Positions 1 to 64,000 of a stretch of DNA of 64,000 nucleotides are shown in pieces. Within the stretch, counting starts at the first letter, position 1. The number at the start of each line of letters is the position of its first letter. The notes below the pieces were generated by a model. That model was given only the letters and a program-made list of their open reading frames with translations. It searched no databases and was not told the DNA's origin. Source of the DNA: Cyanobacteriota bacterium (GTDB taxonomy: Bacteria > Cyanobacteriota > Cyanobacteriia > CACIAM-69d). The stretch lies in the NCBI GenBank assembly GCA_022402445.1, contig JAKRSF010000005.1, positions 124,001-188,000 of the forward strand, read 5' to 3'. A program made the translations under genes and the position numbers.

Positions 1-78
1 CTGATTATGGTAGCGATCATCTGCATTATAAAAGGCAACCAAAATTCCAGAGTCAATGAGTAAGTACGAGCGTTTCAT
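1..78 (-). CDS. PIN-domain toxin (VapC-like), 3' end outside window
   Basis: Only the first 26 codons are in the window. The peptide begins MKRSYLLIDSGILVAFYNAD, which fits the start of a PIN-domain ribonuclease: a hydrophobic strand followed by an aspartate (D9) that normally binds the catalytic metal, then a second acidic pair. VapC-type toxins cleave RNA, often tRNA. The ATG overlaps the stop codon of the upstream small gene by the 4-base ATGA arrangement, the usual antitoxin-toxin coupling. Because the rest is missing, the PIN call rests on the N-terminal pattern and the context. Confidence 0.6.
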   Translation of the reverse strand, partial: MKRSYLLIDSGILVAFYNADDRYHNQ

Positions 79-314
79 GGCTCATCATTTACTGATCGAG
101 TGAGTCGCTCCGCTAATGCAGCCCGTCGCAAATCTCGATCCGCTAAGTCACCTGCCTCAAGCCAGCGCTCTGGTAAGCCTCCCATCCGCTCCACAACAGT
201 TGGTGGAAGCGTTTCTCGAAATATAACTAATGAGCGCACAATTTCCCACAGTAATCGCCAGCGATCGCCCCACGATAGGCGTAAGGTTGCTTCCCTTAAC
301 TCTGCAAACGTCAT
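75..314 (-). CDS. Small putative antitoxin upstream of a PIN-domain gene
   Basis: A 79-residue, charged, helix-rich protein beginning MTFAELREATLRLSW. I chose the internal ATG at 314, since the longer reading adds an N terminus with no features. Its stop overlaps the start of the PIN-domain gene by four bases, so the two are probably translated together. Size, order and overlap fit the antitoxin of a type II pair, which would bind the toxin and repress its own promoter. I do not recognise a DNA-binding family in it; the role is inferred from context. Confidence 0.55.
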   Translation of the reverse strand: MTFAELREATLRLSWGDRWRLLWEIVRSLVIFRETLPPTVVERMGGLPERWLEAGDLADRDLRRAALAERLTRSVNDEP

Positions 315-435
315 GGCCGTGATCCAAGTTTGTAAGGTGATCCTAACATGATAGCCATGGGCCACGGCAGGGCGATCGCCCTTGCTAGACTAGAGATACC
401 GTGTCCTGATTGTTCACCGTTGCCCCATTCAGCCC

Positions 436-1044
436 ATGGTTGCCCTACCCGATCGCCTTTCGGTTTCTGACTATTTCGCCTTAGAGGCCACAAGTCCCAC
501 AAAGCACGAATATTGGGATGGTTATCTGGTGGCGATGGCTGGGGCGAGTGATGCCCATGTGGCGATCGCGGGGAACCTCTTTGCGGCGCTGTTGGGCCAT
601 CTGGCTCCCCCCTGCCGGGTTTATATGAGCGACATGCGTTTGCAGATTGCCGCCAGAAATCGCTATTTTTATCCTGATTTGTTGGTGACTTGCGATTCAA
701 GGGATACGGTTATCACGCCTGAAAATACCTACGCCAAGCAATTTCCTAAATTAATCGCTGAGGTGCTGTCGGAAACGACGGAGGGGCGCGATCGCGGCAG
801 CAAGTTTTTCGACTATCAGCAAATTGAAAGTTTCCAGGAGTATGTGTTGATCAACACCGCCTGTCAGCGGGTTGAATGTTTTCGGCGGACGGCGGATGAG
901 GACTGGATTTTAACGAACTATACGCCCGATCGCAGCGACACTTTTCAATTCAAATCCATTGATTTTATGGGAACCCTAACGCAGCTCTATCGCAATGCGA
1001 TCGCCATGCCCCATCTCCCCCCCAATGGCCCTGATCGTCCCTAG
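436..1044 (+). CDS. Uma2 family endonuclease (DUF820)
   Basis: A 202-residue protein of the Uma2/DUF820 family, a restriction-endonuclease-like (PD-D/ExK) fold that is greatly expanded in cyanobacteria. Family marks are an N-terminal segment with DYFALEA and KHEYWDGYLVAMAG, then FYPDLLVTC (acidic residue of the fold), and LIAEVLSETTEG followed by FDYQQIESFQEYVLI. The biological role of the family is not established; a link to mobile elements or DNA maintenance is often assumed. It is the first of five members in this window and is closest in layout to the one at 35048. The gene stands alone and converges on the UPF0182 gene. Confidence 0.85.
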   Translation: MVALPDRLSVSDYFALEATSPTKHEYWDGYLVAMAGASDAHVAIAGNLFAALLGHLAPPCRVYMSDMRLQIAARNRYFYPDLLVTCDSRDTVITPENTYAKQFPKLIAEVLSETTEGRDRGSKFFDYQQIESFQEYVLINTACQRVECFRRTADEDWILTNYTPDRSDTFQFKSIDFMGTLTQLYRNAIAMPHLPPNGPDRP

Positions 1045-1103
1045 GCTTCAGGGCCGTGATGTCAAGTGCGCGATCGCGGCCCCACCCCCCTAAGTTTCAC
1101 GCT

Positions 1104-4100
1104 TCAATTGTCCGTAGCGGGAGTTGCACCGGGCCTGCGGCGCAACACCGGAGCCTCAGGGGACAGCACCGCTTGCAGGGCCTCATCCAGGGTTGGACGC
1201 ATGGCGATCCGGTCATTATGCACCGCAATCACCCGCGCCAGGGTTGGTAAGCCTTTTTCTTCCGCCGAAAGATATAAAGGCTCCACATAGAGGAGCGATC
1301 GCCCGATGGGCAGCACCAGCAAATTGCCCTGAATAGCCCGCGATCCCTGGCGATTCCAAAGGCTAATTTGTTCAGAAATATCGGGCTCTTGGTTAATGCG
1401 CGCCTCCACCTGTTCAATGCCAAAGACCAGGCGATCTTTCGGGAAATTATAGAGCCGCAATTTACCGTAGCGATCGCCATCGGACCGGGCCGCCAACCAG
1501 GCCACCAAATTATTGCGGCTGACGGGGCTAAAGGGCAACAACTGCACAAATTCCGGCGATCGCTCCCCCGGCAATCGCAAAATTGCGTAGTAGGGAGTCA
1601 CCGGCTGCATTTGCGATCCATAGAGTTCCTGGGGCACTTCCCAGAGATCTTCACGGTTATAGAACACCTGCGGATCGGTCATGTGATAGATCAGCAGCCG
1701 CTCCGATTGCACCTTAAAAAAGTCATTGCCATAGCGCACATGGCTCCGCAGGGGGGCGGGCATGGCCTCGAAGGGCAAAAACAATTTCGGGAAAATTGAT
1801 CGCCATGCGCGAATAATTGGATCGTCGGGATCGGTGATATAAAACCGGGTGGTGCCGCTGTGGGCATCAATGACGGCCTTGACGGAATTGCGCATGTAAT
1901 TAAATCCGTCGGCCCCCGGTTCTGAGTAGGGATAGCGATCGCTGGTGGTGTAGGCATCGGCGATCCAATAGAGGTGATGTTGTTCATCAAAGCCGCTGTT
2001 GGGGGGCAGCTTCACCGTCACCATGTAGGGATCGTTGTCGTAGCGCAGGAAGGGGGCGATCGCCCGGAGCCGCTGGGTAATATTTCGCCGCAGGAGCACC
2101 TTAGTGTCGGGGGTGAAGCTGCGGGAAAAGAGCATTTGCCAGTCCCGCAAATAGGTGGCAAACAGCCAGCGCTGCCACGGGTGATGCAGGGGAATGCCGC
2201 CGTCGCCCGCGTAGTGGTTGTAGGCGTTGTCGCTGCCGCTGGGGTAGTCCAGTTCGTCCACCAGGGTCGGTGCGATCGCGTAGGTATTCGCCAGTTCGCC
2301 GTAGTAGATGCGCGGCCGTTCCGTGGGGATGCCGGGATTCGGCAGGGCATTGGAGGGAGGGTTCACCGCCACCGCCGCTGGCCCATTACCGCGATCCGTC
2401 TCCGGGGGGCGGCTGGGATTGAGGAGGCCATTGGGACCCGTGAGGGCATCCGGCGGTAGCTGGGGGGGCAAATCCGGCTGGGCGATCGCCCGTTCCGTGC
2501 CGATGTCGCTCACAAAATATTTAGGCAAGCCCCCCGGCCCCGCCTCATTCACCGGACTCAGGGTGAAGCCGTAGCCATGGGTATAGACCAAATGCTCATT
2601 GACCCAGGTGCGCGCCCGCTCCGGCAGGGATTCCGTATCCAGTTCCCGGGCGGACAAAATCACCTGTTGGAGCCACTGGCGATCGCGGGGCACCGACGGG
2701 GCGATCGCGGCGAAATTATTGGACTTGGGCAGGAGGTAGCGATCGATATCCCCATCCGCAAAGCGATAGTAGGGGCGGATCTGCTGGAGCTGGCGATTGG
2801 TCTCCAGGAGCGGGCGCGTATCCCACAGGCGAATATTGCGCACCGTATCCTCATCCTGGACTAAATCGTCATAGGTGAGACTTCCCCCCGGATCAAATTC
2901 CCGCGATTCCATCTGATCGAGTCGGAACGCGCGGCGGGTGTATTCAATATTGCGGGCGATGTAGGGCCGTTCCCGGGCCAGTTCATTGGGCTGGACGATC
3001 AGCCGCTGCACCGTTTCGGGCACCACCTCCACCAGGGCGATCGCCGCGATCGCGTAGACCAGGGTCCCCCCCAGAATCGTGCGCACCCGAGGATTAGAGC
3101 GCGCCAGATCCGCCGTGGGCCGTCGCCCCATCCGCACCGCCCACAGGGCAATCCACACCCCCAACCGCCGCCCGGTCAGGCAATAGATCTGCAAACTCAG
3201 GGCCAACAACAGCCCCAGGCAGGCCAAGGCCCCATTAATCGGCAGCCGCACCCACACGTCCGTAAACCCCGCCCCATAGGTGACCCGCCGGGCGGCGTAG
3301 AGCAGCTCAAACCCCGACAGGGCGAAACTCACCCCCGTGGCGGCCAACACATTGCCCAGCAGGCCGGACAGGTGCCGCAATTCCTGGACATTGACCCCCT
3401 CGAAGCGCCCCTCGGACAGGGAGCGGCCCCCCAGGAGATAGGCCAGCAGGGTGAACAGGACCCCAAACCCCAGGAGGCCGATCGCCCAAAATTCCACCAG
3501 GTTCAGGAGCGGCAGGGTGAAGACATAGAAACTGATGTCGGCCCCGAAGAGGGGATCGGTGATGCCGAAGGGCTGGCCGTAGAGGGCCTGGAGCAGGTAG
3601 GACCAATGGTGGGAGCAGGTGAGGCCAAAGGCGATCGCCACGACGATCGCCCCCAGCCGCAGGATCAGTTGTGGGGCCGCCAGGGTGGCGATCGCGCTGA
3701 GGGTGAGCCCACCGAGCAAGGCCGGGGCTGCCCCCGCATTCCACAGGGTTTGCAGCAGCTTGATCACCACCGCCGGGGCGAAGCGGCTGGGTACGGGGGG
3801 CACCGTGCTGGCGGGATCCGGCCAGAGGGTTTGCCCGGTGATGTGGCCATAGTGGAGCGCCATCAACCCCAGGGACAGGCCCGCCCCCGTCACCGTCAGG
3901 GCCAGGGGCAGCAGCGACAGATCCCCGCCGAGGATGCGGTTGGGATCGCGATCGTCCGGGGGGGGCGGCGGCGGCGGCGGCGGCTCCCACCATTTCCGGC
4001 GCTGGCGGGTTTGGGCCTGTTGCCAATGGCGGCGGTTGCGCTCTAGCCGTTCCGCCAGCAGGATATTGCCCCACAGGAATACGAGGCTGGTGCCGCTGAC

Positions 4101-4451
4101 GGTGCCGAAGATCAGCAGCCGCGTCAGGAGCCGAACTGAAAAGACGACGCTGTAGTCCAGTTCCTGAAACCACAGGGATTCGACCCAGGCCCGGGCAAAG
4201 GCGTTGATCCCCAGGGCGACGGCCAGGGCTCCGAGGAACCACAGGGGCCAGCGGCGGGGGCGATCGCCGGGGGGACTGTCGGTGGGGGTGGGGGCGATCG
4301 CGCGATCGCGCGGCACCGGATCAGGCTCCGTCGATGGCCGTGGCGCAGGCTGACGGCTCAAAGGATTTGGACGATTAAATGGCGCTGGCACGGCCCGATC
4401 ACCTCCCCTCACATCCCCGGCTGGAACCACCTTGGCCCCGAGTTTGAGCAT
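1104..4451 (-). CDS. UPF0182 family large membrane protein
   Basis: A 1115-residue protein of the UPF0182 (COG1615) family, a conserved integral membrane family of unknown function found in cyanobacteria and actinobacteria. A proline-rich, probably cytoplasmic N terminus of about 65 residues is followed by a first membrane helix near residues 70-90 and a further set of helices up to about residue 480. The rest is a large soluble domain with many aromatic residues and conserved-looking stretches such as RPYIARNIEYTRRAF and PRIYYGELANTYAI. A run of nine prolines near residue 157 sits in a loop between helices. The long soluble part is probably outside the cytoplasm, by family topology. No partner gene is adjacent. 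Confidence 0.85.
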   Translation of the reverse strand: MLKLGAKVVPAGDVRGGDRAVPAPFNRPNPLSRQPAPRPSTEPDPVPRDRAIAPTPTDSPPGDRPRRWPLWFLGALAVALGINAFARAWVESLWFQELDYSVVFSVRLLTRLLIFGTVSGTSLVFLWGNILLAERLERNRRHWQQAQTRQRRKWWEPPPPPPPPPDDRDPNRILGGDLSLLPLALTVTGAGLSLGLMALHYGHITGQTLWPDPASTVPPVPSRFAPAVVIKLLQTLWNAGAAPALLGGLTLSAIATLAAPQLILRLGAIVVAIAFGLTCSHHWSYLLQALYGQPFGITDPLFGADISFYVFTLPLLNLVEFWAIGLLGFGVLFTLLAYLLGGRSLSEGRFEGVNVQELRHLSGLLGNVLAATGVSFALSGFELLYAARRVTYGAGFTDVWVRLPINGALACLGLLLALSLQIYCLTGRRLGVWIALWAVRMGRRPTADLARSNPRVRTILGGTLVYAIAAIALVEVVPETVQRLIVQPNELARERPYIARNIEYTRRAFRLDQMESREFDPGGSLTYDDLVQDEDTVRNIRLWDTRPLLETNRQLQQIRPYYRFADGDIDRYLLPKSNNFAAIAPSVPRDRQWLQQVILSARELDTESLPERARTWVNEHLVYTHGYGFTLSPVNEAGPGGLPKYFVSDIGTERAIAQPDLPPQLPPDALTGPNGLLNPSRPPETDRGNGPAAVAVNPPSNALPNPGIPTERPRIYYGELANTYAIAPTLVDELDYPSGSDNAYNHYAGDGGIPLHHPWQRWLFATYLRDWQMLFSRSFTPDTKVLLRRNITQRLRAIAPFLRYDNDPYMVTVKLPPNSGFDEQHHLYWIADAYTTSDRYPYSEPGADGFNYMRNSVKAVIDAHSGTTRFYITDPDDPIIRAWRSIFPKLFLPFEAMPAPLRSHVRYGNDFFKVQSERLLIYHMTDPQVFYNREDLWEVPQELYGSQMQPVTPYYAILRLPGERSPEFVQLLPFSPVSRNNLVAWLAARSDGDRYGKLRLYNFPKDRLVFGIEQVEARINQEPDISEQISLWNRQGSRAIQGNLLVLPIGRSLLYVEPLYLSAEEKGLPTLARVIAVHNDRIAMRPTLDEALQAVLSPEAPVLRRRPGATPATDN

Positions 4452-4589
4452 AGCTTGCGGACCGGTTGGATCTAGAGATTTTGCCAGACCTGGGGCCGTC
4501 GCCGCGCGATCGCGGGATTTCCGGGGGGATGGTCCCTCTCATTTAGAATTGGGGGAATTTCGCGCAGGTTGTCGCCTGAGCCCCGTCCC

Positions 4590-5942
4590 ATGGCCCCCAA
4601 ATCCCCCGCCTCGCCCCTGAATCCCATCTGGCTTTTTCTGATCACCGTGGCGGTGGTGGTGGCGGCCTACGGCGGCAAGATGCAGACCATTACCCAAGCG
4701 TCGTTTGATTCGGCCCGCAGTGCGGTGGAGTTGGCGATCGGCCTGGTGGGGACCATGGCCCTATGGCTGGGGCTGCTGCGGGTGGCGGAGGAGGCGGGGC
4801 TGATGGGGGCGATCGCGCGGCTGCTGCGGCCGATCATGGTGCGCCTGTTCCCGGAGGTGCCCGCCGAGCATCCGGCCATGGCGGCGATGGTGATGAATAT
4901 TGCGGCCAATGCCCTGGGGCTGGGGAATGCGGCGACGCCCATGGGTCTCAAGGCCATGAAGGAGCTCGATCGCCTCAATCCAGATCCCGGCACGGCGACC
5001 CATGCCATGTGTCTGTTTCTGGCGATTAATACGTCGTCGGTGACCCTGCTGCCCATCGAAACGATCGCGGTGCGGGCCAGTGCGGGGGCGGCTCAACCGG
5101 CGTCGATTATTTTGCCGGGACTGATTGCGACAATTTGCTCGACCGGGGCCGCGATTATTGCCGCCAAGGCCATGGCCCGCCGCAGTCAATCCGCTGCCAG
5201 TGCCGATCCCCAGCCAGCGAATGCCTCAGACACCCTTGATCCCAACCTTGATCTCAACCCTGATCCCGCCCTTGATCCCGATGCAGCAACCCCCGATCGC
5301 GGCGATCGCCCCGGCCCCGTGGGCACGCTGGTGTTTGGTGGATTATTGATTGCCTTCGTCGGCGCGATCGCCCTGCGACTGATCCAGCGCGGCATCCCGT
5401 ACCTCTTCACCCTCGCGGGCTTCACCAGCCTGTCCAACTGGCTGATCCCCGCCATCATCAGCGGCATTTTGCTCTACGGCTACTTTCGCGGCGTCCGCAT
5501 CTACGAAGCCCTCACGGACGGGGCCAAGGAAGGGTTTGAGATTGCCGTGCGGATCATCCCCTTCATGGTGGCGATCTTCGTGGCGATCGGCCTGTTCCGC
5601 AGCAGCGGTGCCCTGGATCTGCTCGTCACCCTCATCGCCCCCGTCACCAACCTCATCAGCCTGCCCGCCGAAGCCCTGCCCCTGGTGCTGATCCGCCCCC
5701 TGTCCGGCAGCGGTTCCTTTGGCCTGATGTCCGAAATCGTCAAAACCGATCCCAACAGTTTTCTGGCAAATCTGGTGTCCGTCATGCAGGGCTCCACCGA
5801 CACCACGTTCTATATTCTGGCGGTCTACTTTGGCAGCGTCGGCATCCTCCGCACCCGCTACGCCGTGCCCGTGGGACTGCTGGCCGATGGGGTTGGCGCG
5901 ATCGCGTCCCTGATCCTCTGCCGCCTCGTCTTCCCCAGCTAA
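4590..5942 (+). CDS. Spore maturation protein SpmA/SpmB-type fusion, nucleoside recognition (Gate) domains
   Basis: A 450-residue membrane protein. The N-terminal half carries the SpmA-type block (NIAANALGLGNAATPMGLKA) and the C-terminal half the SpmB-type block (LIRPLSGSGSFGLMSEIV, QGSTDTTFYILAVYFG). Both belong to the nucleoside recognition/Gate superfamily. In Bacillus these are two proteins acting in spore core dehydration; here they form one chain joined by a low-complexity Asp/Pro/Asn linker around residues 210-240. Cyanobacteria do not form Bacillus-type endospores, so the substrate is unknown; transport of a small solute is a guess. The ATG at 4590 is preferred over an upstream TTG. 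It is divergent from the UPF0182 gene with about 140 bases between them. Confidence 0.8.
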   Translation: MAPKSPASPLNPIWLFLITVAVVVAAYGGKMQTITQASFDSARSAVELAIGLVGTMALWLGLLRVAEEAGLMGAIARLLRPIMVRLFPEVPAEHPAMAAMVMNIAANALGLGNAATPMGLKAMKELDRLNPDPGTATHAMCLFLAINTSSVTLLPIETIAVRASAGAAQPASIILPGLIATICSTGAAIIAAKAMARRSQSAASADPQPANASDTLDPNLDLNPDPALDPDAATPDRGDRPGPVGTLVFGGLLIAFVGAIALRLIQRGIPYLFTLAGFTSLSNWLIPAIISGILLYGYFRGVRIYEALTDGAKEGFEIAVRIIPFMVAIFVAIGLFRSSGALDLLVTLIAPVTNLISLPAEALPLVLIRPLSGSGSFGLMSEIVKTDPNSFLANLVSVMQGSTDTTFYILAVYFGSVGILRTRYAVPVGLLADGVGAIASLILCRLVFPS

Positions 5943-6128
5943 ATCCAACCCCCATAACCCTAAAACTCCCATCACATCCCCTTAACATCACAGGGCGATC
6001 GCCCATGTCTCAAAGGCTGGAGTTTTCTATAGATTCCGTAAACATATCCGCCGCCCCACTGGCGAGGTTTTTAAGATCGTAGGGGTCCACACCGCGATCG
6101 CCCGCATCACCCGCAGGTCCAGACCCCC

Positions 6129-7232
6129 ATGACTCCACCCCACACCCCCTATACCCCCGAGCAAGATCGCGCCCTTGATCGCGACTGCACCACCCTCTCG
6201 CGCCACGTCCTGCAACAGCTCCAGAGCTTCTCCGCCGACGCCCAGGACCTCAGCGCCATCATGAACCGCATCGCCCTGGCCGGGAAACTCATCGCCCGTC
6301 GCCTCAGCCAAGCGGGCCTCGTCGATGACGCCCTCGGATTCACCGGCACCACCAACGTCCAGGGGGAAGCGGTCAAAAAAATGGACGTCTACGCCAACGA
6401 CGTCTTCATCTCCGTCTTCAAGCAAAGCGGCCTCGTGTGTCGCCTCGCCTCCGAAGAAATGGAGCACCCCTACTACATCCCCGAAAACTGCCCCATCGGT
6501 CGCCACACCCTCGTCTACGACCCCATCGACGGCTCCTCCAACCTCGACATCAACCTCAACCTCGGGTCCATCTTCGCCATCCGCCGCCAGGAGGGCACCG
6601 ACGAAAACGGCCAAGCGCTCGATCTGCTGGCCCCCGGCCGCAACCAAATCGCCGCCGGCTACATCCTCTACGGCCCCAGCACCATGCTGGTCTACTCCCT
6701 CGGTCACGGGGTCCACGGCTTCACCCTCGATCCGAGCCTGGGGGAATTCATCCTCTCCCACGAAAACATCCAAACCCCCGATCGCGGCCCCGTCTACAGC
6801 GTCAACGAAGGCAACTTCTGGCAATGGTCCGACGGCGTGCGGAGCTACGTGCGCTATGTCCACAAAACCGAAGGCTACACCGCCCGCTACAGCGGAGCCC
6901 TGGTGGGGGACTTCCACCGGGTTTTGCTCCAGGGGGGCGTCTTCCTCTATCCCGGCACCCAAACCAAACCGAAGGGCAAATTGCGCCTGCTCTATGAGGC
7001 CGCGCCCCTCGCCTTTTTGGCCCAGCAGGCCGGGGGCCGCGCCAGCGACGGCACCACCGACATCCTCGACCTCACGGGGACGGAACTCCATGAACGCACG
7101 CCCCTCATCATCGGCAGCCGCGAAGACGTGAACCTCGTGGAGTCGTTTATACAGCAGGCTCCCAATCCCCAGACCACAATGGAATTACCCCCCGATTCAA
7201 CCCGTCCAACCCCGGCAGGCCAAGGGGCTTAA
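6129..7232 (+). CDS. fbp: Class 1 fructose-1,6-bisphosphatase
   Basis: Hydrolyses fructose-1,6-bisphosphate to fructose-6-phosphate in the Calvin cycle and gluconeogenesis. The 367-residue chain has the class 1 metal-binding motif DPIDGSSN at residues 131-138, the SEE acidic pair near 108-110, and the conserved NVQGE segment at 76-80. The class is distinct from the bifunctional class 2 FBPase/SBPase common in cyanobacteria. It is followed by zwf and opcA on the same strand, the arrangement known from Synechococcus and Nostoc, where the genes are partly co-transcribed. The 196-base gap to zwf holds an inverted repeat, so zwf may also have its own promoter. The short C-terminal tail after residue 345 looks variable. 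Confidence 0.96.
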
Positions 7233-7320
7233 ACTCTGCCCTGTCCAGGGTTTCTAGCGTTTTTCCAACTGGGGATGGATTCCCACCTGAATTTCTACTG
7301 ATCTCTAATGATGGGCCGCC

Positions 7321-7349
7321 GCGATCGGGGCACAGCCCCCACTCATCGC
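7321..7349 (-). repeat. 29-base repeat, inverted copy of 8999-9027
   Basis: Read on the minus strand this segment matches 8999-9027 with a single mismatch. Its core is a small hairpin, GGGGGC..GCCCC, with GATCGC at the end. The two copies lie in opposite orientation just upstream and just downstream of zwf. The role is unknown; a hairpin in the fbp-zwf gap could influence read-through. Confidence 0.7.
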
Positions 7350-7428
7350 GCCCCCAGCCATCCCCCATCTTCCCTTCAGCACTCCCATCGATCCCCTTCA
7401 GGCAAACTCACAAATTCCACAAAACCCT

Positions 7429-8958
7429 ATGATCGCCCTGCTCGAAAATCCCCTCCGCGTCGGCCTCCAGCAAGATCGCGTCCCCGAACCGCAAATCCTG
7501 ATCATCTTCGGAGCCAGCGGCGACCTCACCCAGCGCAAGCTCGTCCCCGCCCTCTATGAGATGAAGCTCGATCGCCGGTTGCCCCCCGAACTCACCATCG
7601 TTGGCGTCGCCCGGAGGGAATGGAGCCACGACTTTTTCCGGGAACACCTGCGCGAGGGGGTCGAATCCTTCGGCGGCGGCCTGCAAAGCGAAGAAATTTG
7701 GCAGGACTTCGCCCAGGGCCTCTTCTACCATTCCGCCAACATCGACGTCCCCGAGGACTACCAAAACCTCAAAACTTTTCTGGCGGAACTCGACGAACTG
7801 CGCGGCACCCGAGGCAACCGCGTTTTTTATCTCTCCGTCGCCCCGCGCTTTTTTGGCGAAGCGACCCAACAACTCGGGGCCGCCGGAATGCTCGCGGATC
7901 CCGATCGCCAGCGCCTCGTCATCGAAAAACCCTTTGGCCGCGATCTTGGGTCCGCCCAACACCTCAACCGCATCGTCCAGGCGGTTTGCTCCGAGAAACA
8001 GGTCTACCGCATTGACCATTACCTCGGTAAAGAAACGGTCCAAAATTTGCTGGTCTTTCGGTTCGCCAACGCCATTTTTGAACCCCTTTGGAACCGACAA
8101 TTTGTGGACCATGTGCAAATCACCGTCGCCGAAACCGTCGGCCTCGAAGGGCGCGCGGGCTACTACGAAACCTCCGGTGCCCTGCGGGACATGGTGCAAA
8201 ACCACCTGATGCAGCTCTTTTCCCTGACGGCCATGGAGCCCCCCAACTCCCTCGACGCGGACGCCATTCGCAATGAAAAGGTCAAAGTGTTGCAGGCGAC
8301 CCATTTATGCAATCCCAATGACCTATCCACCTGCGCTGTGCGGGGCCAATATACCCGGGGCTGGATGAACGGCAAGGCGGTGCCCAGCTACCGGGACGAA
8401 GAGGGGGCCGCGCCGGACACCACCACCCCCACCTATGCGGCCCTGAAACTGACGGTGGATAACTGGCGCTGGAAGGGGGTGCCGTTCTACCTGCGGACGG
8501 GCAAGCGGATGCCGAAGAAGGTGACGGAAATTGCGATTCAATTCAAGGAGGTGCCGCTACTAATGTTCCCGTCGGCGGCGAAGCAGGCGAACCCGAATGT
8601 GCTGGTGATGCGGATTCAGCCCAATGAGGGTATTGCCATGCGCTTTGAGGTGAAGACGCCGGGATCGTCGTTGCGGACGCGATCGGTGGAGATGGATTTC
8701 CGCTATGACGCGGCCTTTGGGCAGGCGAGTTCGGAAGCCTACAGCCGTTTGCTGATTGATTGCATGTTGGGGGATCAATCCCTATTCACCCGCGATGATG
8801 AGGTAGAGGCGTCGTGGCGGGTGCTGACGCCGGTGCTGGAGGCGTGGGATGGGCCGTCGGATCCGGCGGCGATTCCGTTCTATGAGGCGGGCACCTGGGA
8901 ACCGGTGGAGGCGGAGTTGCTCCTGAATCGGGATGGGCGGCGCTGGCGGCGACTTTAG
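7429..8958 (+). CDS. zwf: Glucose-6-phosphate 1-dehydrogenase
   Basis: Oxidises glucose-6-phosphate to 6-phosphogluconolactone with reduction of NADP, the entry step of the oxidative pentose phosphate pathway that supplies NADPH in the dark. The 509-residue protein has the Rossmann motif [12 protein letters not shown] at residues 26-37 and the substrate-binding and catalytic motif RIDHYLGKE at 194-202 (H197). Length matches the family. The next gene is opcA, whose product activates this enzyme in cyanobacteria, and the preceding gene is fbp. Cyanobacterial G6PDH is redox-controlled through cysteines; several are present (e.g. [20 protein letters not shown]), but which are regulatory cannot be told here. 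Confidence 0.97.
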
Positions 8959-8998
8959 CGGCGGTTTGAGGAATTGAACGCTATAGATCAAGGGGGGT

Positions 8999-9027
8999 GC
9001 GATGAGTGGGGGCTTTGCCCCGATCGC
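8999..9027 (+). repeat. 29-base repeat, inverted copy of 7321-7349
   Basis: Hairpin-forming sequence GATGAGTGGGGGCTTTG followed by CCCCGATCGC, one mismatch from the reverse complement of 7321-7349. It lies in the 233-base gap between zwf and opcA, which otherwise holds no gene. Further on, a loosely repeated phrase based on TTTTGAC/TTTCGAC is seen around 9095-9140. Confidence 0.7.
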
Positions 9028-9191
9028 GGGGGTGACCCCGGGCTGGAGGTGAAACGGCAGGCAAGCCCGTTCAGGGATTGGGCTTCGACAGTAATTTTGA
9101 CCGTGAATTTTGACAGTAATTTCGACAATTTCGACGGCGAATTGCGACGGTTGATCTGGGCTGAACAAACGTTTGAGTGGATGACGCGGCT

Positions 9192-10520
9192 ATGAGTAAG
9201 ACAACGACCTATACCCTCCAACGGCCGAAGGATATTTCCCTAGGGGAAATCGAGGCGGAACTCAACAAAATTTGGCTGTCCTCCGGGTCCGGTGGGACGG
9301 CGTCGGTGGCGACGCGGGCGACGACCTTCAGCATGACGATCTATGAGCCGGAGGAATTCCAACAACTGTTGGGGGCCTTGGGGTTCTATGGGGAAGAAAT
9401 TGACGGGTTCCACGGCAAGACGACCCGAGACGCGATCCGCAAGGCCCAGATGGAGTATGGGATGCGGGTGACGGGGCGGGTGGATACGCCGACGCTGCTG
9501 CGCCTGCGCCAGGAGTTTGCGGCCCTGCCCCCGGAGAAGCAGGTGGTGCCGAATTTGGATGCGCGGGGGGCGACGGTCAGTGAGGCGATCGCGGCGCGCA
9601 GTCCGTCGCGGGTGATTACCCTCTGCCCAGTACTGGGGCCGGATGAGGGGGTGACGGCCCAGGTGTCGGCCTATTGCCCGGTGCAAAAGAGCAAGAGCCG
9701 CAGTCTGGCCTGCTGTGAATACATCACCCTGCGGGGCACGAAGGAAGCGCTGGAACGGGTGGCGGATTTGGTGGTGTCGCTGGCGGTGCCGAATCTGCCG
9801 AAGTTTTTGTGGTGGAAAGCGACGCCAAACCCGGAGCAAAAACTATTCCAAAGTTTGTCCGCGTCGGCCCACTGCACGATTTTGGATTCTTGCTATTTCA
9901 GCGATCCGGATTCGGAGTTTTTGAAGATCCAAGAGTCGATCGAGCAGGAAACTTACATCGCCGATCTCAACTGGCACCGGCTATTTCCTTGGCAGGAGCT
10001 GACGGCGGCGGCCTTTGATCCGCCGGAGCGGCGGGCGGCCCTGTGTGAGGTGGATCGGGTCGCGATCGACTATGAAAAGGGCAATGATGCCCAGGCGATG
10101 ATGTTTTTGGGCTGGCTGGCGAGCCGGTTGGGCTGGAAACCGGTGAAGTATTGCCTGACAGGCGGGGAGTATGAGTTGCAGCATGTGACGTTCCAGGGCC
10201 AGGGCGATCGCGAAGTGGTGGCGGAGTTGGCGGCGATTCCGACGGCGGACTTTGGCGAAATTCCGGGGGATTTGATTGGCCTGCGCCTGGGGTCGGGGAA
10301 TCCGGATGCGGATTGCTGCACGATTCTCTGTTCAGAAACGACGGGCTGTATGCGAATGGAGGCGGGGGGTGTGGCGCAAAATTGCCGCACGGAACAGGTG
10401 ACTTCGCTGCCGGACCAGAAGGCGGAGGCGATGATGGCGCAGCAGCTCCAGCGCTGGGGCCGGGAGGTGCTCTATGAGGAGAGTTTGGCGGTGATGGTGG
10501 AGATTTTGCGCCTGCGTTAG
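9192..10520 (+). CDS. opcA: Glucose-6-phosphate dehydrogenase assembly protein OpcA
   Basis: OpcA is needed for full activity and oligomerisation of cyanobacterial glucose-6-phosphate dehydrogenase. The 442-residue protein starts MSKTTTYTLQRPKDISLGEIEAEL in two parts: the leader MSKTTTYTLQ and the conserved DISLGEIEAELNKIW. Residues about 50-115 form a peptidoglycan-binding-like helical module (LLGALGFYGEEIDGFHG ... TGRVDTPTLLRLR) as in other cyanobacterial OpcA proteins, followed by the OpcA core (ITLCPVLGPDEGVTAQVSAY, DLNWHRLFPWQELTAAAFD, FLGWLASRLGW). I chose the ATG at 9192; an in-frame GTG lies five codons earlier. Position directly after zwf supports the call. Confidence 0.93.
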   Translation: MSKTTTYTLQRPKDISLGEIEAELNKIWLSSGSGGTASVATRATTFSMTIYEPEEFQQLLGALGFYGEEIDGFHGKTTRDAIRKAQMEYGMRVTGRVDTPTLLRLRQEFAALPPEKQVVPNLDARGATVSEAIAARSPSRVITLCPVLGPDEGVTAQVSAYCPVQKSKSRSLACCEYITLRGTKEALERVADLVVSLAVPNLPKFLWWKATPNPEQKLFQSLSASAHCTILDSCYFSDPDSEFLKIQESIEQETYIADLNWHRLFPWQELTAAAFDPPERRAALCEVDRVAIDYEKGNDAQAMMFLGWLASRLGWKPVKYCLTGGEYELQHVTFQGQGDREVVAELAAIPTADFGEIPGDLIGLRLGSGNPDADCCTILCSETTGCMRMEAGGVAQNCRTEQVTSLPDQKAEAMMAQQLQRWGREVLYEESLAVMVEILRLR

Positions 10521-10550
10521 GGGCTTGATTTCCTGATTCGCTGAGGGCTG

Positions 10551-10568
10551 GGGGCGCGATCGCGCCCC
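10551..10568. repeat. Perfect 18-base palindrome with central HIP1, after opcA
   Basis: GGGGCGCGATCGCGCCCC is a perfect palindrome 30 bases after the opcA stop. It could act as a strong hairpin ending the fbp-zwf-opcA transcript, although no T-run follows. It also marks the last HIP1 site before the AT-richer island. Confidence 0.6.
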
Positions 10569-10793
10569 ATTGATGAGCCCATTTCATCACGAGTTGTGCA
10601 TGATTGAAGTAAGGAGTTTGGCATGAGAAAGGCATCTGCATAACATTCTTGGGAAATATGCAGGTGAGACTTGAGTAGAGTTTAGAGTGAAGATAGTTGG
10701 CTAGGAGAATATTGAATGTTTCACAATTAATCTTGTAATACTTTTGAGTTAAATGATGCAAAAATCCAAGAAACTCTCCTCAATCACTGAACA

Positions 10794-11639
10794 ATGAAGA
10801 AATACAAACAGCATTACGTGCCTCGTTCGGTTCTTAGAAATTTCGCTGACTCTGGAAGTGTATTCTTTTTGATGAAGCACGAAAAAGGAAAAATCAAAAA
10901 AAGTGCCGTCGAAAATCTGTGCGCAGAAAAGGATTTCTATTGCTTTTCACTAGAAATTAGCAATAGAGACACAAGGAAGAATCATATTGACTATGATAGA
11001 AAGCTTTTTGACAAGGTGGATGGAATGATTGCTCCAATCCTTTTGAGAATAGTGAGTCAAGGCAGTGTTGATCACTTGACTGAATATGAAAAGAAGAGCC
11101 TTGCAAAATATGTAGTTTACCAGTACATGAGGTCACCTGCGGCCAAAGGCATCGCTACTTTTTTAAGTAGTGAAGAGACCGCCAGACAGTTACAGGGTTG
11201 GAGCTTATTGGATGAAGAATTTATTGAGCGCGTGTCAAACATGCTCTGCAATCATAAATTAAAGCTTCTAAGAGCGGAGAGCAGCTCGCCGTACATTATC
11301 TCCGATTCGCCTGTGTTATGGTCGTCAACAGGCGAAGGAATTTATTTTCCCATCAGTCCAGACTACTGTGTGTGCTATCAGAAAAAGGACGTTGACGTGT
11401 TGGACTCGATATGTGTAAATGAAATAGAGTTCCTTGCTTCCGTCAGGTTTAATATTTCTCGAAGCGAAGAGACGCTGAAGGGCATTTGGCAGGAAAGTCA
11501 TCAGCAGCACATAAAGAGCTACTGTGAGTCGGGTAGCCCTTCCTATTGGAAGTGTATCTTAACCTGTAGAGACTCTTCACATTGTATCAAGAAATTTATA
11601 GATTCCTTTCTTGAAGAGATTGGAACGTTGCTAAGCTAG
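10794..11639 (+). CDS. DUF4238 domain-containing protein
   Basis: A 281-residue protein opening with KKYKQHYVPRSVLRNFA, the hallmark of DUF4238, a family of unknown function scattered among bacteria and often in defence or mobile regions. Further family-like elements are AKYVVYQYMRSP near residue 105 and a central SPYIISDSPVLW. No membrane segments or signal peptide. Base composition is much AT-richer than the neighbours and no HIP1 site occurs in it, which indicates transfer. No clear ribosome binding site precedes the ATG. The 273 bases between opcA and this gene show no other coding signal. A defence role is inference from distribution only. Confidence 0.75.
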   Translation: MKKYKQHYVPRSVLRNFADSGSVFFLMKHEKGKIKKSAVENLCAEKDFYCFSLEISNRDTRKNHIDYDRKLFDKVDGMIAPILLRIVSQGSVDHLTEYEKKSLAKYVVYQYMRSPAAKGIATFLSSEETARQLQGWSLLDEEFIERVSNMLCNHKLKLLRAESSSPYIISDSPVLWSSTGEGIYFPISPDYCVCYQKKDVDVLDSICVNEIEFLASVRFNISRSEETLKGIWQESHQQHIKSYCESGSPSYWKCILTCRDSSHCIKKFIDSFLEEIGTLLS

Positions 11640-11676
11640 CTTTTTATCGGAAATCATAGATAGGGTAGAGGCGGCT

Positions 11677-11835
11677 ATGCAAGCAGCGCATGTCATTCAT
11701 AATCGCGCCCTGTTACGGTCGATAGCTTGTCAGCTTGATCAGGATCAGTTGTGCTTTTTCAAAGGACGGAAAATTACCATGCGCAATCAACCAGCGATGT
11801 GGTCTACCGTCAAGGAAAGGAGTAAGTCAACTTAA
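11677..11835 (+). CDS. Possible small ORF or gene remnant, 52 codons
   Basis: An open frame of 52 codons (start MQAAHVIHNRALLRS) lies between the DUF4238 and Panacea genes. I recognise no family, and no convincing ribosome binding site precedes it. It shares the AT-rich composition of the island and may be a fragment of a decayed gene. Kept as a weak call because the surrounding 258 bases contain nothing else. Confidence 0.2.
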   Translation: MQAAHVIHNRALLRSIACQLDQDQLCFFKGRKITMRNQPAMWSTVKERSKST

Positions 11836-11897
11836 GGTATAGACAGCTTGTGGACTCTGCTATGGCATAGAGCCTGGAATATTTTGGAGGTAAGACA

Positions 11898-12491
11898 ATG
11901 TTTGATTGCTTACAGGTTGCGAGGTTCTTCATACGCAGAGCCTACGAAGATGGACAAGAAGAGCAAATGACCAATATGAAGGTTCAAAAGCTCCTCTACT
12001 ATGCACAAAGCTTGCACCTTGCTCTCTTTGACGAGCCGTTATTTGAGGATGAAATCCAAGCATGGCGATATGGACCCGTCTGTCCTCCCGCCTACCGCTT
12101 CTATTCGCAATTTGAAGCGGAGCAACTTCCTATGCCAGACGAACATTCGTTTGCGCAGATTGCCGATGATTGTAAGGAGTTGCTGGAAGAGGTTTGGGAT
12201 TACTTTGGTCAACATCATGCCTACTACCTAAGCGGTATGACCCATGTGGAGTTTCCTTGGAAGAAAGCGAGAAAAGGACTGCCGTCTACCGCTCGGTCCA
12301 CTGAACCCATTCTCTTAGAAGATATGAAACTCCTGGGCTACCAAAAGCTAGAGCAAATTGAGCAAGATAATCCCGCCTACAAGGCTGCAATCTCGCACCT
12401 TCTCGACCAAGCATTTAAGCAATCTGCTGACGAGCCCGAATATGTCCAAGGGGAAGAGATAGATGGCTGGCTTACCTCCCTTCTCTCTTGA
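11898..12491 (+). CDS. Panacea (SocA/DUF4065) antitoxin-type protein
   Basis: A 197-residue protein with the Panacea/SocA/DUF4065 signature: VARFFIRRA near residue 9, MTNMKVQKLLYYAQSLHLA at 23-41, and the block DEIQAWRYGPVCPPAYRFY around residue 50. Panacea domains neutralise many unrelated toxins by direct binding. The ATG is preceded by GGAGG at good spacing. The gene overlaps the next one by 29 bases, so production is coupled to the likely toxin. Sequence composition is AT-richer than the chromosome. The family assignment is strong; neutralisation of this particular partner is inferred from the gene pair. Confidence 0.85.
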   Translation: MFDCLQVARFFIRRAYEDGQEEQMTNMKVQKLLYYAQSLHLALFDEPLFEDEIQAWRYGPVCPPAYRFYSQFEAEQLPMPDEHSFAQIADDCKELLEEVWDYFGQHHAYYLSGMTHVEFPWKKARKGLPSTARSTEPILLEDMKLLGYQKLEQIEQDNPAYKAAISHLLDQAFKQSADEPEYVQGEEIDGWLTSLLS

Positions 12492-12843
12492 GAAGACGGG
12501 CAGTTTTGAAAGAACGTTTAAGAAGCTGGCCAAAAGTAAAGCCTATGGCAATAACTTCCTAAGGACAATCTCGGAAACTTTGAAAGAGCTATTGAATGAG
12601 GCTTATCCCAAAAAATCCAGAGACGAGCCATTGCCTGGAAGTGTGAATGTTCCTAGGGATTGGACACTGCACAAACTTGAAATAAAGGTAGGAAAGGGTG
12701 CCTCTGGGCAAGTGCGGCTAATCTATCTGGTCAACGAAAATGAGCGTGTCGTTAGGCCACTGTGGATTTATAGCCATGAGCAATTTCAAAAACGCCCTCC
12801 TGCTAAAGACCTTGGAAGCGTTATTTTGGACGCGATTGAGTAA
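12463..12843 (+). CDS. Putative toxin paired with Panacea antitoxin (RelE/ParE-like)
   Basis: A 126-residue basic protein whose start lies within the 3' end of the Panacea gene, in another frame. The order of charged helices (SFERTFKKLAKSKAYGN, TISETLKELLNEA) followed by strands (HKLEIKVGKG, GQVRLIYLVNENERVV, PLWIYSHEQF) is that of a RelE/ParE-fold interferase with conserved-type R and W residues late in the chain. The fold call is by eye. Panacea genes are usually next to the toxin they block, which supports a toxin role. A poor start context within the upstream gene would keep it below antitoxin levels. Confidence 0.6.
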   Translation: MAGLPPFSLEKTGSFERTFKKLAKSKAYGNNFLRTISETLKELLNEAYPKKSRDEPLPGSVNVPRDWTLHKLEIKVGKGASGQVRLIYLVNENERVVRPLWIYSHEQFQKRPPAKDLGSVILDAIE

Positions 12844-12871
12844 TATAGGCACAATCAATATTGTGTGTCGG

Positions 12872-12885
12872 GTTAAATATTTAAC
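12872..12885. repeat. AT-rich perfect palindrome after the Panacea pair
   Basis: GTTAAATATTTAAC is a perfect 14-base palindrome 29 bases after the toxin stop, preceded by a small hairpin CACAAT-CAAT-ATTGTG at about 12850-12865. These may end the toxin-antitoxin transcript or be operator-like; nothing else is seen before the next gene. Confidence 0.4.
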
Positions 12886-13062
12886 TAAAGTCGATAGGCG
12901 CAGATGGGCCTACGTATTAGCCAAATAAGATTACAGCACTAAGTAATCCAGATTGTGGGCGATTGTGCCTCCCCAACTGATGACCCCGATTTACCGCGAT
13001 CACTAGAAAGAAATTGAATTAATTAAGGCACCTAAAATGATCGGAGAACAACGTGAGATTTT

Positions 13063-13374
13063 ATGAAATTCTCCCGGTTTATATCAACAGAAAATTTCGC
13101 TAGGGCAGCCATCTTCTTGTTGTTGATTTCCGTGGTCGGCGCGATCGCTGGCGACTGGACAGACGATATCAAAAAGGGCTTGATCGGCTTTTGGATTATT
13201 GTTCCACCTCTTTGGCTGTGGTTTGAATTTTGCTTCCTGTTTGATCGGGGCAAAACTCAATTTTCTAATAATTTTGAAAAATTCAAATATGGCCAAGAAC
13301 TCACTAGAAATCTGTGGTTGGCTATCTCGGCGTTACTGCTGCTGATCTATTTTGGTAAGGTGCCAGGGGTTTAG
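13063..13374 (+). CDS. Small hypothetical membrane protein
   Basis: A 103-residue protein with three predicted membrane segments: about residues 14-30 (AAIFLLLISVVGAIAG), 38-58 (KGLIGFWIIVPPLWLWFEF) and 84-100 (LWLAISALLLLIYFG). A charged stretch lies between the second and third. I do not recognise a family. It marks the right border of the AT-rich island: HIP1 sites resume within its coding sequence at 13141. Confidence 0.5.
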   Translation: MKFSRFISTENFARAAIFLLLISVVGAIAGDWTDDIKKGLIGFWIIVPPLWLWFEFCFLFDRGKTQFSNNFEKFKYGQELTRNLWLAISALLLLIYFGKVPGV

Positions 13375-13475
13375 GGCCGTCAATGGTCCCCTACCCTGGC
13401 CGATAATCCGTCAATTTGAGCAGGGTCAGAGAAGCCGCAGCGGGGGAATGGCCAGGGGCGATCGCGGCTTGCCAT

Positions 13476-14021
13476 CTACGGCTGAAAAAGCTGGACAACA
13501 TCGATCGCGCAGTCAGGAAATGCCAAAGGGGCGATCGCGCGATCGCGCACCGTTTCTTCCTGGGTATAGCGGCCCGCCTCAGGCTTGCGAAACACCACCA
13601 CCTGACGGTTCACCAAATCCACCACCCAATATTCGGGAATTCCCACCCGCCCATAGAGATCCCGCTTATGGGTCAAGTCAGTCTCTAGCGTAGATTGGGA
13701 AATTTCCACGACCCAAAAGAGGTCCGATGGCCCCGGATGTCGCTGGAAAAAATCCGCCCGATCGCCCCGCACAACAGCAATATCCGGTTCTGGTTCCGAG
13801 TCATCCAACGTAATCGGTCGCGCTTCCCGCACATAGGCCCGCCCCCGCAGGCGATCGCGTAACCATTCCGCCAGGGTTTCGCCGCGATAGGTATGTTCCG
13901 GCCCTTCGGGTGCCATTTCAATAACTTGCCCGTTCAACAGCTCTACTCGGCGATCATCTAACAGACCCGCCGCGATCATTTGGTGGTATTCCGCCACGGT
14001 CCATTGCGCCAGGGTTAACAT
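13476..14021 (-). CDS. Uma2 family endonuclease
   Basis: A 181-residue Uma2/DUF820 protein. Key parts are RRVELLNGQVIEMAPEG near residue 25, SEPEPDIAVVRGDRADF near 75 (acidic active-site type), LFWVVEISQSTLETDL near 100, and YWVVDLVNRQVVVFR near 135. It is a close paralogue of the gene at 34428; I estimate roughly 70-75% identity by eye, including the identical tail motif GRYTQEETV. The two must stem from a fairly recent duplication. Function unknown; nuclease by fold. Followed by another, more distant Uma2 gene on the same strand. Confidence 0.85.
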   Translation of the reverse strand: MLTLAQWTVAEYHQMIAAGLLDDRRVELLNGQVIEMAPEGPEHTYRGETLAEWLRDRLRGRAYVREARPITLDDSEPEPDIAVVRGDRADFFQRHPGPSDLFWVVEISQSTLETDLTHKRDLYGRVGIPEYWVVDLVNRQVVVFRKPEAGRYTQEETVRDRAIAPLAFPDCAIDVVQLFQP

Positions 14022-14090
14022 GGGTGACCCGTTTCGATTAGGGACTTGCCCCTAGTCTATCAAGCCACCCTCAAGGGGCAATTGATGGCC

Positions 14091-14819
14091 CTACTCCGCG
14101 ATCGCGTCCGGATCAATGCCCATCTCCCGCAACCGGGCCGCAAGGCGATCAGCGCGATCTCGTTCCTGTTCTGCCCGTTGCCGTTCTTGCTCGGCACGCT
14201 GTTGCTCTTGGTCAGCCCGTTGCCGCTCCTCCGTCAGGGTGGAAAAGGGCCGACCGTCAGGGCCAAATAGGGTCAGGGTTTCCTCATCCACATGGAACCG
14301 AATGCCCAACCGGGGGCTCACCCAATCTTCCGCTGGCTCGTCGATGAGGCGTAAATCCCCCTCCGGCGATCGCACCGCCACCGTCAAGTCGTTGCTGTCG
14401 GGGTTGTAAACGTAATATTCCTCGACGCCGTAGGTGTCATAAAACGCCTGCTTTTTGAACATTTCGCCCAAACGGTTCCCCGGCGACCAAATCTCAAAGA
14501 CCACCTGGGGCGCAATGCCCCCCTCGCGCCACTGCATGTAGGAACCGCGATCGCCCTTCGGCACCCCAAACACCACCATCACATCGGGCGCTTGGCGGGT
14601 TTTGTTGTCCCCTTCCGTCGGATACCAGAGCAAATCCCCCGCCACAAATACTTCGGGATTGTCGGCAAAAATGGCGGCCAAATTGCTTTGAATCGTCTGA
14701 ATCCAGTGGAATTGTTTGGTATTGTCTGCCATCGGTTGGCCGTCGCTGTCGGGATAGGCGATCGCGGCGGGCTGGGTTCCGGGCGTCGCGCTGGTGATGG
14801 TGGTGGGTTGGGCAATCAT
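14091..14819 (-). CDS. Uma2 family endonuclease with C-terminal coiled coil
   Basis: A 242-residue Uma2 protein of the longer class. The nuclease part has APDVMVVFGVPKGDRGSY and PQVVFEIWSPGNRLGEM (acidic E in the strand), then YYVYNPDSNDL. The last 50 residues are a Gln/Arg/Glu-rich coiled coil made of short repeats (ERQRADQEQQRAEQERQRAE), typical of this class in cyanobacteria. The ATG at 14819 has a good GAGGAGCC ribosome binding site, so the 25 further upstream residues are unlikely to be translated. Divergent to glyA, 232 bases apart. Confidence 0.85.
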   Translation of the reverse strand: MIAQPTTITSATPGTQPAAIAYPDSDGQPMADNTKQFHWIQTIQSNLAAIFADNPEVFVAGDLLWYPTEGDNKTRQAPDVMVVFGVPKGDRGSYMQWREGGIAPQVVFEIWSPGNRLGEMFKKQAFYDTYGVEEYYVYNPDSNDLTVAVRSPEGDLRLIDEPAEDWVSPRLGIRFHVDEETLTLFGPDGRPFSTLTEERQRADQEQQRAEQERQRAEQERDRADRLAARLREMGIDPDAIAE

Positions 14820-15051
14820 TCGGTGGCTCCTCGCGATCGCGCTGCATCCATCCATTATGCCAAGGGAGCGCGGGCCAACTTTCTGTCGAATCACCGCCCA
14901 ATCACCGCGCTAGAAATCCGCGATCACGCGCCCCCTTCCGATGAACGGACCAAACAAGTTAGTATGATCGACTCGGGATTTAGTCAGTAATCGCCCCAAG
15001 GGGCCATTGCGCCGCTCCCCCGTGTACCGTTTGGCCTGAGGGTTTTGTGCC

Positions 15052-16335
15052 GTGACTCGAACGAATTTGGAATTTCTCGCCGAAACCGATCCGCAAATCG
15101 CCGAAATTCTGTCCCTAGAATTGCAGCGCCAGCGGGATCATTTGGAATTGATCGCCAGCGAAAACTTCACCTCGGCGGCGGTCATGGCGGCCCAAGGGTC
15201 CGTGCTGACCAATAAATACGCAGAAGGGCTGCCCCAGAAGCGCTACTACGGCGGCTGCGAATTTGTCGATCGCGCGGAGCAACTGGCGATTGATCGCGTC
15301 AAAACCCTGTTCGGTGCGGCCCATGCCAATGTGCAGCCCCACTCGGGTGCCCAGGCGAATTTTGCCGTCTTCCTGGCCCTGCTGGAGCCGGGGGATACGA
15401 TCATGGGCATGGACCTGTCCCACGGGGGTCACTTAACCCACGGGTCGCCGGTGAATGTGTCCGGCAAGTGGTTCAAGGTGGTTCAGTACGGGGTCAGCCA
15501 GGAAACGGAGCAACTGGATTTTGACCAGATTCGGGAACTGGCGATCGCCCATCGGCCCAAGCTCATCGTCTGCGGCTATTCCGCCTATCCGCGCACCATT
15601 GATTTCGCTAAGTTCCGCGCGATCGCGGACGAAGTGGGCGCATACCTGATGGCGGACATCGCCCACATCGCCGGTCTCGTGGCCGCTGGCCTGCACCCCA
15701 ATCCCCTGCCCCACTGCCACGTGGTCACCACCACCACCCACAAAACCCTGCGGGGGCCGCGCGGGGGCCTGATCATGACCAATGATGAGGCGTTGGGTAA
15801 ACAGTTCGACAAGGCCGTGTTCCCCGGCAGCCAAGGGGGGCCGCTGGAGCATGTGATTGCCGCCAAAGCGGTTGCCTTCGGGGAGGCGTTGCAGCCCAGC
15901 TTTAAGGCATATGGCGCGCAGGTGATCGAAAATGCCCAGGCCATGGGGGCGCAACTGCAACGGCGCGGCCTGAAGCTGGTGTCCGACGGCACGGATAATC
16001 ACCTGATTTTGGTGGATCTGCGCTCGATCAATATGACGGGCAAGGAGGCCGATCGCCTGGTCAGCACGGTGAACATCACGGCGAACAAAAATACCGTGCC
16101 CTTCGATCCCCAGTCGCCGTTTGTGACCAGCGGCCTGCGGCTGGGTTCGGCGGCCATGACGACCCGGGGCATGGGGGTGGCGGAGTTCACGGAAATCGGG
16201 GACATCATCGCCGAGCGACTCCTCAATCCGGAAGATGAGGCGGTGGAACAGCAATGCCGCGATCGCGTGGCGGCCCTGTGTGAGCGCTTCCCCCTCTATC
16301 CCCACCTGCGGATCCCGGTTCCGGCCCTGGCCTAG
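15052..16335 (+). CDS. glyA: Serine hydroxymethyltransferase
   Basis: PLP enzyme converting serine and tetrahydrofolate to glycine and 5,10-methylene-tetrahydrofolate; it supplies one-carbon units and takes part in photorespiratory metabolism. The 427-residue chain contains [16 protein letters not shown] near residue 37, the conserved YYGGCEFVD near 64, and the PLP-lysine motif [14 protein letters not shown] with K231. It starts with GTG at 15052, one base-pair step after the preceding context with no better ATG upstream. Length and motifs match the family throughout. It is followed by a short repeat (16391-16412) and argJ. Confidence 0.97.
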
Positions 16336-16390
16336 GACCACAACCTGGCGCAGGACAAGGTGACTCGACGGGTCAAGGGACCGGTGGGGT

Positions 16391-16412
16391 AAGGGGTTTA
16401 AACCCCTTGTCT
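16391..16412. repeat. Dispersed palindromic repeat, copy 1
   Basis: AAGGGGTTTAAACCCCTTG plus TCT, identical to 22204-22225. The core GGGGTTTAAACCCC is a perfect palindrome. Both copies lie shortly downstream of a CDS (glyA here, thiG there), so a hairpin terminator or a small dispersed repeat is likely. Confidence 0.7.
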
Positions 16413-16548
16413 CGACTGGTTCCGACTGGTCTTGCCTTGATTTCCTGCGTCGTTTGGAGGGTTGGGGCAAAGGGCGATCGTCACCACCGATCGCCCCGGA
16501 GGCCGGTGATATAATCGCGGCGATTTTTGAAACGGAACGGGCGAAACC

Positions 16549-17790
16549 ATGGGCGACTGGCGGGTGATCGACGGGGGCGTGACCGCTCCGAAGGGCTATC
16601 GGGCGGCGGGCATCACGGCGGGCTTAAAGCCGTCCGGTGCGCCGGATCTGGCCCTGATTGTGTCCGAGGGGGACGCGATCGCGGCGGGCATTTTCACCAC
16701 CAGTCAAGTGCGGGCCGCCTGTGTGGACTATTGCCGGGAGCGGCTGGCGGACAAACCCAGCGCCCGGGCGATTTTGGTCAATGCCGGTCAGGCCAATGCG
16801 GCCACTGGAGCGGCGGGTCGCCAGGACGCCGAAGACTGCGCCCAACTGCTGGCGGACACCCTGGGCATTGAACCGGAGGCCATTTTGCTCGCATCCACGG
16901 GGGTGATCGGCCAGCGCATTGCCATGGACGCCATGCGATCGGGCATTCCCCAGGTGGTGGCGGCCCTGTCGGAAACCGGCGGCCCGACGGCGGCCCAGTC
17001 GATCCTGACGACGGATTTGGTCGTCAAAACCATTGCCCTGGAAACGGAAATTGCGGGCCGTCCGGTGCGGATGGGGGGCATGGCGAAGGGGTCGGGGATG
17101 ATCCATCCGAATATGGCGACGATGCTCGCGTTTGTGACCTGCGATGCGGCGGTGTCCCCCCAGCTTTGGCAGGAAATGCTTAGTCGGGCGGGCGATCGCA
17201 CCTTTAACCAGGTCACGGTGGATGGGGACACGAGCACCAATGATTCCCTGTTTGCCCTGACCAACGGCCAGTCCCGCACGCCGGCGATTACCCAATGGGG
17301 GCCGGAGGCGGAGATCCTGGAGGCGATGCTCACGGAGGTATGTGGTCACCTGGCCCGGGCGATCGCGCGGGATGGCGAGGGGGCAACCTGTCTGGTGGAG
17401 GTGGCCGTCAGCGGCGCGGCGGATGAGAAGGCGGCGCAGAAGGTGGCAAAAACCATTGCGGGCTCGTCCCTGGTGAAGTCGGCGATCTTTGGCCGCGATC
17501 CGAACTGGGGCCGCATTGCCGGGGCGGCGGGCCGCGCGGGGGTGAAGTTCGATCAGCAGGATCTTCGTATCGAGCTAGGTGAGTTTGTCCTGATGGATCA
17601 GGGCCAGCCTCAACCCTTTGATCGCGTGGCGGCCAATGGCTACCTCACGGCCAAGGCGGCGGGGGCGTACCTCCAGGATGATACGGTGGAAATCCGCGTG
17701 AGCATTGGTTCGGGGCCGGGGCGCGCGAAGGCGTGGGGCTGCGACCTGAGCTACGATTATGTGCGCATTAACGCGGAATATACGACCTAG
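16549..17790 (+). CDS. argJ: Bifunctional glutamate N-acetyltransferase / N-acetylglutamate synthase (ArgJ)
   Basis: Transfers the acetyl group from N-acetylornithine to glutamate, recycling it in the cyclic arginine pathway; bifunctional forms also use acetyl-CoA. The 413-residue precursor self-cleaves before the nucleophilic threonine in GSGMIHPNMATMLAF (T191), giving alpha and beta chains. Other conserved parts are the N-terminal GVTAPKGYRAAGITAGLK and the C-terminal GRDPNWGRIAGAAGRAG. Whether it is mono- or bifunctional cannot be told from sequence by eye. The gene after it, tex, starts 33 bases downstream, so co-transcription is possible. Confidence 0.95.
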   Translation: MGDWRVIDGGVTAPKGYRAAGITAGLKPSGAPDLALIVSEGDAIAAGIFTTSQVRAACVDYCRERLADKPSARAILVNAGQANAATGAAGRQDAEDCAQLLADTLGIEPEAILLASTGVIGQRIAMDAMRSGIPQVVAALSETGGPTAAQSILTTDLVVKTIALETEIAGRPVRMGGMAKGSGMIHPNMATMLAFVTCDAAVSPQLWQEMLSRAGDRTFNQVTVDGDTSTNDSLFALTNGQSRTPAITQWGPEAEILEAMLTEVCGHLARAIARDGEGATCLVEVAVSGAADEKAAQKVAKTIAGSSLVKSAIFGRDPNWGRIAGAAGRAGVKFDQQDLRIELGEFVLMDQGQPQPFDRVAANGYLTAKAAGAYLQDDTVEIRVSIGSGPGRAKAWGCDLSYDYVRINAEYTT

Positions 17791-17822
17791 ATTAAGTCAG
17801 GTCTGCGATAGGGATTGACGGC

Positions 17823-19976
17823 ATGGACATTGTGGCGGTGTTGGCGGAGGAGTTGGGGGTGTCGCGCGATCGCGTGGGAGCAGCGATCGCGTTATTCGAC
17901 GAGGGGGCGACGGTGCCTTTCGTGGCCCGCTACCGCAAGGAGCGCACGGGGGGCCTCGATGAAACCCAACTCCATCTCCTGCGCGATCGCCGGGACTATT
18001 TACAGGAATTGGTGGCGCGCCAGGGGGTAATCCTCAAGGAAATCGAGGCCCAGGGCAAGCTCGATGACACATTGCGGTGCAAAATCGAAGCCTGCCGCCA
18101 AAAAACGGAGCTAGAGGATTTATATCTGCCCTTCCGGCCCAAACGGCGCACCCGTGCGTCCATGGCGAAGGAAAAGGGCCTTGAACCGCTGGCGGACGCG
18201 ATCGAGGCGGCGAACCAAACGGCCCAGGGGCAGCTGGATTTGACGGCGATCGCGGCGACCTATGTGAGTGATGCCGTGCCAACCCCCGAGGCGGCCTTGC
18301 AGGGGGCGTCGGATATTTTGGCGGAACGGATCGCCGATCGCGCGGACCTGCGGGCGCTGGTGCGGGAGCGGGTGATGGCCTCCGGTGTCCTGCGCTCGAA
18401 AATTAAGCCGAAGGCCGCCGCTGAGGAGACTAAATTCGACACCTATCGGGACTATCAGGCCAAATTAACCAAAATTCCCGCCCATGCCACCCTGGCGATT
18501 TTGCGGGGGGAACGGGACGGCGTCTTGAGCGTGGCGATTGATTTTGACCGCGATCGCCTCCTGGAAACCCTAGAAAGTCAGTTAATTGTGAGCCGCGATC
18601 GCCCCCTGCGGCAGTTTTTGCAAACGGTGATCGCCGATGCCCTCGATCGCCTCTTGGCCCCCGCCGCGACGGCCCACGCGATCGCAACCCTGAAGGAGGA
18701 GGCCGATCGCGCGTCCGTGGAAACCTTCGCCGCCAATCTGCGGGATCTGCTCCTGGCGGCCCCGGCGGGCATGAAACCGACCCTGGGCATTGACCCCGGC
18801 TTCCGCACCGGCTGTAAGGTGGCGGCATTGGACGCAACAGGGCAATTTCAGGGCTATTTCACCATTTTCCCCCACACCAGCCCGAAACAGCGCCCGGAGG
18901 CGGCCCAAAAACTGCGGGACGCCATCAAGCGCTACGGCATTGAACTGATCGCCATTGGCAACGGCACCGCCAGCCGCGAAACCGCCGCCTTCGTGGCCGA
19001 GGCATTGCAGGGCATGGCGAACCCGCCGATCGCGGTGACCGTCAGTGAGGCGGGGGCGTCGGTCTACTCCGCCAGTGCGATCGCGGTGGACGAATTCCCC
19101 GATTTGGATGTGACGGCGCGCGGGGCCATTAGTATCGGTCGGCGGCTCCAGGATCCGTTGGCGGAACTGGTGAAAATCGATCCGAAATCCATTGGTGTGG
19201 GTCAATATCAGCACGATATCAATCAAAAACTGCTGGCCCAAAAACTCTCGGAAACCGTTGAAAGTTGCGTGAATTATGTGGGGGTTGACCTCAATACGGC
19301 GTCGAAGGAGCTGCTGTCCTTTGTATCGGGCATTACGCCCACGGTGGCGAATAATATCGTCGCCCACCGCAATGGCAATGGCCCCTTCCGCGATCGCAAA
19401 GCCCTCCTAAAAGTGGCGAAATTAGGCCCCAAAACCTTCGAGCAGGCGGCGGGTTTTCTGCGCATCCGCAACGGCATCAATCCCCTCGATAACACGGCGG
19501 TTCACCCGGAAAGTTACGGCATTGTTGAAGCGATCGCCCGCGACCTCAGCACCCCCACGGCGGAGTTATCTAAACAGCACGAGCAATTAAAAAACCTGAA
19601 TTTACGGCCATATCTCAGCGATCACGTGGGGGAACCGACCCTGCGGGATATTTTAAAGGAACTGGAAAAACCGGGCCGCGATCCCCGCGCCCAATTTGCC
19701 TATGCCCGCTTTCGGGATGACATCCAAACCCTCGCGGATCTCAAACCGGGGGAAATCCTAGAGGGGGTGATTACCAATGTGGCAAACTTCGGCGCATTCG
19801 TGGATATTGGCGTCCATCAGGATGGCCTCATTCATATTTCCCAGTTGGCGGATCGGTTTATTAGTGATCCCAAAACCGTGGTGCGGACGGGTCAGATTGT
19901 GCGGGTTCAGGTGTTGGAGGTCAATGAAAAACTCAAGCGCATTGGTCTGAGTCTCAAAAATGTGCCTCAGCCATAA
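17823..19976 (+). CDS. Tex family RNA-binding transcription accessory protein
   Basis: A 717-residue Tex protein. In order: helical N-terminal Tex region (about 1-310) with RYRKERTGGLDETQL, a YqgF/RNase H-like domain beginning LGIDPGFRTGCKVAALD near residue 320, tandem helix-hairpin-helix motifs around 480-560 (TASKELLSFVSGITPTVA), and a C-terminal S1 RNA-binding domain from about 645 (GVITNVANFGAFVDIGVH). Tex binds RNA and associates with transcription in other bacteria; its exact job in cyanobacteria is not settled. Full length and all domains are present. Confidence 0.95.
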   Translation: MDIVAVLAEELGVSRDRVGAAIALFDEGATVPFVARYRKERTGGLDETQLHLLRDRRDYLQELVARQGVILKEIEAQGKLDDTLRCKIEACRQKTELEDLYLPFRPKRRTRASMAKEKGLEPLADAIEAANQTAQGQLDLTAIAATYVSDAVPTPEAALQGASDILAERIADRADLRALVRERVMASGVLRSKIKPKAAAEETKFDTYRDYQAKLTKIPAHATLAILRGERDGVLSVAIDFDRDRLLETLESQLIVSRDRPLRQFLQTVIADALDRLLAPAATAHAIATLKEEADRASVETFAANLRDLLLAAPAGMKPTLGIDPGFRTGCKVAALDATGQFQGYFTIFPHTSPKQRPEAAQKLRDAIKRYGIELIAIGNGTASRETAAFVAEALQGMANPPIAVTVSEAGASVYSASAIAVDEFPDLDVTARGAISIGRRLQDPLAELVKIDPKSIGVGQYQHDINQKLLAQKLSETVESCVNYVGVDLNTASKELLSFVSGITPTVANNIVAHRNGNGPFRDRKALLKVAKLGPKTFEQAAGFLRIRNGINPLDNTAVHPESYGIVEAIARDLSTPTAELSKQHEQLKNLNLRPYLSDHVGEPTLRDILKELEKPGRDPRAQFAYARFRDDIQTLADLKPGEILEGVITNVANFGAFVDIGVHQDGLIHISQLADRFISDPKTVVRTGQIVRVQVLEVNEKLKRIGLSLKNVPQP

Positions 19977-20199
19977 TTTTGAGTGACTAACCAAGGCTGA
20001 AAAATTCTTTGAAAGGTCATTATTAAAGGCCATTGTTTAGTAATGGTTAGGTCAGGATGGGTTGCGGTGGGCGTTGCCCAGAAAGCCTAGGTATCCTGGT
20101 GGTAGCCGCCGTTGTGCGGAAGACGATTTGGCCTAAATTTGGCCTAGATCCGTCCCTTTCCCTTTGACTGTTCGCCCCGCCGCGATCGCGCCGAACCCC

Positions 20200-21213
20200 A
20201 TGGAATCCCCAGCCCAGCCCCTGTCCGTGTCGTTGATCGTGCCCACCTATGGCCGCGAAGAGCCCCTGTGCGACACCCTGACGGACGCGATCGCCCAGGA
20301 CTATCCCCACCTGGAAATCCTCGTGGTGGACCAGAGCGCCCAGCATCGCCCCGAAGTGCAGGCCCAGCTCGATCGCCTCGCAGCGGATGGCAAAATCCAC
20401 CTGCACCGCGTCCCCTGGGCCAGCCTGCCCGGTGCCCGGAACTACGCCGCCCGCCGCGCCACCGGGGATATTTTAATTTTTGTGGATGACGACGTGCGCA
20501 TGGAACCGGGCTTTGTGGCGGCCCATGTGAGAAATTACGCCGATCGCGCGATCGGAGCCGTGGCGGGGCGCGTCTTTGACCGCATGAAACTCACCCAATC
20601 CTGCACCCAGGATCTCGAGGAATTTGACTACATGCCCCCCGAGGCCCTCGATCCCGCGATCGCGTGGTACCACCTGGACCTGGTGCGCGCCCGCCAGCCG
20701 CAGCCCACCCTCACCGCTCGGGGCTGCAATATGTCCTTCCGGCGCGAAATTTTCCAAAATTACGGCATCTGGTTCGATGAACGCTATCGCGGCAGCGCCG
20801 TGCGCGAAGAATCGGATTTTTGCTTGAGAATCCGCAAAACCGGCCTCAAAATTTGGTACGACCCCGAGGCCCACCTGGTCCACCTGGGGGAAGAAACCGG
20901 CGGCTGCCACGACGTCAGCACGCGATCAATGGCCTATCAAGTCACTTTCTATCACAATCACTTTTGGCTCGGCCTCAAAAACCTCACGCCAATCCAATGC
21001 CTGCGCTTTTTCGCCAAACTCTTTGACTGCCACGTCCTCGGCCATCCCCCCTGCTACAAGAGCGGTTCGCCCCTCAAAATTGCCGTGCGCGGTGTGTTTT
21101 ATGTCCTCGCCTTTACTAAAGCCATCGGCACCGCGATCGCAGCCCCCTGGGACGACGGCCAGATCTACAGCCGCCGCGATCGCCGCCCCATCCGCGAAGG
21201 CACAATTGCATAA
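20200..21213 (+). CDS. Glycosyltransferase family 2
   Basis: A 337-residue GT-A fold glycosyltransferase. The N terminus has SVSLIVPTYGREEPLCDTL; the metal and nucleotide-sugar binding triad is the DDD at residues 96-98 (LIFVDDDVRMEPG); a later ARGCNMSFRREIF and an acidic EESDFCLR fit the catalytic-base region of GT2. The C-terminal 60 residues contain a hydrophobic stretch (FYVLAFTKAIGTAIAAPW) that may attach to the membrane. Donor and acceptor cannot be inferred. The ATG at 20200 is chosen over a TTG at 20164. thiG follows 41 bases later. Confidence 0.88.
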   Translation: MESPAQPLSVSLIVPTYGREEPLCDTLTDAIAQDYPHLEILVVDQSAQHRPEVQAQLDRLAADGKIHLHRVPWASLPGARNYAARRATGDILIFVDDDVRMEPGFVAAHVRNYADRAIGAVAGRVFDRMKLTQSCTQDLEEFDYMPPEALDPAIAWYHLDLVRARQPQPTLTARGCNMSFRREIFQNYGIWFDERYRGSAVREESDFCLRIRKTGLKIWYDPEAHLVHLGEETGGCHDVSTRSMAYQVTFYHNHFWLGLKNLTPIQCLRFFAKLFDCHVLGHPPCYKSGSPLKIAVRGVFYVLAFTKAIGTAIAAPWDDGQIYSRRDRRPIREGTIA

Positions 21214-21254
21214 TGGGTAATCGCCCAGACCGGACTTTTTAATCAACCTCGCCC

Positions 21255-22094
21255 ATGCCCACCCTCGATCGCACCGTCTCCACCGCCCACAGCCTCATTG
21301 CCGACAGCCCCCTCGCGATCGCCGGCCGCGAATTCCGATCCCGCCTGATGACCGGCACCGGCAAATATCGGAATTTTGACGACATGCGCCGCAGTATTAA
21401 CGCCAGCGGCTGCGAAATCGTCACCGTCGCCGTCCGCCGCATCCAAACCAACGCACCGGGCCACGAAGGACTCGCCGAAGCCCTCGACTGGCGCAAAATC
21501 TGGATGCTGCCCAACACCGCCGGATGCCAAACCGCCGACGAAGCCGTCCGCGTCGCCCGATTGGGCCGCGAAATGGCCAAACTCCTCGGCCAAGAGGACA
21601 ACAATTTCATCAAGCTCGAAGTCATCCCCGACGCGAAATACCTGCTCCCGGACCCCATCGGCACCCTCGAAGCGGCGGAACGACTCATTAAAGAAGGGTT
21701 TGCGGTCCTGCCCTACATCAACGCCGATCCCCTGCTGGCAAAGCGGCTTCAGGAGGCGGGCTGCGCCACGGTGATGCCCCTCGCGTCCCCCATCGGTTCC
21801 GGCCAAGGGCTCCGCAACGCCGACAATATCCGCATCATTGTGGAAAATGCCACCGTTCCCGTGGTGGTGGATGCGGGCATCGGTACCCCCAGCGAGGCGG
21901 CGCAAGCGATGGAATTGGGCGCGTCGGCTTTGTTGATTAATACCGCGATCGCCCAGGCGGAAAACGCCCCCGCCATGGCCCAGGCGATGGCAATGGCCAC
22001 CGAAGCGGGCCGGTTGGCCTATCTCGCCGGACGCATTCCCGTCAAAGCCTACGCCAGCGCCAGTTCTCCTACCACGGGCCTGGTGACGGGCTAG
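21255..22094 (+). CDS. thiG: Thiazole synthase
   Basis: ThiG forms the thiazole phosphate of thiamine from deoxyxylulose-5-phosphate, dehydroglycine and ThiS thiocarboxylate. The 279-residue protein shows the family order: [34 protein letters not shown] (with a lysine in the expected strand), [13 protein letters not shown], and the phosphate-binding [17 protein letters not shown] followed by [18 protein letters not shown]. An N-terminal 25-residue extension precedes the core. thiS and other thi genes are not adjacent. It lies right after the GT2 gene, probably by chance. Confidence 0.96.
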
Positions 22095-22203
22095 AAATTT
22101 TTTAGCAATTTCTAAGAAATCCTCCCGGTGCGGCGGCTCAACCCTTCCTTAGATGCCCTTCCTTAGAGATGATCGAAAACTGATCGAAGCCCATCTCAGG
22201 GGC

Positions 22204-22225
22204 AAGGGGTTTAAACCCCTTGTCT
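22204..22225. repeat. Dispersed palindromic repeat, copy 2
   Basis: Identical to 16391-16412, with the palindromic core GGGGTTTAAACCCC, 110 bases after the thiG stop. May terminate the thiG transcript. Confidence 0.7.
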
Positions 22226-22286
22226 AGGGCGATTGGGGCATTTTTTGGCGCGATCGCGCTCCCCAGTGGAGGATTCTCCAGAAATT

Positions 22287-22317
22287 TGCTATGCTGAATG
22301 TAACGGAATATTAAGGA
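22287..22317 (+). promoter_or_regulatory. Likely promoter and ribosome binding site of the ssl1498-type gene
   Basis: An extended -10 element, TGC followed by TATGCT at 22290-22295, sits about 33 bases before the start codon; no clear -35 box is seen. AAGGA at 22313-22317 is a good ribosome binding site ten bases before the ATG at 22328. Confidence 0.4.
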
Positions 22318-22327
22318 TCTTAAAGCT

Positions 22328-22498
22328 ATGCCCTACACCACCGAAGAAGGCGGCCGTCTCAACAACTTCGCCAAGGAACCGCGCATGTACACGGCGGAGC
22401 CCCCGAACGGCGAGCAGAAGCGCAACTATGTGATCCTGGGGGCCTTGGGTGCGGCCCTGGTGGTTGGCGTCCTGACGGTGGCCTTCGTCGTTTCCTAG
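22328..22498 (+). CDS. ssl1498 family light-harvesting-like protein, 56 residues
   Basis: A short cyanobacterial protein easily missed by length cut-offs. The N-terminal half is hydrophilic with EGGRLNNFAKEPRMYTAEPP, the C-terminal half is a single membrane helix (NYVILGALGAALVVGVLTVA). This layout matches the ssl1498 family, annotated as light-harvesting-like, which resembles the start of high-light-inducible/LHC proteins without the chlorophyll-binding helix. It is probably in the thylakoid membrane. Its molecular role is not established. Own promoter-like elements precede it, and it stands alone between thiG and a convergent diguanylate cyclase gene. Confidence 0.85.
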   Translation: MPYTTEEGGRLNNFAKEPRMYTAEPPNGEQKRNYVILGALGAALVVGVLTVAFVVS

Positions 22499-22512
22499 GG
22501 CTCTTCGGCACT

Positions 22513-23496
22513 TCAATCTGACTGACATCGGGGCGTTTGCCCGCGTTCCCCATCCCTGTCCGCCGTGGCGGGGGTGGGGTTTGTGTTGGGATGGGCCGTA
22601 GCCGGTGCGGTGATCCCCAGCCAGCAAACCTGGTTCTTGCCCTGCCGCTTGGCGTCGTAGAGGATGCGATCGATGAGTTCGTAGTTGGTATCGACGGAGA
22701 GGCGCGGATCCAGGGCGGCGAGGCCGATGCTGCTGGTGACTAGGGGGGCGCTTGGTCCCTGGGTGTCGGCTAGGGGGAGGGCGGCAATTTGTTTACGGAT
22801 GGTTTCCGCGATCGCGATCGCATCCGGCAGGGGACAAGCCTCCAGGAGGATCGCGAACTCATCGCCCCCCAGCCGCCCCGCCACATCCCTGGCCCGGATG
22901 GCCTGCTTGAGCACCGTTGCCACCGCCATCAGCAGGCGATCGCCCGCCCCGTGGCCGTAGGTATCGTTGACGCCCTTGAAACCGTCGAGATCCAGCAGCA
23001 TCAGCACACTGGTCCGCCGCGATCGCGCCTCCCCTACCGCCTCCCGCGCCGCCTCCAAGGCCCGATCCACCGCCCGCAGCAGCCCCGCACGATTGCACAG
23101 GCCCGTCAAGGGATCGAGCAGCGCCAAACTGCGGGCCTCCTGGAGAACGCGCGGCATCTGGAGCAGCTTGGGACCGTGGATGGACAGCACCCAAGCGGTA
23201 TAAAAACTCACCAGGCCCGTCACCCATTTCCAGACCCCCTCCACCCAATAATCCGCGTGCCAAATATTCCAAGCGCTGAGGCCATGGCCAATGCCGCAAC
23301 TGAGAATAAAGGCGGCAAAGCACTTGAGAACCGGTTGCAGACCCACACTCACTTCATTCCGATGGATCAGGATCAACGTCGGAATTGAAAAGTAAGCGAC
23401 CATCGTCAATAGGTCACCCCCCATGTGCAGGTACGTCAAGGGCTTATTCCATAGAAAACAACTGCCGTGGGGCATCAATAGCAGAACGGTAGCCAT
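22513..23496 (-). CDS. Diguanylate cyclase with ethylene-receptor-like N-terminal membrane domain
   Basis: A 327-residue protein. Residues about 15-110 form three membrane helices matching the ethylene-binding domain of plant ETR1 and Synechocystis Etr1: helix 1 has D28 and Y35 before SIP (GGDLLTMVAYFSIP), with the exact ETR1 spacing of D25, Y32, I35 and P36, and helix 2 has FILSCGIGH with C67 and H71 in the C-x3-H copper-ligand pattern of ETR1 C65/H69. A GGDEF domain follows from about residue 130: active motif GGDEF at 210-214, product-inhibition site RARD at 201-204. It should make c-di-GMP under control of a copper-bound ligand such as ethylene. I use the ATG at 23496; one at 23475 is also possible. 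Confidence 0.88.
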   Translation of the reverse strand: MATVLLLMPHGSCFLWNKPLTYLHMGGDLLTMVAYFSIPTLILIHRNEVSVGLQPVLKCFAAFILSCGIGHGLSAWNIWHADYWVEGVWKWVTGLVSFYTAWVLSIHGPKLLQMPRVLQEARSLALLDPLTGLCNRAGLLRAVDRALEAAREAVGEARSRRTSVLMLLDLDGFKGVNDTYGHGAGDRLLMAVATVLKQAIRARDVAGRLGGDEFAILLEACPLPDAIAIAETIRKQIAALPLADTQGPSAPLVTSSIGLAALDPRLSVDTNYELIDRILYDAKRQGKNQVCWLGITAPATAHPNTNPTPATADRDGERGQTPRCQSD

Positions 23497-23933
23497 AGGA
23501 CATGGGGGGCAGGGGTGGAGAAAAAGGGGCCGACGGAGCTGGATTTTTGGGTGAATGAAGGGAAATTTTCCCAATTCCCAGACAATTTATAAAATCATTC
23601 AAGTTAAAGCTTGATTTGTTTAATGATCAGCTTCAATCAAGTTGGATTTTGTTTGAATGGATGAATTTCATTTGCTTTGAATTTGATTAAGAATTAACCA
23701 GCTTAAGTTTAATTTTCTGAGAAGAACTTGATTATTTCCAGGCTATTTCAGGAAATTTCAAATGTCAAACTTTGGACATCAAGGCTTGAGACTGAGGGAT
23801 GTATGGCCGTATTTGTTTGGGGTGGGAGGATGGCCAAAAAGTGATGGGGGTCGCATCCCTAAGGCGCTCAAAACAGCCGGGGGCAATCTTTGGTAGGATG
23901 TGCTAAGGGGCACAAATTCACGGGGCCGCAGTT
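23497..23933. other. AT-rich divergent intergenic region, no gene
   Basis: 437 bases between the divergent diguanylate cyclase and pseudouridine synthase genes. About 23575-23770 is strikingly AT-rich for this genome, with repeated phrases such as GAATTTGATTAAGAATTAA and TTTCAGGAAATTTC. No HIP1 site and no credible ORF. It probably holds the promoters of both genes; I cannot assign exact boxes. Confidence 0.5.
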
Positions 23934-24650
23934 ATGAATTTAATGGGGTCGAAGCGCCCGCGCGATCGCGAATTGATCTACCTTCTTTTCCATAAGCCCT
24001 ATCAGGTTCTTTGCCAGTTTTCTGACCCCGACGCGATCGCGGGGGCGACAGTTCCGGGACAGGATGGGACGCGATCGCCGCGACGAACCCTCAAGGATTT
24101 TGTCCCCGTGGCGGAGGTTTATCCGTTGGGTCGCTTGGATTGGGATAGTGAAGGGCTTTTATTGCTCAGCAACGACGGCAGTTTGCAGCACCGTTTAACG
24201 GATCCTAAATTTGGCCATCCGCGCACCTATTGGGTGCAGGTGGAAGGGGTGCCGGATCAGGCGGCCCTGGGGCAATTGCGGACGGGGGTTCGGGTGAAGG
24301 ATTATGTGACCCGTCCGGCCCAGGTGGAATTGCTGATGGAGCCGCCGCCCGTGGGACCACGGATCCCGCCCATCCGCGATCGCAAATCTATCCCCACCGC
24401 ATGGCTAGAAATGACCCTCACGGAGGGGCGCAACCGTCAGGTGCGGCGGATGACGGCGGCGGTGGGGTTTCCAACCCTGCGGCTGGTGCGCGCGGCGATC
24501 GGACCGCTCACCCTGGGGGGGCTCGAACCGGGCCAGTGGCGATCGCTCACGGCGGACGAGGTGGCGCAGCTCAAAGCCTTGGTCAATCACCAGCCTAGGG
24601 GGGAAGGGCCGCGATCGCGTCGTCCGCCCTCGAACCGCCGCCGATCCTGA
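23934..24650 (+). CDS. rRNA pseudouridine synthase, RsuA/RluE family
   Basis: Isomerises a uridine in rRNA to pseudouridine. The 238-residue protein has the family motif [20 protein letters not shown] near residue 63, in which the aspartate of GRLD is the catalytic residue, and the C-terminal [21 protein letters not shown]. The start [14 protein letters not shown] is typical of the short RluE-like group that lacks an N-terminal S4 domain. An Arg/Pro-rich tail of about 20 residues follows the fold. The exact rRNA target cannot be assigned. An in-frame ATG three codons in is an alternative start. Confidence 0.9.
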
Positions 24651-24766
24651 ACCGCCGCGATCAACTTCCCATCAACTGGCCCGTAATCTGCCCAACAACC
24701 GGGGCCTAGGGCGCGGGGCCTACGTGTTCGTAGTTCCTGAAATGGCGGAAACCCGTGAATTTGAAG

Positions 24767-24838
24767 TGGGCGATACTGGATTTGAACCAGTGACCTCTTC
24801 CGTGTCAAGGAAGCGCGCTACCCCTGTGCTAATCGCCC
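24767..24838 (-). tRNA. tRNA-Val (anticodon GAC)
   Basis: A 72-base cloverleaf on the minus strand. The 7-bp acceptor stem pairs GGGCGAT with ATCGCCC, followed by discriminator A. The anticodon stem-loop CTTCC-TTGACAC-GGAAG places GAC at 24806-24804. The T arm reads CACTGGTTCAAATCCAG. CCA is not encoded. No intron. Confidence 0.95.
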
Positions 24839-24991
24839 GCGCGGCCTGCAATTCGGGATGTCATCGGGGGGGATGGACATTGCCCAGAATTGCGGCCGGG
24901 TCATCAAAATATCACGGTGATTTCGGAAACGCAACCCCCAGACCAGAAGGCTACACTCATAGACATCACAGGCACCCGACCCCCCTTGGCC

Positions 24992-25639
24992 ATGGCGATC
25001 CGTTTCTCACTCCTGCTGCTGCCCCTTGCCCTCGGGGGCCTCGCGATCGCGCCGCCCGCCGCCCAAGCCCGCCGCGATCGCCACGCCGACATGCCCCCCC
25101 TAGAGCGCATCGAACAGCACCAAGCCTGTCCGGGCTGCGACCTGCGCTACTTCGACCTGCGGGGAATGGATTTGAGCGGCATCAACCTTGAGGACGCCAA
25201 CTTCTACGGCGCAAACCTGACCGGCGCAAACCTAGACGGCGCAACCTTGACCAACGCCAACTTCGGCTATGCCAACCTCAGCGGAGCCTCCCTGATCGGG
25301 GCCAACCTACACCGGGCCAGCTTCCTCGATGCGGTCCTGGCCGGGGCCGACCTCAGCGGCGCAAACCTCCAGCGCACCTACCTGGGCTATGCGGACCTGC
25401 GATCGGCCAACCTCAGCGGAGCCAATCTCAGCGGCGCAAACCTCTGGAGCGTCCGCACCGAGGGCCTACGCACCTGCGGAGCCATCCTGCCCAATGGCAT
25501 TAGCCTGCGGTCCACCTGCGCCGCCGAAGCGGACCCGGATGCGCCATTGGAAACCGACGGATCCAGGGGGCCAAACGACCTCGCCCCCATTGACAAACCG
25601 GCGCAGAAAGCCCGCCCATCCACCCATCCACCCTCGTAG
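24992..25639 (+). CDS. Secreted pentapeptide repeat protein
   Basis: A 215-residue protein. Residues 1-26 are a signal peptide (MAIRFSLLLLPLALGGLAI then APPAAQA as cleavage region), so the product is exported to the periplasm or thylakoid lumen. CPGCDLRYFDLRGMDLSG leads into about 20 pentapeptide repeats of the A(D/N)LSG type from residue 50 to 155, which fold as a right-handed quadrilateral beta helix. Two cysteines flank the CPGC turn, and CGAILPNG plus a final C suggest a disulfide cap. The tail after 165 is disordered. The ATG at 24992 gives the clean signal peptide and is preferred to the longer frame. Function unknown. Confidence 0.85.
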   Translation: MAIRFSLLLLPLALGGLAIAPPAAQARRDRHADMPPLERIEQHQACPGCDLRYFDLRGMDLSGINLEDANFYGANLTGANLDGATLTNANFGYANLSGASLIGANLHRASFLDAVLAGADLSGANLQRTYLGYADLRSANLSGANLSGANLWSVRTEGLRTCGAILPNGISLRSTCAAEADPDAPLETDGSRGPNDLAPIDKPAQKARPSTHPPS

Positions 25640-25674
25640 GGGCAGGGTTCCCCCGCCCAGCCCCCCCAGCAGCC
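25636..25674 (-). repeat. GC-rich dispersed repeat, short copy
   Basis: Read on the minus strand, GGGCTGGGCGGGGGAA followed by CCCTGCCCCTACG matches the ends of the longer repeats at 45211-45240 and 59159-59190. It starts just at the stop of the pentapeptide gene and can form a hairpin. Confidence 0.55.
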
Positions 25675-25774
25675 CCGCCTCATCCCCACGATCGCGGATC
25701 CAAGCGTGAACGGATTTGGGGCGATCGCGCCGGTCTAGATCGGGAGAGACAGAATTGAGGACACCCCTGATCCA

Positions 25775-26680
25775 CTAATCCATCCCAACCGCCCCCGGCG
25801 ATCGCCCAAAGAACAGCCGCACCCCCGACAGGGCCAGCACCAGCAGAAACAGCACCAGCCCCACCGTGCAGGCATAATTCAATTCCAAATCCTCAAACGC
25901 CCGCTCATAGAGGTAATACACCACCGTCTTCGAGCTACTGCGCGGCCCCCCCTGGGTCATCACATAGACCTCCTCGAACACCTTCGTGGCAGAAATGGCG
26001 GAAATCGTCGCCACCAACACCCCGTAGGGCCGCATCAGGGGAATGGTGATATCCCAATGGCGTCGCCAGCCGTCGGACCCATCGATCGCGGCGGCCTCGT
26101 AGAGTTCCTTAGGAATACCCTGGAGCCCCGCCAGATAAATCGTCATGTAATAGCCCAGCCCCTTCCAGATGGTCACCGCCATCACGCTGAAGAGGGCCAA
26201 GCGGGGGCTCGTCAGCCAGGGCACCGACCCCAGGCCCAAAAGCTGGAGCCCTTGATTTAATAAACCGTTTTCGCTGTAGAGCCAGTTCCAGGCAATGCCC
26301 GCCACCACCAGGGACACCACCACAGGCACATAGTAGGCGGCGCGGAACCAGCGCACCCCCGCCAGCCGCTGGTTGACCAAAATCGCCAGCCCCAGGGGCG
26401 CGATGGTCAAAATGGGCACGACGATGAGCAAATACAAAAACGTTTGCCCGAGGGTTTTCCAGAAGAGGCGATCGCCCGCCAGTTGCCGAAAATTTGCTAA
26501 CCCCACCCACCGGGGCGGCTCCGTGAGGTCATAGCCATATTGGGTCAGGCTCAGGTACACGGCCTGCACGGCGGGATAGAACACCGCGATCGCCAACACC
26601 GCGATCGCCGGGAGCAGAAATAGATAGGGCGTCGCGAGGGCAACGGCCCGGTGGGGATCCAGAATGCGAGGTCGGGCCAT
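25775..26680 (-). CDS. Sugar ABC transporter permease (MalF/UgpA type)
   Basis: A 301-residue inner-membrane permease with six helices. The EAA loop that contacts the ATPase is clear: ELYEAAAIDGSDGWRRHWDITIPLMRP near residue 195, as two pieces ELYEAAAIDGSDGW and RRHWDITIPLMRP. Size and sequence put it in the carbohydrate uptake CUT1 group. Its usual companions, a second permease, a binding protein and an ATPase, are not adjacent, so it must work with subunits encoded elsewhere; scattered uptake genes are common in cyanobacteria. The ATG at 26680 is preferred; the longer frame adds only an arginine-rich stretch. Substrate unknown. Confidence 0.9.
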   Translation of the reverse strand: MARPRILDPHRAVALATPYLFLLPAIAVLAIAVFYPAVQAVYLSLTQYGYDLTEPPRWVGLANFRQLAGDRLFWKTLGQTFLYLLIVVPILTIAPLGLAILVNQRLAGVRWFRAAYYVPVVVSLVVAGIAWNWLYSENGLLNQGLQLLGLGSVPWLTSPRLALFSVMAVTIWKGLGYYMTIYLAGLQGIPKELYEAAAIDGSDGWRRHWDITIPLMRPYGVLVATISAISATKVFEEVYVMTQGGPRSSSKTVVYYLYERAFEDLELNYACTVGLVLFLLVLALSGVRLFFGRSPGAVGMD

Positions 26681-26839
26681 GCTTGGGACGCGGAACCGGC
26701 GGCGGCACCGGAGATGAAGTCGGGGCTGCATTGACTATACCGATCCCTTGGCCCCCGATCCCCACGGCCCCGGATAGGGGGGGATCATTCCCAGACAGGA
26801 CTGTTACAAAACTTCATGAAACCTTGCTGTCTTTAGAAA

Positions 26840-26856
26840 CCTTAGGGACCCTAAGG
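26840..26856. promoter_or_regulatory. Small perfect inverted repeat, candidate operator
   Basis: CCTTAGGG-A-CCCTAAGG (8-1-8) lies in the 293-base gap between the divergent ABC permease and gamma-glutamylcyclotransferase-like genes. No other clear element is visible there. Confidence 0.35.
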
Positions 26857-26973
26857 GGACCGGGGCGGTGGGGCGTTGCCGTTTTGCCCGTTGCTCCGGC
26901 GTTGCGTTGGACCGTCACGATGCGCAACGGGCTGCCGTAAACCCCTTCCGCCGCGCGATCGCGCTCCCTTGCC

Positions 26974-27573
26974 ATGGATGCTCACCCCTGGGTTGTTGCC
27001 CCTCCCACTGAAGAACCGACCTTTGATTATTTTGCCTATGGCTCCTGCATGTGCCCTGTGGATTTGCAGCGCACCCTGGGGGAGCCGACCTATCCCTATG
27101 CCGTTGGGCCGGCGCTGCTGGAGGGCTACCGGCTGGCCTTTTCCCGGCGATCGCCCATTCGCAACTGCGGCGTTTTGGATGTGGTGCCCGATCGCGATCG
27201 GTGGGTGTATGGGGTGCTGTATCGTCTGCCGTTGCGCCTGAGCGATTTGCTCGACGAGCGCGAAGAGGTGCCCAGGGGCGGCTACCGGCGCGAAACCATC
27301 AGCGTCACCTGCGGTGGCCAGCGCTACGACCGGGTGCGTACCTACACGGTGGTGAATAAGCTGACCGTGGAACTGGCCCCCAATGATTGGTACCTGACGA
27401 CGGTGCTGCGGGGGGCGGCCACCTGCCGTCTGCCGGAGGATTACTATTGGCAATTGTTTGAGCGGATGCACGCCCTCCAGCGCCAGGAGCGATCGCCGAT
27501 CGCACCGCCCCATCCCGCCCCATCCCCCTTTCCCTGCGCCGCCGTGGCCCCGCGATCGCGCCGCGCCGCCTAG
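26974..27573 (+). CDS. Gamma-glutamylcyclotransferase-like family protein
   Basis: A 199-residue protein of the GGCT/AIG2-like fold. The family opening [16 protein letters not shown] near residue 19 (substrate-binding YGS loop) and the following [13 protein letters not shown] and [19 protein letters not shown], with an acidic residue in the catalytic position of the fold, are all present. These enzymes release 5-oxoproline from gamma-glutamyl compounds, in glutathione turnover. The last 30 residues are Pro/Ala-rich and likely disordered. pyrR begins 83 bases downstream. Confidence 0.8.
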
Positions 27574-27656
27574 GCACCGGGGATCTCCCCAATCGTCCGG
27601 GGGCGGTGTTGAATGGAAACACTCACCCATCGCCGCGCACCGCCCCGCGATCGCCC

Positions 27657-28208
27657 ATGGCCGCCGAAATTCCCCGCACCATTGAAATCCTGTCCGCCGA
27701 CGAACTGCGTAGGGTGGTGAATCGCCTCGCCTCCGAAATCGTGGAACGGTGCGGCAATCTGGAGCAGTTGGCCCTCATTGGCATCCATACCCGGGGGGTG
27801 CCGTTAGCAAAACTCTTGGCGGAACGGATTGAGGCGCTCGAAGGCCATGCGGTCGCGATCGGAGCCCTGGACATCACGTTCTACCGGGACGACCTGGACC
27901 GCATCGGCATTCGCACCCCCGCCAAAACCGACCTGCCCTTTGATGTGAGCAACCGCACAATCATTTTGGTGGACGATGTGATTTTCAGTGGCCGCACCAT
28001 CCGCGCCGCCCTCAATGCCCTCAATGAATATGGTCGCCCGGAAACGATTCGCCTGCTGGCCCTGGTCGATCGCGGCCACCGGCAGGTGCCCATCCACCCG
28101 GACTACATCGGCAAGGCGTTGCCCACGGCGCGGGAGGAACGCATCAAGGTTTATTTAAGTGAAGTGGACGGGCGCGACGCGGTGGAACTCCAGCGGGTAC
28201 CGGCCTAG
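27657..28208 (+). CDS. pyrR: Bifunctional pyr operon regulator / uracil phosphoribosyltransferase PyrR
   Basis: A 183-residue PyrR homologue. The PRPP-binding motif [18 protein letters not shown] near residues 101-118 and the basic RNA-facing and dimer segments ([31 protein letters not shown]) are conserved. In Bacilli it binds pyr mRNA leaders and attenuates them when UMP is high; in many cyanobacteria only the enzymatic salvage role is likely. pyrB lies about 860 bases downstream on the same strand, which supports a link to pyrimidine metabolism, but a lipoprotein gene on the other strand separates them and I see no PyrR-type leader hairpin. Confidence 0.93.
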
Positions 28209-28228
28209 GGGCGAAGTTAGAGGCGAAG

Positions 28229-28804
28229 TTAGAGGCGAATTTCGCGGGTGCCGTCGGTGAAGCGGACGGTCTGGATGGGCCAATTGCTGTTGCGGGTCAG
28301 GGTTTCGCGGACGCTGCCAAAGAGGGTGAGCTGTTCGCAACTGGACAGGGCGGCGAAGCGGCGCTCGGCTCCGGGGCGGATGCGCAGGTCAATGGTGGCT
28401 TCCCGTTTGGTGGAATCGACCCGAAGGCGATAGCCCTGAAGGTCTAGATCATCGCTGGCGACGGTGATCAAGACTCGGCCGACGGCGGCGTCAATGGGCC
28501 GTTCGGCGGGCACTTGGACGATTTGGCTGCGCAGGGTTTGGCAGGTGGCGTCGGGGGTGTACATCTCGATCGCGATCGTGTCGTCCGCCGGTTCGTCTGT
28601 TTCCGGGGGAGTTGCGGGGGCGGTGTCGCTGTCACTGGCGATCGCGCTGTCCAGGCTGGCGGTTTTGAGGGCGGTGGTTTGGGAGATGGGGTTGAGGTTG
28701 GTGGCGATCGCCGTGGTGGCCGAATTTTGCGCCGTGGGACTGGTTTGGCAGCCCGCGATCGCGATCGCCCCGAGAATTAATAAACAGCCCCGCGATCGCG
28801 CCAC
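28229..28804 (-). CDS. Hypothetical lipoprotein
   Basis: If translation starts at the GTG at 28804, the protein begins (V)ARSRGCLLILGAIAIAGC, a good lipoprotein signal with lipobox AIAGC, followed by a Thr/Ala-rich linker of about 50 residues and a soluble domain from about residue 80 (IAIEMYTPDATCQTLRSQ). That domain carries IDAAVGRVLITVAS, then YRLRVDSTKREATIDLRI and a C-terminal SVRETLTRNSNWPIQTV, reminiscent of GerMN-type beta-alpha repeats in cyanobacterial lipoproteins; this likeness is only suggestive. A longer start at 28864 would bury the signal. It converges on pyrR with 20 bases between. Confidence 0.65.
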   Translation of the reverse strand: MARSRGCLLILGAIAIAGCQTSPTAQNSATTAIATNLNPISQTTALKTASLDSAIASDSDTAPATPPETDEPADDTIAIEMYTPDATCQTLRSQIVQVPAERPIDAAVGRVLITVASDDLDLQGYRLRVDSTKREATIDLRIRPGAERRFAALSSCEQLTLFGSVRETLTRNSNWPIQTVRFTDGTREIRL

Positions 28805-29070
28805 CGTCCCGGACCGCACACCAGACTTGACGCAAGATATCAGCAGCAACGGCAAAGACAGCATTGGACAGCACCGACGGCGGGGGAAACCATGGGAACG
28901 TTATAGATCGTGTTTCCGGCCCCAGGGTTGCCTAACCGGACGGTTCCGCGATCGCCTGTCCGCCCCCAGTTTTGAGCCAAGACCGCGATCGCGCCCAAGA
29001 TGACGTTCAATGGAACAGGGCCACGCCCCCCGGACCAACGCCCCAACGCCCCAACGCCCGTCCCCAGGTC

Positions 29071-30078
29071 ATGATCACCGCCACCCCCACCCCCGCCGCC
29101 CTCGGCTGGCAACACCACCACATCCTGTCCCTTGCGGACTTTTCCGCCGAAGATTTTCAAACGGTTCTGACCACGGCGGCCAGTTTTGAAGGCGTCCTGT
29201 CCCGCCGCACCAAAAAAGTCCCCACCCTCCAGGGGCGCGTGGTCACGACCATGTTTTTTGAAGCATCCACCCGCACCCGCAGCAGTTTTGAACTGGCGGC
29301 CAAGCGCCTTTCGGCGGATATCCTCAACTTCGCCCCCGGCACCTCGTCCCTCAGCAAGGGGGAAACGATCCTGGATACGGCCAAAACCTACCTGGCCATG
29401 GGCACGGACATTATGGTGATCCGCCACGGTCAGGCGGGGGTGCCCCAGGCGATCGCGGCGGAGATGGATCGCCTGGGGACCGGTGTGCGCATCCTCAATG
29501 CGGGGGACGGCCAGCATGAGCACCCGTCCCAGGGGCTGCTGGATCTCTATGCCCTCTGCACCACGTTCAGTGCCGAAGCGCCCAACCTGGCGGATTTGAA
29601 GGGCAAGAAAATTGCGATCGTTGGCGACATTCTCCATTCCCGCGTGGCGCGATCGAACCTGTGGGCCTTGACGGCGGCGGGGGCATCGGTCCATCTGGCG
29701 GGGCCGCCCACGCTGGTGCCGACGGAATTTTTGGACTATTTCGGCGACGATCGCCCCATCACCCTCCATTGGCAGCTCGAACCGGCCCTAGAGCGGGCGG
29801 ATTTTGTCATGACCCTGCGGCTGCAACATGAGCGCATGGCCCAGCATCTGCTGCCCAGTATCCGGGAATATCACCAGCAGTTTGGCATCACCCGCGATCG
29901 CCTCGCCGGGTGCAATCCTGGGGTACGGGTGCTCCATCCGGGGCCGACCAATCGCGGGGTGGAGCTCAGTTCCGATGTGATGGATGATCCAGCCCTGAGC
30001 CTCGTGTCGCGCCAGGTCACCAGCGGCATCGCCGTGCGGATGGCCCTGCTGTATCTCATCGGCGGCAACTTGCCCTAG
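29071..30078 (+). CDS. pyrB: Aspartate carbamoyltransferase catalytic subunit
   Basis: Condenses carbamoyl phosphate with aspartate in UMP synthesis. The 335-residue chain carries the carbamoyl phosphate motif [19 protein letters not shown] near residues 62-80, [15 protein letters not shown] near 148, and the aspartate-side [11 protein letters not shown] near 288. No pyrI-like regulatory gene is nearby, as usual in cyanobacteria. The ATG at 29071 follows a proline-rich, unlikely upstream extension. holA starts eight bases after the stop, so the two are probably transcribed together. Confidence 0.96.
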
Positions 30079-30086
30079 GGCAGACC

Positions 30087-31091
30087 ATGGCGATTTATTT
30101 CTTTTGGGGCGAGGATGAATTCGCCATGCAGCGGGCGATCGCGGATTTAGTGAAGGGCGCGATCGACCCGGCCTGGGAAAGTTTTAATTACGAAAAAATC
30201 GGCAGCGATCGCCCGGACCCGGTGGAGGACGCCCTGGGGCAAATCTTGACGCCCCCCTTCGGCGCGGGCAAACGGCTCGTGTGGCTGGCGGACACGGCCC
30301 TAGGGCAACGGTGCAGCGAGGAAACCTTGGCCCAGCTCGAGCGCACCTTCCCGAAAATTCCCGACTCGAACGTGCTCCTGATGACCGCCAAGGGCAAACC
30401 GGACGGGCGCGGTAAATTTTCTAAATTGCTGCAAAAACAGGCGGAAATCCGCGAATTTTCCCCCATTTCCCCCTGGAAGACCGACGAGCTGGCCCAGCAG
30501 GTGAAACGGGTGGCGGCCCAGTTGGGTATTGCGATCGCCCCGGCGGCGGTGGAGCGGCTGGCGGCGGCGGTGGGCAACGAAACCCGGCGGCTCTATGGGG
30601 AGTTGGAAAAACTGCGGCTGTTCGTGGGCGATCGCGCGATCGCCCCGGCGGACGTGGATTTGCTGGTCTGCACCACCACCCAAAACAGCCTAGAACTCGC
30701 CAAAATCATCCTCCAGGGCAACGCCGCCAACGCCCTCGGCGCGATCGCGGAACTGATTTCACGGAACGAAGCGGCCCTGCGGATCCATGCCACCCTCGTG
30801 GGGCAATTCCGCACCTGGCTGTGGATTGCCCTGATGGTCGAGGCGGGGGAGCGGGACGATCGCGCGATCGCCCAGGCGGCGGAAATCGGCAACCCCAAAC
30901 GCATCTATTTCCTCAAAAAGGAACTGCAAGGGGTCAGCGCCGCCACCTTAGAACAATGCCTAGAAATTTTGCTGGGCCTAGAGGTGGCCCTCAAGCGGGG
31001 GGCCGATCCCCTCGAAGCCTTGCAGATCAAGGCCATTGAACTGTGCGAAGTCTGTCGGCGATCGCCCCAGGGCAGCCCAGCCCGTCGCTAG
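30087..31091 (+). CDS. holA: DNA polymerase III subunit delta
   Basis: The delta subunit of the clamp loader, which opens the beta sliding clamp during replication. The 334-residue protein shows FFWGEDEFAMQRAIADL at the N terminus, the NVLLMTAKGKPDGRGKFSKLL segment near 100, WKTDELAQQVKRVAAQLG near 140, NETRRLYGELEKLRLFVG near 175, and the C-terminal helical collar domain. It lacks the full Walker motifs, as expected for delta. Positioned directly after pyrB. Confidence 0.93.
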   Translation: MAIYFFWGEDEFAMQRAIADLVKGAIDPAWESFNYEKIGSDRPDPVEDALGQILTPPFGAGKRLVWLADTALGQRCSEETLAQLERTFPKIPDSNVLLMTAKGKPDGRGKFSKLLQKQAEIREFSPISPWKTDELAQQVKRVAAQLGIAIAPAAVERLAAAVGNETRRLYGELEKLRLFVGDRAIAPADVDLLVCTTTQNSLELAKIILQGNAANALGAIAELISRNEAALRIHATLVGQFRTWLWIALMVEAGERDDRAIAQAAEIGNPKRIYFLKKELQGVSAATLEQCLEILLGLEVALKRGADPLEALQIKAIELCEVCRRSPQGSPARR

Positions 31092-31105
31092 GGTGTTCTG
31101 ATCGT

Positions 31106-32533
31106 TTATAGGTCCAGGTCCGCCGCGATCGCCGCCAGGGTCGCCCCATCGATCCAATAGTCCCCATTGGGCGGCGTATCCTCCGGCACCATCACCACCC
31201 GCCGATGATAGGTTAGGTCCAGGTGCTGCGCGATCGCGGCGAAATTCGTATCCCGGTAGACACTGGCAAACAGTTCCAGGATTTTTGTCCCCGGCTCACA
31301 AAAAATCGTATTCGTCAGGGCCGCCCCGTGGGGAGCAATGACCGATCGCGCCCCCGCCAGCAGCCGAATCTGCTCCGCTACGGAAAGGCGATCGAGGGTC
31401 ACCGCCACAAATCCCAAGGGTTCCAGGGCCGCAATCACCGCCTCCTCATTCGCCAAACGCCGTTGATTCGTCTGGCCCCGCCGCAAAAAGAGCCGCGCCG
31501 GTCCCGTCCCCGAAGCCGCCGCTAAAGCCGGTCCCCGCAGGGCCGCCCGCAGCCGCTGGCACGAGTCCGCCGTCATGCCGATGGGGGGCACCGCCACCAG
31601 TTGATCGACCTGGAAATACCGTTGCCGACTGGGATAGACGCGATCGCGCGGAATGCCCAACAGCGCCAGGGTTTCCTCCTGGAAGGGTTGCCCCAAGTCA
31701 CTGACGACGAAGCCATCAAAATCGCCCCAGCCCCCGGCCTCGTCCCGGAGCCGCAGGAGACGCGGCAGGGCATCGACCATCCAGTGGTAATAATTCCGCT
31801 CACTCCAAAGGGCCACCCCCAGGCCGATGCGCCCTCGCAACCGTTCTGGCGTCGGGCGATCGCGCCACCGTCGCCCCAACCCCGTCGCCACATTGCCAGC
31901 GCTCAGGGCGGGCACCAGGCGATCGCCAGCGGCCCACACGGCGGAACAGAAGCGATCGCTGTCATGCCAGAACCCCCCATCCGGCAGGGTGTAGTGCGCG
32001 GCGATCGGCCCCGGTTCCAGGCCATCTCCGTAGTCAACCACCTGGCAAAATTGCGCCAAACGCTCCGGCGACAGGCTGAAATTATTGAAATAGCGCGCGT
32101 CGATCGCGGCCCCCGCCCCGCAGGCCCATTTGAATAAACGTTGATAGCGCCCGAGGTCGTCCCCATCCCGCGCGATCGCCTCCAGGGCCGCCGCGATCGC
32201 CCCCTCATAATTGCCCAAAACCGCCAACACCTCCGTGCGCCCATCCCACAGTCGCGCCCCCGCAACGCCTTGGGCCTGATCGGAGCCATCCAAAACCTGG
32301 GCGATCGCCAATGCCCGCATCGCCGCGTCCGCCTTCCCCCCCTGGGCCAGGGCCGTCGCCAGGTCGCAATAGACGGAGGCCGCCATCGGTTGCGTCAGAA
32401 TTTGACCACCCAACCCCCCAGAATCCATCTCCAGAGGCCCGAGGCTGCCCGCCGCTGCGCCGTTTTCCGTCACCGGGCTCACCCCCCAAAAAATCCCTAA
32501 CCATCTTGCCGCGATCGCCGGATTCTTGGTCAA
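31106..32533 (-). CDS. Glycosyltransferase family 61 protein
   Basis: A 475-residue protein with a helical N-terminal part (about 45-150, TPR-like pattern VYCDLATALAQGGKADAAMR) and a C-terminal GT61/DUF563 domain marked by NYYHWMVDALPRLLRLRDE near 245, RLFLRRGQTNQRRLANEEAV near 350, and GARSVIAPHGAALTNTIFCEPG near 405. GT61 enzymes transfer pentoses or related sugars; in bacteria they often act in exopolysaccharide synthesis. TPR plus GT61 is a common bacterial combination. It converges on holA with only 14 bases between. Substrate unknown. Confidence 0.85.
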   Translation of the reverse strand: MTKNPAIAARWLGIFWGVSPVTENGAAAGSLGPLEMDSGGLGGQILTQPMAASVYCDLATALAQGGKADAAMRALAIAQVLDGSDQAQGVAGARLWDGRTEVLAVLGNYEGAIAAALEAIARDGDDLGRYQRLFKWACGAGAAIDARYFNNFSLSPERLAQFCQVVDYGDGLEPGPIAAHYTLPDGGFWHDSDRFCSAVWAAGDRLVPALSAGNVATGLGRRWRDRPTPERLRGRIGLGVALWSERNYYHWMVDALPRLLRLRDEAGGWGDFDGFVVSDLGQPFQEETLALLGIPRDRVYPSRQRYFQVDQLVAVPPIGMTADSCQRLRAALRGPALAAASGTGPARLFLRRGQTNQRRLANEEAVIAALEPLGFVAVTLDRLSVAEQIRLLAGARSVIAPHGAALTNTIFCEPGTKILELFASVYRDTNFAAIAQHLDLTYHRRVVMVPEDTPPNGDYWIDGATLAAIAADLDL

Positions 32534-32622
32534 AATTTGTAGTAGGTTTTACGGAAGCTTTTTGAAGCGCGCCGATAAAAAGCCCTCGCCCCTCCACCCC
32601 CTCACCTTCGGGAGATCGCCCC

Positions 32623-33288
32623 ATGCTCGTTCACTGGTTCATTGGCCTCGCGATCGCGATCGTTGCCTATCTCCTCGGTTCCCTGCCCACGGGCTACCTC
32701 GCGGGGCGCTGGCTGCGGGGTATCGACATCCGCGACCACGGATCCGGCTCCACCGGGGCCACCAATGTGCTGCGGACCCTGGGCAAAACCGCTGGCGGCA
32801 CCGTCCTCGCCATTGATGTCCTCAAGGGGGCAATCGCCGTCCTCGGCACCCGCTGGGCCGTCCAAACCCTGGCGGGCGGTGCGATCGTCGCTAGCTTTGA
32901 CCTGCCCCAACAGCTCGCCTGGTGGGAAGTCATCGCCGCGATCGCCGCCCTCCTCGGCCACAGCAAACCCATCTGGCTGAAATTCCGAGGCGGCAAATCC
33001 GTCGCCACCGGCCTGGGGATTTTACTGGCCCTCGCGTGGCCCGTCGGCCTGACGGTGTTGGCGGTCTTCAGCATCACCTTGGCCCTGTCGCGCATCGTGT
33101 CCCTCAGTTCCATTGCGGGGGCCTTGGCGGTGTCCGGTGTCATGCTCGCCACCCAGCAGCCGCTGCCCTACTGCCTCTTTGCCCTCGCGGCGGGTTTCTA
33201 CGTCATTTGGCGGCACCGCAGCAATATCAATCGCATCCTCGATGGCATCGAGCCGCGCCTCGGCCAGGGCCAACCCACGACGAAATAG
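32623..33288 (+). CDS. plsY: Glycerol-3-phosphate acyltransferase PlsY
   Basis: Acylates glycerol-3-phosphate from acyl-phosphate, the first step of membrane phospholipid synthesis. The 221-residue integral membrane protein has the three PlsY motifs: GSLPTGYLAGRWLRGIDIRD with GSGSTGATNVLRTLG, GHSKPIWLKFRGGKSVATGLG near 110-130, and HRSNINRILDG near the C terminus. About five to seven helices. A strong terminator follows at 33350. Confidence 0.96.
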   Translation: MLVHWFIGLAIAIVAYLLGSLPTGYLAGRWLRGIDIRDHGSGSTGATNVLRTLGKTAGGTVLAIDVLKGAIAVLGTRWAVQTLAGGAIVASFDLPQQLAWWEVIAAIAALLGHSKPIWLKFRGGKSVATGLGILLALAWPVGLTVLAVFSITLALSRIVSLSSIAGALAVSGVMLATQQPLPYCLFALAAGFYVIWRHRSNINRILDGIEPRLGQGQPTTK

Positions 33289-33349
33289 CCCCCGATCGCC
33301 ACAACCCGTGATCGCCCCTCCCCAGCCATTGGACCAAGCGATCGCCCCT

Positions 33350-33379
33350 GCCCCCCAGCGCACCGTTGGGGGCTTTTTT
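33350..33379 (+). terminator. Rho-independent terminator downstream of plsY
   Basis: Stem GCCCCC / GGGGGC with a 12-base loop, followed by six T residues (33374-33379). It lies 60 bases after the plsY stop. The rest of the 369-base gap up to the response regulator holds no gene. Confidence 0.8.
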
Positions 33380-33495
33380 CGACCTGTTCTTCAAACTTTC
33401 TTCACATCGTTTGGGGACATGGCCCCGCGATCGCCCCTTCCGCCCTAGGCAAGTCTGCGCCGCCGCGATCGCAACACGTACGAAAAAACACGGGC

Positions 33496-33504
33496 TGCTA
33501 TAGT
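33496..33504 (+). promoter_or_regulatory. Extended -10 promoter candidate for the response regulator
   Basis: TGC followed by TATAGT at 33499-33504 gives an extended -10 element about 150 bases upstream of the response-regulator ATG. No clear -35 box. It implies a long 5' leader. Confidence 0.4.
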
Positions 33505-33657
33505 CGTATCCATGGGCACCTAATTAGCCCCCCGTTTTTGGGTACCCTCACGGGGAACCCCCAACAGAATCCCCCCGATCCCCCCTAGCCGGGTGCGTAT
33601 GCTCTAGGGCGGATCCCGGCGATCGCGCCCTCGCCCCCTTCACCCGCAGGTCTATCC

Positions 33658-34305
33658 ATGAAACGCAGCAACTTAGGGACACCCAAACGCATCCTTTTGA
33701 TCGACGACGACCCCAACCTAATTCTGCTGGTGCAGGATTATTTGGAATTCCATGGCTACACGGTCTGGACGGCGGGGAACGGTCGCGAAGCCCTGGAACT
33801 GCTGGAAAAGGACGTGCCGGACATGATCATCTGCGACGTGATGATGCCGGAGATGGATGGCTATTCCCTGGTCAAATCCGTCCGTCAGGATCCGCGCACC
33901 AGTTGGATTCCGGTCCTGTTCCTCTCCGCCAAGGGCCAGAGCCAAGATCGGGTGAAGGGCCTCACCACCGGGGCAGATATTTATATGGTCAAGCCTTTCG
34001 AGCCGGAGGAACTGGTGGCCCAGGTGGAATCGTCCCTTAAGCAGGCATCGCGCCTCATTCGCTACCAGGGCAAGAGCGATCGCGCGCCGAAATTCAAGGT
34101 GCCCAAGGATGTGGAACTGACCCCCACGGAACTGAAGGTGGTGCAGTTGGTGGCGCGGGGCATGGCAAACCGTGAAATTGCGGAGGTGATGAATGTTAGC
34201 CAACGCACGATCGAAAGCCATGTGAGCAATATGTTGGGCAAGACGGGCCTCAATAACCGCACGGAGTTGGCCCGCTGGGCGATCGAGGCGCGCATGGCGA
34301 TGTAG
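33658..34305 (+). CDS. Response regulator, receiver plus LuxR/NarL-type HTH
   Basis: A 215-residue two-component regulator. The receiver (residues 12-125) has the acidic pair DDD in ILLIDDDPNLILLVQ, the phosphorylated D60 in ICDVMMPEMDG, and K110-type KPFEPEEL. A linker leads to a LuxR-type helix-turn-helix at about 150-212 (LTPTELKVVQLVARGMANREIAEVMNVS and QRTIESHVSNML, written here in two parts). The layout matches the Ycf29/Rre1-like group conserved across cyanobacteria and red algal plastids, but I cannot confirm orthology. No kinase gene is adjacent. Confidence 0.88.
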   Translation: MKRSNLGTPKRILLIDDDPNLILLVQDYLEFHGYTVWTAGNGREALELLEKDVPDMIICDVMMPEMDGYSLVKSVRQDPRTSWIPVLFLSAKGQSQDRVKGLTTGADIYMVKPFEPEELVAQVESSLKQASRLIRYQGKSDRAPKFKVPKDVELTPTELKVVQLVARGMANREIAEVMNVSQRTIESHVSNMLGKTGLNNRTELARWAIEARMAM

Positions 34306-34427
34306 GCCCAAGGAAGGCGCAAATAACCAGTCAAGATAGGCCCGAGAGAGGCGACAGAACGGCGTGGGGGGGCGATTCAAGGTTTGGCTAGACTAGGGGC
34401 AATTCCCCGATTCAAAGTTGGTGGCCT

Positions 34428-34973
34428 ATGTTGACCCTGGCGCAGTGGACGGTGGCGGATTATCACCAGATGATCGCGGCGGGTGTGCTGGCGGATCGTC
34501 GGGTGGAGTTGTTGAATGGGCAAATTGTTGAAATGGCACCGGAAGGACCGGAACATCGCTACCAGTGCAGCGGTTTAGGCGATCGCCTGCGGGGGCTGTT
34601 GGGCGATCGCGCGTGGGTTAGTGAGGCGCATCCGATTACGTTGGATGACTCGGAGCCGGAGCCGGATTTGGCGATTGTTCGACTGCCGCGATCGGATTTC
34701 CGCGATCGCCATCCGGGGCCAGCGGATTTGTTTTGGGTGATTGAAATTGCTCGATCTACTTTGGCGACGGACCTCACCCACAAGCGAGATCTCTATGCAC
34801 GGGTGGGCATTCTGGAATATTGGGTGGTGGATTTGGTGAATCGCCAGGTTGTGATCTTTCGGCAACCGGAGGCGGGCCGCTACACCCAAGAGGAAACGGT
34901 GTGCGATCGCGCGATCGCGCCATTGGCTTTCCCGGACTGCGCGATCGAGGTGCTTCAGCTTTTTCAGGGGTAG
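34428..34973 (+). CDS. Uma2 family endonuclease, paralogue of the gene at 13476
   Basis: A 181-residue Uma2 protein nearly colinear with the one at 13476-14021, sharing MLTLAQWTVA, MIAAG, RRVELLNGQ, SEPEPD, DLTHKRDLY and GRYTQEETV. The divergent part is residues 48-62 and 83-93. The active-site-type acids (EPDLAIVR, FWVIEIARS) are kept, so both copies look functional. Followed by another Uma2 gene 74 bases downstream on the same strand. Family role unsettled. Confidence 0.85.
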   Translation: MLTLAQWTVADYHQMIAAGVLADRRVELLNGQIVEMAPEGPEHRYQCSGLGDRLRGLLGDRAWVSEAHPITLDDSEPEPDLAIVRLPRSDFRDRHPGPADLFWVIEIARSTLATDLTHKRDLYARVGILEYWVVDLVNRQVVIFRQPEAGRYTQEETVCDRAIAPLAFPDCAIEVLQLFQG

Positions 34974-35047
34974 GGTTCGGTCGGGCTATGGTTGATTCAA
35001 CCCAGCAAATGATTCAATAACATCTAACGATTGATGATTCGACTGCT

Positions 35048-35605
35048 ATGGTTTCAATTCCCGCTGGTTTTACGCCGGATGACTATCTTGCCCTGGAGGA
35101 GTTGGCGTCCTGTCGCCATGAATTTCGCTGCGGTTTGGTCTATGCCATGGCGGGGGGCAGCGCGAACCATAGTCGGCTTGCGATTAATTTAGTGACGGCG
35201 TTTAATTTACACTTTGTCGAGGATCGTTGTCAGTTTTTCCCGGGGGACGTAAAACTTAATTACGCGGAACGGTTTTATTATTATCCCGATGCGTTTGTAA
35301 CCTGTGACCCGCGCGATCGCGGGGATGATTACATCAAACGCTATCCGATTTTGATTGCGGAGGTGATGTCGCCCTCGACGGCGAGTTTTGATCGGGGGCA
35401 AAAGTTTGAGGATTATCGATCGCTGGAGTCGCTGGAGGAATATGTTTTGATTTCGCAGGAGGTGCCGCAGGTGGAGGTGTTTCGGCGGCGGTTGAATTGG
35501 CAAAGTCTTGTGTTTGGTGCCTGCGATCGCGTGGTGCTAGAGAGTATTGGGCTAGAGGTGGATCTTGCAGCCTTATATCGGGGCGTCAGGATTGGGGAGA
35601 AGTGA
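35048..35605 (+). CDS. Uma2 family endonuclease
   Basis: A 185-residue Uma2 protein of the same subgroup as the gene at 436: DDYLALEELASCRHEFRCGLVYAMAGGS split by short loops, then YYPDAFVTCDPRD and LIAEVMSPSTASFDRGQKF, EEYVLISQEVPQVEVFRR. Acidic residues of the PD-D/ExK core are in place. It is downstream of and probably co-transcribed with the Uma2 gene at 34428, although the two belong to different subgroups. Confidence 0.85.
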   Translation: MVSIPAGFTPDDYLALEELASCRHEFRCGLVYAMAGGSANHSRLAINLVTAFNLHFVEDRCQFFPGDVKLNYAERFYYYPDAFVTCDPRDRGDDYIKRYPILIAEVMSPSTASFDRGQKFEDYRSLESLEEYVLISQEVPQVEVFRRRLNWQSLVFGACDRVVLESIGLEVDLAALYRGVRIGEK

Positions 35606-36059
35606 GGGCGCTTGTCCTCTGCGGCAATCAACTGAGTGAGCGACCAGCGGCGATCGCGCGGATTTTGCCCAACGTCATCCTGGGGCAGCGGACTTGTTTT
35701 GAGTGGTGCGGCCTAGAAAAAACTTTGTCCTAGGGGTTGACGATTACAATGCCATGGCGCTAGCTTTAGCTCACAGACGAATATCAAAACCTAGATGTTC
35801 GTCTCATGGGTACTATCCCCGATCCCTAGACTGATGTATGTCCAGCGTCCTGGTTCAGCGTCTGTCAACGGTGGGAAACCAAATCTTAGGCAAACGCTGG
35901 CTCAGCATGTTGGACATGCGCCGGTCTGGGGCTTGGGGATAGTGCGCTTGAGACGTTTATCCATAGGCCAATCACCGGGAAGGTTTTGCTTTATATGCAG
36001 ACCTCCAATGGTTGAGCTTGATATTCCGATGCCGTAAAAAATTATTGGAGGCATGGGAT
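35606..36059. other. Intergenic region with a hairpin and promoter-like boxes, no convincing gene
   Basis: 454 bases between Uma2 and the HNH gene. A perfect 7-bp inverted repeat AGACGAA / TTCGTCT spans 35775-35804 with a 16-base spacer. TTGACG at about 35737 followed by TAGCTT could be a promoter. A frame of 80 codons at 35795-36037 shows no family resemblance. The segment is less GC-rich and has few HIP1 sites; a small RNA cannot be excluded. Confidence 0.35.
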
Positions 36060-36383
36060 ATGGATTCCAAGCACGAATGTGTTGTGTCGGCAATGCGATG
36101 CAAGCAGAAACGCGCCATGAAAGCGCGGCTGATCCGCACCTTCGGGTCACGCTGCTGGTGGTGTCCACTGTCACGTGAATTACCCGCAGAAGAACTGACC
36201 ATCGATCATTTAATACCCAGGAGTAAAGGGGGATCCAATTCCCTCGAAAATCTGCGGTTGGCCTGTCGCTCCTGTAACAGTTCGCGTCGCGACAGCCTCT
36301 ATCCGCCCCCACAATTTCGGTCTTGTGTGCATATCGAGAAAGTTGTAGTTGATCAAGGAGGTCCAGGGAAAGACGGTGCATAA
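36060..36383 (+). CDS. HNH endonuclease
   Basis: A 107-residue HNH nuclease. Zinc-binding pairs C32-x2-C35 and C69-x2-C72 frame the catalytic LTIDHLIPRSKGGSNSLENL (D49, H50) and the N of CNSSRR. This is the McrA-like ICEA/HNH-5 pattern. I start at the ATG at 36060, which has GGAGG eight bases before it. The stop codon overlaps the GTG of rnc, and the SD-like AAGGAGG of rnc lies inside this gene, so the two are coupled. Role unknown: free-standing HNH genes may be homing-type, restriction-type or domesticated repair nucleases. Confidence 0.85.
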   Translation: MDSKHECVVSAMRCKQKRAMKARLIRTFGSRCWWCPLSRELPAEELTIDHLIPRSKGGSNSLENLRLACRSCNSSRRDSLYPPPQFRSCVHIEKVVVDQGGPGKDGA

Positions 36384-37059
36384 ACTTTTGAAATTCAACG
36401 ACGATAAACTGCTGCGTCAGGCGCTCACCCATCGTTCATACCTCAATGAAAATCCTGGAGAGGGCCAGGACAATGAGCGCCTGGAGTTTCTGGGGGATGC
36501 GATTCTCAACTTCGTCAGCGGTGAATATCTTTATCGAATTCACCCGGAGATGGACGAGGATGAAATGACGCGGCGACGGGCGGCCCTCGTGGATGAGAAA
36601 CAGCTTGCTCGATTTGCGATGGAGGTGGGCCTAGACCTCAGAATGCGCCTGGGTAGGGGGGCAATCCTGGACGGGGGCTATCAGAATCCCAACCTGCTCA
36701 GCAGTACGTTTGAGGCGGTGGTGGGTGCCTATTATCTCGATAGTCACAGGAATATTGAGGTGCTGCGTCGATTGCTGGAGGAACTCTTTGAATCGGTGCC
36801 TAGGGAGGTGATGACAGTTCGCTCGAATGTTGATTCTAAGAATCAGCTTCAGGAGTTTGTGCAGGCTAGGGGATCCCTGTTTCTGCCGAAGTACGTTACC
36901 AAGCAGTTGGGGGGGACTGATCACGCGCCGGAGTTTCTGGCCAAGGTGTATGTGGATGGGAAGTTCTACGGCGAAGGTAAAGGTGGCAGCAAAAAAAGTG
37001 CGGAAAAGCGCGCGGCGGAAAATGCCCTAGCCAAGCTGAGAAAGAGTGGACTAATGTGA
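36376..37059 (+). CDS. rnc: Ribonuclease III
   Basis: Cleaves double-stranded RNA in rRNA and mRNA processing. From the GTG at 36376 the protein has 227 residues: an RNase III domain with the signature ERLEFLGDAILNF at 34-46 and the second acidic cluster in TFEAVVGAYYLD near 108, then a dsRNA-binding domain at about 155-225 (DSKNQLQEFVQARG, GKGGSKKSAEKRAAENAL). A TTG at 36349 in frame lies before the AAGGAGG at 36354-36360, so GTG is preferred although the spacing (15 bases) is long. Overlap with the HNH gene is eight bases. Confidence 0.95.
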   Translation: MHKLLKFNDDKLLRQALTHRSYLNENPGEGQDNERLEFLGDAILNFVSGEYLYRIHPEMDEDEMTRRRAALVDEKQLARFAMEVGLDLRMRLGRGAILDGGYQNPNLLSSTFEAVVGAYYLDSHRNIEVLRRLLEELFESVPREVMTVRSNVDSKNQLQEFVQARGSLFLPKYVTKQLGGTDHAPEFLAKVYVDGKFYGEGKGGSKKSAEKRAAENALAKLRKSGLM

Positions 37060-37279
37060 GATTTTCCTTGCCCTGTCACAAGGGATGCCCCACTCTAACG
37101 ACAGGATGGGGATAGGGGGGAACCCAAGGGCTGTTCTGAAAGGTTGCTGCCTGATCATCGTTGGTCAGCGCGATCGCGATCTCCGAAAATCTGCCACAAT
37201 GGGAGTCCCAGCGCCGAGGGGGCTGTCAGCCTAGCGCCGCAAATTCCCCACCGCGTTGCACCGCATTCCCCCCACGCCC

Positions 37280-38560
37280 ATGCCCACAACGCCCTGCGCT
37301 GAAGCGATCTGTGTCGGAACGGAATTACTCCTCGGCGATATCCTCAACAGCAATGCCCAGTTCCTTGCCCGTCAGCTTGCGGAATTGGGCATTCCCCATT
37401 TTTTCCAGACGGTGGTGGGGGATAACCGCGATCGCCTGCGCGAGGCCATCAGTACGGCGGCGGCGCGATCTAACCTTTTAATCTTCACCGGCGGCCTGGG
37501 GCCAACCCCCGATGATCTGACGGTGGAGACGATCGCGGCGGCCTTCAATGCGCCCCTGATCGAACAGCCGGACGCGGTGGCGGACATCGAGCGCAAGCTC
37601 GCCCAACGGGGCCGCCCCATGACCGCCAGCAACCGCAAGCAGGCCCTCATCCCGCAGGGGGCGACGCTGCTACCAAATCCCATCGGCACGGCACCGGGCA
37701 TCATTTGGGAGCCGCGCCCTGGGGTGACGATTTTGACCTTTCCCGGTGTGCCGTCGGAAATGAAGGCCATGTGGCGCGAAACGGCGGTGCCCTACCTGCG
37801 CGATCGCGGCTGGAGCCAGGGCACGATCTACAGCCGGACGCTACGGTTTTGGGGCATTGGGGAATCGACCCTGGCGGAAAAGGTGGCGGCATTTCTCGAT
37901 CACCAAAATCCTACCGTTGCGCCCTATGCCGGTCGTGGGGAGGTGAAATTACGCATTTCCGCCCGCGCGGCGACGGAGGCCGATGCGATCGCGGCGATCG
38001 AACCGGTGGAACGGCAACTGCGCCATCTGGGGGGCCGGGACTATTACGGCTGCGATCGCGACACCCTGGCGACGGTGGTGGGTAAATTGCTGAGCGATCG
38101 CCGGGAAACCGTGGCGGCGGCGGAATCCTGCACGGCGGGCGGCCTGGGGGCCATGTTCACCGAAGTGCCCGGTAGCTCCCGCTATTTCCTCGGCGGCGTC
38201 ATGAGCTATAGCAATGAATCGAAGGTGACCCTGCTGGGAGTGCTGCCGGAAACCCTGGAAAAATTCGGGGCCGTCAGTGCCGAAACCGCCTGCGAAATGG
38301 CCCAGGGGGCGCGCGATCGCCTCGGGAGCGATTGGGGCCTGTCGATTACGGGCATTGCCGGACCCGGCGGCGGCACCGCCGATAAGCCCATTGGCCTGGT
38401 GTATGTGGGCCTTGCTGGACCCGATGGCCGCGTCGAAAGTCAGCAATTCCGCTTCGGTAGCCAGCGGGAACGGGATTGGATCCGCGCCGTGAGCGCCTGC
38501 ACGGCCCTGGATGTCCTGCGGCGGCGGTTGCTGGATGAACGCGATCGCGATCGCCCCTAG
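37280..38560 (+). CDS. cinA: CinA family protein (competence/damage-inducible protein A, nicotinamide-nucleotide amidohydrolase)
   Basis: A 426-residue two-domain protein. The N-terminal MoCF-like domain carries AICVGTELLLGDILNSNAQF and FTGGLGPTPDDLTVETI; the C-terminal CinA domain (about 265-420) has ESCTAGGLGAMFTEVPGSS and GVMSYSNESKVTLLGV, with the catalytic-type serine and later SITGIAGPGGGT. CinA removes ammonia from NMN and can hydrolyse ADP-ribose in pyridine-nucleotide recycling. The ATG at 37280 gives the canonical start MPTTPCAEAICVG. The next gene begins four bases after the stop. Confidence 0.95.
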   Translation: MPTTPCAEAICVGTELLLGDILNSNAQFLARQLAELGIPHFFQTVVGDNRDRLREAISTAAARSNLLIFTGGLGPTPDDLTVETIAAAFNAPLIEQPDAVADIERKLAQRGRPMTASNRKQALIPQGATLLPNPIGTAPGIIWEPRPGVTILTFPGVPSEMKAMWRETAVPYLRDRGWSQGTIYSRTLRFWGIGESTLAEKVAAFLDHQNPTVAPYAGRGEVKLRISARAATEADAIAAIEPVERQLRHLGGRDYYGCDRDTLATVVGKLLSDRRETVAAAESCTAGGLGAMFTEVPGSSRYFLGGVMSYSNESKVTLLGVLPETLEKFGAVSAETACEMAQGARDRLGSDWGLSITGIAGPGGGTADKPIGLVYVGLAGPDGRVESQQFRFGSQRERDWIRAVSACTALDVLRRRLLDERDRDRP

Positions 38561-38564
38561 CCCG

Positions 38565-38936
38565 ATGGCCCTCATCCGCAAAACCGCGATCGCCCTGTGG
38601 GTGGGCCTGGGCTATCTGCTCTCGCCCCTGTCCTGGTGGAATGATTTATTTTTCAATCTGCCCATCGCCTACGGGTTCGGCTACGCGATCGCCCTGGTGG
38701 CCCCGGACTGGTTTCTAGCGGCCACCGTGGTGGGCTACTGGCTCTCCAATGTCCTCGGCATTGTGATGATGCAAACGGGCGTAACCGGCTGGGTGGCGGG
38801 CGATCGCCCCCGGAATTGGCGACGGGAACTCCTGTGGAGCCTCGGCGGCGCAACGATCTACAGCCTCGCGATCGCCCTGCTGGCCTACTGGCACCTGCTG
38901 CCCCTGCCGGACCTGACCACCGCCGCCGCCCCCTAA
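38565..38936 (+). CDS. Small membrane protein of unknown function
   Basis: A 123-residue protein with three to four membrane segments (IALWVGLGYLLSPLSWW, LPIAYGFGYAIALVAPD, FLAATVVGYWLSNVLGIVMM, LLWSLGGATIYSLAIALLAY). No family recognised. Starting at 38565 it follows cinA by four bases; an ATG at 38535 inside cinA is possible. Its last 222 bases are also open on the minus strand as the 3' end of the ferredoxin-like gene, so the two are convergent and overlapping. Confidence 0.6.
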   Translation: MALIRKTAIALWVGLGYLLSPLSWWNDLFFNLPIAYGFGYAIALVAPDWFLAATVVGYWLSNVLGIVMMQTGVTGWVAGDRPRNWRRELLWSLGGATIYSLAIALLAYWHLLPLPDLTTAAAP

Positions 38937-39515
38937 GCTGATTTGATCGAGCCGCGATCGCACCGTCGCCGCCGTCACCTGGGTCAACACCTCCCGATCC
39001 CACCGGACCGCCGGACCCCGCTTGCATTCCTTCAGGCAGCCGCCCCAGGTCACCGTCACCCGATCCGCCAAACCGCGATCGCCCACCGCCGCCTCCAGCT
39101 CCGCAAAGGCCGCCTCACCCCCGCGCCGCCGACAGTTTTTCTTCCCGCAAAATTCCACGCAGATTGCCCTGGGCTTCGTCGCCTGCACCGGGCGATCCCC
39201 AGAAGCCGCCGCCACCGGAGGATCCACGGCCAGCGGCCCCGCTCCAGGCGTCAAAATTTCTAGGGTTTTCGCCTTGAACCGCTGCCGACCCGATCGCAAC
39301 TCCAGCTTCTCGACCCCCGTCACCCGCAGCGTCGCCGATCGCAGCGGCAGAACCTCCACCCGCGATCGCAACTCCTTCGAGAGCTTCACCCCCCAAACCG
39401 CCCCCTCCACCCGCAGCCACAGGCCCGCGATCGGCCCCGGCCGCCCATCCCCCTCAGCCCCAAAGGCCCCCAGCACCTCACCCACCACCGCAAACGGCAC
39501 CTTCACCGATCCCAT
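38715..39515 (-). CDS. Thioredoxin-like [2Fe-2S] ferredoxin domain protein with long overlapping tail
   Basis: A 266-residue product. Residues 1-105 form an unassigned domain (LWLRVEGAVWGVKLSKELR, RFKAKTLEILTPG); about 115-190 is a (2Fe-2S) ferredoxin of the thioredoxin-like type: CVEFCGKKNCRRRGG and VTWGGCLKECKRGPAVRW provide four cluster cysteines (C123, C128 and the C-x3-C pair near 159). The domain normally ends near DQIS. Beyond that the frame runs on for 74 residues antisense to the membrane-protein gene, Gly-rich then random-looking, because no stop occurs in the GC-rich overlap. The tail is probably translated but not conserved. Electron-transfer partner unknown. Confidence 0.75.
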   Translation of the reverse strand: MGSVKVPFAVVGEVLGAFGAEGDGRPGPIAGLWLRVEGAVWGVKLSKELRSRVEVLPLRSATLRVTGVEKLELRSGRQRFKAKTLEILTPGAGPLAVDPPVAAASGDRPVQATKPRAICVEFCGKKNCRRRGGEAAFAELEAAVGDRGLADRVTVTWGGCLKECKRGPAVRWDREVLTQVTAATVRSRLDQISLGGGGGGQVRQGQQVPVGQQGDREAVDRCAAEAPQEFPSPIPGAIARHPAGYARLHHHNAEDIGEPVAHHGGR

Positions 39516-39684
39516 CGTTCCCCTCTCCAGCGGCCCAAAGGCCCTCTCATTTAGCTGCTAGTAATTAGCGATTATTCCCCCACCCTAGCCAGACCAAGGC
39601 GGGTATTGGGCAGGGCCAAGCGTAGCTTAGGGAGCCCACCACCGCGCCAACCCCGGCGGTCAGCGGATGAATTGGCCCAGCTTC

Positions 39685-39714
39685 TTGCAAAAGACTTTCA
39701 TCTAGTCCTATAGT
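39685..39714 (+). promoter_or_regulatory. Sigma70-type promoter candidate in the dps-ferredoxin gap
   Basis: TTGCAA at 39685-39690 and TATAGT at 39709-39714 with 18-base spacing, pointing right. No plus-strand gene follows; transcription would run antisense into the dps terminator and dps. It might drive a small antisense RNA. The remaining 363-base gap (39516-39878) contains only this and the terminator. Confidence 0.35.
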
Positions 39715-39758
39715 ACGTCAAGGATCACAACCCGCGATCGCCCACCCCCCTCGGCCAC

Positions 39759-39793
39759 AAAAATCCCCTCCAACCGCAGACGGCGAGGGGATT
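39759..39793 (-). terminator. Rho-independent terminator of dpsA
   Basis: On the minus strand, AATCCCCTC pairs perfectly with GAGGGGATT (14-base loop) and the stem runs into a TTTTT stretch. It lies 86 bases after the dpsA stop. Confidence 0.8.
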
Positions 39794-39878
39794 AACTGGA
39801 GCTTTTCGGAGCTTTAAGGATGGGTCAACCGGAGGTCACCCTAGGGGCCATGGGCAATCGAGGAAACCGCGATCGCGC

Positions 39879-40409
39879 CTAGCGCATCACCAGGGAATCC
39901 GGGGCTAAGAAGTGGGCAATATGGTACGCACGTTCCTCCGTTTTCAGCAAAATTTGCTCATACAGATAGCGGGTCGCGCGATCGCCCAACTCCTCCGCCT
40001 GGGCCGCCTGACGCCGCAGCAACCCCAGGATCGCCTGTTCCGCCGCCAGGTCATGTTCCAGACAGGTGCGCCCGTCAAAAACATCATCCCCCTCCGGTTC
40101 AAAGCAGCACAATTCCGCCAGCTTTGTGAAGCTCGTGGCGGGAATTCCCCCCAAGCCATTGAGCCGTTCCCCCACCTCGTGGCCGTGGCCCTGGGCCGCC
40201 TCATAGCAATCTTCAAAAAACTCGTGGAGTTGATAGAACTCCGCCCCTTCAATCACCAGATGATGCTTTTGATATTGCAGATAAAGGGCCTGGAAACTGG
40301 CAAAAACCGCATTCAAGCCTTCACACACTGGCTCCGTAACGCTGCGATCCAGCAGGAGAACATTATCTCCAATGGTGCCGAAGGTTTGAACAACATTACT
40401 GACGACCAT
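39879..40409 (-). CDS. dpsA: Dps-family ferritin-like DNA protection protein (DpsA)
   Basis: A 176-residue Dps protein, the same length as cyanobacterial DpsA. Dodecameric Dps oxidises and stores iron with peroxide and shields DNA in stationary or oxidative stress. Ferroxidase-region residues lie in [30 protein letters not shown], given here as [10 protein letters not shown] and [16 protein letters not shown] (H, E and D ligands), followed by [33 protein letters not shown] helix follows. The ATG at 40409 follows GGGAGA; the longer frame adds a His-rich leader without support. Monocistronic, with its own terminator. Confidence 0.9.
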
Positions 40410-40825
40410 AACACTCTCTTCTCCCTGAACTTTAGCGGCTAGTTCATGACTGAATTCCACGAATCTAAGTTGATGGTGATGGTGACCACTTGGGCGCTGG
40501 ATTGGCCTTCGGTTGGCCCCCACCTCGATGTCAACCTAGGCGATGGCTTTGATCACGGTCTAGGCAGCCCGGTTTAAGGGGTGACTGCGGATTCATTATA
40601 GGGGGCTTTTTGCCAAAAGTCCGGGGCCAATTGCGAACGGTGACCAAGGGGGATAAATCATTGAAATTCTTTAATTACGGTTACTTTGAATGGCTAGTTG
40701 TCGATGGCTAGCGGTGGCTAACTGCGGATGGAGAACGGGGGCTGTGGGGGGTAGGGGGGCTGGGTTTCGAGGGGTTTGGGTTTGGCCTGTTCATTGGTCT
40801 TTTTCATCTAGGAGTTTCTTTCACC
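40410..40825. other. Divergent intergenic region between dpsA and Asr1405-like gene
   Basis: 416 bases. On the minus strand there is a TTGACA at about 40530 that could be the -35 box of dpsA, but no matching -10 is obvious. CATTATAGG near 40595 resembles a plus-strand -10 box. A frame running from 40690 is Gly/Arg-rich and continues over the next gene; I do not accept it. Confidence 0.3.
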
Positions 40826-41233
40826 ATGCAATCGCGCGATCAATTCCCTGCCCAGTCCCGTCCGGTGGTGCCGGTTCGCCTGCGTTTGTTGCGTGGTTCC
40901 CTGGGGCGATCGCGGTGGGCGGTGTCGGGGGCGGCGATCGCGGGGGGTGCGTTTCAGCGGCGGCGGTCGGGGATGAACGATGGCTTTCAGGATTTGGTTG
41001 CGCCCCAGGGCTGCGGCGATCGCTGGCGGCTGTTCCAGCGGCTCCAGGAGTTGGGCATTGCCTGCGACTGTTCCTATGGGCAACCGCTGCGGCTGCGATC
41101 GCTCGATACCCTGAGTTTTGTGCAGCTTTGGAGCATCTGTCGCCAATGTCGGTGCGATCGCCACGCCCTGACCGATTGGTTGACCACCTGCTGGCAGCAG
41201 CCCAGCGCCGTCCGCCAGCCGCAGGATCGCTAG
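40826..41233 (+). CDS. Asr1405/Asl0597-like conserved cyanobacterial protein
   Basis: A 135-residue protein. The C-terminal 75 residues match the pattern of the small cyanobacterial Asr1405/Asl0597 family: DRWRLFQRLQELGIACDCSYGQPL then VQLWSICRQCRCDRHALTDWLTTCW, written in parts, e.g. WRLFQRLQELGI and LTDWLTTCW. The Arg-rich first 50 residues may be an artefact of an upstream start; the internal ATG of GMNDGFQDL is an alternative (about codon 50). Function unknown. The parB start codon follows the stop immediately. Confidence 0.6.
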   Translation: MQSRDQFPAQSRPVVPVRLRLLRGSLGRSRWAVSGAAIAGGAFQRRRSGMNDGFQDLVAPQGCGDRWRLFQRLQELGIACDCSYGQPLRLRSLDTLSFVQLWSICRQCRCDRHALTDWLTTCWQQPSAVRQPQDR

Positions 41234-42244
41234 ATGGGCCAGGGCCACGGGGAGGAGCCATTGCCCTGGGAGCGTCGCCGTGGCGGTGATGATCCGGGCG
41301 GCGGGGGAGGTTGGGTGGCGGAGGGGCCGCTGCTCCCCGCTCCGTCGATGGGGTTCGGGGCGGTGCAGTGGGTGCCCGTCAGGGCGATCGCCGTGGGGAC
41401 GTTCCGGCTGCGCGGGGCGATCACGGCCCAGGAAATTGACACCCTAGCCCAGTCCATTGCCCGCCAGGGGTTGCTGTCGCCGCTGCTGGGGCGATCGCGC
41501 GATCGCGGGGGTGGCTATGACCTCATTGCCGGAGAGCGCCGTCTGCGGGCGTTGGAGCGCCTGGGCTGGAGCGAGGTGCCCCTGCGGGTGCTGGCCGTGT
41601 CGGTGGCCGCCGCCTGGGAAGTGGCCCTGATCGAAAATCTCCAGCGGCAGGATCTGGACGTGCTGGAGGAAACCGAAGCCATTTTGAGTCTGTTGGCGGT
41701 GCGGCTGGACATGGAGGTGGAGGCGGTGCCGCGCCTGTTGCAGCGGTTGGCCAAGGGGGAACAGCGGCGGTCCCGTAGCGCTACGGGACAGGCCATTCCG
41801 GCGGAGCAGCCGGAGCAGATGGCCCTGATCCAGGAAACGTTTGGGGCTTTGGGGGCGGGCCAGTGGCGATCGTTTGTGCGCAATCGCCTACCGGTGTTGC
41901 AGTTGCCACCGCCCCTGCTGACGATCCTGCGCCAAAAGCAGTTGCCCTACACCAAGGTGCTGGCGATCGCCCAGGTGCGGGATGAGGGGGTCCGTGCTCA
42001 GCTTCTGGAGCTGGTGCTGAGCCAGGGGTGGTCCCTGCGGCAGATTCGCCAGTGGGTGCGCCAGCGATCGGCGGCGGGCTCGGGGGATTGGGGCCGGTGG
42101 CGATCGCGGTTGGGGCGGCTTCAGCAAGGACTTCAGAATCTGGAGGGGCGATCGCGATCATTAGCGCTGGAACCGGACGATCGCGATCGCGTGGAGCGGC
42201 TGCTGACGGAGTTGGAACAGGTGTTGCGGATCGAGGCCCCCTAG
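41234..42244 (+). CDS. ParB/Spo0J/RepB family protein with in-frame palindrome insert
   Basis: A 336-residue ParB-type protein. After a Gly-rich leader the ParB N-terminal domain runs from about 43 to 150: VPVRAIAVGTFRLRG, IARQGLLSPLLGRS, YDLIAGERRLRALERLGW (the ERR CTP-binding box) and VALIENLQRQDLDVLEE (the ENLQR motif). An HTH-type centre follows to about 270. Residues 179-186 (SRSATGQ region) are encoded by a perfect 20-base palindrome, an apparent repeat insertion. No parA is adjacent, so this may act alone as a DNA-binding or partition factor. Confidence 0.85.
   Translation: MGQGHGEEPLPWERRRGGDDPGGGGGWVAEGPLLPAPSMGFGAVQWVPVRAIAVGTFRLRGAITAQEIDTLAQSIARQGLLSPLLGRSRDRGGGYDLIAGERRLRALERLGWSEVPLRVLAVSVAAAWEVALIENLQRQDLDVLEETEAILSLLAVRLDMEVEAVPRLLQRLAKGEQRRSRSATGQAIPAEQPEQMALIQETFGALGAGQWRSFVRNRLPVLQLPPPLLTILRQKQLPYTKVLAIAQVRDEGVRAQLLELVLSQGWSLRQIRQWVRQRSAAGSGDWGRWRSRLGRLQQGLQNLEGRSRSLALEPDDRDRVERLLTELEQVLRIEAP
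41770..41789. repeat. Perfect 20-base palindrome inside parB
   Basis: GTCCCGTAGC followed by GCTACGGGAC, a perfect palindrome with 10-bp arms in the coding sequence. It encodes SRSATG-like residues in a probable loop. CGTAGCGCTACG cores are a known kind of small dispersed repeat in cyanobacteria; I see only this copy here. Confidence 0.75.
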
Positions 42245-42326
42245 CCCTGGGGGAAGCGGGGTGGCAAAATCGCGATCGCGCATCCCCTCGCCCCGCTGTT
42301 TTGAGCTGGTTATTTTTTGAGCTGCC

Positions 42327-43334
42327 ATGGCCCCTTCCCCCCGCCCTTCCGCCGGATCCACCGCGATCGCCCTGCCCCCCATGGGTTGCGGCACCTGGGC
42401 CTGGGGCAACCGCCTCCTGTGGTCCTATGACCCGTCGATGGATGGGGAACTGGAGCGGGTGTTTCGACGGGCGGTGGCGGCGGGGGCGTACCTGTTCGAT
42501 ACGGGGGATTCCTACGGCACCGGTCGCCTCAAGGGCCGCAGTGAGGAGCTTTTGGGGCAATTCAACCGCACGTACCTGGGGCCGAATCGCGATCGCGTCC
42601 TCCTGGCGACGAAACTGGCGGCCTATCCCTGGCGGCTGACGCGGGGCAGCGTGCGGCGGGCGGCGGCGGCTTCCACGGAACGGCTCAGGCGCATTGATCT
42701 GGCCCAACTGCACTGGTCCACCGCCAACTATGCCCCCTGGCAGGAGGGGCCGCTCCTCGATGGCCTCGGGGATCTCTATGAGCGGGGGCTGGTGGGGGCC
42801 GTGGGCCTGTCGAATTTTGGGCCGAAGCGGCTGCTGGAAATCTACGGGCGGTTCCGCGATCGCGGCATCCCCATCGCCACGTTGCAGGTGCAATATTCCC
42901 TGCTGTCCACCTACCCGGTGACGGAGCTGGGCCTCAAGGAGGTGTGTGACGATCTGGGCATTCGTTTGATTGCCTACAGTCCCCTGTGTCTGGGGCTCCT
43001 GACGGGCAAATTCCAAAATCTTGGCCCCCGCGATCGCCCCCCCCAGGGGTTGCGGGGCATTCTCTATCGGCGGCTGGTGCCGATCCTCGATCCGCTGCTG
43101 GACTGCATGGGCGCGATCGCCCGCGATCGCCAGAAAACCCTCTCACAAATCGCCCTGAACTGGTGCATCGCCAAGGGCACCATCCCCATCCCCGGCGCAA
43201 AAACCCTCGCGCAACTGGAGGAAAACCTCGGAGCCCTGGGCTGGCTGCTGGATTCAGGGGAAGTGGACGCCCTCGATCGCGCCGCCGCCGCCCTGGACCG
43301 GGCCACGATTCAAAATATCTTCCAGACCCGCTAG
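42327..43334 (+). CDS. Aldo/keto reductase
   Basis: A 335-residue NADPH-dependent reductase with a TIM-barrel fold. The catalytic tetrad is visible: D59 and Y64 in FDTGDSYGTGRL, K in LLATKLAAYPW near 95, and H in IDLAQLHWSTAN near 127. Cofactor-binding segments are GLSNFGPKRL near 158 and IPIPGAKTLAQLEENLGAL near 290. The class resembles the cyanobacterial AKR of slr0942/AKR3-13 type in length, but the physiological substrate is unknown. Confidence 0.92.
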   Translation: MAPSPRPSAGSTAIALPPMGCGTWAWGNRLLWSYDPSMDGELERVFRRAVAAGAYLFDTGDSYGTGRLKGRSEELLGQFNRTYLGPNRDRVLLATKLAAYPWRLTRGSVRRAAAASTERLRRIDLAQLHWSTANYAPWQEGPLLDGLGDLYERGLVGAVGLSNFGPKRLLEIYGRFRDRGIPIATLQVQYSLLSTYPVTELGLKEVCDDLGIRLIAYSPLCLGLLTGKFQNLGPRDRPPQGLRGILYRRLVPILDPLLDCMGAIARDRQKTLSQIALNWCIAKGTIPIPGAKTLAQLEENLGALGWLLDSGEVDALDRAAAALDRATIQNIFQTR

Positions 43335-43454
43335 CTCGACCCGCTAAACGGATCCGCAAATTCCCCTAAATCCCCTGGGGCAACTGCTACCTTGGGAAAA
43401 ATCTAAGCCTTGCGATCCATCATCCTCCACCAGAAATCCGTAAATCAAACCCCT

Positions 43455-45041
43455 ATGATCAGCGTGCGCAATAACCAACGTGGCCCCACCCGACTTTGGG
43501 GCCAATTTCTTCGGCGAGGGCTCGCGGGGCTGATGGTGATGGCCCTGGTGCTGCTGGGGGCCGCGCCGCCCCTGCTGGCGTTGACCGAGGCCACCGCCGC
43601 GCCCGGTTCGATTCAGCCCTACCTCGATCGCGCGATCGCCAATGTGACGGAATTTCGCCTCAAAAACGGCATGAAATTCATCGTTATGGAGCGCCATGAA
43701 GCGCCGGTGGTGTCCTTTGTGACCTATGCCAATGTGGGCGGTGCGGACGAGCCGGTGGGCCAAACGGGGGTGGCCCATTTCCTGGAGCATTTGGCCTTCA
43801 AGGGGTCGAGCAATCTGGGCACGAAGGACATCGAGGCGGAACGGCGGATCTATGCCCAGATGGATGCCCTCGGGGAGCAGATGCAGGCGGCCCGCGATCG
43901 CGGCGATCGCGCCGAAGCCGACCGCCTCAAGCAGGAACTCCTCGCCCTAGAGGCCCAGGCCCAGCCCTACATCCGCCAGAACGAATTTGGACAAATCGTC
44001 GAGCGCGAGGGGGGGGTGGGCCTCAATGCGGCCACCTCCGCCGATGCGACCATGTATTTCTACAGTTTCCCGTCCAATAAGGTGGAACTGTGGATGTCCC
44101 TGGAGTCGGAGCGGTTTTTAGATCCGGTGTTCCGGGAATTTTATAAGGAGCAGGATGTCATCCTCGAAGAGCGGCGGATGCGCACGGACAATTCCCCCAT
44201 CGGCACGATGGTGGAGGCGTTTTTGGATGCGGCCTATGAGGTACACCCCTACCGCCGGCCGGTGATTGGCTACAACGAGGACATTCGCAACCTGACGCGG
44301 GAAAATGTCCGCGATTTTTTTGATGGCTACTATGGCCCCGCGAATCTGACCGTGGCGATCGCGGGGGATGTGGATCCGAAGGAAGTGAAGCGCCTTGCCG
44401 AAATCTACTTTGGCCGCTTCGTGCCGCGTCCCCAGCCCCCGAACGAGATTGTCCCCGAGCCGCCCCAGACCGCCCAGCGGGAGGTGACCGTCCGCCTCGA
44501 TAGCCAGCCCTGGTACCTGGAGGGCTATCATGCGCCCGCCAAGGCGGACCCGGATTATGTGGTCTATGAGGCGATCGCCAGTATCCTCAGCGGCGGGCGC
44601 ACCTCGCGGCTCTATCGGCGGTTGGTCGAGGAGGAGCAAATTGCCCTCAATGCCAGCAGTTTCTACGGCTTTCCGGGCGATCGCTTCCCGACGATGATGC
44701 TGTTCTACGCCCTGACGGCACCGGGCCATTCGGTCGAGGAAATCGCCGCGAGTTTGCATGAGGAGCTGGAGCGTTTGAAAACCGAGCCGGTGGACGCCGC
44801 GGAGCTAGAGCGGGTCAAAACCCAAGCCCGCGCCAGCAAGCTACAACTGCTGGACTCGAATGCGGGGCTAGCGGACCTGCTGGCGGAATATGAGGTGAAA
44901 ACGGGCGATTGGCGCAATCTCTTTGAGGCTATCGATCGCACGGCCGCCATCACCCCCGCCGACATCCAGCGGGTGGCCCGCAAGACCCTGCGTCCGGAAA
45001 ACCGCACGGTGGGCCGCCTGTTGCCCAAGGATGCCGCCTAG
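43455..45041 (+). CDS. M16 family zinc peptidase, catalytic-type subunit
   Basis: A 528-residue pitrilysin/insulinase-family peptidase. The inverted zinc motif HFLEH (H108, E111, H112) is intact in VAHFLEHLAFKGS, and EGGVGLNAATSADATMYFYS lies about 75 residues downstream as in MPP/PqqF-type enzymes. An N-terminal hydrophobic segment (GLAGLMVMALVLLGAAPPLLAL) looks like a signal peptide, so the enzyme is probably periplasmic or luminal. A helical, charged insertion at about 125-170 (AQMDALGEQMQAARDRGD) is unusual. The gene is followed by a second M16 gene that lacks the zinc motif. ATG at 43455 preferred. Confidence 0.93.
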   Translation: MISVRNNQRGPTRLWGQFLRRGLAGLMVMALVLLGAAPPLLALTEATAAPGSIQPYLDRAIANVTEFRLKNGMKFIVMERHEAPVVSFVTYANVGGADEPVGQTGVAHFLEHLAFKGSSNLGTKDIEAERRIYAQMDALGEQMQAARDRGDRAEADRLKQELLALEAQAQPYIRQNEFGQIVEREGGVGLNAATSADATMYFYSFPSNKVELWMSLESERFLDPVFREFYKEQDVILEERRMRTDNSPIGTMVEAFLDAAYEVHPYRRPVIGYNEDIRNLTRENVRDFFDGYYGPANLTVAIAGDVDPKEVKRLAEIYFGRFVPRPQPPNEIVPEPPQTAQREVTVRLDSQPWYLEGYHAPAKADPDYVVYEAIASILSGGRTSRLYRRLVEEEQIALNASSFYGFPGDRFPTMMLFYALTAPGHSVEEIAASLHEELERLKTEPVDAAELERVKTQARASKLQLLDSNAGLADLLAEYEVKTGDWRNLFEAIDRTAAITPADIQRVARKTLRPENRTVGRLLPKDAA

Positions 45042-45052
45042 GGCGTGCCATT

Positions 45053-45241
45053 GGTCCCGTAGGGGTTGGGTCTCCCAGCCCTGCCCCCGCCGATCACCCC
45101 AAACCCGTTCAACCTTGGGTTCATCCGCGATCCTGGGGGCTGGGCGGGAAAACCTCGGGTTCATCCGCGATCGCGGGGGCTGGGCGGGGTTGGGTGGTTC
45201 CTGGCGGGGGCTGGGCGGGGAAATCCCGCCCCAACGGCGGT
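45053..45241 (+). repeat. GC-rich dispersed repeat after M16 gene, with 40-bp tandem duplication
   Basis: Begins with TAGGGGTTGGGTCTCCCA and ends GGGCTGGGCGGGG...CCCGCCCC; both ends match 59051-59190, which also follows directly on a CDS stop. Inside, a 39-40 base unit starting AACCT-GGGTTCATCCGC is duplicated in tandem (45111-45149 and 45151-45189). The end can form a GGCGGGG / CCCCGCC hairpin. It fills most of the gap between the two M16 genes. Role unknown. Confidence 0.65.
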
Positions 45242-45290
45242 GGATCGATTGAGGGAAGTTTTAGGAACGATTTAGGAACGATCAAGCGCA

Positions 45291-46802
45291 ATGGTATTTA
45301 ATCGGCTCGATTGGTTTTGGCTGGGGCGGGCGATCGCGCGGCCCCTGCGGCGGTTTATTCCCTTTATGGGCGTGGTGATGTTCGTGGCGATCGCGGTTTT
45401 GGGCAGCCGTCAGCCCGCCGCCGCCTCCGAGGCACGTCTCCATAGCGAGTTGGAATTTGGCCCGCCGCCGGAGATTGTCCTGCCGCCCTATGAGCAGTTC
45501 ACCCTCGCCAATGGCATGGCGGTGTATTTGATCGAAGATCGGGAATTGCCCCTGATTAGCGGTCAGGCCCTGGTGCGCACGGGCAGCCGCTGGGAGGATC
45601 CGTCCCTGACGGGCTTGGCGGCGGTGACGGGGGCGGCCCTGCGATCGGGCGGCACGGAGCGGCATCCGGCGGCGGAGCTGGATCAATTGCTGGAGGATCG
45701 GGCGGCGGCGATTGAATCGAGCATTGACCTGAGTTCCGGCAGCGTTAGTTTCAGCGCCCTGAGTGAAGATACGGACTTTATTCTGGATCTGTTCGCGGAG
45801 GTGCTCCAAACGCCCGCCTTTGCGCCGGATAAGATCGCCTTCGAGCGGCAGCAGCTTCGGGGGGCGATCGCGCGGCGCAATGACAACCCCGGCGCGATCG
45901 CCAGCCGCGAATTTGACAAGCTGATCTACGGCGACCAAAGCCCCTACGCCGCCACCATTGAATACGACACCCTCAGCCGGATCGATCGCGCCGCCGTGGT
46001 GGAGTTCTATCGGCGCTATTTCGTCCCGAGCAACCTCATCCTGGGGATCTCTGGCGACTTTGATACGGCCACCCTGCGCCGCGCGATCGAACAGCGCTTT
46101 GGCTCCTGGACCGAGATCGCCCCGCCGCCGCCGCCGATCCCCACCGCCACCCCCAGCGATCGCGAAGGGCAACTGTTCATCATCGATCGCCCCCAACTCA
46201 CCCAAAGCTCCGTCCTGATGGGGCATCTGGGGGGCCAAGTCAGCGACCCCGACTATGCCCAACTCAGCGTCGCCAACGGCATCCTCAACGGCTTCGGCGG
46301 GCGGCTGTTTAATGAACTGCGCTCCAGCCAGGGCTTGGCCTATTCCGTCTATGGCTACTGGAGCCCAGAATTTGACTATCCGGGCCGCGTCATCGCCGGG
46401 GGCCAAACCCGCTCCGACGGCACCGTCCCCTTCATCGAGGGCCTGCGGCGGGAATTCCAGCGCCTGCGCGATGAGCCCGTCAGCGCCGAAGAATTGGCCT
46501 ACGCCCAGGACTCCACCCTCAATTCCTTCATCTTCCGCTTTGCGGACCCGTCCCAAACCCTCAGCCGCCTCATGACCTATGCCTACTACGGCTACCCGGA
46601 GGATTTTATTTTCCGCTACCAGGAGGCGGTGAAGGCCACCACGATCGCGGATGTGCAGCGGGTGGCCCAAGCCCATTTGCACCCCGATCGCCTGACCACC
46701 CTGGTGGTGGGGAACCGCAGCGCGATCGCCCCGCCCCTAGAAACCATCGGCAAACCCATCCGCGCGATCGACGTGACCATCCCCCCCGACCCGAGTGCCT
46801 AA
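45291..46802 (+). CDS. M16 family peptidase-like protein, non-catalytic partner
   Basis: A 503-residue M16 homologue in which the HxxEH position reads GLAAVTGAALRSGGT, so no zinc site can form. The fold is kept: YEQFTLANGMAVYLIEDREL at the start of domain 1, GDFDTATLRRAIEQRFGSW, and in domain 2 NGFGGRLFNELRSSQGLAYSVYGYWSPE split as NGFGGRLFNELRSSQGL and AYSVYGYW. Such chains pair with a catalytic M16 subunit, as in mitochondrial processing peptidase and bacterial two-gene M16B systems. A signal-anchor-like segment lies at residues 20-40. Substrate unknown. Confidence 0.9.
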   Translation: MVFNRLDWFWLGRAIARPLRRFIPFMGVVMFVAIAVLGSRQPAAASEARLHSELEFGPPPEIVLPPYEQFTLANGMAVYLIEDRELPLISGQALVRTGSRWEDPSLTGLAAVTGAALRSGGTERHPAAELDQLLEDRAAAIESSIDLSSGSVSFSALSEDTDFILDLFAEVLQTPAFAPDKIAFERQQLRGAIARRNDNPGAIASREFDKLIYGDQSPYAATIEYDTLSRIDRAAVVEFYRRYFVPSNLILGISGDFDTATLRRAIEQRFGSWTEIAPPPPPIPTATPSDREGQLFIIDRPQLTQSSVLMGHLGGQVSDPDYAQLSVANGILNGFGGRLFNELRSSQGLAYSVYGYWSPEFDYPGRVIAGGQTRSDGTVPFIEGLRREFQRLRDEPVSAEELAYAQDSTLNSFIFRFADPSQTLSRLMTYAYYGYPEDFIFRYQEAVKATTIADVQRVAQAHLHPDRLTTLVVGNRSAIAPPLETIGKPIRAIDVTIPPDPSA

Positions 46803-46932
46803 GGGCCACCCCGCCATCCCCCGCCGACCCCGCCCCCAGTCAGTTTCGATAAACTGGTCATCAGGGCTCCGGCGGGGCTATCCCCGACCCATTGAGCTAA
46901 TCCTTCCTCAACTCACCCCTAGGATCTTCGCC

Positions 46933-47427
46933 ATGGCCTTTCGCGGCACCGCCCCCATTCCCGATCGCATCTTCGCCAGCCTGCCCTATCTCATTCCCCT
47001 GATCGAAGCGGTGGCCGTCGCGATCACCCTACCGGGCCTGAATAACTCGATTTTTGTGCAGATTCCGATCTTTTCGTTCCTGCTGGTGCCCCTGGGGCCG
47101 GTCATGAGCCTCTATCTGGGCATTCCCTTCTTGCCCTTGATCCTGTTCTTTGTCCTGTTCTTTTTTGTGGTGCGCAATGATCGCGTTTCCCACTTCGTCC
47201 GGTTCAACACCATGCAGGCGATTTTGCTGGATATCGTGATCGTCGTGGCGCGCCTGGTGTCCGATGTGATCTTTAAACCCCTTGGCCCCTTTGTCCTGCA
47301 AACCCTGGCCAATACGATCTTCCTGGGCATTCTCATCGCCGTGATCTATTCCGTAGCGCAGTCCCTGATGGGCCGCTACGCGGAGATTCCTACCCTGTCC
47401 GATGCGGTGCATTTGCAGGTGCGGTAG
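46933..47427 (+). CDS. Tic20 family protein (Ycf60-like)
   Basis: A 164-residue protein with four membrane helices (LIPLIEAVAVAITLPGL, FLLVPLGPVMSLYLGI, PLILFFVLFFFVVRND region, and IFLGILIAVIYSVAQSL). The order, and the conserved RFNTMQAILLDI between helices three and four, match the Tic20 family, whose plastid members form a channel in the inner envelope; the cyanobacterial function is not known. The ATG at 46933 is chosen because the upstream extension is Arg/Pro-rich and unlike Tic20. Confidence 0.88.
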   Translation: MAFRGTAPIPDRIFASLPYLIPLIEAVAVAITLPGLNNSIFVQIPIFSFLLVPLGPVMSLYLGIPFLPLILFFVLFFFVVRNDRVSHFVRFNTMQAILLDIVIVVARLVSDVIFKPLGPFVLQTLANTIFLGILIAVIYSVAQSLMGRYAEIPTLSDAVHLQVR

Positions 47428-47472
47428 GGGGGGCGGATCCGGCGCGATCGCGATCGCCCCTGGGGCGGTAGA

Positions 47473-47541
47473 ATGGGTCTTCCTTGCTGCAACCGATGCG
47501 ATGGCCTAAACCCCCATTGCCCGCGCTGTGGCCGCCACTGA
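47473..47541 (+). CDS. Possible cysteine-rich leader mini-ORF upstream of rpsF
   Basis: A 22-codon frame from ATG 47473 to TGA 47541 encodes a peptide with two CxxC pairs: CNRC at 6-9 and CPRC at 16-19, like a minimal zinc knuckle. Its stop is five bases before the rpsF ribosome binding site. No strong ribosome binding site precedes the ATG. Whether it is translated is unknown; a leader peptide or a chance frame are both possible. Confidence 0.25.
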   Translation: MGLPCCNRCDGLNPHCPRCGRH

Positions 47542-47561
47542 CCAAAAGGAGTCTGAAGCCC

Positions 47562-47906
47562 GTGAGCCGCCTTTACGAAACCATGTACATCCTCCGCCCT
47601 GACCTGGGTGAGGACAATGTTGAAGCCGCGATCGAGCGCTACCGCGCCATCCTGGTGGAAAACAACGTGGAAAACCTGGAAATTCAGCACCGGGGCAAGC
47701 GCCGTCTGGCCTACGAAATTGCCCGCTGCCGCGAAGGGGTGTACATCCAAATGAACTACAGCCATCCGGATGGCCACTTCATCACCCAAATGGAACGGGC
47801 GATGCGCCTGAATGAAGACACCATCCGCTACCTGACCGTGAAGCTTGATCCGCGTCAGGTGGAAACGGAAGGGGCTGAGGATGCTGAGCCCGTTGCGGCG
47901 GAATAA
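47562..47906 (+). CDS. rpsF: 30S ribosomal protein S6
   Basis: A 114-residue S6 protein of the small ribosomal subunit, which pairs with S18 on 16S rRNA. It begins at GTG (SRLYETMYILRPDLGED), preceded by AAAAGGAG; upstream ATGs in frame give non-family sequence. IQHRGKRRLAYEIARCREGVY and FITQMERAMRLNEDTIRYL are the conserved core; the acidic tail is normal in cyanobacteria. rpsR is not next to it, as is usual in this phylum. Confidence 0.95.
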   Translation: MSRLYETMYILRPDLGEDNVEAAIERYRAILVENNVENLEIQHRGKRRLAYEIARCREGVYIQMNYSHPDGHFITQMERAMRLNEDTIRYLTVKLDPRQVETEGAEDAEPVAAE

Positions 47907-47913
47907 TTCTCTA

Positions 47914-47958
47914 GGGGGCCGGACAGCCAAGGGGGTTTCCCATGGTGCTCCGGCCCCC
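47914..47958 (+). terminator. Strong hairpin after rpsF, likely terminator
   Basis: Perfect 10-bp stem GGGGGCCGGA / TCCGGCCCCC (47914-47923 and 47949-47958) starting eight bases after the rpsF stop. No T-run follows, so intrinsic termination is not certain. Further on, T-rich sequence at 48039-48056 lies before the convergent kdpD. Confidence 0.55.
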
Positions 47959-48081
47959 CGTTAATCGCTAATCGCAGGGTTTTCCATCACTTCCACCGGC
48001 TAAGGGTTAGCCATTGATCGACGGTGGGCGGTGGTGGAATTTTTTTTGCTTTTTTCGAGTGGGGGCGGCGATCGCGATCCA

Positions 48082-49209
48082 TCAGCCGGACTGGCCGGTG
48101 GCAATGATGTGCAGATCGACGCTGGGGAGCGATCGCATGAGTCGCTGCACGATCGAGCCCCGTAAAAATAAATGCCACCGCGATCGCCGGGTTTCGCCCA
48201 ATACAATCTGCGTGATGCGATAGGTTTCGGCAACCTGCGCGATCGCATCCACCACCCGAGCCGACTCCCGGCGGATAAACTCCCCATCAAACTCTTGGGT
48301 CAAATGCTGGCAAGTCTCCACATGGAGCGCCTCCGGCTTAGACAAAAATTGATTGGGCGTCGCCACGAACAGCACAAACAGGCGGCCATTCATCTGACTC
48401 GCAATACGCGCCCCGCGCCGCAGTAATTGAATCGAATTAGGGTAGGTCGAAATGCAAACCAACACCCGTTCATGGATGGCGCAATGGCTAGCAAGCTGAT
48501 CGTGGCGGCTACTTTCTTCAATGTTGTCAGCCACCTCCCTTAAGGCCAGTTCCCTAAGGGCCACTAGGTTTTGACGCTTAAAGAAATTTTGCAGGGCCTG
48601 ATTGATTTTCTCCGGCCTGTAGATCTTGCCATCCTGCAAACGTTCCTGCAATGTTTCTGGGGTGACGTCAATGACAACCACCTCATCCGCCTCATCCAAA
48701 AGGCGATCCGGAACACGCTCTCGCACCACAATGCCGGAAATTTTATAGACCAGATCGTTGAGGCTTTCAAGATGCTGAATATTGAGTGTCGAAAACACAT
48801 CAATCCCTGCCTCTAGGATCACCTCAACGTCCTGGTAACGCTTTTCACGCTCCGAGGGAGGAATATTGGTGTGGGCCAGCTCATCAACGAGAACGAGCTG
48901 CGATCGCCGATCAATAATCCCCTGGGTATCCATTTCCCTCAGCGATCGCCCCTGCCAGATCATTTCCTTGAGGGGAATCCGTTCCAAACCAATCGCCTTT
49001 TGGGCCGTGTCCTCCCGACCATGGGTTTCCAGCAGCCCAATCACCACATCAAAACCTTCCTGCTTGAGCTGTTGCCCCTCCTCTAGCATTCGATAGGTTT
49101 TGCCAACCCCCGGAGCCATGCCAATAAAGATCTTGTGTTTGCCGCGTCGAGGGCTAGCCATCGCAGTCTCAGAGGGACGAGAGGATTCGGTGGGGTGGAT
49201 CACGGCCAT
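48082..49209 (-). CDS. kdpD: Truncated KdpD (N-terminal KdpD plus Usp domain, no kinase)
   Basis: A 375-residue protein covering only the cytoplasmic N-terminal half of KdpD: a KdpD domain with Walker A GMAPGVGKT at 30-38 and Walker B LVLVDELAHTN at 105-115, then a universal-stress-like domain (ERVLVCISTYPNSIQLL, TQIVLGETRRSRW). The membrane, GAF and histidine-kinase parts of E. coli KdpD are absent. Short KdpD proteins are normal in Anabaena and relatives, so this is not a broken gene. It may sense K+ or c-di-AMP (the Usp domain is the known c-di-AMP site in Firmicutes) and pass the signal by another route. Start ATG 49209; it follows kdpC by 15 bases. Confidence 0.92.
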   Translation of the reverse strand: MAVIHPTESSRPSETAMASPRRGKHKIFIGMAPGVGKTYRMLEEGQQLKQEGFDVVIGLLETHGREDTAQKAIGLERIPLKEMIWQGRSLREMDTQGIIDRRSQLVLVDELAHTNIPPSEREKRYQDVEVILEAGIDVFSTLNIQHLESLNDLVYKISGIVVRERVPDRLLDEADEVVVIDVTPETLQERLQDGKIYRPEKINQALQNFFKRQNLVALRELALREVADNIEESSRHDQLASHCAIHERVLVCISTYPNSIQLLRRGARIASQMNGRLFVLFVATPNQFLSKPEALHVETCQHLTQEFDGEFIRRESARVVDAIAQVAETYRITQIVLGETRRSRWHLFLRGSIVQRLMRSLPSVDLHIIATGQSG

Positions 49210-49224
49210 TTGAAAACACAAAGG

Positions 49225-49797
49225 TTATTGATTATCAAGCGCGAGATTGAGTTTCAAGACATTCACCCCCGGCTCGCCAAAAATTCCCAGGAATCGACCG
49301 TCGGTATATTTAGAAATCAGCATTTGTAGCTGATCCGGAGCCAGCGATCGCGCCGCAGCCACCCGCCGAATCTGGGCCTGGGCCGCCGCAGGACTAATGT
49401 GGGGATCAAGGCCCGATCCAGAGGTATAAACCAAGTCGGCCACGGGTTGGGTTTCAGCCGTCTTTAGGCGCTCAACTTCCGTCCCGATACGCTCCAGGAG
49501 ATCAGGATTATCCGGAGCAAGATTGGTGGCACCGGACAGCCCCGTGGGGGCCGCATCATCCCCCTCACTATAGTTGATGACACTGGGACGCCCCCAAAAA
49601 TATTGATCACTGGTAAAGGTTTGCCCAATCAGTGCAGAGCCCAAAACCTGACCCTCTGAGTTCGTGATGAGGCTGCCATTGGCCTGGTAGGGAAAAGCAA
49701 CCTGGCCAATGATCAAAATCACGGCGGGATAAATGAACGCGGTCAATACCCAAAGGACGAGCGTGCTGCGAATGCCGACGATCAAATCTTGAATCAT
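49225..49797 (-). CDS. kdpC: Potassium-transporting ATPase subunit C
   Basis: KdpC, a single-span subunit that stabilises the KdpABC pump. The 190-residue protein has one N-terminal helix (TLVLWVLTAFIYPAVILIIGQ), then the family markers SALIGQTFTSDQYFWGRPS, SGLDPHISPAAAQAQI and RRVAAARSL, and the end GEPGVNVLKLNLAL. The ATG at 49797 has GGAG upstream; ten extra residues in the longer frame are not expected. Third or fourth gene of the minus-strand kdp operon. Confidence 0.95.
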   Translation of the reverse strand: MIQDLIVGIRSTLVLWVLTAFIYPAVILIIGQVAFPYQANGSLITNSEGQVLGSALIGQTFTSDQYFWGRPSVINYSEGDDAAPTGLSGATNLAPDNPDLLERIGTEVERLKTAETQPVADLVYTSGSGLDPHISPAAAQAQIRRVAAARSLAPDQLQMLISKYTDGRFLGIFGEPGVNVLKLNLALDNQ

Positions 49798-49854
49798 GGG
49801 AGTACTCCAGAGCTGACAAAGATCCACAGGAACTTCAAAAACGAGAACCCTACG

Positions 49855-50055
49855 TTAAAAGCGCTCGGGCTGAATGATCGCCACCGCAAGATAGATGGCC
49901 AACCCCAGAACAATGATGATCAGCAGTCCAAGGGCATAGGCCGTGCTCCGATCTATGGCTCCGCCGCTCGCCGCATGGATTGACGGGGCGATCGCCAGAT
50001 TCAACAGGAATGCCGAGAGGATGGCACGGGACACAACTGAAGATTTGAGGTGCAT
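49855..50055 (-). CDS. KdpF/KdpG-like small membrane subunit
   Basis: A 66-residue protein between kdpB and kdpC. Its C-terminal 30 residues (AYALGLLIIIVLGLAIYLAV then IIQPERF) have the KdpF helix and the (R/Q)PE(R/K)F end. The N-terminal 30 residues form a second hydrophobic segment ending in HAAS, like a signal peptide, which the 29-residue E. coli KdpF lacks. Anabaena kdp operons carry an extra gene at this position called kdpG; this protein could be that gene. It overlaps nothing and lies 49 bases after kdpB. Confidence 0.75.
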   Translation of the reverse strand: MHLKSSVVSRAILSAFLLNLAIAPSIHAASGGAIDRSTAYALGLLIIIVLGLAIYLAVAIIQPERF

Positions 50056-50104
50056 GGTAACGGTAGAACAATGAAGGTAAAGGAAACGTGGAAGGATGGA
50101 AAAA

Positions 50105-52171
50105 CTAGAACGCAGAAATGCCCAGGTCAATCACTTTGATTGCCACAAATGGCGCAATAATGCCCCCAAAACCGTAGACCAGAATATTGCGCTGGAGGAG
50201 ACTATTGGCACTCAAGGGGCGGAATTTCACGCCACGCAGGGCAAGCGGAATTAAGGCCGGAATGATCAGGGCATTGTAAATCAGGGCCGAAAGCACCGCC
50301 GATTGGGGGCTATGCAAACCCATGATATTCAGGGAACCGATGCCAGCGCTGGCGAACATGGCAGGGATAATCGCAAAGTATTTCGCGATGTCATTCGCCA
50401 GAGAAAAGGTTGTTAATGCCCCCCGCGTAATCAACAGTTGCTTGCCAATCGTCACTAGGTCAATCAACTTAGTGGGATCAGAATCAAGGTCCACCATATT
50501 GGCCGCTTCCTTGGCCGCTTGGGTACCAGAATTCATCGCCAAACCCACATTTGCCTGGGCCAGGGCCGGGGCATCATTGGTGCCATCTCCGGTCATGGCG
50601 ACCAATTTACCGGCGGCCTGCTCCTGCTGAATAACCTGAATTTTGTCCTCAGGGGTCGCTTCAGCAATGAATTCATCAACCCCCGCCTCCTTGGCGATAA
50701 CCGCCGCAGTAATGCGGTTATCTCCCGTGAGCATGATGGTGCGGACCCCCATCCGTCGCAGTTGATCAAAGCGTTCCTGAATCCCCGGTTTGATGATGTC
50801 TTTGAGGTAAATGACGCCGTAGATATCGTCGTCTTTGCACACCGCCAAAGGCGTACCACCGAGGTTAGAAACGCGCTCATAGGCCCTTCCCAAATCCTCC
50901 GGTGCCTGACCGCCCCTAGAGCGCACAAACCCCCGAATCGCATCAACGGCCCCCTTGCGTGCTTCGCCCCCATCGGGAAGATCGGTGCCACTCATGCGGG
51001 TGCGGGCGGAGAACTCGACCCCTTCAGCTTTTTGCCGATCAAAATCTAGGGTGGCTCCCATCCCTTCAGCGAGACGCACAATCGATTTACCTTCCGGGGT
51101 GGTGTCAAAAATACTGGCGGCCAGGGCGATCGCGGCCACTTCCGCCCGAGAGTGGCCATTCACCGGAATAAACTCTTCCGCTAGGCGATTTCCAAGGGTA
51201 ATGGTTCCGGTTTTATCGAGCACCAGGGTATTGATATCGCCGCAGGCTTCCACAGCTCGACCGGAGGTAGCCACCACGTTAAATTGGGCAACCCGATCCA
51301 TTCCCGCAATGCCGATCGCGCTCAGCAGTCCACCAATGGTGGTAGGAATCAGGGCCACCAGCAACGAAATCAGCAGCGTGATACCCACTGGACTATTGAT
51401 GTAGTTGGCGGGGGGCGGAAGCGTCGCCACCACAATCAAAAACACCAAAGTTAAGACGGCCAGCAGCACCGTTAGGGCAATTTCGTTCGGGGTTTTGCTG
51501 CGTTCAGCCCCCTCGACCAGGGCAATCATCCGATCAATAAATCCCTTTCCTGGATCGGCCGTCACTCGAATGATGAGTTCATCTGAGATGATGCGGGTTC
51601 CACCGGTTACGGAGCTAGCCACATCGGAATTCGGTTCCTTCAATACGGGGGCCGATTCACCAGTAATGGCGGACTCATCCACCGACGCAACCCCATCGAG
51701 TACCTCGCCATCCGCAGGGATCATGTCCCCCGCTTTGACCTTGACGCGATCGCCCCGCCGCAGATCGGCAGAACTGACCATTTCCATCGATCCATCCGCC
51801 AAAATCCGCTGGGCATAGGTTTTAGTTTGGGTGGAGCGCAGGGCATCAGCCTGGGCTCGGCCACGCCCCTCCGCCACCGCCTCCGCAAAGTTAGCAAACA
51901 GGACGGTAAATAACAGAATCAGGGTTACCAAGCCATTGAAAACGGCCGAGGTTTCAGTGACTCCAAAAATATTTGGATTGAGGGTCAAGACGGCGGTGAT
52001 CAGGGTGCCGACCCATACCAAAAACATGACGGGATTCCTAATCATGATTTTGGGGTTGAGTTTTCCAAGGGCTTCTTTAAATGCCCGTTGGTACAGGTCG
52101 GAGAGATTGGCCTTGGGGGTATGTCGCCGCTGCTGACGGGGGCCACCGGGCTGTCGCATTGTGGAATTCAT
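50105..52171 (-). CDS. kdpB: Potassium-transporting ATPase ATP-binding subunit KdpB
   Basis: The P-type ATPase subunit that energises K+ uptake. The 688-residue protein has the actuator loop TGES at 170-173, the phosphorylated aspartate D319 in [11 protein letters not shown], KdpB-specific [12 protein letters not shown], and the hinge [17 protein letters not shown]. Membrane helices flank these domains as in other KdpB proteins. Length is typical. A Ser/Arg-rich tail precedes the first helix. Between kdpA and kdpF/G in the operon. Confidence 0.97.
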
Positions 52172-52236
52172 GATCAGGATGTGAAATTGAAGGACAATGA
52201 AACGTGGGGGAAGGTGACAGCTTGCTTCAGGAAGCT

Positions 52237-53913
52237 TTAGCCTAGGTTGAAGGCTTCAGCCACTGGACCAAGGACCAAAATCGGCAGGAACGTAAGGGCA
52301 CCGAGAATGATGATGACTCCGGCCGTGACGCCCGTGAACAGCACGGTATCGGTGCGCAGTGTGCCATTGGTTTCGGGAACGGACTGCTTTCGGGTCATGC
52401 CATCCGCCAGCAAAATGAGGGCAATGATGGGCACATAGCGTCCCGCAATGAGGGAAAAGCTGGTGCTCAAATTCCACCAAAGGGTGTTGTCCCCTAGCCC
52501 CTCAAAACCGGAGCCATTATTGGCGGCGGCGGAGGCATATTCATAGGCCACTTGGGAAATGCCATGGAAGCCCGGATTGCTAATATTTGACAGGGTTTCA
52601 GGAAATGCCAAGGTGATCGCTGAAGGCAGAAGAATTGCAATGGGATGAATCAGAAGAATCAAGCTAGCTAGGACAATTTCCCGCTTCTCGATTTTTCGTC
52701 CCAAAAATTCCGGCGTACGCCCCACCATCAGGCCAGTCAAAAATACGGCCAATACCAGAAAAACAAACAGATAGGCGGTTCCTGTACCCTGACCACCCCA
52801 AATGATTTGTAGAAACAGGTTGGCTAGGGTAACAAAGCCACCGGGGGCCATGAGGGAATCGTGCATACCATTGACTGCGCCGCACATGGTTCCCGTGGTC
52901 GAAACGGCCCAAAGGGCTGTTAATGCCCAGCCAAATCGGGTTTCCTTTCCCTCTAGGTTGGGTTGTATATCCCCTAGCACATTGTTAACTAGGGGATTGC
53001 CCCAGAATTCACCGATCGCGGCGATCGCGCTTAGGATGGCATATAGGCCAAAGACCATCCAAAAGATCAGCCATCCCTGTTTAGGGTTGCCGGCCATAAT
53101 CCCATAGGTGATGATCAAGCTGGCGGGAATGATCATCATGATCACGGTTTCTAGGAGATTGGTGAAATTATTGGGGTTTTCAAAGGGGTGGGCAGAGTTG
53201 ATACCAAAGAAGCCACCGCCATTTTCACCAAGCTCCTTAATGATTTCAAAGTGGGCCACGGGGCCTCGGGCAATCCATTGGAGAGCTCCTTCTGGGGTGG
53301 TGGCCTGGACGGGGGCACCTAGGGTTTCGGGAACGCCGGCGATGAGGAGCGCGATCGCGCCCACCAGCGAAATGGGCAAAAGGATGCGGGTGATGGATAG
53401 CACCAAATCCTGATAGAAATTTCCGATCGCCTGTCCAGTTAACCCTCGGATGAAGGCGATCGCCACTGCAATGCCCGTCGCCGCCGAAGTGAACATCAGA
53501 AAGCCTAAGGCCCCCACCTGACTGAAATAGGTATAGGTGGTTTCACCGGAATAATGCTGCTGATTCGTATTCGTCACAAAGGAAATGGCCGTGTGTAAGG
53601 CCAAGTCCCAGGACGGGGCAGATAACCCAGTGGAATTGAAGGGCAAGCGCTCCTGGGTCATCAAAATCAGGAACACAAAGGCCCCCATCACCAGATTACT
53701 CATCAGCACCGCGCTGATGTATTGGGTGCCCGTCATCGGACGCTTTGCAGCCACCCCTGCCCCCGCAAAGAGCACGCGCTCAATGGGGCGGGCGATCGCC
53801 CCTAGGCGGGTGGATTGCCCTGAAAAGACCTGCGCCATATATCGCCCAAAGAAGGGAACGATCGCCACTAGGATGGCTAAGGTTAGCGCAATCTGAACAC
53901 AACCCTGCAACAT
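52237..53913 (-). CDS. kdpA: Potassium-transporting ATPase K+-binding subunit KdpA
   Basis: KdpA, the channel-like K+-selective subunit of the high-affinity pump. The 558-residue protein has the expected ten-helix pattern and selectivity-filter-type loops: [34 protein letters not shown] and [11 protein letters not shown]. KdpA is the first gene of the minus-strand kdpA-B-F/G-C-D operon. The 341-base upstream region contains a large hairpin and two inverted repeats shared with the divergent two-component genes, so it is a likely control region. Composition is somewhat less GC-rich than flanking housekeeping genes. Confidence 0.97.
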
Positions 53914-53955
53914 GAAAATCCATTACCTCGAAGCAATCTTTCAGGTTGATCGATG

Positions 53956-54008
53956 GATGGGATGAACAAATTTGAGTGTTTGGGACATGGGCCTGTTCAT
54001 CAACCATC
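53956..54008 (-). promoter_or_regulatory. Stem-loop in the kdpA leader
   Basis: GATGGGATGAACA (53956-53968) pairs with TGTTCATC-AA-CCATC (53994-54008) around a 25-base loop, 43 bases upstream of the kdpA start. If transcribed, this 13-bp stem could control kdp expression. No match to a riboswitch family is obvious to me. Confidence 0.45.
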
Positions 54009-54084
54009 CCTAGGGTCAGCCTGTCGTAACCCATGGCTTTTCGCAAGATATAGGGCAGGGTTTAGGGGGAATTTATAGGGCCTA

Positions 54085-54115
54085 ATCTAAACAAATGGCT
54101 TAGGGTTGTTTAGAT
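54085..54115. promoter_or_regulatory. Perfect 10-11-10 inverted repeat, candidate operator
   Basis: ATCTAAACAA at 54085-54094 and TTGTTTAGAT at 54106-54115 are perfect reverse complements, centred one DNA turn apart plus ten bases, in the kdpA / histidine kinase divergent region. Confidence 0.5.
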
Positions 54116-54129
54116 CATTGGCTGAGGCT

Positions 54130-54145
54130 TATATCAAATGATATA
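54130..54145. promoter_or_regulatory. 7-2-7 palindrome, candidate NarL-type binding site
   Basis: TATATCA-AA-TGATATA is a perfect 7-2-7 inverted repeat, the geometry used by NarL-family dimers. The sequence differs from the E. coli NarL heptamer. The divergent gene pair next to it encodes a NarL-type regulator. Confidence 0.5.
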
Positions 54146-54254
54146 GATTGCGCTGGGGGACGGTTAATGGCTTTTTGACTTAGTATGGGGCGAAGAATCT
54201 CTTGGTTTTGAGAGTCTTCAGTGATTTTCGGTAAACCGTTAGCCCGCCTGAGCT

Positions 54255-55307
54255 ATGAATCGTTGGACCCATGCCCACTGGTTTCTGGTCATTATTTTTT
54301 TGGCGGTGATTGCTTTGGAATACAGCACTCCACCTCCCTATATCTTTGGTTATTTGTATATTGGGGCAGTGCTGCTGGCCAGTATGCGCTTGGGGCAGCG
54401 GGCAACCCTTTGGGTGACGGGTGTTGCGGTGTGCTTAACGTTGATGAATCTGTGGATTCCGGGAATTGAACCGATTACGTTGGTGACTGTGGCGAATCGC
54501 ACCGTAACGGTGTTGGCGTTGATCGTGACGGCTTGGTTGAGCGATCGCATCCAACAATATGAGGCGGCGATGCTGCGGCAGCAGGTCCAATTGGCTACCC
54601 AGGTTCAACTGGCGAAGGTGCGCGAAGACTTTGTTTCCACCCTGACCCATGACCTCAAGACCCCTTTGCTGGGGGCAATTGAAACCCTTAAAGCCTTTGA
54701 AGGGGGCCAGTTTGGCATCATTACCCACGCCCAAAAACGGGTGATTGGTATCATGATCCGCAGCCATCGCATGACCCTTCAGTTGGTGGAAACCTTGATG
54801 GATGTGTACCGCAATGACATGGAGGGCCTCAAGCTCCAGCGCAAACCCGTGAATTTGACTAGCCTGGTGGAAGAGGTGATTGTGCAACTGACGCCCTTGG
54901 CCACCTCAAGGCAAATTCATTTATATCTGCACCAAGGGGATTCTGATTTTCGCCAAGCCTATTGGATCAAGGCGGATGCGTTTCAACTCCAGCGGGTTTT
55001 TAATAATTTAATTACCAATGCCGTGAACCATTCCTTGAGGGGACAAAAGGTTGAGATTTTTATTGCATTTAAACATAATCTTTGCCAGGTTAAGGTTCTA
55101 GATGAGGGGCAGGGCATTCCCGAGCAGGAACTCCCCCATCTTTTTGATCGGTTTTATCAGGGCCATGGGGATCGCCAAGCCAAGGGGACGGGGCTTGGGC
55201 TGTATCTTAGTCGTCAAATTATCGAAGCCCATGGCGGTAAAATATGGGCAGCATCGCGATCGCCCCAAGGTGCTGTTTTTAGCTTTTCTCTCCCCGTCGA
55301 GCCCTGA
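54255..55307 (+). CDS. Membrane sensor histidine kinase
   Basis: A 350-residue kinase with a compact N-terminal sensor of four membrane helices (about 8-25, 33-45, 50-70, 78-95) and almost no periplasmic part, followed by HisKA with the phosphorylation site H132 in VSTLTHDLKTPLLGAIE and a HATPase domain: N box FNNLITNAVNH, G1 DEGQGIPEQELPHLFDRFYQ, in two parts DEGQGIPEQ and LPHLFDRFYQG, and G2 GTGLGLYLSRQI. A coiled coil links the membrane part and HisKA. The response regulator follows 78 bases later. It diverges from kdpA; it could provide the kinase activity missing in the short KdpD. Confidence 0.92.
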   Translation: MNRWTHAHWFLVIIFLAVIALEYSTPPPYIFGYLYIGAVLLASMRLGQRATLWVTGVAVCLTLMNLWIPGIEPITLVTVANRTVTVLALIVTAWLSDRIQQYEAAMLRQQVQLATQVQLAKVREDFVSTLTHDLKTPLLGAIETLKAFEGGQFGIITHAQKRVIGIMIRSHRMTLQLVETLMDVYRNDMEGLKLQRKPVNLTSLVEEVIVQLTPLATSRQIHLYLHQGDSDFRQAYWIKADAFQLQRVFNNLITNAVNHSLRGQKVEIFIAFKHNLCQVKVLDEGQGIPEQELPHLFDRFYQGHGDRQAKGTGLGLYLSRQIIEAHGGKIWAASRSPQGAVFSFSLPVEP

Positions 55308-55385
55308 GGCAATTCCTGGGGATCTGGCCGATCTGATGCTATCCCCTGTTCTGAGTTGTTAACTGGCCCCGAACTGACCTGATCT

Positions 55386-56072
55386 ATGTCATCCCCGCCG
55401 ATTAGAATTTTGCTGGTTGAAGATGATGAACTGTTTCGTCTGGGGTTGGTGACCCGACTGGCCCAGGAGGCGACCCTAGAGATTGTGGCGGAGGCTGAAG
55501 ATGGGGAGGCGGCGATCGCCTGCGTTAATCAGCAGGTTTTCGATGTGGTGATTTTAGATGTGGGATTACCTGGCATTGGGGGAATTGAAACCTGCCGAAA
55601 AATTAAGCAGCTTCACCCCAGGTTACCCATCTTAATTCTGACCTCCCATTCTCAACCGGCGTTGATTAATCACCTCATTGAGGTGCAGGCCCAGGGATAT
55701 TGCGTCAAGGGGGTGGCGGCGGAGACCCTGATCCTTGCCATTCGTTCCGTGGCGGCGGGGGCTTCCTGGTGGGATGCGATCGCGTTTCAGGAAATCCAGG
55801 CCGCCTTCCAAGAGGGGCCAACCGCTGCGCCGGAAGCGATCTTGCCCAGTGGGGCCAATCCCTTGACGAAGCGGGAGCAGGAAATTCTAGCGTTGGTTGC
55901 TAGGGGTAAAAGTAACCAGGAAATCGCGGAGGATCTCTACATTGCCCCTGGAACGGTACGGGTCCATGTACACACCATTTTGCAGAAATTAGAGGTGCGC
56001 GATCGCACCCAGGCGGCCATTTTAGCGATTCAGAATGGGCTGGTTTCGTTGCCGGAAAATTTGCCGGAATGA
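55386..56072 (+). CDS. NarL/FixJ-type response regulator
   Basis: A 228-residue regulator. The receiver domain has EDDELFRLGL with the acidic pair and the phosphorylated D58 in VVILDVGLPGIGG; the switch lysine is K in YCVKGVAAETL near 110. A LuxR-type helix-turn-helix at about 162-225 (LTKREQEILALVARGKSNQ and EIAEDLYIAPGTVRVHVHT) binds DNA. It pairs with the kinase upstream. This differs from E. coli KdpE, which is OmpR-type. It converges on the ABC exporter gene. Confidence 0.93.
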   Translation: MSSPPIRILLVEDDELFRLGLVTRLAQEATLEIVAEAEDGEAAIACVNQQVFDVVILDVGLPGIGGIETCRKIKQLHPRLPILILTSHSQPALINHLIEVQAQGYCVKGVAAETLILAIRSVAAGASWWDAIAFQEIQAAFQEGPTAAPEAILPSGANPLTKREQEILALVARGKSNQEIAEDLYIAPGTVRVHVHTILQKLEVRDRTQAAILAIQNGLVSLPENLPE

Positions 56073-56149
56073 TGGAATATTTTCTGGAGTTTAGGCATTT
56101 AGATCGTTCATTTTTTGGCCGTCACCAAGTGTGGTGAATCCTCGGGATA

Positions 56150-57904
56150 TTAGCGCAGGACCGCTTCGAGGGTGTGCTGATTCCACAGATCCTGATAGAG
56201 CCCAGGGCGCGATCGCAGCTCCTCATGGCGGCCCACGTCCACAATGCGCCCGCGATCCATCACTAAAATGCGATCGGCGGTGGCGGCGGCGGAAAGCTGA
56301 TGGGAAATGAACAGGACCGTGCGGCGGCGATCGCGATCGCCCCCCGTGAGACGGCGCAGGATTTCCGTGGCGGTTTTGTTGTCCACGCTCGACAGGGCGT
56401 CATCGAGGATCAAAATCGGCGCATCCACCAGCAGGGCGCGGGCCAGGGACGATCGCTGGCGCTGGCCGCCGGACAGGGTGATGCCCCGCTCCCCGACAAG
56501 GGTTTCGTACTGGCGCGGAAATTGTTGAATTTCGTCGTGGATTTGCCCCCGCTGGGCCGCCCGTTCAACGCGATCGCGATCGCTCTCCGGTGCCCCGTAG
56601 GCGATGTTGTGGGCGATCGTCGTGCTGAACAAAAAACTTTCCTGGGGCACATAGGCGATCGCGCGACGCAGGTCCGTTAAGGGAATTTTGGTAACATCCC
56701 GACCATCTAGCCACAGTTGACCGGGCTCAATGTCCAAGAGGCGCGGCAGGGCATTGGCCAGGGTGGATTTACCGGAGCCAACGGGGCCAACGATCGCCAC
56801 CATCTCTCCGGGCAAAATATCGAAATCTAGACCATTGAGGGCCGGTGTCTGCGCCCCAGGGAAACAATAGGTGAGCCCCCGCGCCCGCAGCGCCCCGCGT
56901 ACCTGATCCAGGGGAAGCGGCTCCGTGGCCAGCTCATCGGTAATTTTTGGTTCCGCCGCCAGGATCGCCTCCACGCGATCTACGCTCACTTGACCCCGTT
57001 GATAGGTGCTAATCGTGAAGCCCAGCAGCGCCGTCGGGAACACCAGCCGCTCCACATACACCGTCAGGGCAACAAAATCGCCGATGGAAATGCGCCCCGT
57101 CGCGATCGCATCGGACCCGAACCACAGCAACACCAGCAGGCTCACACTCGCAAGGCCGCCCAGGAGGGGAAACAGGAGATTTCGAGTCTTCGCCATGGAC
57201 AAATTCGCCCGCAGCAGCCGGTTATTCAACTCCCGAAAGGCCCGTCGTTCGTTCTCTTCTTGGGCGTAGATCTTGATCGGCGCAATGCCGCTGAGGTCCT
57301 CCTGGATGAGGTCACTCATGGTAGACAGCTCCTCCTGCACCCAGAGCTGCTCCCGCCGCAGGCGATCGCTAAAGGCCATCACCATCCCCAGCATCAGGGG
57401 ATAGACCCCCAGCGACAGGACCGACAGCAGCGGATCGATCTGGATCATCACCGGAATCGTCAGGGCATAGGCAAAAATCGTATTCGCCAAACTCAGCACC
57501 GCAAACCCCAGCAGCCGCCGCACATTGTCCACATCGTTCGTGGCGCGGCTGATGGTGTCGCCAATGGTGGTGGTGGCGAAATAGGCGGGCTCCATCTTGA
57601 GCAAATGCTCGAAAATCGCCTGTTTTAGGTCAAATTCCACCTTCCGCCCCACCCCAAACGTCCAAATGCGCGACGCCATCCGCACCACCCAGACGATGGT
57701 CGTGAGCAGGAAAATCGCGATCGCCGCCTGCACAATCCGATCGAGCGAAAAACTCGACTGCAAATCATCAATGCTGTTGCGGATCAGCAGCGGGATATAC
57801 ACCCCCAGGGCATTGACCAGCAGCAGGGCCGTGATCCCCAGGGTGGTTTGTTGCCAGTGGGGGCGGAGATAGCGCAGCAGCGCACGGTTATAGGAACGGG
57901 CCAT
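56150..57904 (-). CDS. ABC exporter, fused permease and ATPase (MsbA-like)
   Basis: A 584-residue half-transporter that works as a homodimer. Six membrane helices fill residues about 1-310. The ATPase has Walker A VGPVGSGKSTLANAL near 375, a Q-loop YVPQESFLFST, the signature ITLSGGQRQRSSLARALL near 480, and Walker B ILILDDALSSVD; the H-loop is LFISHQLSAA. This set is typical of the lipid or drug exporter group. I use the ATG at 57904; a GTG lies three codons upstream. Substrate unknown. Confidence 0.93.
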   Translation of the reverse strand: MARSYNRALLRYLRPHWQQTTLGITALLLVNALGVYIPLLIRNSIDDLQSSFSLDRIVQAAIAIFLLTTIVWVVRMASRIWTFGVGRKVEFDLKQAIFEHLLKMEPAYFATTTIGDTISRATNDVDNVRRLLGFAVLSLANTIFAYALTIPVMIQIDPLLSVLSLGVYPLMLGMVMAFSDRLRREQLWVQEELSTMSDLIQEDLSGIAPIKIYAQEENERRAFRELNNRLLRANLSMAKTRNLLFPLLGGLASVSLLVLLWFGSDAIATGRISIGDFVALTVYVERLVFPTALLGFTISTYQRGQVSVDRVEAILAAEPKITDELATEPLPLDQVRGALRARGLTYCFPGAQTPALNGLDFDILPGEMVAIVGPVGSGKSTLANALPRLLDIEPGQLWLDGRDVTKIPLTDLRRAIAYVPQESFLFSTTIAHNIAYGAPESDRDRVERAAQRGQIHDEIQQFPRQYETLVGERGITLSGGQRQRSSLARALLVDAPILILDDALSSVDNKTATEILRRLTGGDRDRRRTVLFISHQLSAAATADRILVMDRGRIVDVGRHEELRSRPGLYQDLWNQHTLEAVLR

Positions 57905-58031
57905 GGGACACACAACCGACGGGGCGGGGCGAGGCGGGCAGACGCCCTAGTTTAGCGAATTTCCGCGATCGCGCCCCCGAGGCCGATCCGTGGTTCTAGG
58001 GGATTTGGGGGGATTTCGCGGTGGACTTCCC

Positions 58032-58050
58032 TTACAATTAAGCATTGTAA
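58032..58050. promoter_or_regulatory. TTACAAT-N5-ATTGTAA inverted repeat, candidate operator
   Basis: A perfect 7-5-7 inverted repeat about 70 bases before the alpha/beta hydrolase start, in the gap between it and the divergent ABC exporter. It has the look of a repressor or Fur/Zur-like site but matches no consensus that I can cite with certainty. Confidence 0.45.
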
Positions 58051-58120
58051 AGATCGATGAATCCCGCCCCCTGCGGTCCATTCATTGCGCTTTTGGCCCT
58101 TCACCCCCCGCGTTTGTCCC

Positions 58121-59053
58121 ATGGTCGAACCCCCTTCGATGCTCAATGAGCGCCCCGGCGAGGGCACCACGCTCCTGAGCCAGCCCTACGACACCCAAAC
58201 CTGGCTCTGGCGCGGCCACGCGATCCACTATGCCGATTGCGGGACCGGTCAGCCGCTGGTGTTGATCCATGGGTTTGGGGCGTCGATTGGCCATTGGCGC
58301 AAGAATATTCCCGAGTTGGCGGCGGCGGGCTATCGGGTGCTGGCGATTGATCTGCTGGGGTTTGGGGCGTCGGATAAGCCCGCGATCGCCTATGACCTGG
58401 ACCTGTGGCGGGATATGCTGCTGGATTTTTGGAGCGAAAAGATTGGCGAGCCGACGGTCTGGATCGGCAATTCTATCGGTGCCCTGCTGGCTCTGATGCT
58501 GGCGGCGCGATCGCCGGAACGGACGGCGGCGATCGCCCTGCTGAACTGCGCGGGGGGCCTGAACCATCGCCCGGACGAGTTGGCGTGGCCCCTGGGCTGG
58601 ATCATGGAAACCTTTAGTAAGGCCGTGAATACGCCGGGGATTGGCCGTTTTATTTTCAACCAAGTGCGCCAAAAGCACCGCATCCGCAACACCCTGCGGC
58701 AGGTGTATGGCAACCGGGAGGCGATTACGCCGGAGCTGGTGGATCTGCTGCACGGCCCCTCGGGCGATCCGGGCGCTTATGAAACCTTTGCGTCGATTCT
58801 CAATGCGCCGCCGGGACCGAGGCCCATGGAGTTGTTGCCCGCGATCGCCTGTCCGGTCCTGACCCTCTGGGGGGAGACGGATCCCTGGACGCCGATTTCT
58901 GGGGCGACCCCTTTTCAACATTTGGCGGAGGGGAGCGATCGCGCTGAATTCATCGCCATTCCCGAGACGGGCCACTGCCCCCACGATGAACGGCCTGAGG
59001 TGGTGAATGAGGCGATCATCACCTGGCTCAACCGCTGTCTGCCCGCCGCGTAG
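58121..59053 (+). CDS. Alpha/beta fold hydrolase
   Basis: A 310-residue hydrolase. The oxyanion segment LVLIHGFGASIGHWRKNI, the nucleophile S118 in WIGNSIGALLA, the acid in LWGETDPWTP near 250, and the histidine in ETGHCPHDERPE near 287 form a complete catalytic set. It resembles the cyanobacterial/plastid group that includes pheophytinase-like and epoxide-hydrolase-like proteins; the substrate cannot be fixed. The ATG at 58121 is chosen; an internal ATG at 58139 is possible. A GC-rich repeat follows the stop. Confidence 0.9.
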   Translation: MVEPPSMLNERPGEGTTLLSQPYDTQTWLWRGHAIHYADCGTGQPLVLIHGFGASIGHWRKNIPELAAAGYRVLAIDLLGFGASDKPAIAYDLDLWRDMLLDFWSEKIGEPTVWIGNSIGALLALMLAARSPERTAAIALLNCAGGLNHRPDELAWPLGWIMETFSKAVNTPGIGRFIFNQVRQKHRIRNTLRQVYGNREAITPELVDLLHGPSGDPGAYETFASILNAPPGPRPMELLPAIACPVLTLWGETDPWTPISGATPFQHLAEGSDRAEFIAIPETGHCPHDERPEVVNEAIITWLNRCLPAA

Positions 59054-59190
59054 GGGTTGGGTCTCCCAAAACGCACCCCCGCGATCGCCCCCAAACCGCT
59101 TCAACTTTTGGAACAGGGCTGGGCAATGCGGGTGGGGGCTGGGCGGGGTGATCGGTGGGGGCTGGGCGGGGAAACCCCGCCCCTACGGGG
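59051..59190 (+). repeat. GC-rich dispersed repeat after the hydrolase gene
   Basis: Same family as 45053-45241: starts TAGGGGTTGGGTCTCCCA at the stop codon and ends GGGCTGGGCGGGGAAA with CCCCGCCCCTACG. The central parts differ. It fills the gap up to the convergent purM and may form a transcription-stopping hairpin. Confidence 0.65.
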
Positions 59191-59204
59191 GTCCTGGTGA
59201 ATTC

Positions 59205-60233
59205 CTAGGCGGGAAGACCCAACACGCCCCCCTCGCCCGCCACCACGGATCCTAAGACCCAGGGATCGAGGTGTTCTGCCCGGAGCAGATCCAGGGCGCG
59301 ATCGCGGTCTTCCGGAGCCACAATCACCACAAAACCGACGCCCATATTAAAGGTATTGAACATCGCCGCAGGCGGCACCTCCCCCGTGCGGGCGATCCAG
59401 TCAAAAATCGGCGGCGGCGTCCAGCTACCCAAGTCCACCTGCACCGACTGATTCGCCCCCAAACACCGGGGCAGATTCTCCGGCAGGCCGCCCCCCGTAA
59501 TGTGAGCCATGCCGTGGACCGACAGGCCCGCCTTCAGAATCGCCAAAATCGGTTTTACGTAAATGGTCGTCGGCTCCAGCAGCACTTCCCCCAGGGGCCG
59601 ATCGCCCAGATCCGCCACGCGATCGCCCCAGCCAAGGCCCGCCACCTCCGCCACCCGCCGCGCCAAACTGAAGCCATTGCTATGGACCCCCGAACTGGGC
59701 AGGGCGATCGCCACATCCCCCACCGCCACGCGATCGCCCGTAATTAGCTCACTTTTTTCCGCGATCGCCACACAAAATCCCGCCAGATCATATTCCCCAG
59801 CCCCATAGAAACCGGGCATTTCCGCCGTCTCACCCCCCAACAGGGCACAGCCCGCCCGCTCACAACCCTCCGCAATCCCATCCACCACCGCCGCCAACTG
59901 TTCCGGCAGCAGCTTCCCCGTCGCCACATAGTCCAGGAAAAAGAGCGGCTCCGCCCCCGCCGTCAGCACGTCATTGACGCACATCGCCACCAGATCAATG
60001 CCCACCGTGCCGTGGCGATCCATTTGATGGGCAATCTTCAGCTTCGTGCCCACCCCATCGGTCCCGGAAATCAGCACCGGCTCCCGGTAGCCCGTCGGCA
60101 ACTGGAAACAGCCGCCAAAGCCCCCCAGCCCCCCCAACACCTCCGGACGGAAGGTCCGCTGCACGCGATCGCGGATCCGGTCCACAAACGCCCGCCCCGC
60201 CTCCACATCCACACCCGCGTCGCGATAATCCAT
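59205..60233 (-). CDS. purM: Phosphoribosylformylglycinamidine cyclo-ligase
   Basis: ATP-dependent ring closure giving aminoimidazole ribonucleotide, step five of purine synthesis. The 342-residue protein opens [20 protein letters not shown] and has [40 protein letters not shown] in parts ([11 protein letters not shown] and [13 protein letters not shown]), [22 protein letters not shown] split as [13 protein letters not shown] and GEYDLAGF, and the ending [13 protein letters not shown]. Fully typical length. Monocistronic here. Confidence 0.97.
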
Positions 60234-60702
60234 AGCTTTTCCTTGACCCTTACATCAGAAATACAAAAGCAACCCTAATGATTCGCCCCCGAATTGGCAA
60301 ATCCATCGACCAATCCAGGCGCAATTCCGTCGGCCCGCCCCGTCGCCCCCGTGGGCCAGGGCAGCTAGCCATTCTACAGGCGATCGCCCCGTGCAGGCGG
60401 GTTTCAACCGTTTCTGCCCCGGCCCCCAGCCGTCCCCACCGGCCCCCCAGGACACCCCCAACCCGCCGCTTGCCCACCCCCATCATCGGCGCAAATCTAA
60501 AGAAAACATAAAAAACCGCTCCAACGATCCCTAGGCCACTTTGGCAACTGCCATAAGGACGCCCCCACAAGGGTTCCGGCGATGGGGGGCCTGCCATGGA
60601 CCCAAACCACCCCTCCACCACTCAGGGATCAGCCCAGGGTTCGACCCCCCACCCCCGCCAAAAAACTGTGGTAACCTACGTCAGTCTCATTTGTTAACGC
60701 GC
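60234..60702. other. Intergenic region upstream of purM and of the rlpA leader
   Basis: About 470 bases. It must hold the minus-strand promoter of purM and the start of the rlpA transcript. A minus-strand frame of 123 codons (60250-60621) is Gly/Arg-rich and looks like chance. No hairpin or repeat stands out apart from C-rich runs. Confidence 0.3.
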
Positions 60703-60920
60703 TGTTACATGCGTTTGTCGTCGCAATGACGAACACCTGCACGAGGGGAATTCCGCAGTTCCGGGTGATTATTTCTGCCCAGGACGCTCCATGCCGAATT
60801 CCTGCGGCCAATCCTAGCGGTTCCGCCCCCGTCCGTAGCCTGTGGGGGATTTGGACCCACGGCGGTGGACCCTTGCCGAGGACTGGTCGGCTGATCGCCC
60901 CGGAGCCCTAGCGGTTCTGT
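60703..60920 (+). ncRNA. Structured rlpA leader, candidate c-di-AMP (ydaO/yuaA-type) riboswitch
   Basis: The 5' leader of rlpA is about 270 bases with many pairing segments. One stretch, GAGGGGAATTCC (60743-) then GGGTGA (60763-), then CATGCCGAATTC (60790-) with GCGGCCAATCCTAGCGG, resembles in order the ydaO/yuaA consensus (GGGGAACC, GGGTGAATC, GCCGAACCCG, CAGCTAACC-GCG). A second block with GGGGGAT, GGTGGACCC and GCCGAGGAC ends again in CCTAGCGGTT, so the phrase CCTAGCGGTT occurs at about 60813 and 60907. ydaO-type switches often control cell-wall genes, which fits rlpA. This is a judgement by eye and several consensus positions differ. Confidence 0.4.
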
Positions 60921-60973
60921 GGCCTAGGCAACCGCGATCGCGGCTCGTGCGTGTCCTTTACCCCCCCTTCCCC

Positions 60974-62236
60974 ATGAGCCAACTGCGCATCTGGACTTCC
61001 CTGGCAGCCTCCGTTGCCATCGCGACCCTCGGGAGTGCGACCCCGGTTCACGGTCAACAGCCCGACTCCGCAACTCCAGATTCTGTGGCGATCGCCTCTG
61101 GGCACGCTGCCTCCGGCCCGGTTGATCCCGCCGCCGCCCCCGATACGACCAAGTCGGCGACGCCAACCCCTTCGATCACCCTTTCAGACCGACGCATTGA
61201 CGCTTCAGTTTCCCTGCCCTCTGATCTCTTCGAGCTTTCCCAGGGAACGGTTCCGTTGACGGCCCAGGCGATCGCCACCGCTGCACCATCCGAGCAGACC
61301 GCCACGACGCCCCCTGAGGCCCAAGCTGCCCCAGAAACCCCTGAAACTTCAGCCGAAGCGGAAACCACCGCAGGGGCTCCCCGCTCCGTCCAGGGCCTTG
61401 TGGAACTCCACGCCCACCAAAGCACCGGCAACGTCATCCTCTACGTGCGCGACCTGCCGGTGATGACCTTCCTGGGCAATCCGGCAACGGCGGCCAGCAG
61501 CGGCAATGCGGCCCTGGCCAGTGATGCCCTCAAGCCGTCCGCTGCGGTGCCCCCAACGGCGACGGTGGCGGCGGGTGAGGCGGCCCTGGACCGGGCGACT
61601 GCCGTGGCCCAGCAGATCGAGGCGCTCTATCAGCAGGGCCTCGATGCGAGCCAAATTGAGTACGAGTGGAATTCGGAAGATTCCCGCTTTTGGGTGACCG
61701 TCGAGGGCGATCGCCTGGTGGCCATTGACGGTGCGACGGTGCTGCCGGAGCAAACCCAGAATGCGGCGGAGGATGCGTGGCAGGTGACCAATCGCCTGCG
61801 GCGGCTGCTCGGCGGCGCTGCGCCCATCGAGCCGATTAATCAGCCCCCTCGCCCCCAGCGGGCCGCCATTGATTTCAATCCCCCCAGCCCTGGGGTGCAG
61901 TTCGATGGCTACCGGGTGGTGTCCAGCAGTATGGGCCATGCGTCCTGGTACGGCCCTGGGTTTAGTGGTCGCCCCACCGCCAGCGGTGAGCGGTTCAACC
62001 CCAATGATTTGACGGCGGCCCACCGGACGTTGCCCTTTGGTACGCGGGTGCGGGTGACCTATCCCCGGACGGGGCGATCGGTGGTGGTTCGTATTAACGA
62101 TCGCGGGCCGTTCATCCGGGGGCGGACGATTGATCTGTCGGCGGGGGCGGCGCGCCAGATTGGCCTGTATTCATCGGGCGTCGGCCAGGTGCAGATGGAG
62201 GTTCTGGCCCCGGCTCCGTCCTTTGCGGCGAACTAA
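60974..62236 (+). CDS. rlpA: Septal ring lytic transglycosylase RlpA family protein
   Basis: A 420-residue exported protein. The signal peptide (LRIWTSLAASVAIATLGSAT) is followed by a long Ala/Thr/Pro-rich linker, a middle region from about 150 to 290 with EALYQQGLDASQIEYEWN, and a C-terminal double-psi beta-barrel RlpA domain at 320-415: GHASWYGPGFSGRPTASG, LTAAHRTLPFGTRVRVTY, VVVRINDRGPFIRGRTIDLS. RlpA cleaves glycan strands lacking stem peptides at the septum; the catalytic D-type residue is in INDRGPF. No SPOR domain is seen. The start at 60974 gives the signal peptide. A long structured leader precedes it. Confidence 0.9.
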   Translation: MSQLRIWTSLAASVAIATLGSATPVHGQQPDSATPDSVAIASGHAASGPVDPAAAPDTTKSATPTPSITLSDRRIDASVSLPSDLFELSQGTVPLTAQAIATAAPSEQTATTPPEAQAAPETPETSAEAETTAGAPRSVQGLVELHAHQSTGNVILYVRDLPVMTFLGNPATAASSGNAALASDALKPSAAVPPTATVAAGEAALDRATAVAQQIEALYQQGLDASQIEYEWNSEDSRFWVTVEGDRLVAIDGATVLPEQTQNAAEDAWQVTNRLRRLLGGAAPIEPINQPPRPQRAAIDFNPPSPGVQFDGYRVVSSSMGHASWYGPGFSGRPTASGERFNPNDLTAAHRTLPFGTRVRVTYPRTGRSVVVRINDRGPFIRGRTIDLSAGAARQIGLYSSGVGQVQMEVLAPAPSFAAN

Positions 62237-62303
62237 CGCGGCGATCGCGGGTCTCCCGTAGGCGATTTGTTCTGCGGGGCCGCAAGGGCCATGGTTCATC
62301 GAT

Positions 62304-62337
62304 AAATTCCCTGCGATCGCGCGATCGCGGGGAATTT
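62304..62337. repeat. 34-base hairpin with two tandem HIP1 sites
   Basis: AAATTCCC-T, then GCGATCGC twice, then G-GGGAATTT: both outer arms and the HIP1 cores pair, with one T-G wobble. It is 67 bases downstream of rlpA in a 291-base gap without genes and could end the rlpA transcript. Confidence 0.6.
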
Positions 62338-62527
62338 GTCCTATTTGCCCTAGGAGAATCCGTCGCTTCGGGCAAGGGCGCATCCCCATCCTTCCGGGGT
62401 GCGGGTAACCGACATGGCCCCATCTGTCCCAAGGGTCAGCCCGTGGGATAAGTTGAACACAGGCTCAGGCCCATCGGCGGCCTGAAATTCTGGAACCCAC
62501 AGCTAACCAAACCAGAGCAGCGGCACC

Positions 62528-63124
62528 ATGGGCATCGGTAACCTGTTTCAGATGGGGAAGACGCGCTTCATCGTCACCCGGCTCTTCGTTCACCTGTCCG
62601 GCAGCGGCGCAACGCCCCTGTTGGGTGTCCTCAACCGCGCGGCCCGGGACGCGATCGCGGCGGACGGCGACCTGGACACCCTCGGGGAAGGGCTCGCCAC
62701 CATTTGCCAGAGCCTCTTGCAGTACCGCGACTTCTGGAAATCCGCCGCCAATGAAGGGGACGAATACTGGGACGAAGGGGACGCCAGCACCGCGATCGAA
62801 GAACTCTTCACCGACTCCGCCCAGCGCTACCTCAGCGAACTGCCCCCCAACCTCAGCACCACCTCCGACGACGATCTGCTCACCTTGCCCCCCACCGGCA
62901 ACCTCGTGGTCATGCTCACCGTTGCCTATGAGGGGGAAGTGCCGGATCTCGAAACCAACCTCGCCGACCTCGAAGCCCTCGAATACGGCCTCAAGGCGTT
63001 GATTAGCCTGCACTACAATCAAAAATTGCGGGCTATCCAAGTCCACTTCTCCCCCGCCCAACTGGGGGACGAGCTCACCGACGACCAACTGTTGCAGAAT
63101 TTCCCGGAACTGATTCCCCTCTAG
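62528..63124 (+). CDS. DUF1517 domain-containing protein
   Basis: A 198-residue protein of the DUF1517 family, which is conserved in cyanobacteria and plastids (some plastid members have membrane anchors). The family core is NLVVMLTVAYEGEVPDLETN near residue 122, given as LVVMLTVAYEGEVPDLE, followed by LEYGLKALISLHYNQKLRAI. The N-terminal part carries YRDFWKSAANEGDEYWDEGD and EELFTDSAQRYLSELPPNL. No signal peptide or membrane helix, so cytoplasmic. Function unknown. Confidence 0.85.
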   Translation: MGIGNLFQMGKTRFIVTRLFVHLSGSGATPLLGVLNRAARDAIAADGDLDTLGEGLATICQSLLQYRDFWKSAANEGDEYWDEGDASTAIEELFTDSAQRYLSELPPNLSTTSDDDLLTLPPTGNLVVMLTVAYEGEVPDLETNLADLEALEYGLKALISLHYNQKLRAIQVHFSPAQLGDELTDDQLLQNFPELIPL

Positions 63125-63323
63125 GGGCTGTCGTCAAGGGATCCAAAATCCTGGTGGCCTGTGGATCCGGGCGGTGGGGCTGGGGCTTTTAGAGCCCCCG
63201 TTTCGCTAGCGGTCCGTTCCTCTGACGCGACCCCTTGGGCGTCCTCCATACTTCCCCATCGGCCCTAGGGCAGATCCCAGGCAGATCCCAGGCAGAACGG
63301 TTTTATTCATTTTTTAAGGAATC

Positions 63324-64000
63324 ATGTTGCGTCAACTCTTTGCCCTTCTCCTCGCGGCGGCGATCGCCACTAGCATGACGGCCTGCGGCGGCCCCAGCTC
63401 CACCACCACGGCCAACTCGACCGCGATCGCCCCCATGGCCAGCCCCAGCGCAGCGCCACGGGCGGCGTCTAATCTGCCCGCAGGGCGCTATCCCGTCCAG
63501 CAGGCCACCTTTGACGATGGCACGGGGGAATATGCCCTGATGGTGCTCAATACGCCCGCCGGGACGCCGCCCCTATTCCGCACGACGAATTTGCGCATGG
63601 CGCGGGTGGCCGAGGGGGCCGAGCAGCAGAGCTATCTGGAGACGGGGGCGGGGGATCCCACCCTCTATCTGACGGAGGATTTCAAAATCGAATACGTCCA
63701 TTCGGTGACGGAAACCCAGACGAATCCGAATACGGGCCGCCAGGAGGTGGTGGTGGTGCGTCAGGAGTCGAGCTTCTGGCAGCCGTTCTTTGGGGCGGTG
63801 GCGGGCCAGATGGTGGCGAATGCCCTGTTTACGCCCCAGTATTATGTGCCGCCGGTCTATCAGTCCGGTGGTTTGGTGGGCTACGGCGGCTATGGGTCGA
63901 GCTACAGCAGCGCGGTGCAAAGCTACCGGACGCGCTATAACGAGCCGCCTGCGGTGGAACGTAACCGGACGCGGTTCCGCCAAACGGGGTCGATCGCGCG
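63324..64000 (+). CDS. Hypothetical lipoprotein, 3' end outside window
   Basis: Open to the window edge (225 complete codons seen). The start MLRQLFALLLAAAIATSMTAC is a lipoprotein signal, with a lipobox ending in C21 (SMTAC), preceded by AAGGA. A Ser/Thr/Ala-rich linker to about residue 50 is followed by a beta-rich part (YPVQQATFDDGTGEYALMVL, PTLYLTEDFKIEYVHSV) and a region with FWQPFFGAVAGQMVANALF and Tyr/Gly/Ser-rich repeats near 175-205. I do not recognise a family. Export to the outer surface or periplasm is inferred from the signal. Confidence 0.6.
   Translation, partial: MLRQLFALLLAAAIATSMTACGGPSSTTTANSTAIAPMASPSAAPRAASNLPAGRYPVQQATFDDGTGEYALMVLNTPAGTPPLFRTTNLRMARVAEGAEQQSYLETGAGDPTLYLTEDFKIEYVHSVTETQTNPNTGRQEVVVVRQESSFWQPFFGAVAGQMVANALFTPQYYVPPVYQSGGLVGYGGYGSSYSSAVQSYRTRYNEPPAVERNRTRFRQTGSIA

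Follow-up and report, generated by a model that had tools for sequence, protein, structure and literature searches.

To our knowledge, those bacterial ethylene receptors that have been characterised use histidine kinases for signalling. SynEtr1/UirS (slr1212) of Synechocystis sp. PCC 6803 carries an N-terminal ETR1-type ethylene-binding domain (EBD) of three membrane helices, followed by a light-sensing GAF domain and a histidine kinase that signals to a response regulator, and it binds ethylene (PMC5812497). Direct binding of ethylene has also been shown for AzoEtr1 of Azospirillum brasilense, an EBD-PAS-histidine kinase with a partner response regulator, which affects biofilm (PMC11819568). 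In ETR1 the Cu(I) ligands are C65 and H69, and I35, P36 and I62 are essential (PMC6586836, PMC13012798). That EBDs have diverse outputs in bacteria has already been remarked in a review.

The protein described here shares the three-helix EBD with SynEtr1 and the same seven site residues with AzoEtr1. In contrast to SynEtr1 it has neither the kinase pathway nor the GAF domain, and unlike AzoEtr1 it is not built on EBD, PAS and kinase; a GGDEF domain is attached directly. We consider it probable that it is a one-component, membrane-bound, copper-dependent ethylene receptor controlling c-di-GMP synthesis, where we infer the ligand, the copper, the enzyme activity and the sign of the response.

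The gene, its two domains and the candidate ethylene site

The window, i.e. the whole stretch of 64,000 nucleotides that was analysed, contains the EBD-GGDEF coding sequence on its minus strand (22513..23496; 327 aa, ATG at 23496, stop codon at 22513-22515). An in-frame TTG at 23574 is an alternative start that would give 353 aa; the ATG was preferred because the starts in relatives lie near the MPHG motif. Pfam places the EBD at residues 20-114 (23155..23439, minus strand; ETR1_N, PF25487, 86-89 bits, with 86.3 bits and E=1.8e-24 in the 327-aa protein against a cut-off of 27 bits). The GGDEF diguanylate cyclase domain occupies residues 125-289 (22630..23124, minus strand; 134.6 bits, E=3.4e-39) and the match spans the full 161-position model (positions 1-161). 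No domain beyond these two was found in the window protein by Pfam, a histidine kinase or kinase-like cytoplasmic domain being absent.

The initial annotation, made from the sequence, had read the protein as a fusion of an ethylene-receptor-like membrane domain with a diguanylate cyclase, and both halves are borne out by profile search, family conservation and a confident structural model. It had suggested a profile search against ethylene-receptor N-terminal models, naming the lack of a significant match as the outcome that would count against the reading, and the ETR1_N match is significant; the structure prediction that it also suggested gave a confident model (pLDDT 88.4) with three N-terminal helices. 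A chance motif match is ruled out by the profile E-value together with the conservation in the family.

The degenerate copies described below also just pass the ETR1_N model (27-39 bits against the cut-off of 27), so that the profile match alone is insufficient and the site residues have to be considered. By alignment, the window protein carries 7 of the 7 residues needed by ETR1 for ethylene binding. On the minus strand, helix 1 contains Asp28 (ETR1 D25; 23413..23415), which is invariant in the family, Tyr35 (ETR1 Y32; 23392..23394) and Ile38-Pro39 (ETR1 I35, P36; 23380..23385). Helix 2 contains Ile64 (ETR1 I62; 23305..23307) and the counterparts of the two Cu(I) ligands, Cys67 (ETR1 C65; 23296..23298) and His71 (ETR1 H69; 23284..23286). 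Counted from the ATG at 23496, D28, Y35, I38-P39, C67 and H71 lie exactly where the initial annotation had put them. The exact list and numbering of the seven residues in ETR1 are reportedly those of Wang et al. 2006. Of the 98 EBD columns, 40 were invariant in an initial alignment of 17 members, and the seven site columns all fell within this invariant set (p about 0.0013, a statistic that ignores phylogeny). The window protein also has Lys90 (23227..23229, minus strand), aligned with the helix-3 lysine of kinase EBDs, which we take to be K91 of ETR1. This lysine has been suggested to couple the Asp to signalling in ETR1 (review PMC13012798).

The AlphaFold2 model, built from a 67-row alignment (mean pLDDT 88.4, pTM 0.77), predicts transmembrane helices at residues 18-44 (23365..23445, minus strand) and 51-77 (23266..23346, minus strand), and a third helix, the signalling stalk, at residues 83-126 (23119..23250, minus strand). 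Helix 3 is unbroken in the model from the membrane up to the start of the GGDEF domain, after which the GGDEF fold follows, a predicted shape suited to signal transmission. Taking 1.5 Å per residue from the outer end of the predicted helices, D28 and C67 come to lie at an equal membrane depth of about 15 Å, with H71 (about 9 Å) and K90 (about 10 Å) about one turn away and Y35 at about 25 Å. With a rotation of 100 degrees per residue, helix 1 has D28, Y35 and P39 on a common face, from which I38 is about 80 degrees off, and helix 2 has I64, C67 and H71 on one face. This helix-register calculation, which is arithmetic and not a measurement on the model, is consistent with a single site. EPR on ETR1 is not in full agreement with AlphaFold for the ethylene-binding domain (review PMC13012798). 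PDB sequence matches were confined to the GGDEF half and Foldseek matches were GGDEF proteins, both with and without coiled coils; no solved structure of the membrane part was among the matches listed in either search.

The cyclase domain contains the RxxD inhibitory site R201-A-R-D204 (22885..22896, minus strand) five residues ahead of the catalytic motif G210-GDEF (residues 210-214; 22855..22869, minus strand). A complete GGDEF domain with an RxxD site had been annotated before, and with the whole Pfam model covered and R201-A-R-D204 intact this description holds. Some GGDEF proteins are inactive, and one relative has GDDEF in place of GGDEF, as would be expected if the domain served as a c-di-GMP or GTP receptor instead of an active cyclase. 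We regard that reading as very improbable for the window protein, as it has the GGDEF motif, the metal and GTP residues, which are kept throughout the EBD-GGDEF family, and the nearly invariant RxxD site, and as both its sequence and its model match known cyclases, among them DgcB, WspR and SiaD. The GGDEF motif is intact in all distinct family members except the GDDEF one (L110:5001-5861, plus strand; the identical protein sequence occurs in L160), whose cyclase activity is, judged from its motif, doubtful.

The genome of 4.08 Mb (13 contigs), cyanobacterial to judge from its relatives, contains three ETR1_N matches: besides the window protein these are L001, an ordinary EBD-histidine kinase of 469 aa, and L003, a second EBD-GGDEF protein. 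It also contains 26 GGDEF matches (25 open frames), 13 EAL matches and two ComFB-domain matches; PilZ gave no match at threshold. The window gene is flanked by a 56-aa ORF, with thiG beyond it, and by a pseudouridine synthase gene, whereas in Nodosilinea-type genomes the EBD-GGDEF gene lies between gcvT and a gene of no assigned identity; there is thus no shared operon partner, and the neighbourhood comparison found neither a kinase nor a regulator gene conserved as a partner between the window and the other genomes. The 56-aa ORF (MPYTTEEGGRLNNF...; 22328-22498, plus strand) is convergent and ends 14 bp from the stop codon of the EBD-GGDEF gene. It had no Pfam match; we presume that it resembles a small photosystem II assembly protein (Psb34). 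Around the EBD-GGDEF gene, Rfam returned nothing except one tRNA gene (24767-24838, minus strand; 65 bits), and promoter and terminator scans did no better than on shuffles.

The EBD-GGDEF family, its siteless sister copy and other fusions

The initial annotation had treated the protein as a single case; it is in fact one of a family, of which 25 distinct members were found, and is accompanied by a degenerate sister copy. A profile search found a full-length EBD-GGDEF match in 25 of 390 cyanobacterial genomes, in five family-level groups, which rules out an assembly or annotation artefact. An alignment of the window EBD and its relative L079, scanned against 84,980 species genomes, yielded a further 15 EBD-GGDEF proteins from cyanobacteria, about 300 aa long, in Nodosilinea, Leptolyngbya, Phormidium, Tildeniella, Shackletoniella, Kaiparowitsia, Spirulina and others. 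The scan patterns (MPHGSCF and WNIWH-D) exclude the seven site residues, yet they select for the EBD subfamily of the window protein, and EBD-GGDEF proteins with other EBDs may therefore have been missed. With both searches pooled there are 25 distinct sequences, 24 of which have all seven residues; the exception (L173:1554-2438, minus strand) is a natural variant with Gly instead of the copper-ligand Cys67, which could serve as a control.

The EBDs of this family differ from those of the kinases in several ways. The window EBD scores 86-89 bits with ETR1_N, versus 120-157 bits for most kinase EBDs. The spacing between P39 and I64 is 24 residues in every family sequence, the window protein included, whereas 45 of 48 kinase EBDs have 25 and another 2 have 26, i.e. 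the loop between helices 1 and 2 is one residue shorter. In an EBD tree (few columns, pattern-selected sequences) the family forms a branch separate from the kinase EBDs, with its own conserved motifs MPHGSCF and WNIWH. The helix-3 lysine, too, is often missing, with Thr or Ser in its place in 16 of 24 scored members. The lower score, the shorter loop and the separate branch mean that the ligand may differ, and with the lysine changes added, the ligand or its affinity could be another than in the kinase receptors. The Cu(I) site could accordingly sense copper itself, another small gas or alkene, or the redox state, and gate the cyclase in response. We hold this to be unlikely, if the most serious of the alternatives, as the residues kept in 24 of the 25 members include the non-copper Tyr, Ile, Pro and Ile, while a pure copper site needs only part of the set.

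Ethylene as the ligand remains the preferred reading, and for the role of the site residues the family itself supplies a natural control. The second EBD-GGDEF protein of the same genome (L003:1393-2373, plus strand; G000:C9:100681-101463), also 327 aa, has an intact GGDEF domain but has lost 6 of the 7 site residues (D to H, Y to C, I to L, I to L, C to L and H to Q). Its ETR1_N score is 30 bits in the genome search and 27.4 when scanned as a protein, and orthologues (L060, L061) are present in two genomes of the same family. Compared to the window protein the siteless copies have 19-27% identity in the EBD and 49-53% in the GGDEF domain, which reverses the order seen for the intact relatives (55-63% and 38-47%, respectively). 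Both domains appear, from substitution counts, to be under purifying selection in close pairs: dN/dS in intact pairs ranged from 0.05 to 0.15 in the EBD and from 0.05 to 0.22 in the GGDEF domain (simple pairwise counts, few pairs), and in the siteless pair it was 0.19 for the EBD versus 0.05 for the GGDEF domain (simple count).

These paralogues keep the cyclase without the site, and the enzyme can evidently be retained in this way. The membrane domain might then be a mere anchor or dimeriser, with a cyclase that is constitutive or otherwise controlled and with ethylene residues that were inherited unused. This is improbable for the window protein, since across families the EBD is more conserved than the cyclase and drift would not have left the seven residues intact in several family-level groups. 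Of the natural controls for a role of the site residues, the siteless paralogues are the best.

A GGDEF-only tree, which also took in further GGDEF proteins encoded by this genome and by relatives, had a branch with 20 EBD-GGDEF proteins together on one side (support 97/96; 86 in a quick tree). The fusion therefore probably had a single origin, and repeated chance fusion within the family is ruled out by this single branch. In the same tree the window protein has the siteless L003, L060 and L061 as its sisters (support 99/95). The likely order of events, as read from the sequences, is one fusion, then a duplication in the family-level group of the window, followed by loss of the site from one of the two copies and its retention in the other.

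EBDs were also found on other enzymes of c-di-GMP turnover. A 602-aa protein (L171; G596:C139:2508-3395) combines an EBD with an intact site with GGDEF and EAL, all three domains over the cut-off, and a 1190-aa protein (L170; G008:C236) has an EBD followed by PAS domains, GGDEF and EAL (domains read from the sequence). Two Betaproteobacterial proteins (L120:4989-7613 and L123) are of the type EBD-PAS-HD, the last domain being HD-GYP-like (PF13487), and, judged from their domains, put an ethylene-type sensor on a probable c-di-GMP phosphodiesterase. Weak EBD-like regions with GGDEF-EAL (L062, G001:C14; L068, G017:C1) have Asn for the key Asp and keep C-x3-H; in a plant receptor the Asp-to-Asn change is reported to lower the affinity for ethylene about 100-fold (review PMC13012798). 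In the GGDEF-only tree the GGDEF domains of the GGDEF-EAL proteins, L171 included, fall outside the window family and thus point to separate fusions. The fusions to GGDEF-EAL, PAS-GGDEF-EAL and PAS-HD-GYP look independent of the window family.

The wider statement, that the window protein is a copper-dependent ethylene-gated diguanylate cyclase, the first kinase-less ethylene receptor and one of several independent recruitments of an EBD (to GGDEF, GGDEF-EAL, PAS-GGDEF-EAL and PAS-HD-GYP), we favour only slightly.

Proposed signalling and its direction

In the proposed mechanism, three membrane helices would form an ETR1-type site in which Cys67 and His71 of helix 2 hold Cu(I), by analogy with ETR1, and the aligned residues Asp28, Tyr35, Ile38-Pro39 and Ile64 would complete the pocket. 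Ethylene would bind the Cu(I) and shift the helices, and the change would travel down the helix-3 stalk, unbroken in the model, into the cytoplasm. There, following the general mechanism of cyclases, the stalk would alter how the two GGDEF domains of a dimer meet. The GGDEF domain would make c-di-GMP, limited by the RxxD site, and c-di-GMP would in turn adjust motility or attachment.

As for the sign, on balance we expect that ethylene lowers the cyclase activity and frees the cell to move, because ethylene lowers the receptor output in plant ETR1 and in SynEtr1. Lower c-di-GMP usually favours motility, and a lowered cyclase output would therefore fit faster movement in Synechocystis. In that organism slr1212 is negatively regulated by ethylene (PMC7700396) and movement is faster with ethylene (PMC5812497). 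Ethylene also raises biofilm in Synechocystis (PMC11819568), so that behaviour cannot settle the sign.

Comparison with known systems

Full-text searches of the open-licence literature found no paper in which an EBD-GGDEF protein was described or tested, and ethylene is absent from the main text of a 2022 census of c-di-GMP signalling stimuli. If our reading is true, a single protein could convert ethylene gas into a c-di-GMP signal, and an EBD that drives a cyclase directly would be a second route for ethylene into bacterial behaviour. It would also offer a simple readout, c-di-GMP formed in vitro or in E. coli, for a problem still open in plants, namely how ethylene bound to copper within the membrane alters the cytoplasmic part of the receptor. 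With 327 residues the protein is a compact receptor for laboratory work, with its siteless sister copy at hand for comparison.

Among cyanobacterial EBD proteins, GeiEtr2 of Geitlerinema sp. PCC 7105 is similar in that its gene lies in a group with one that encodes a protein with a diguanylate cyclase domain (PMC6682694); unlike in the window protein, however, EBD and cyclase are on separate proteins, and GeiEtr2 contains PAS, GAF and receiver domains. In SesA (cyanobacteriochrome-GGDEF) and Cph2, also from cyanobacteria, sensor and diguanylate cyclase output are likewise combined in one protein (PMC5812497), but their input is light, received by a soluble chromophore domain. A membrane-helix sensor joined to GGDEF is found in the membrane diguanylate cyclases with MASE-type sensors, of which MASE1 is listed as a sensor without known purpose (PMC8846402); in contrast to MASE1, the membrane part of the window protein matches ETR1_N.
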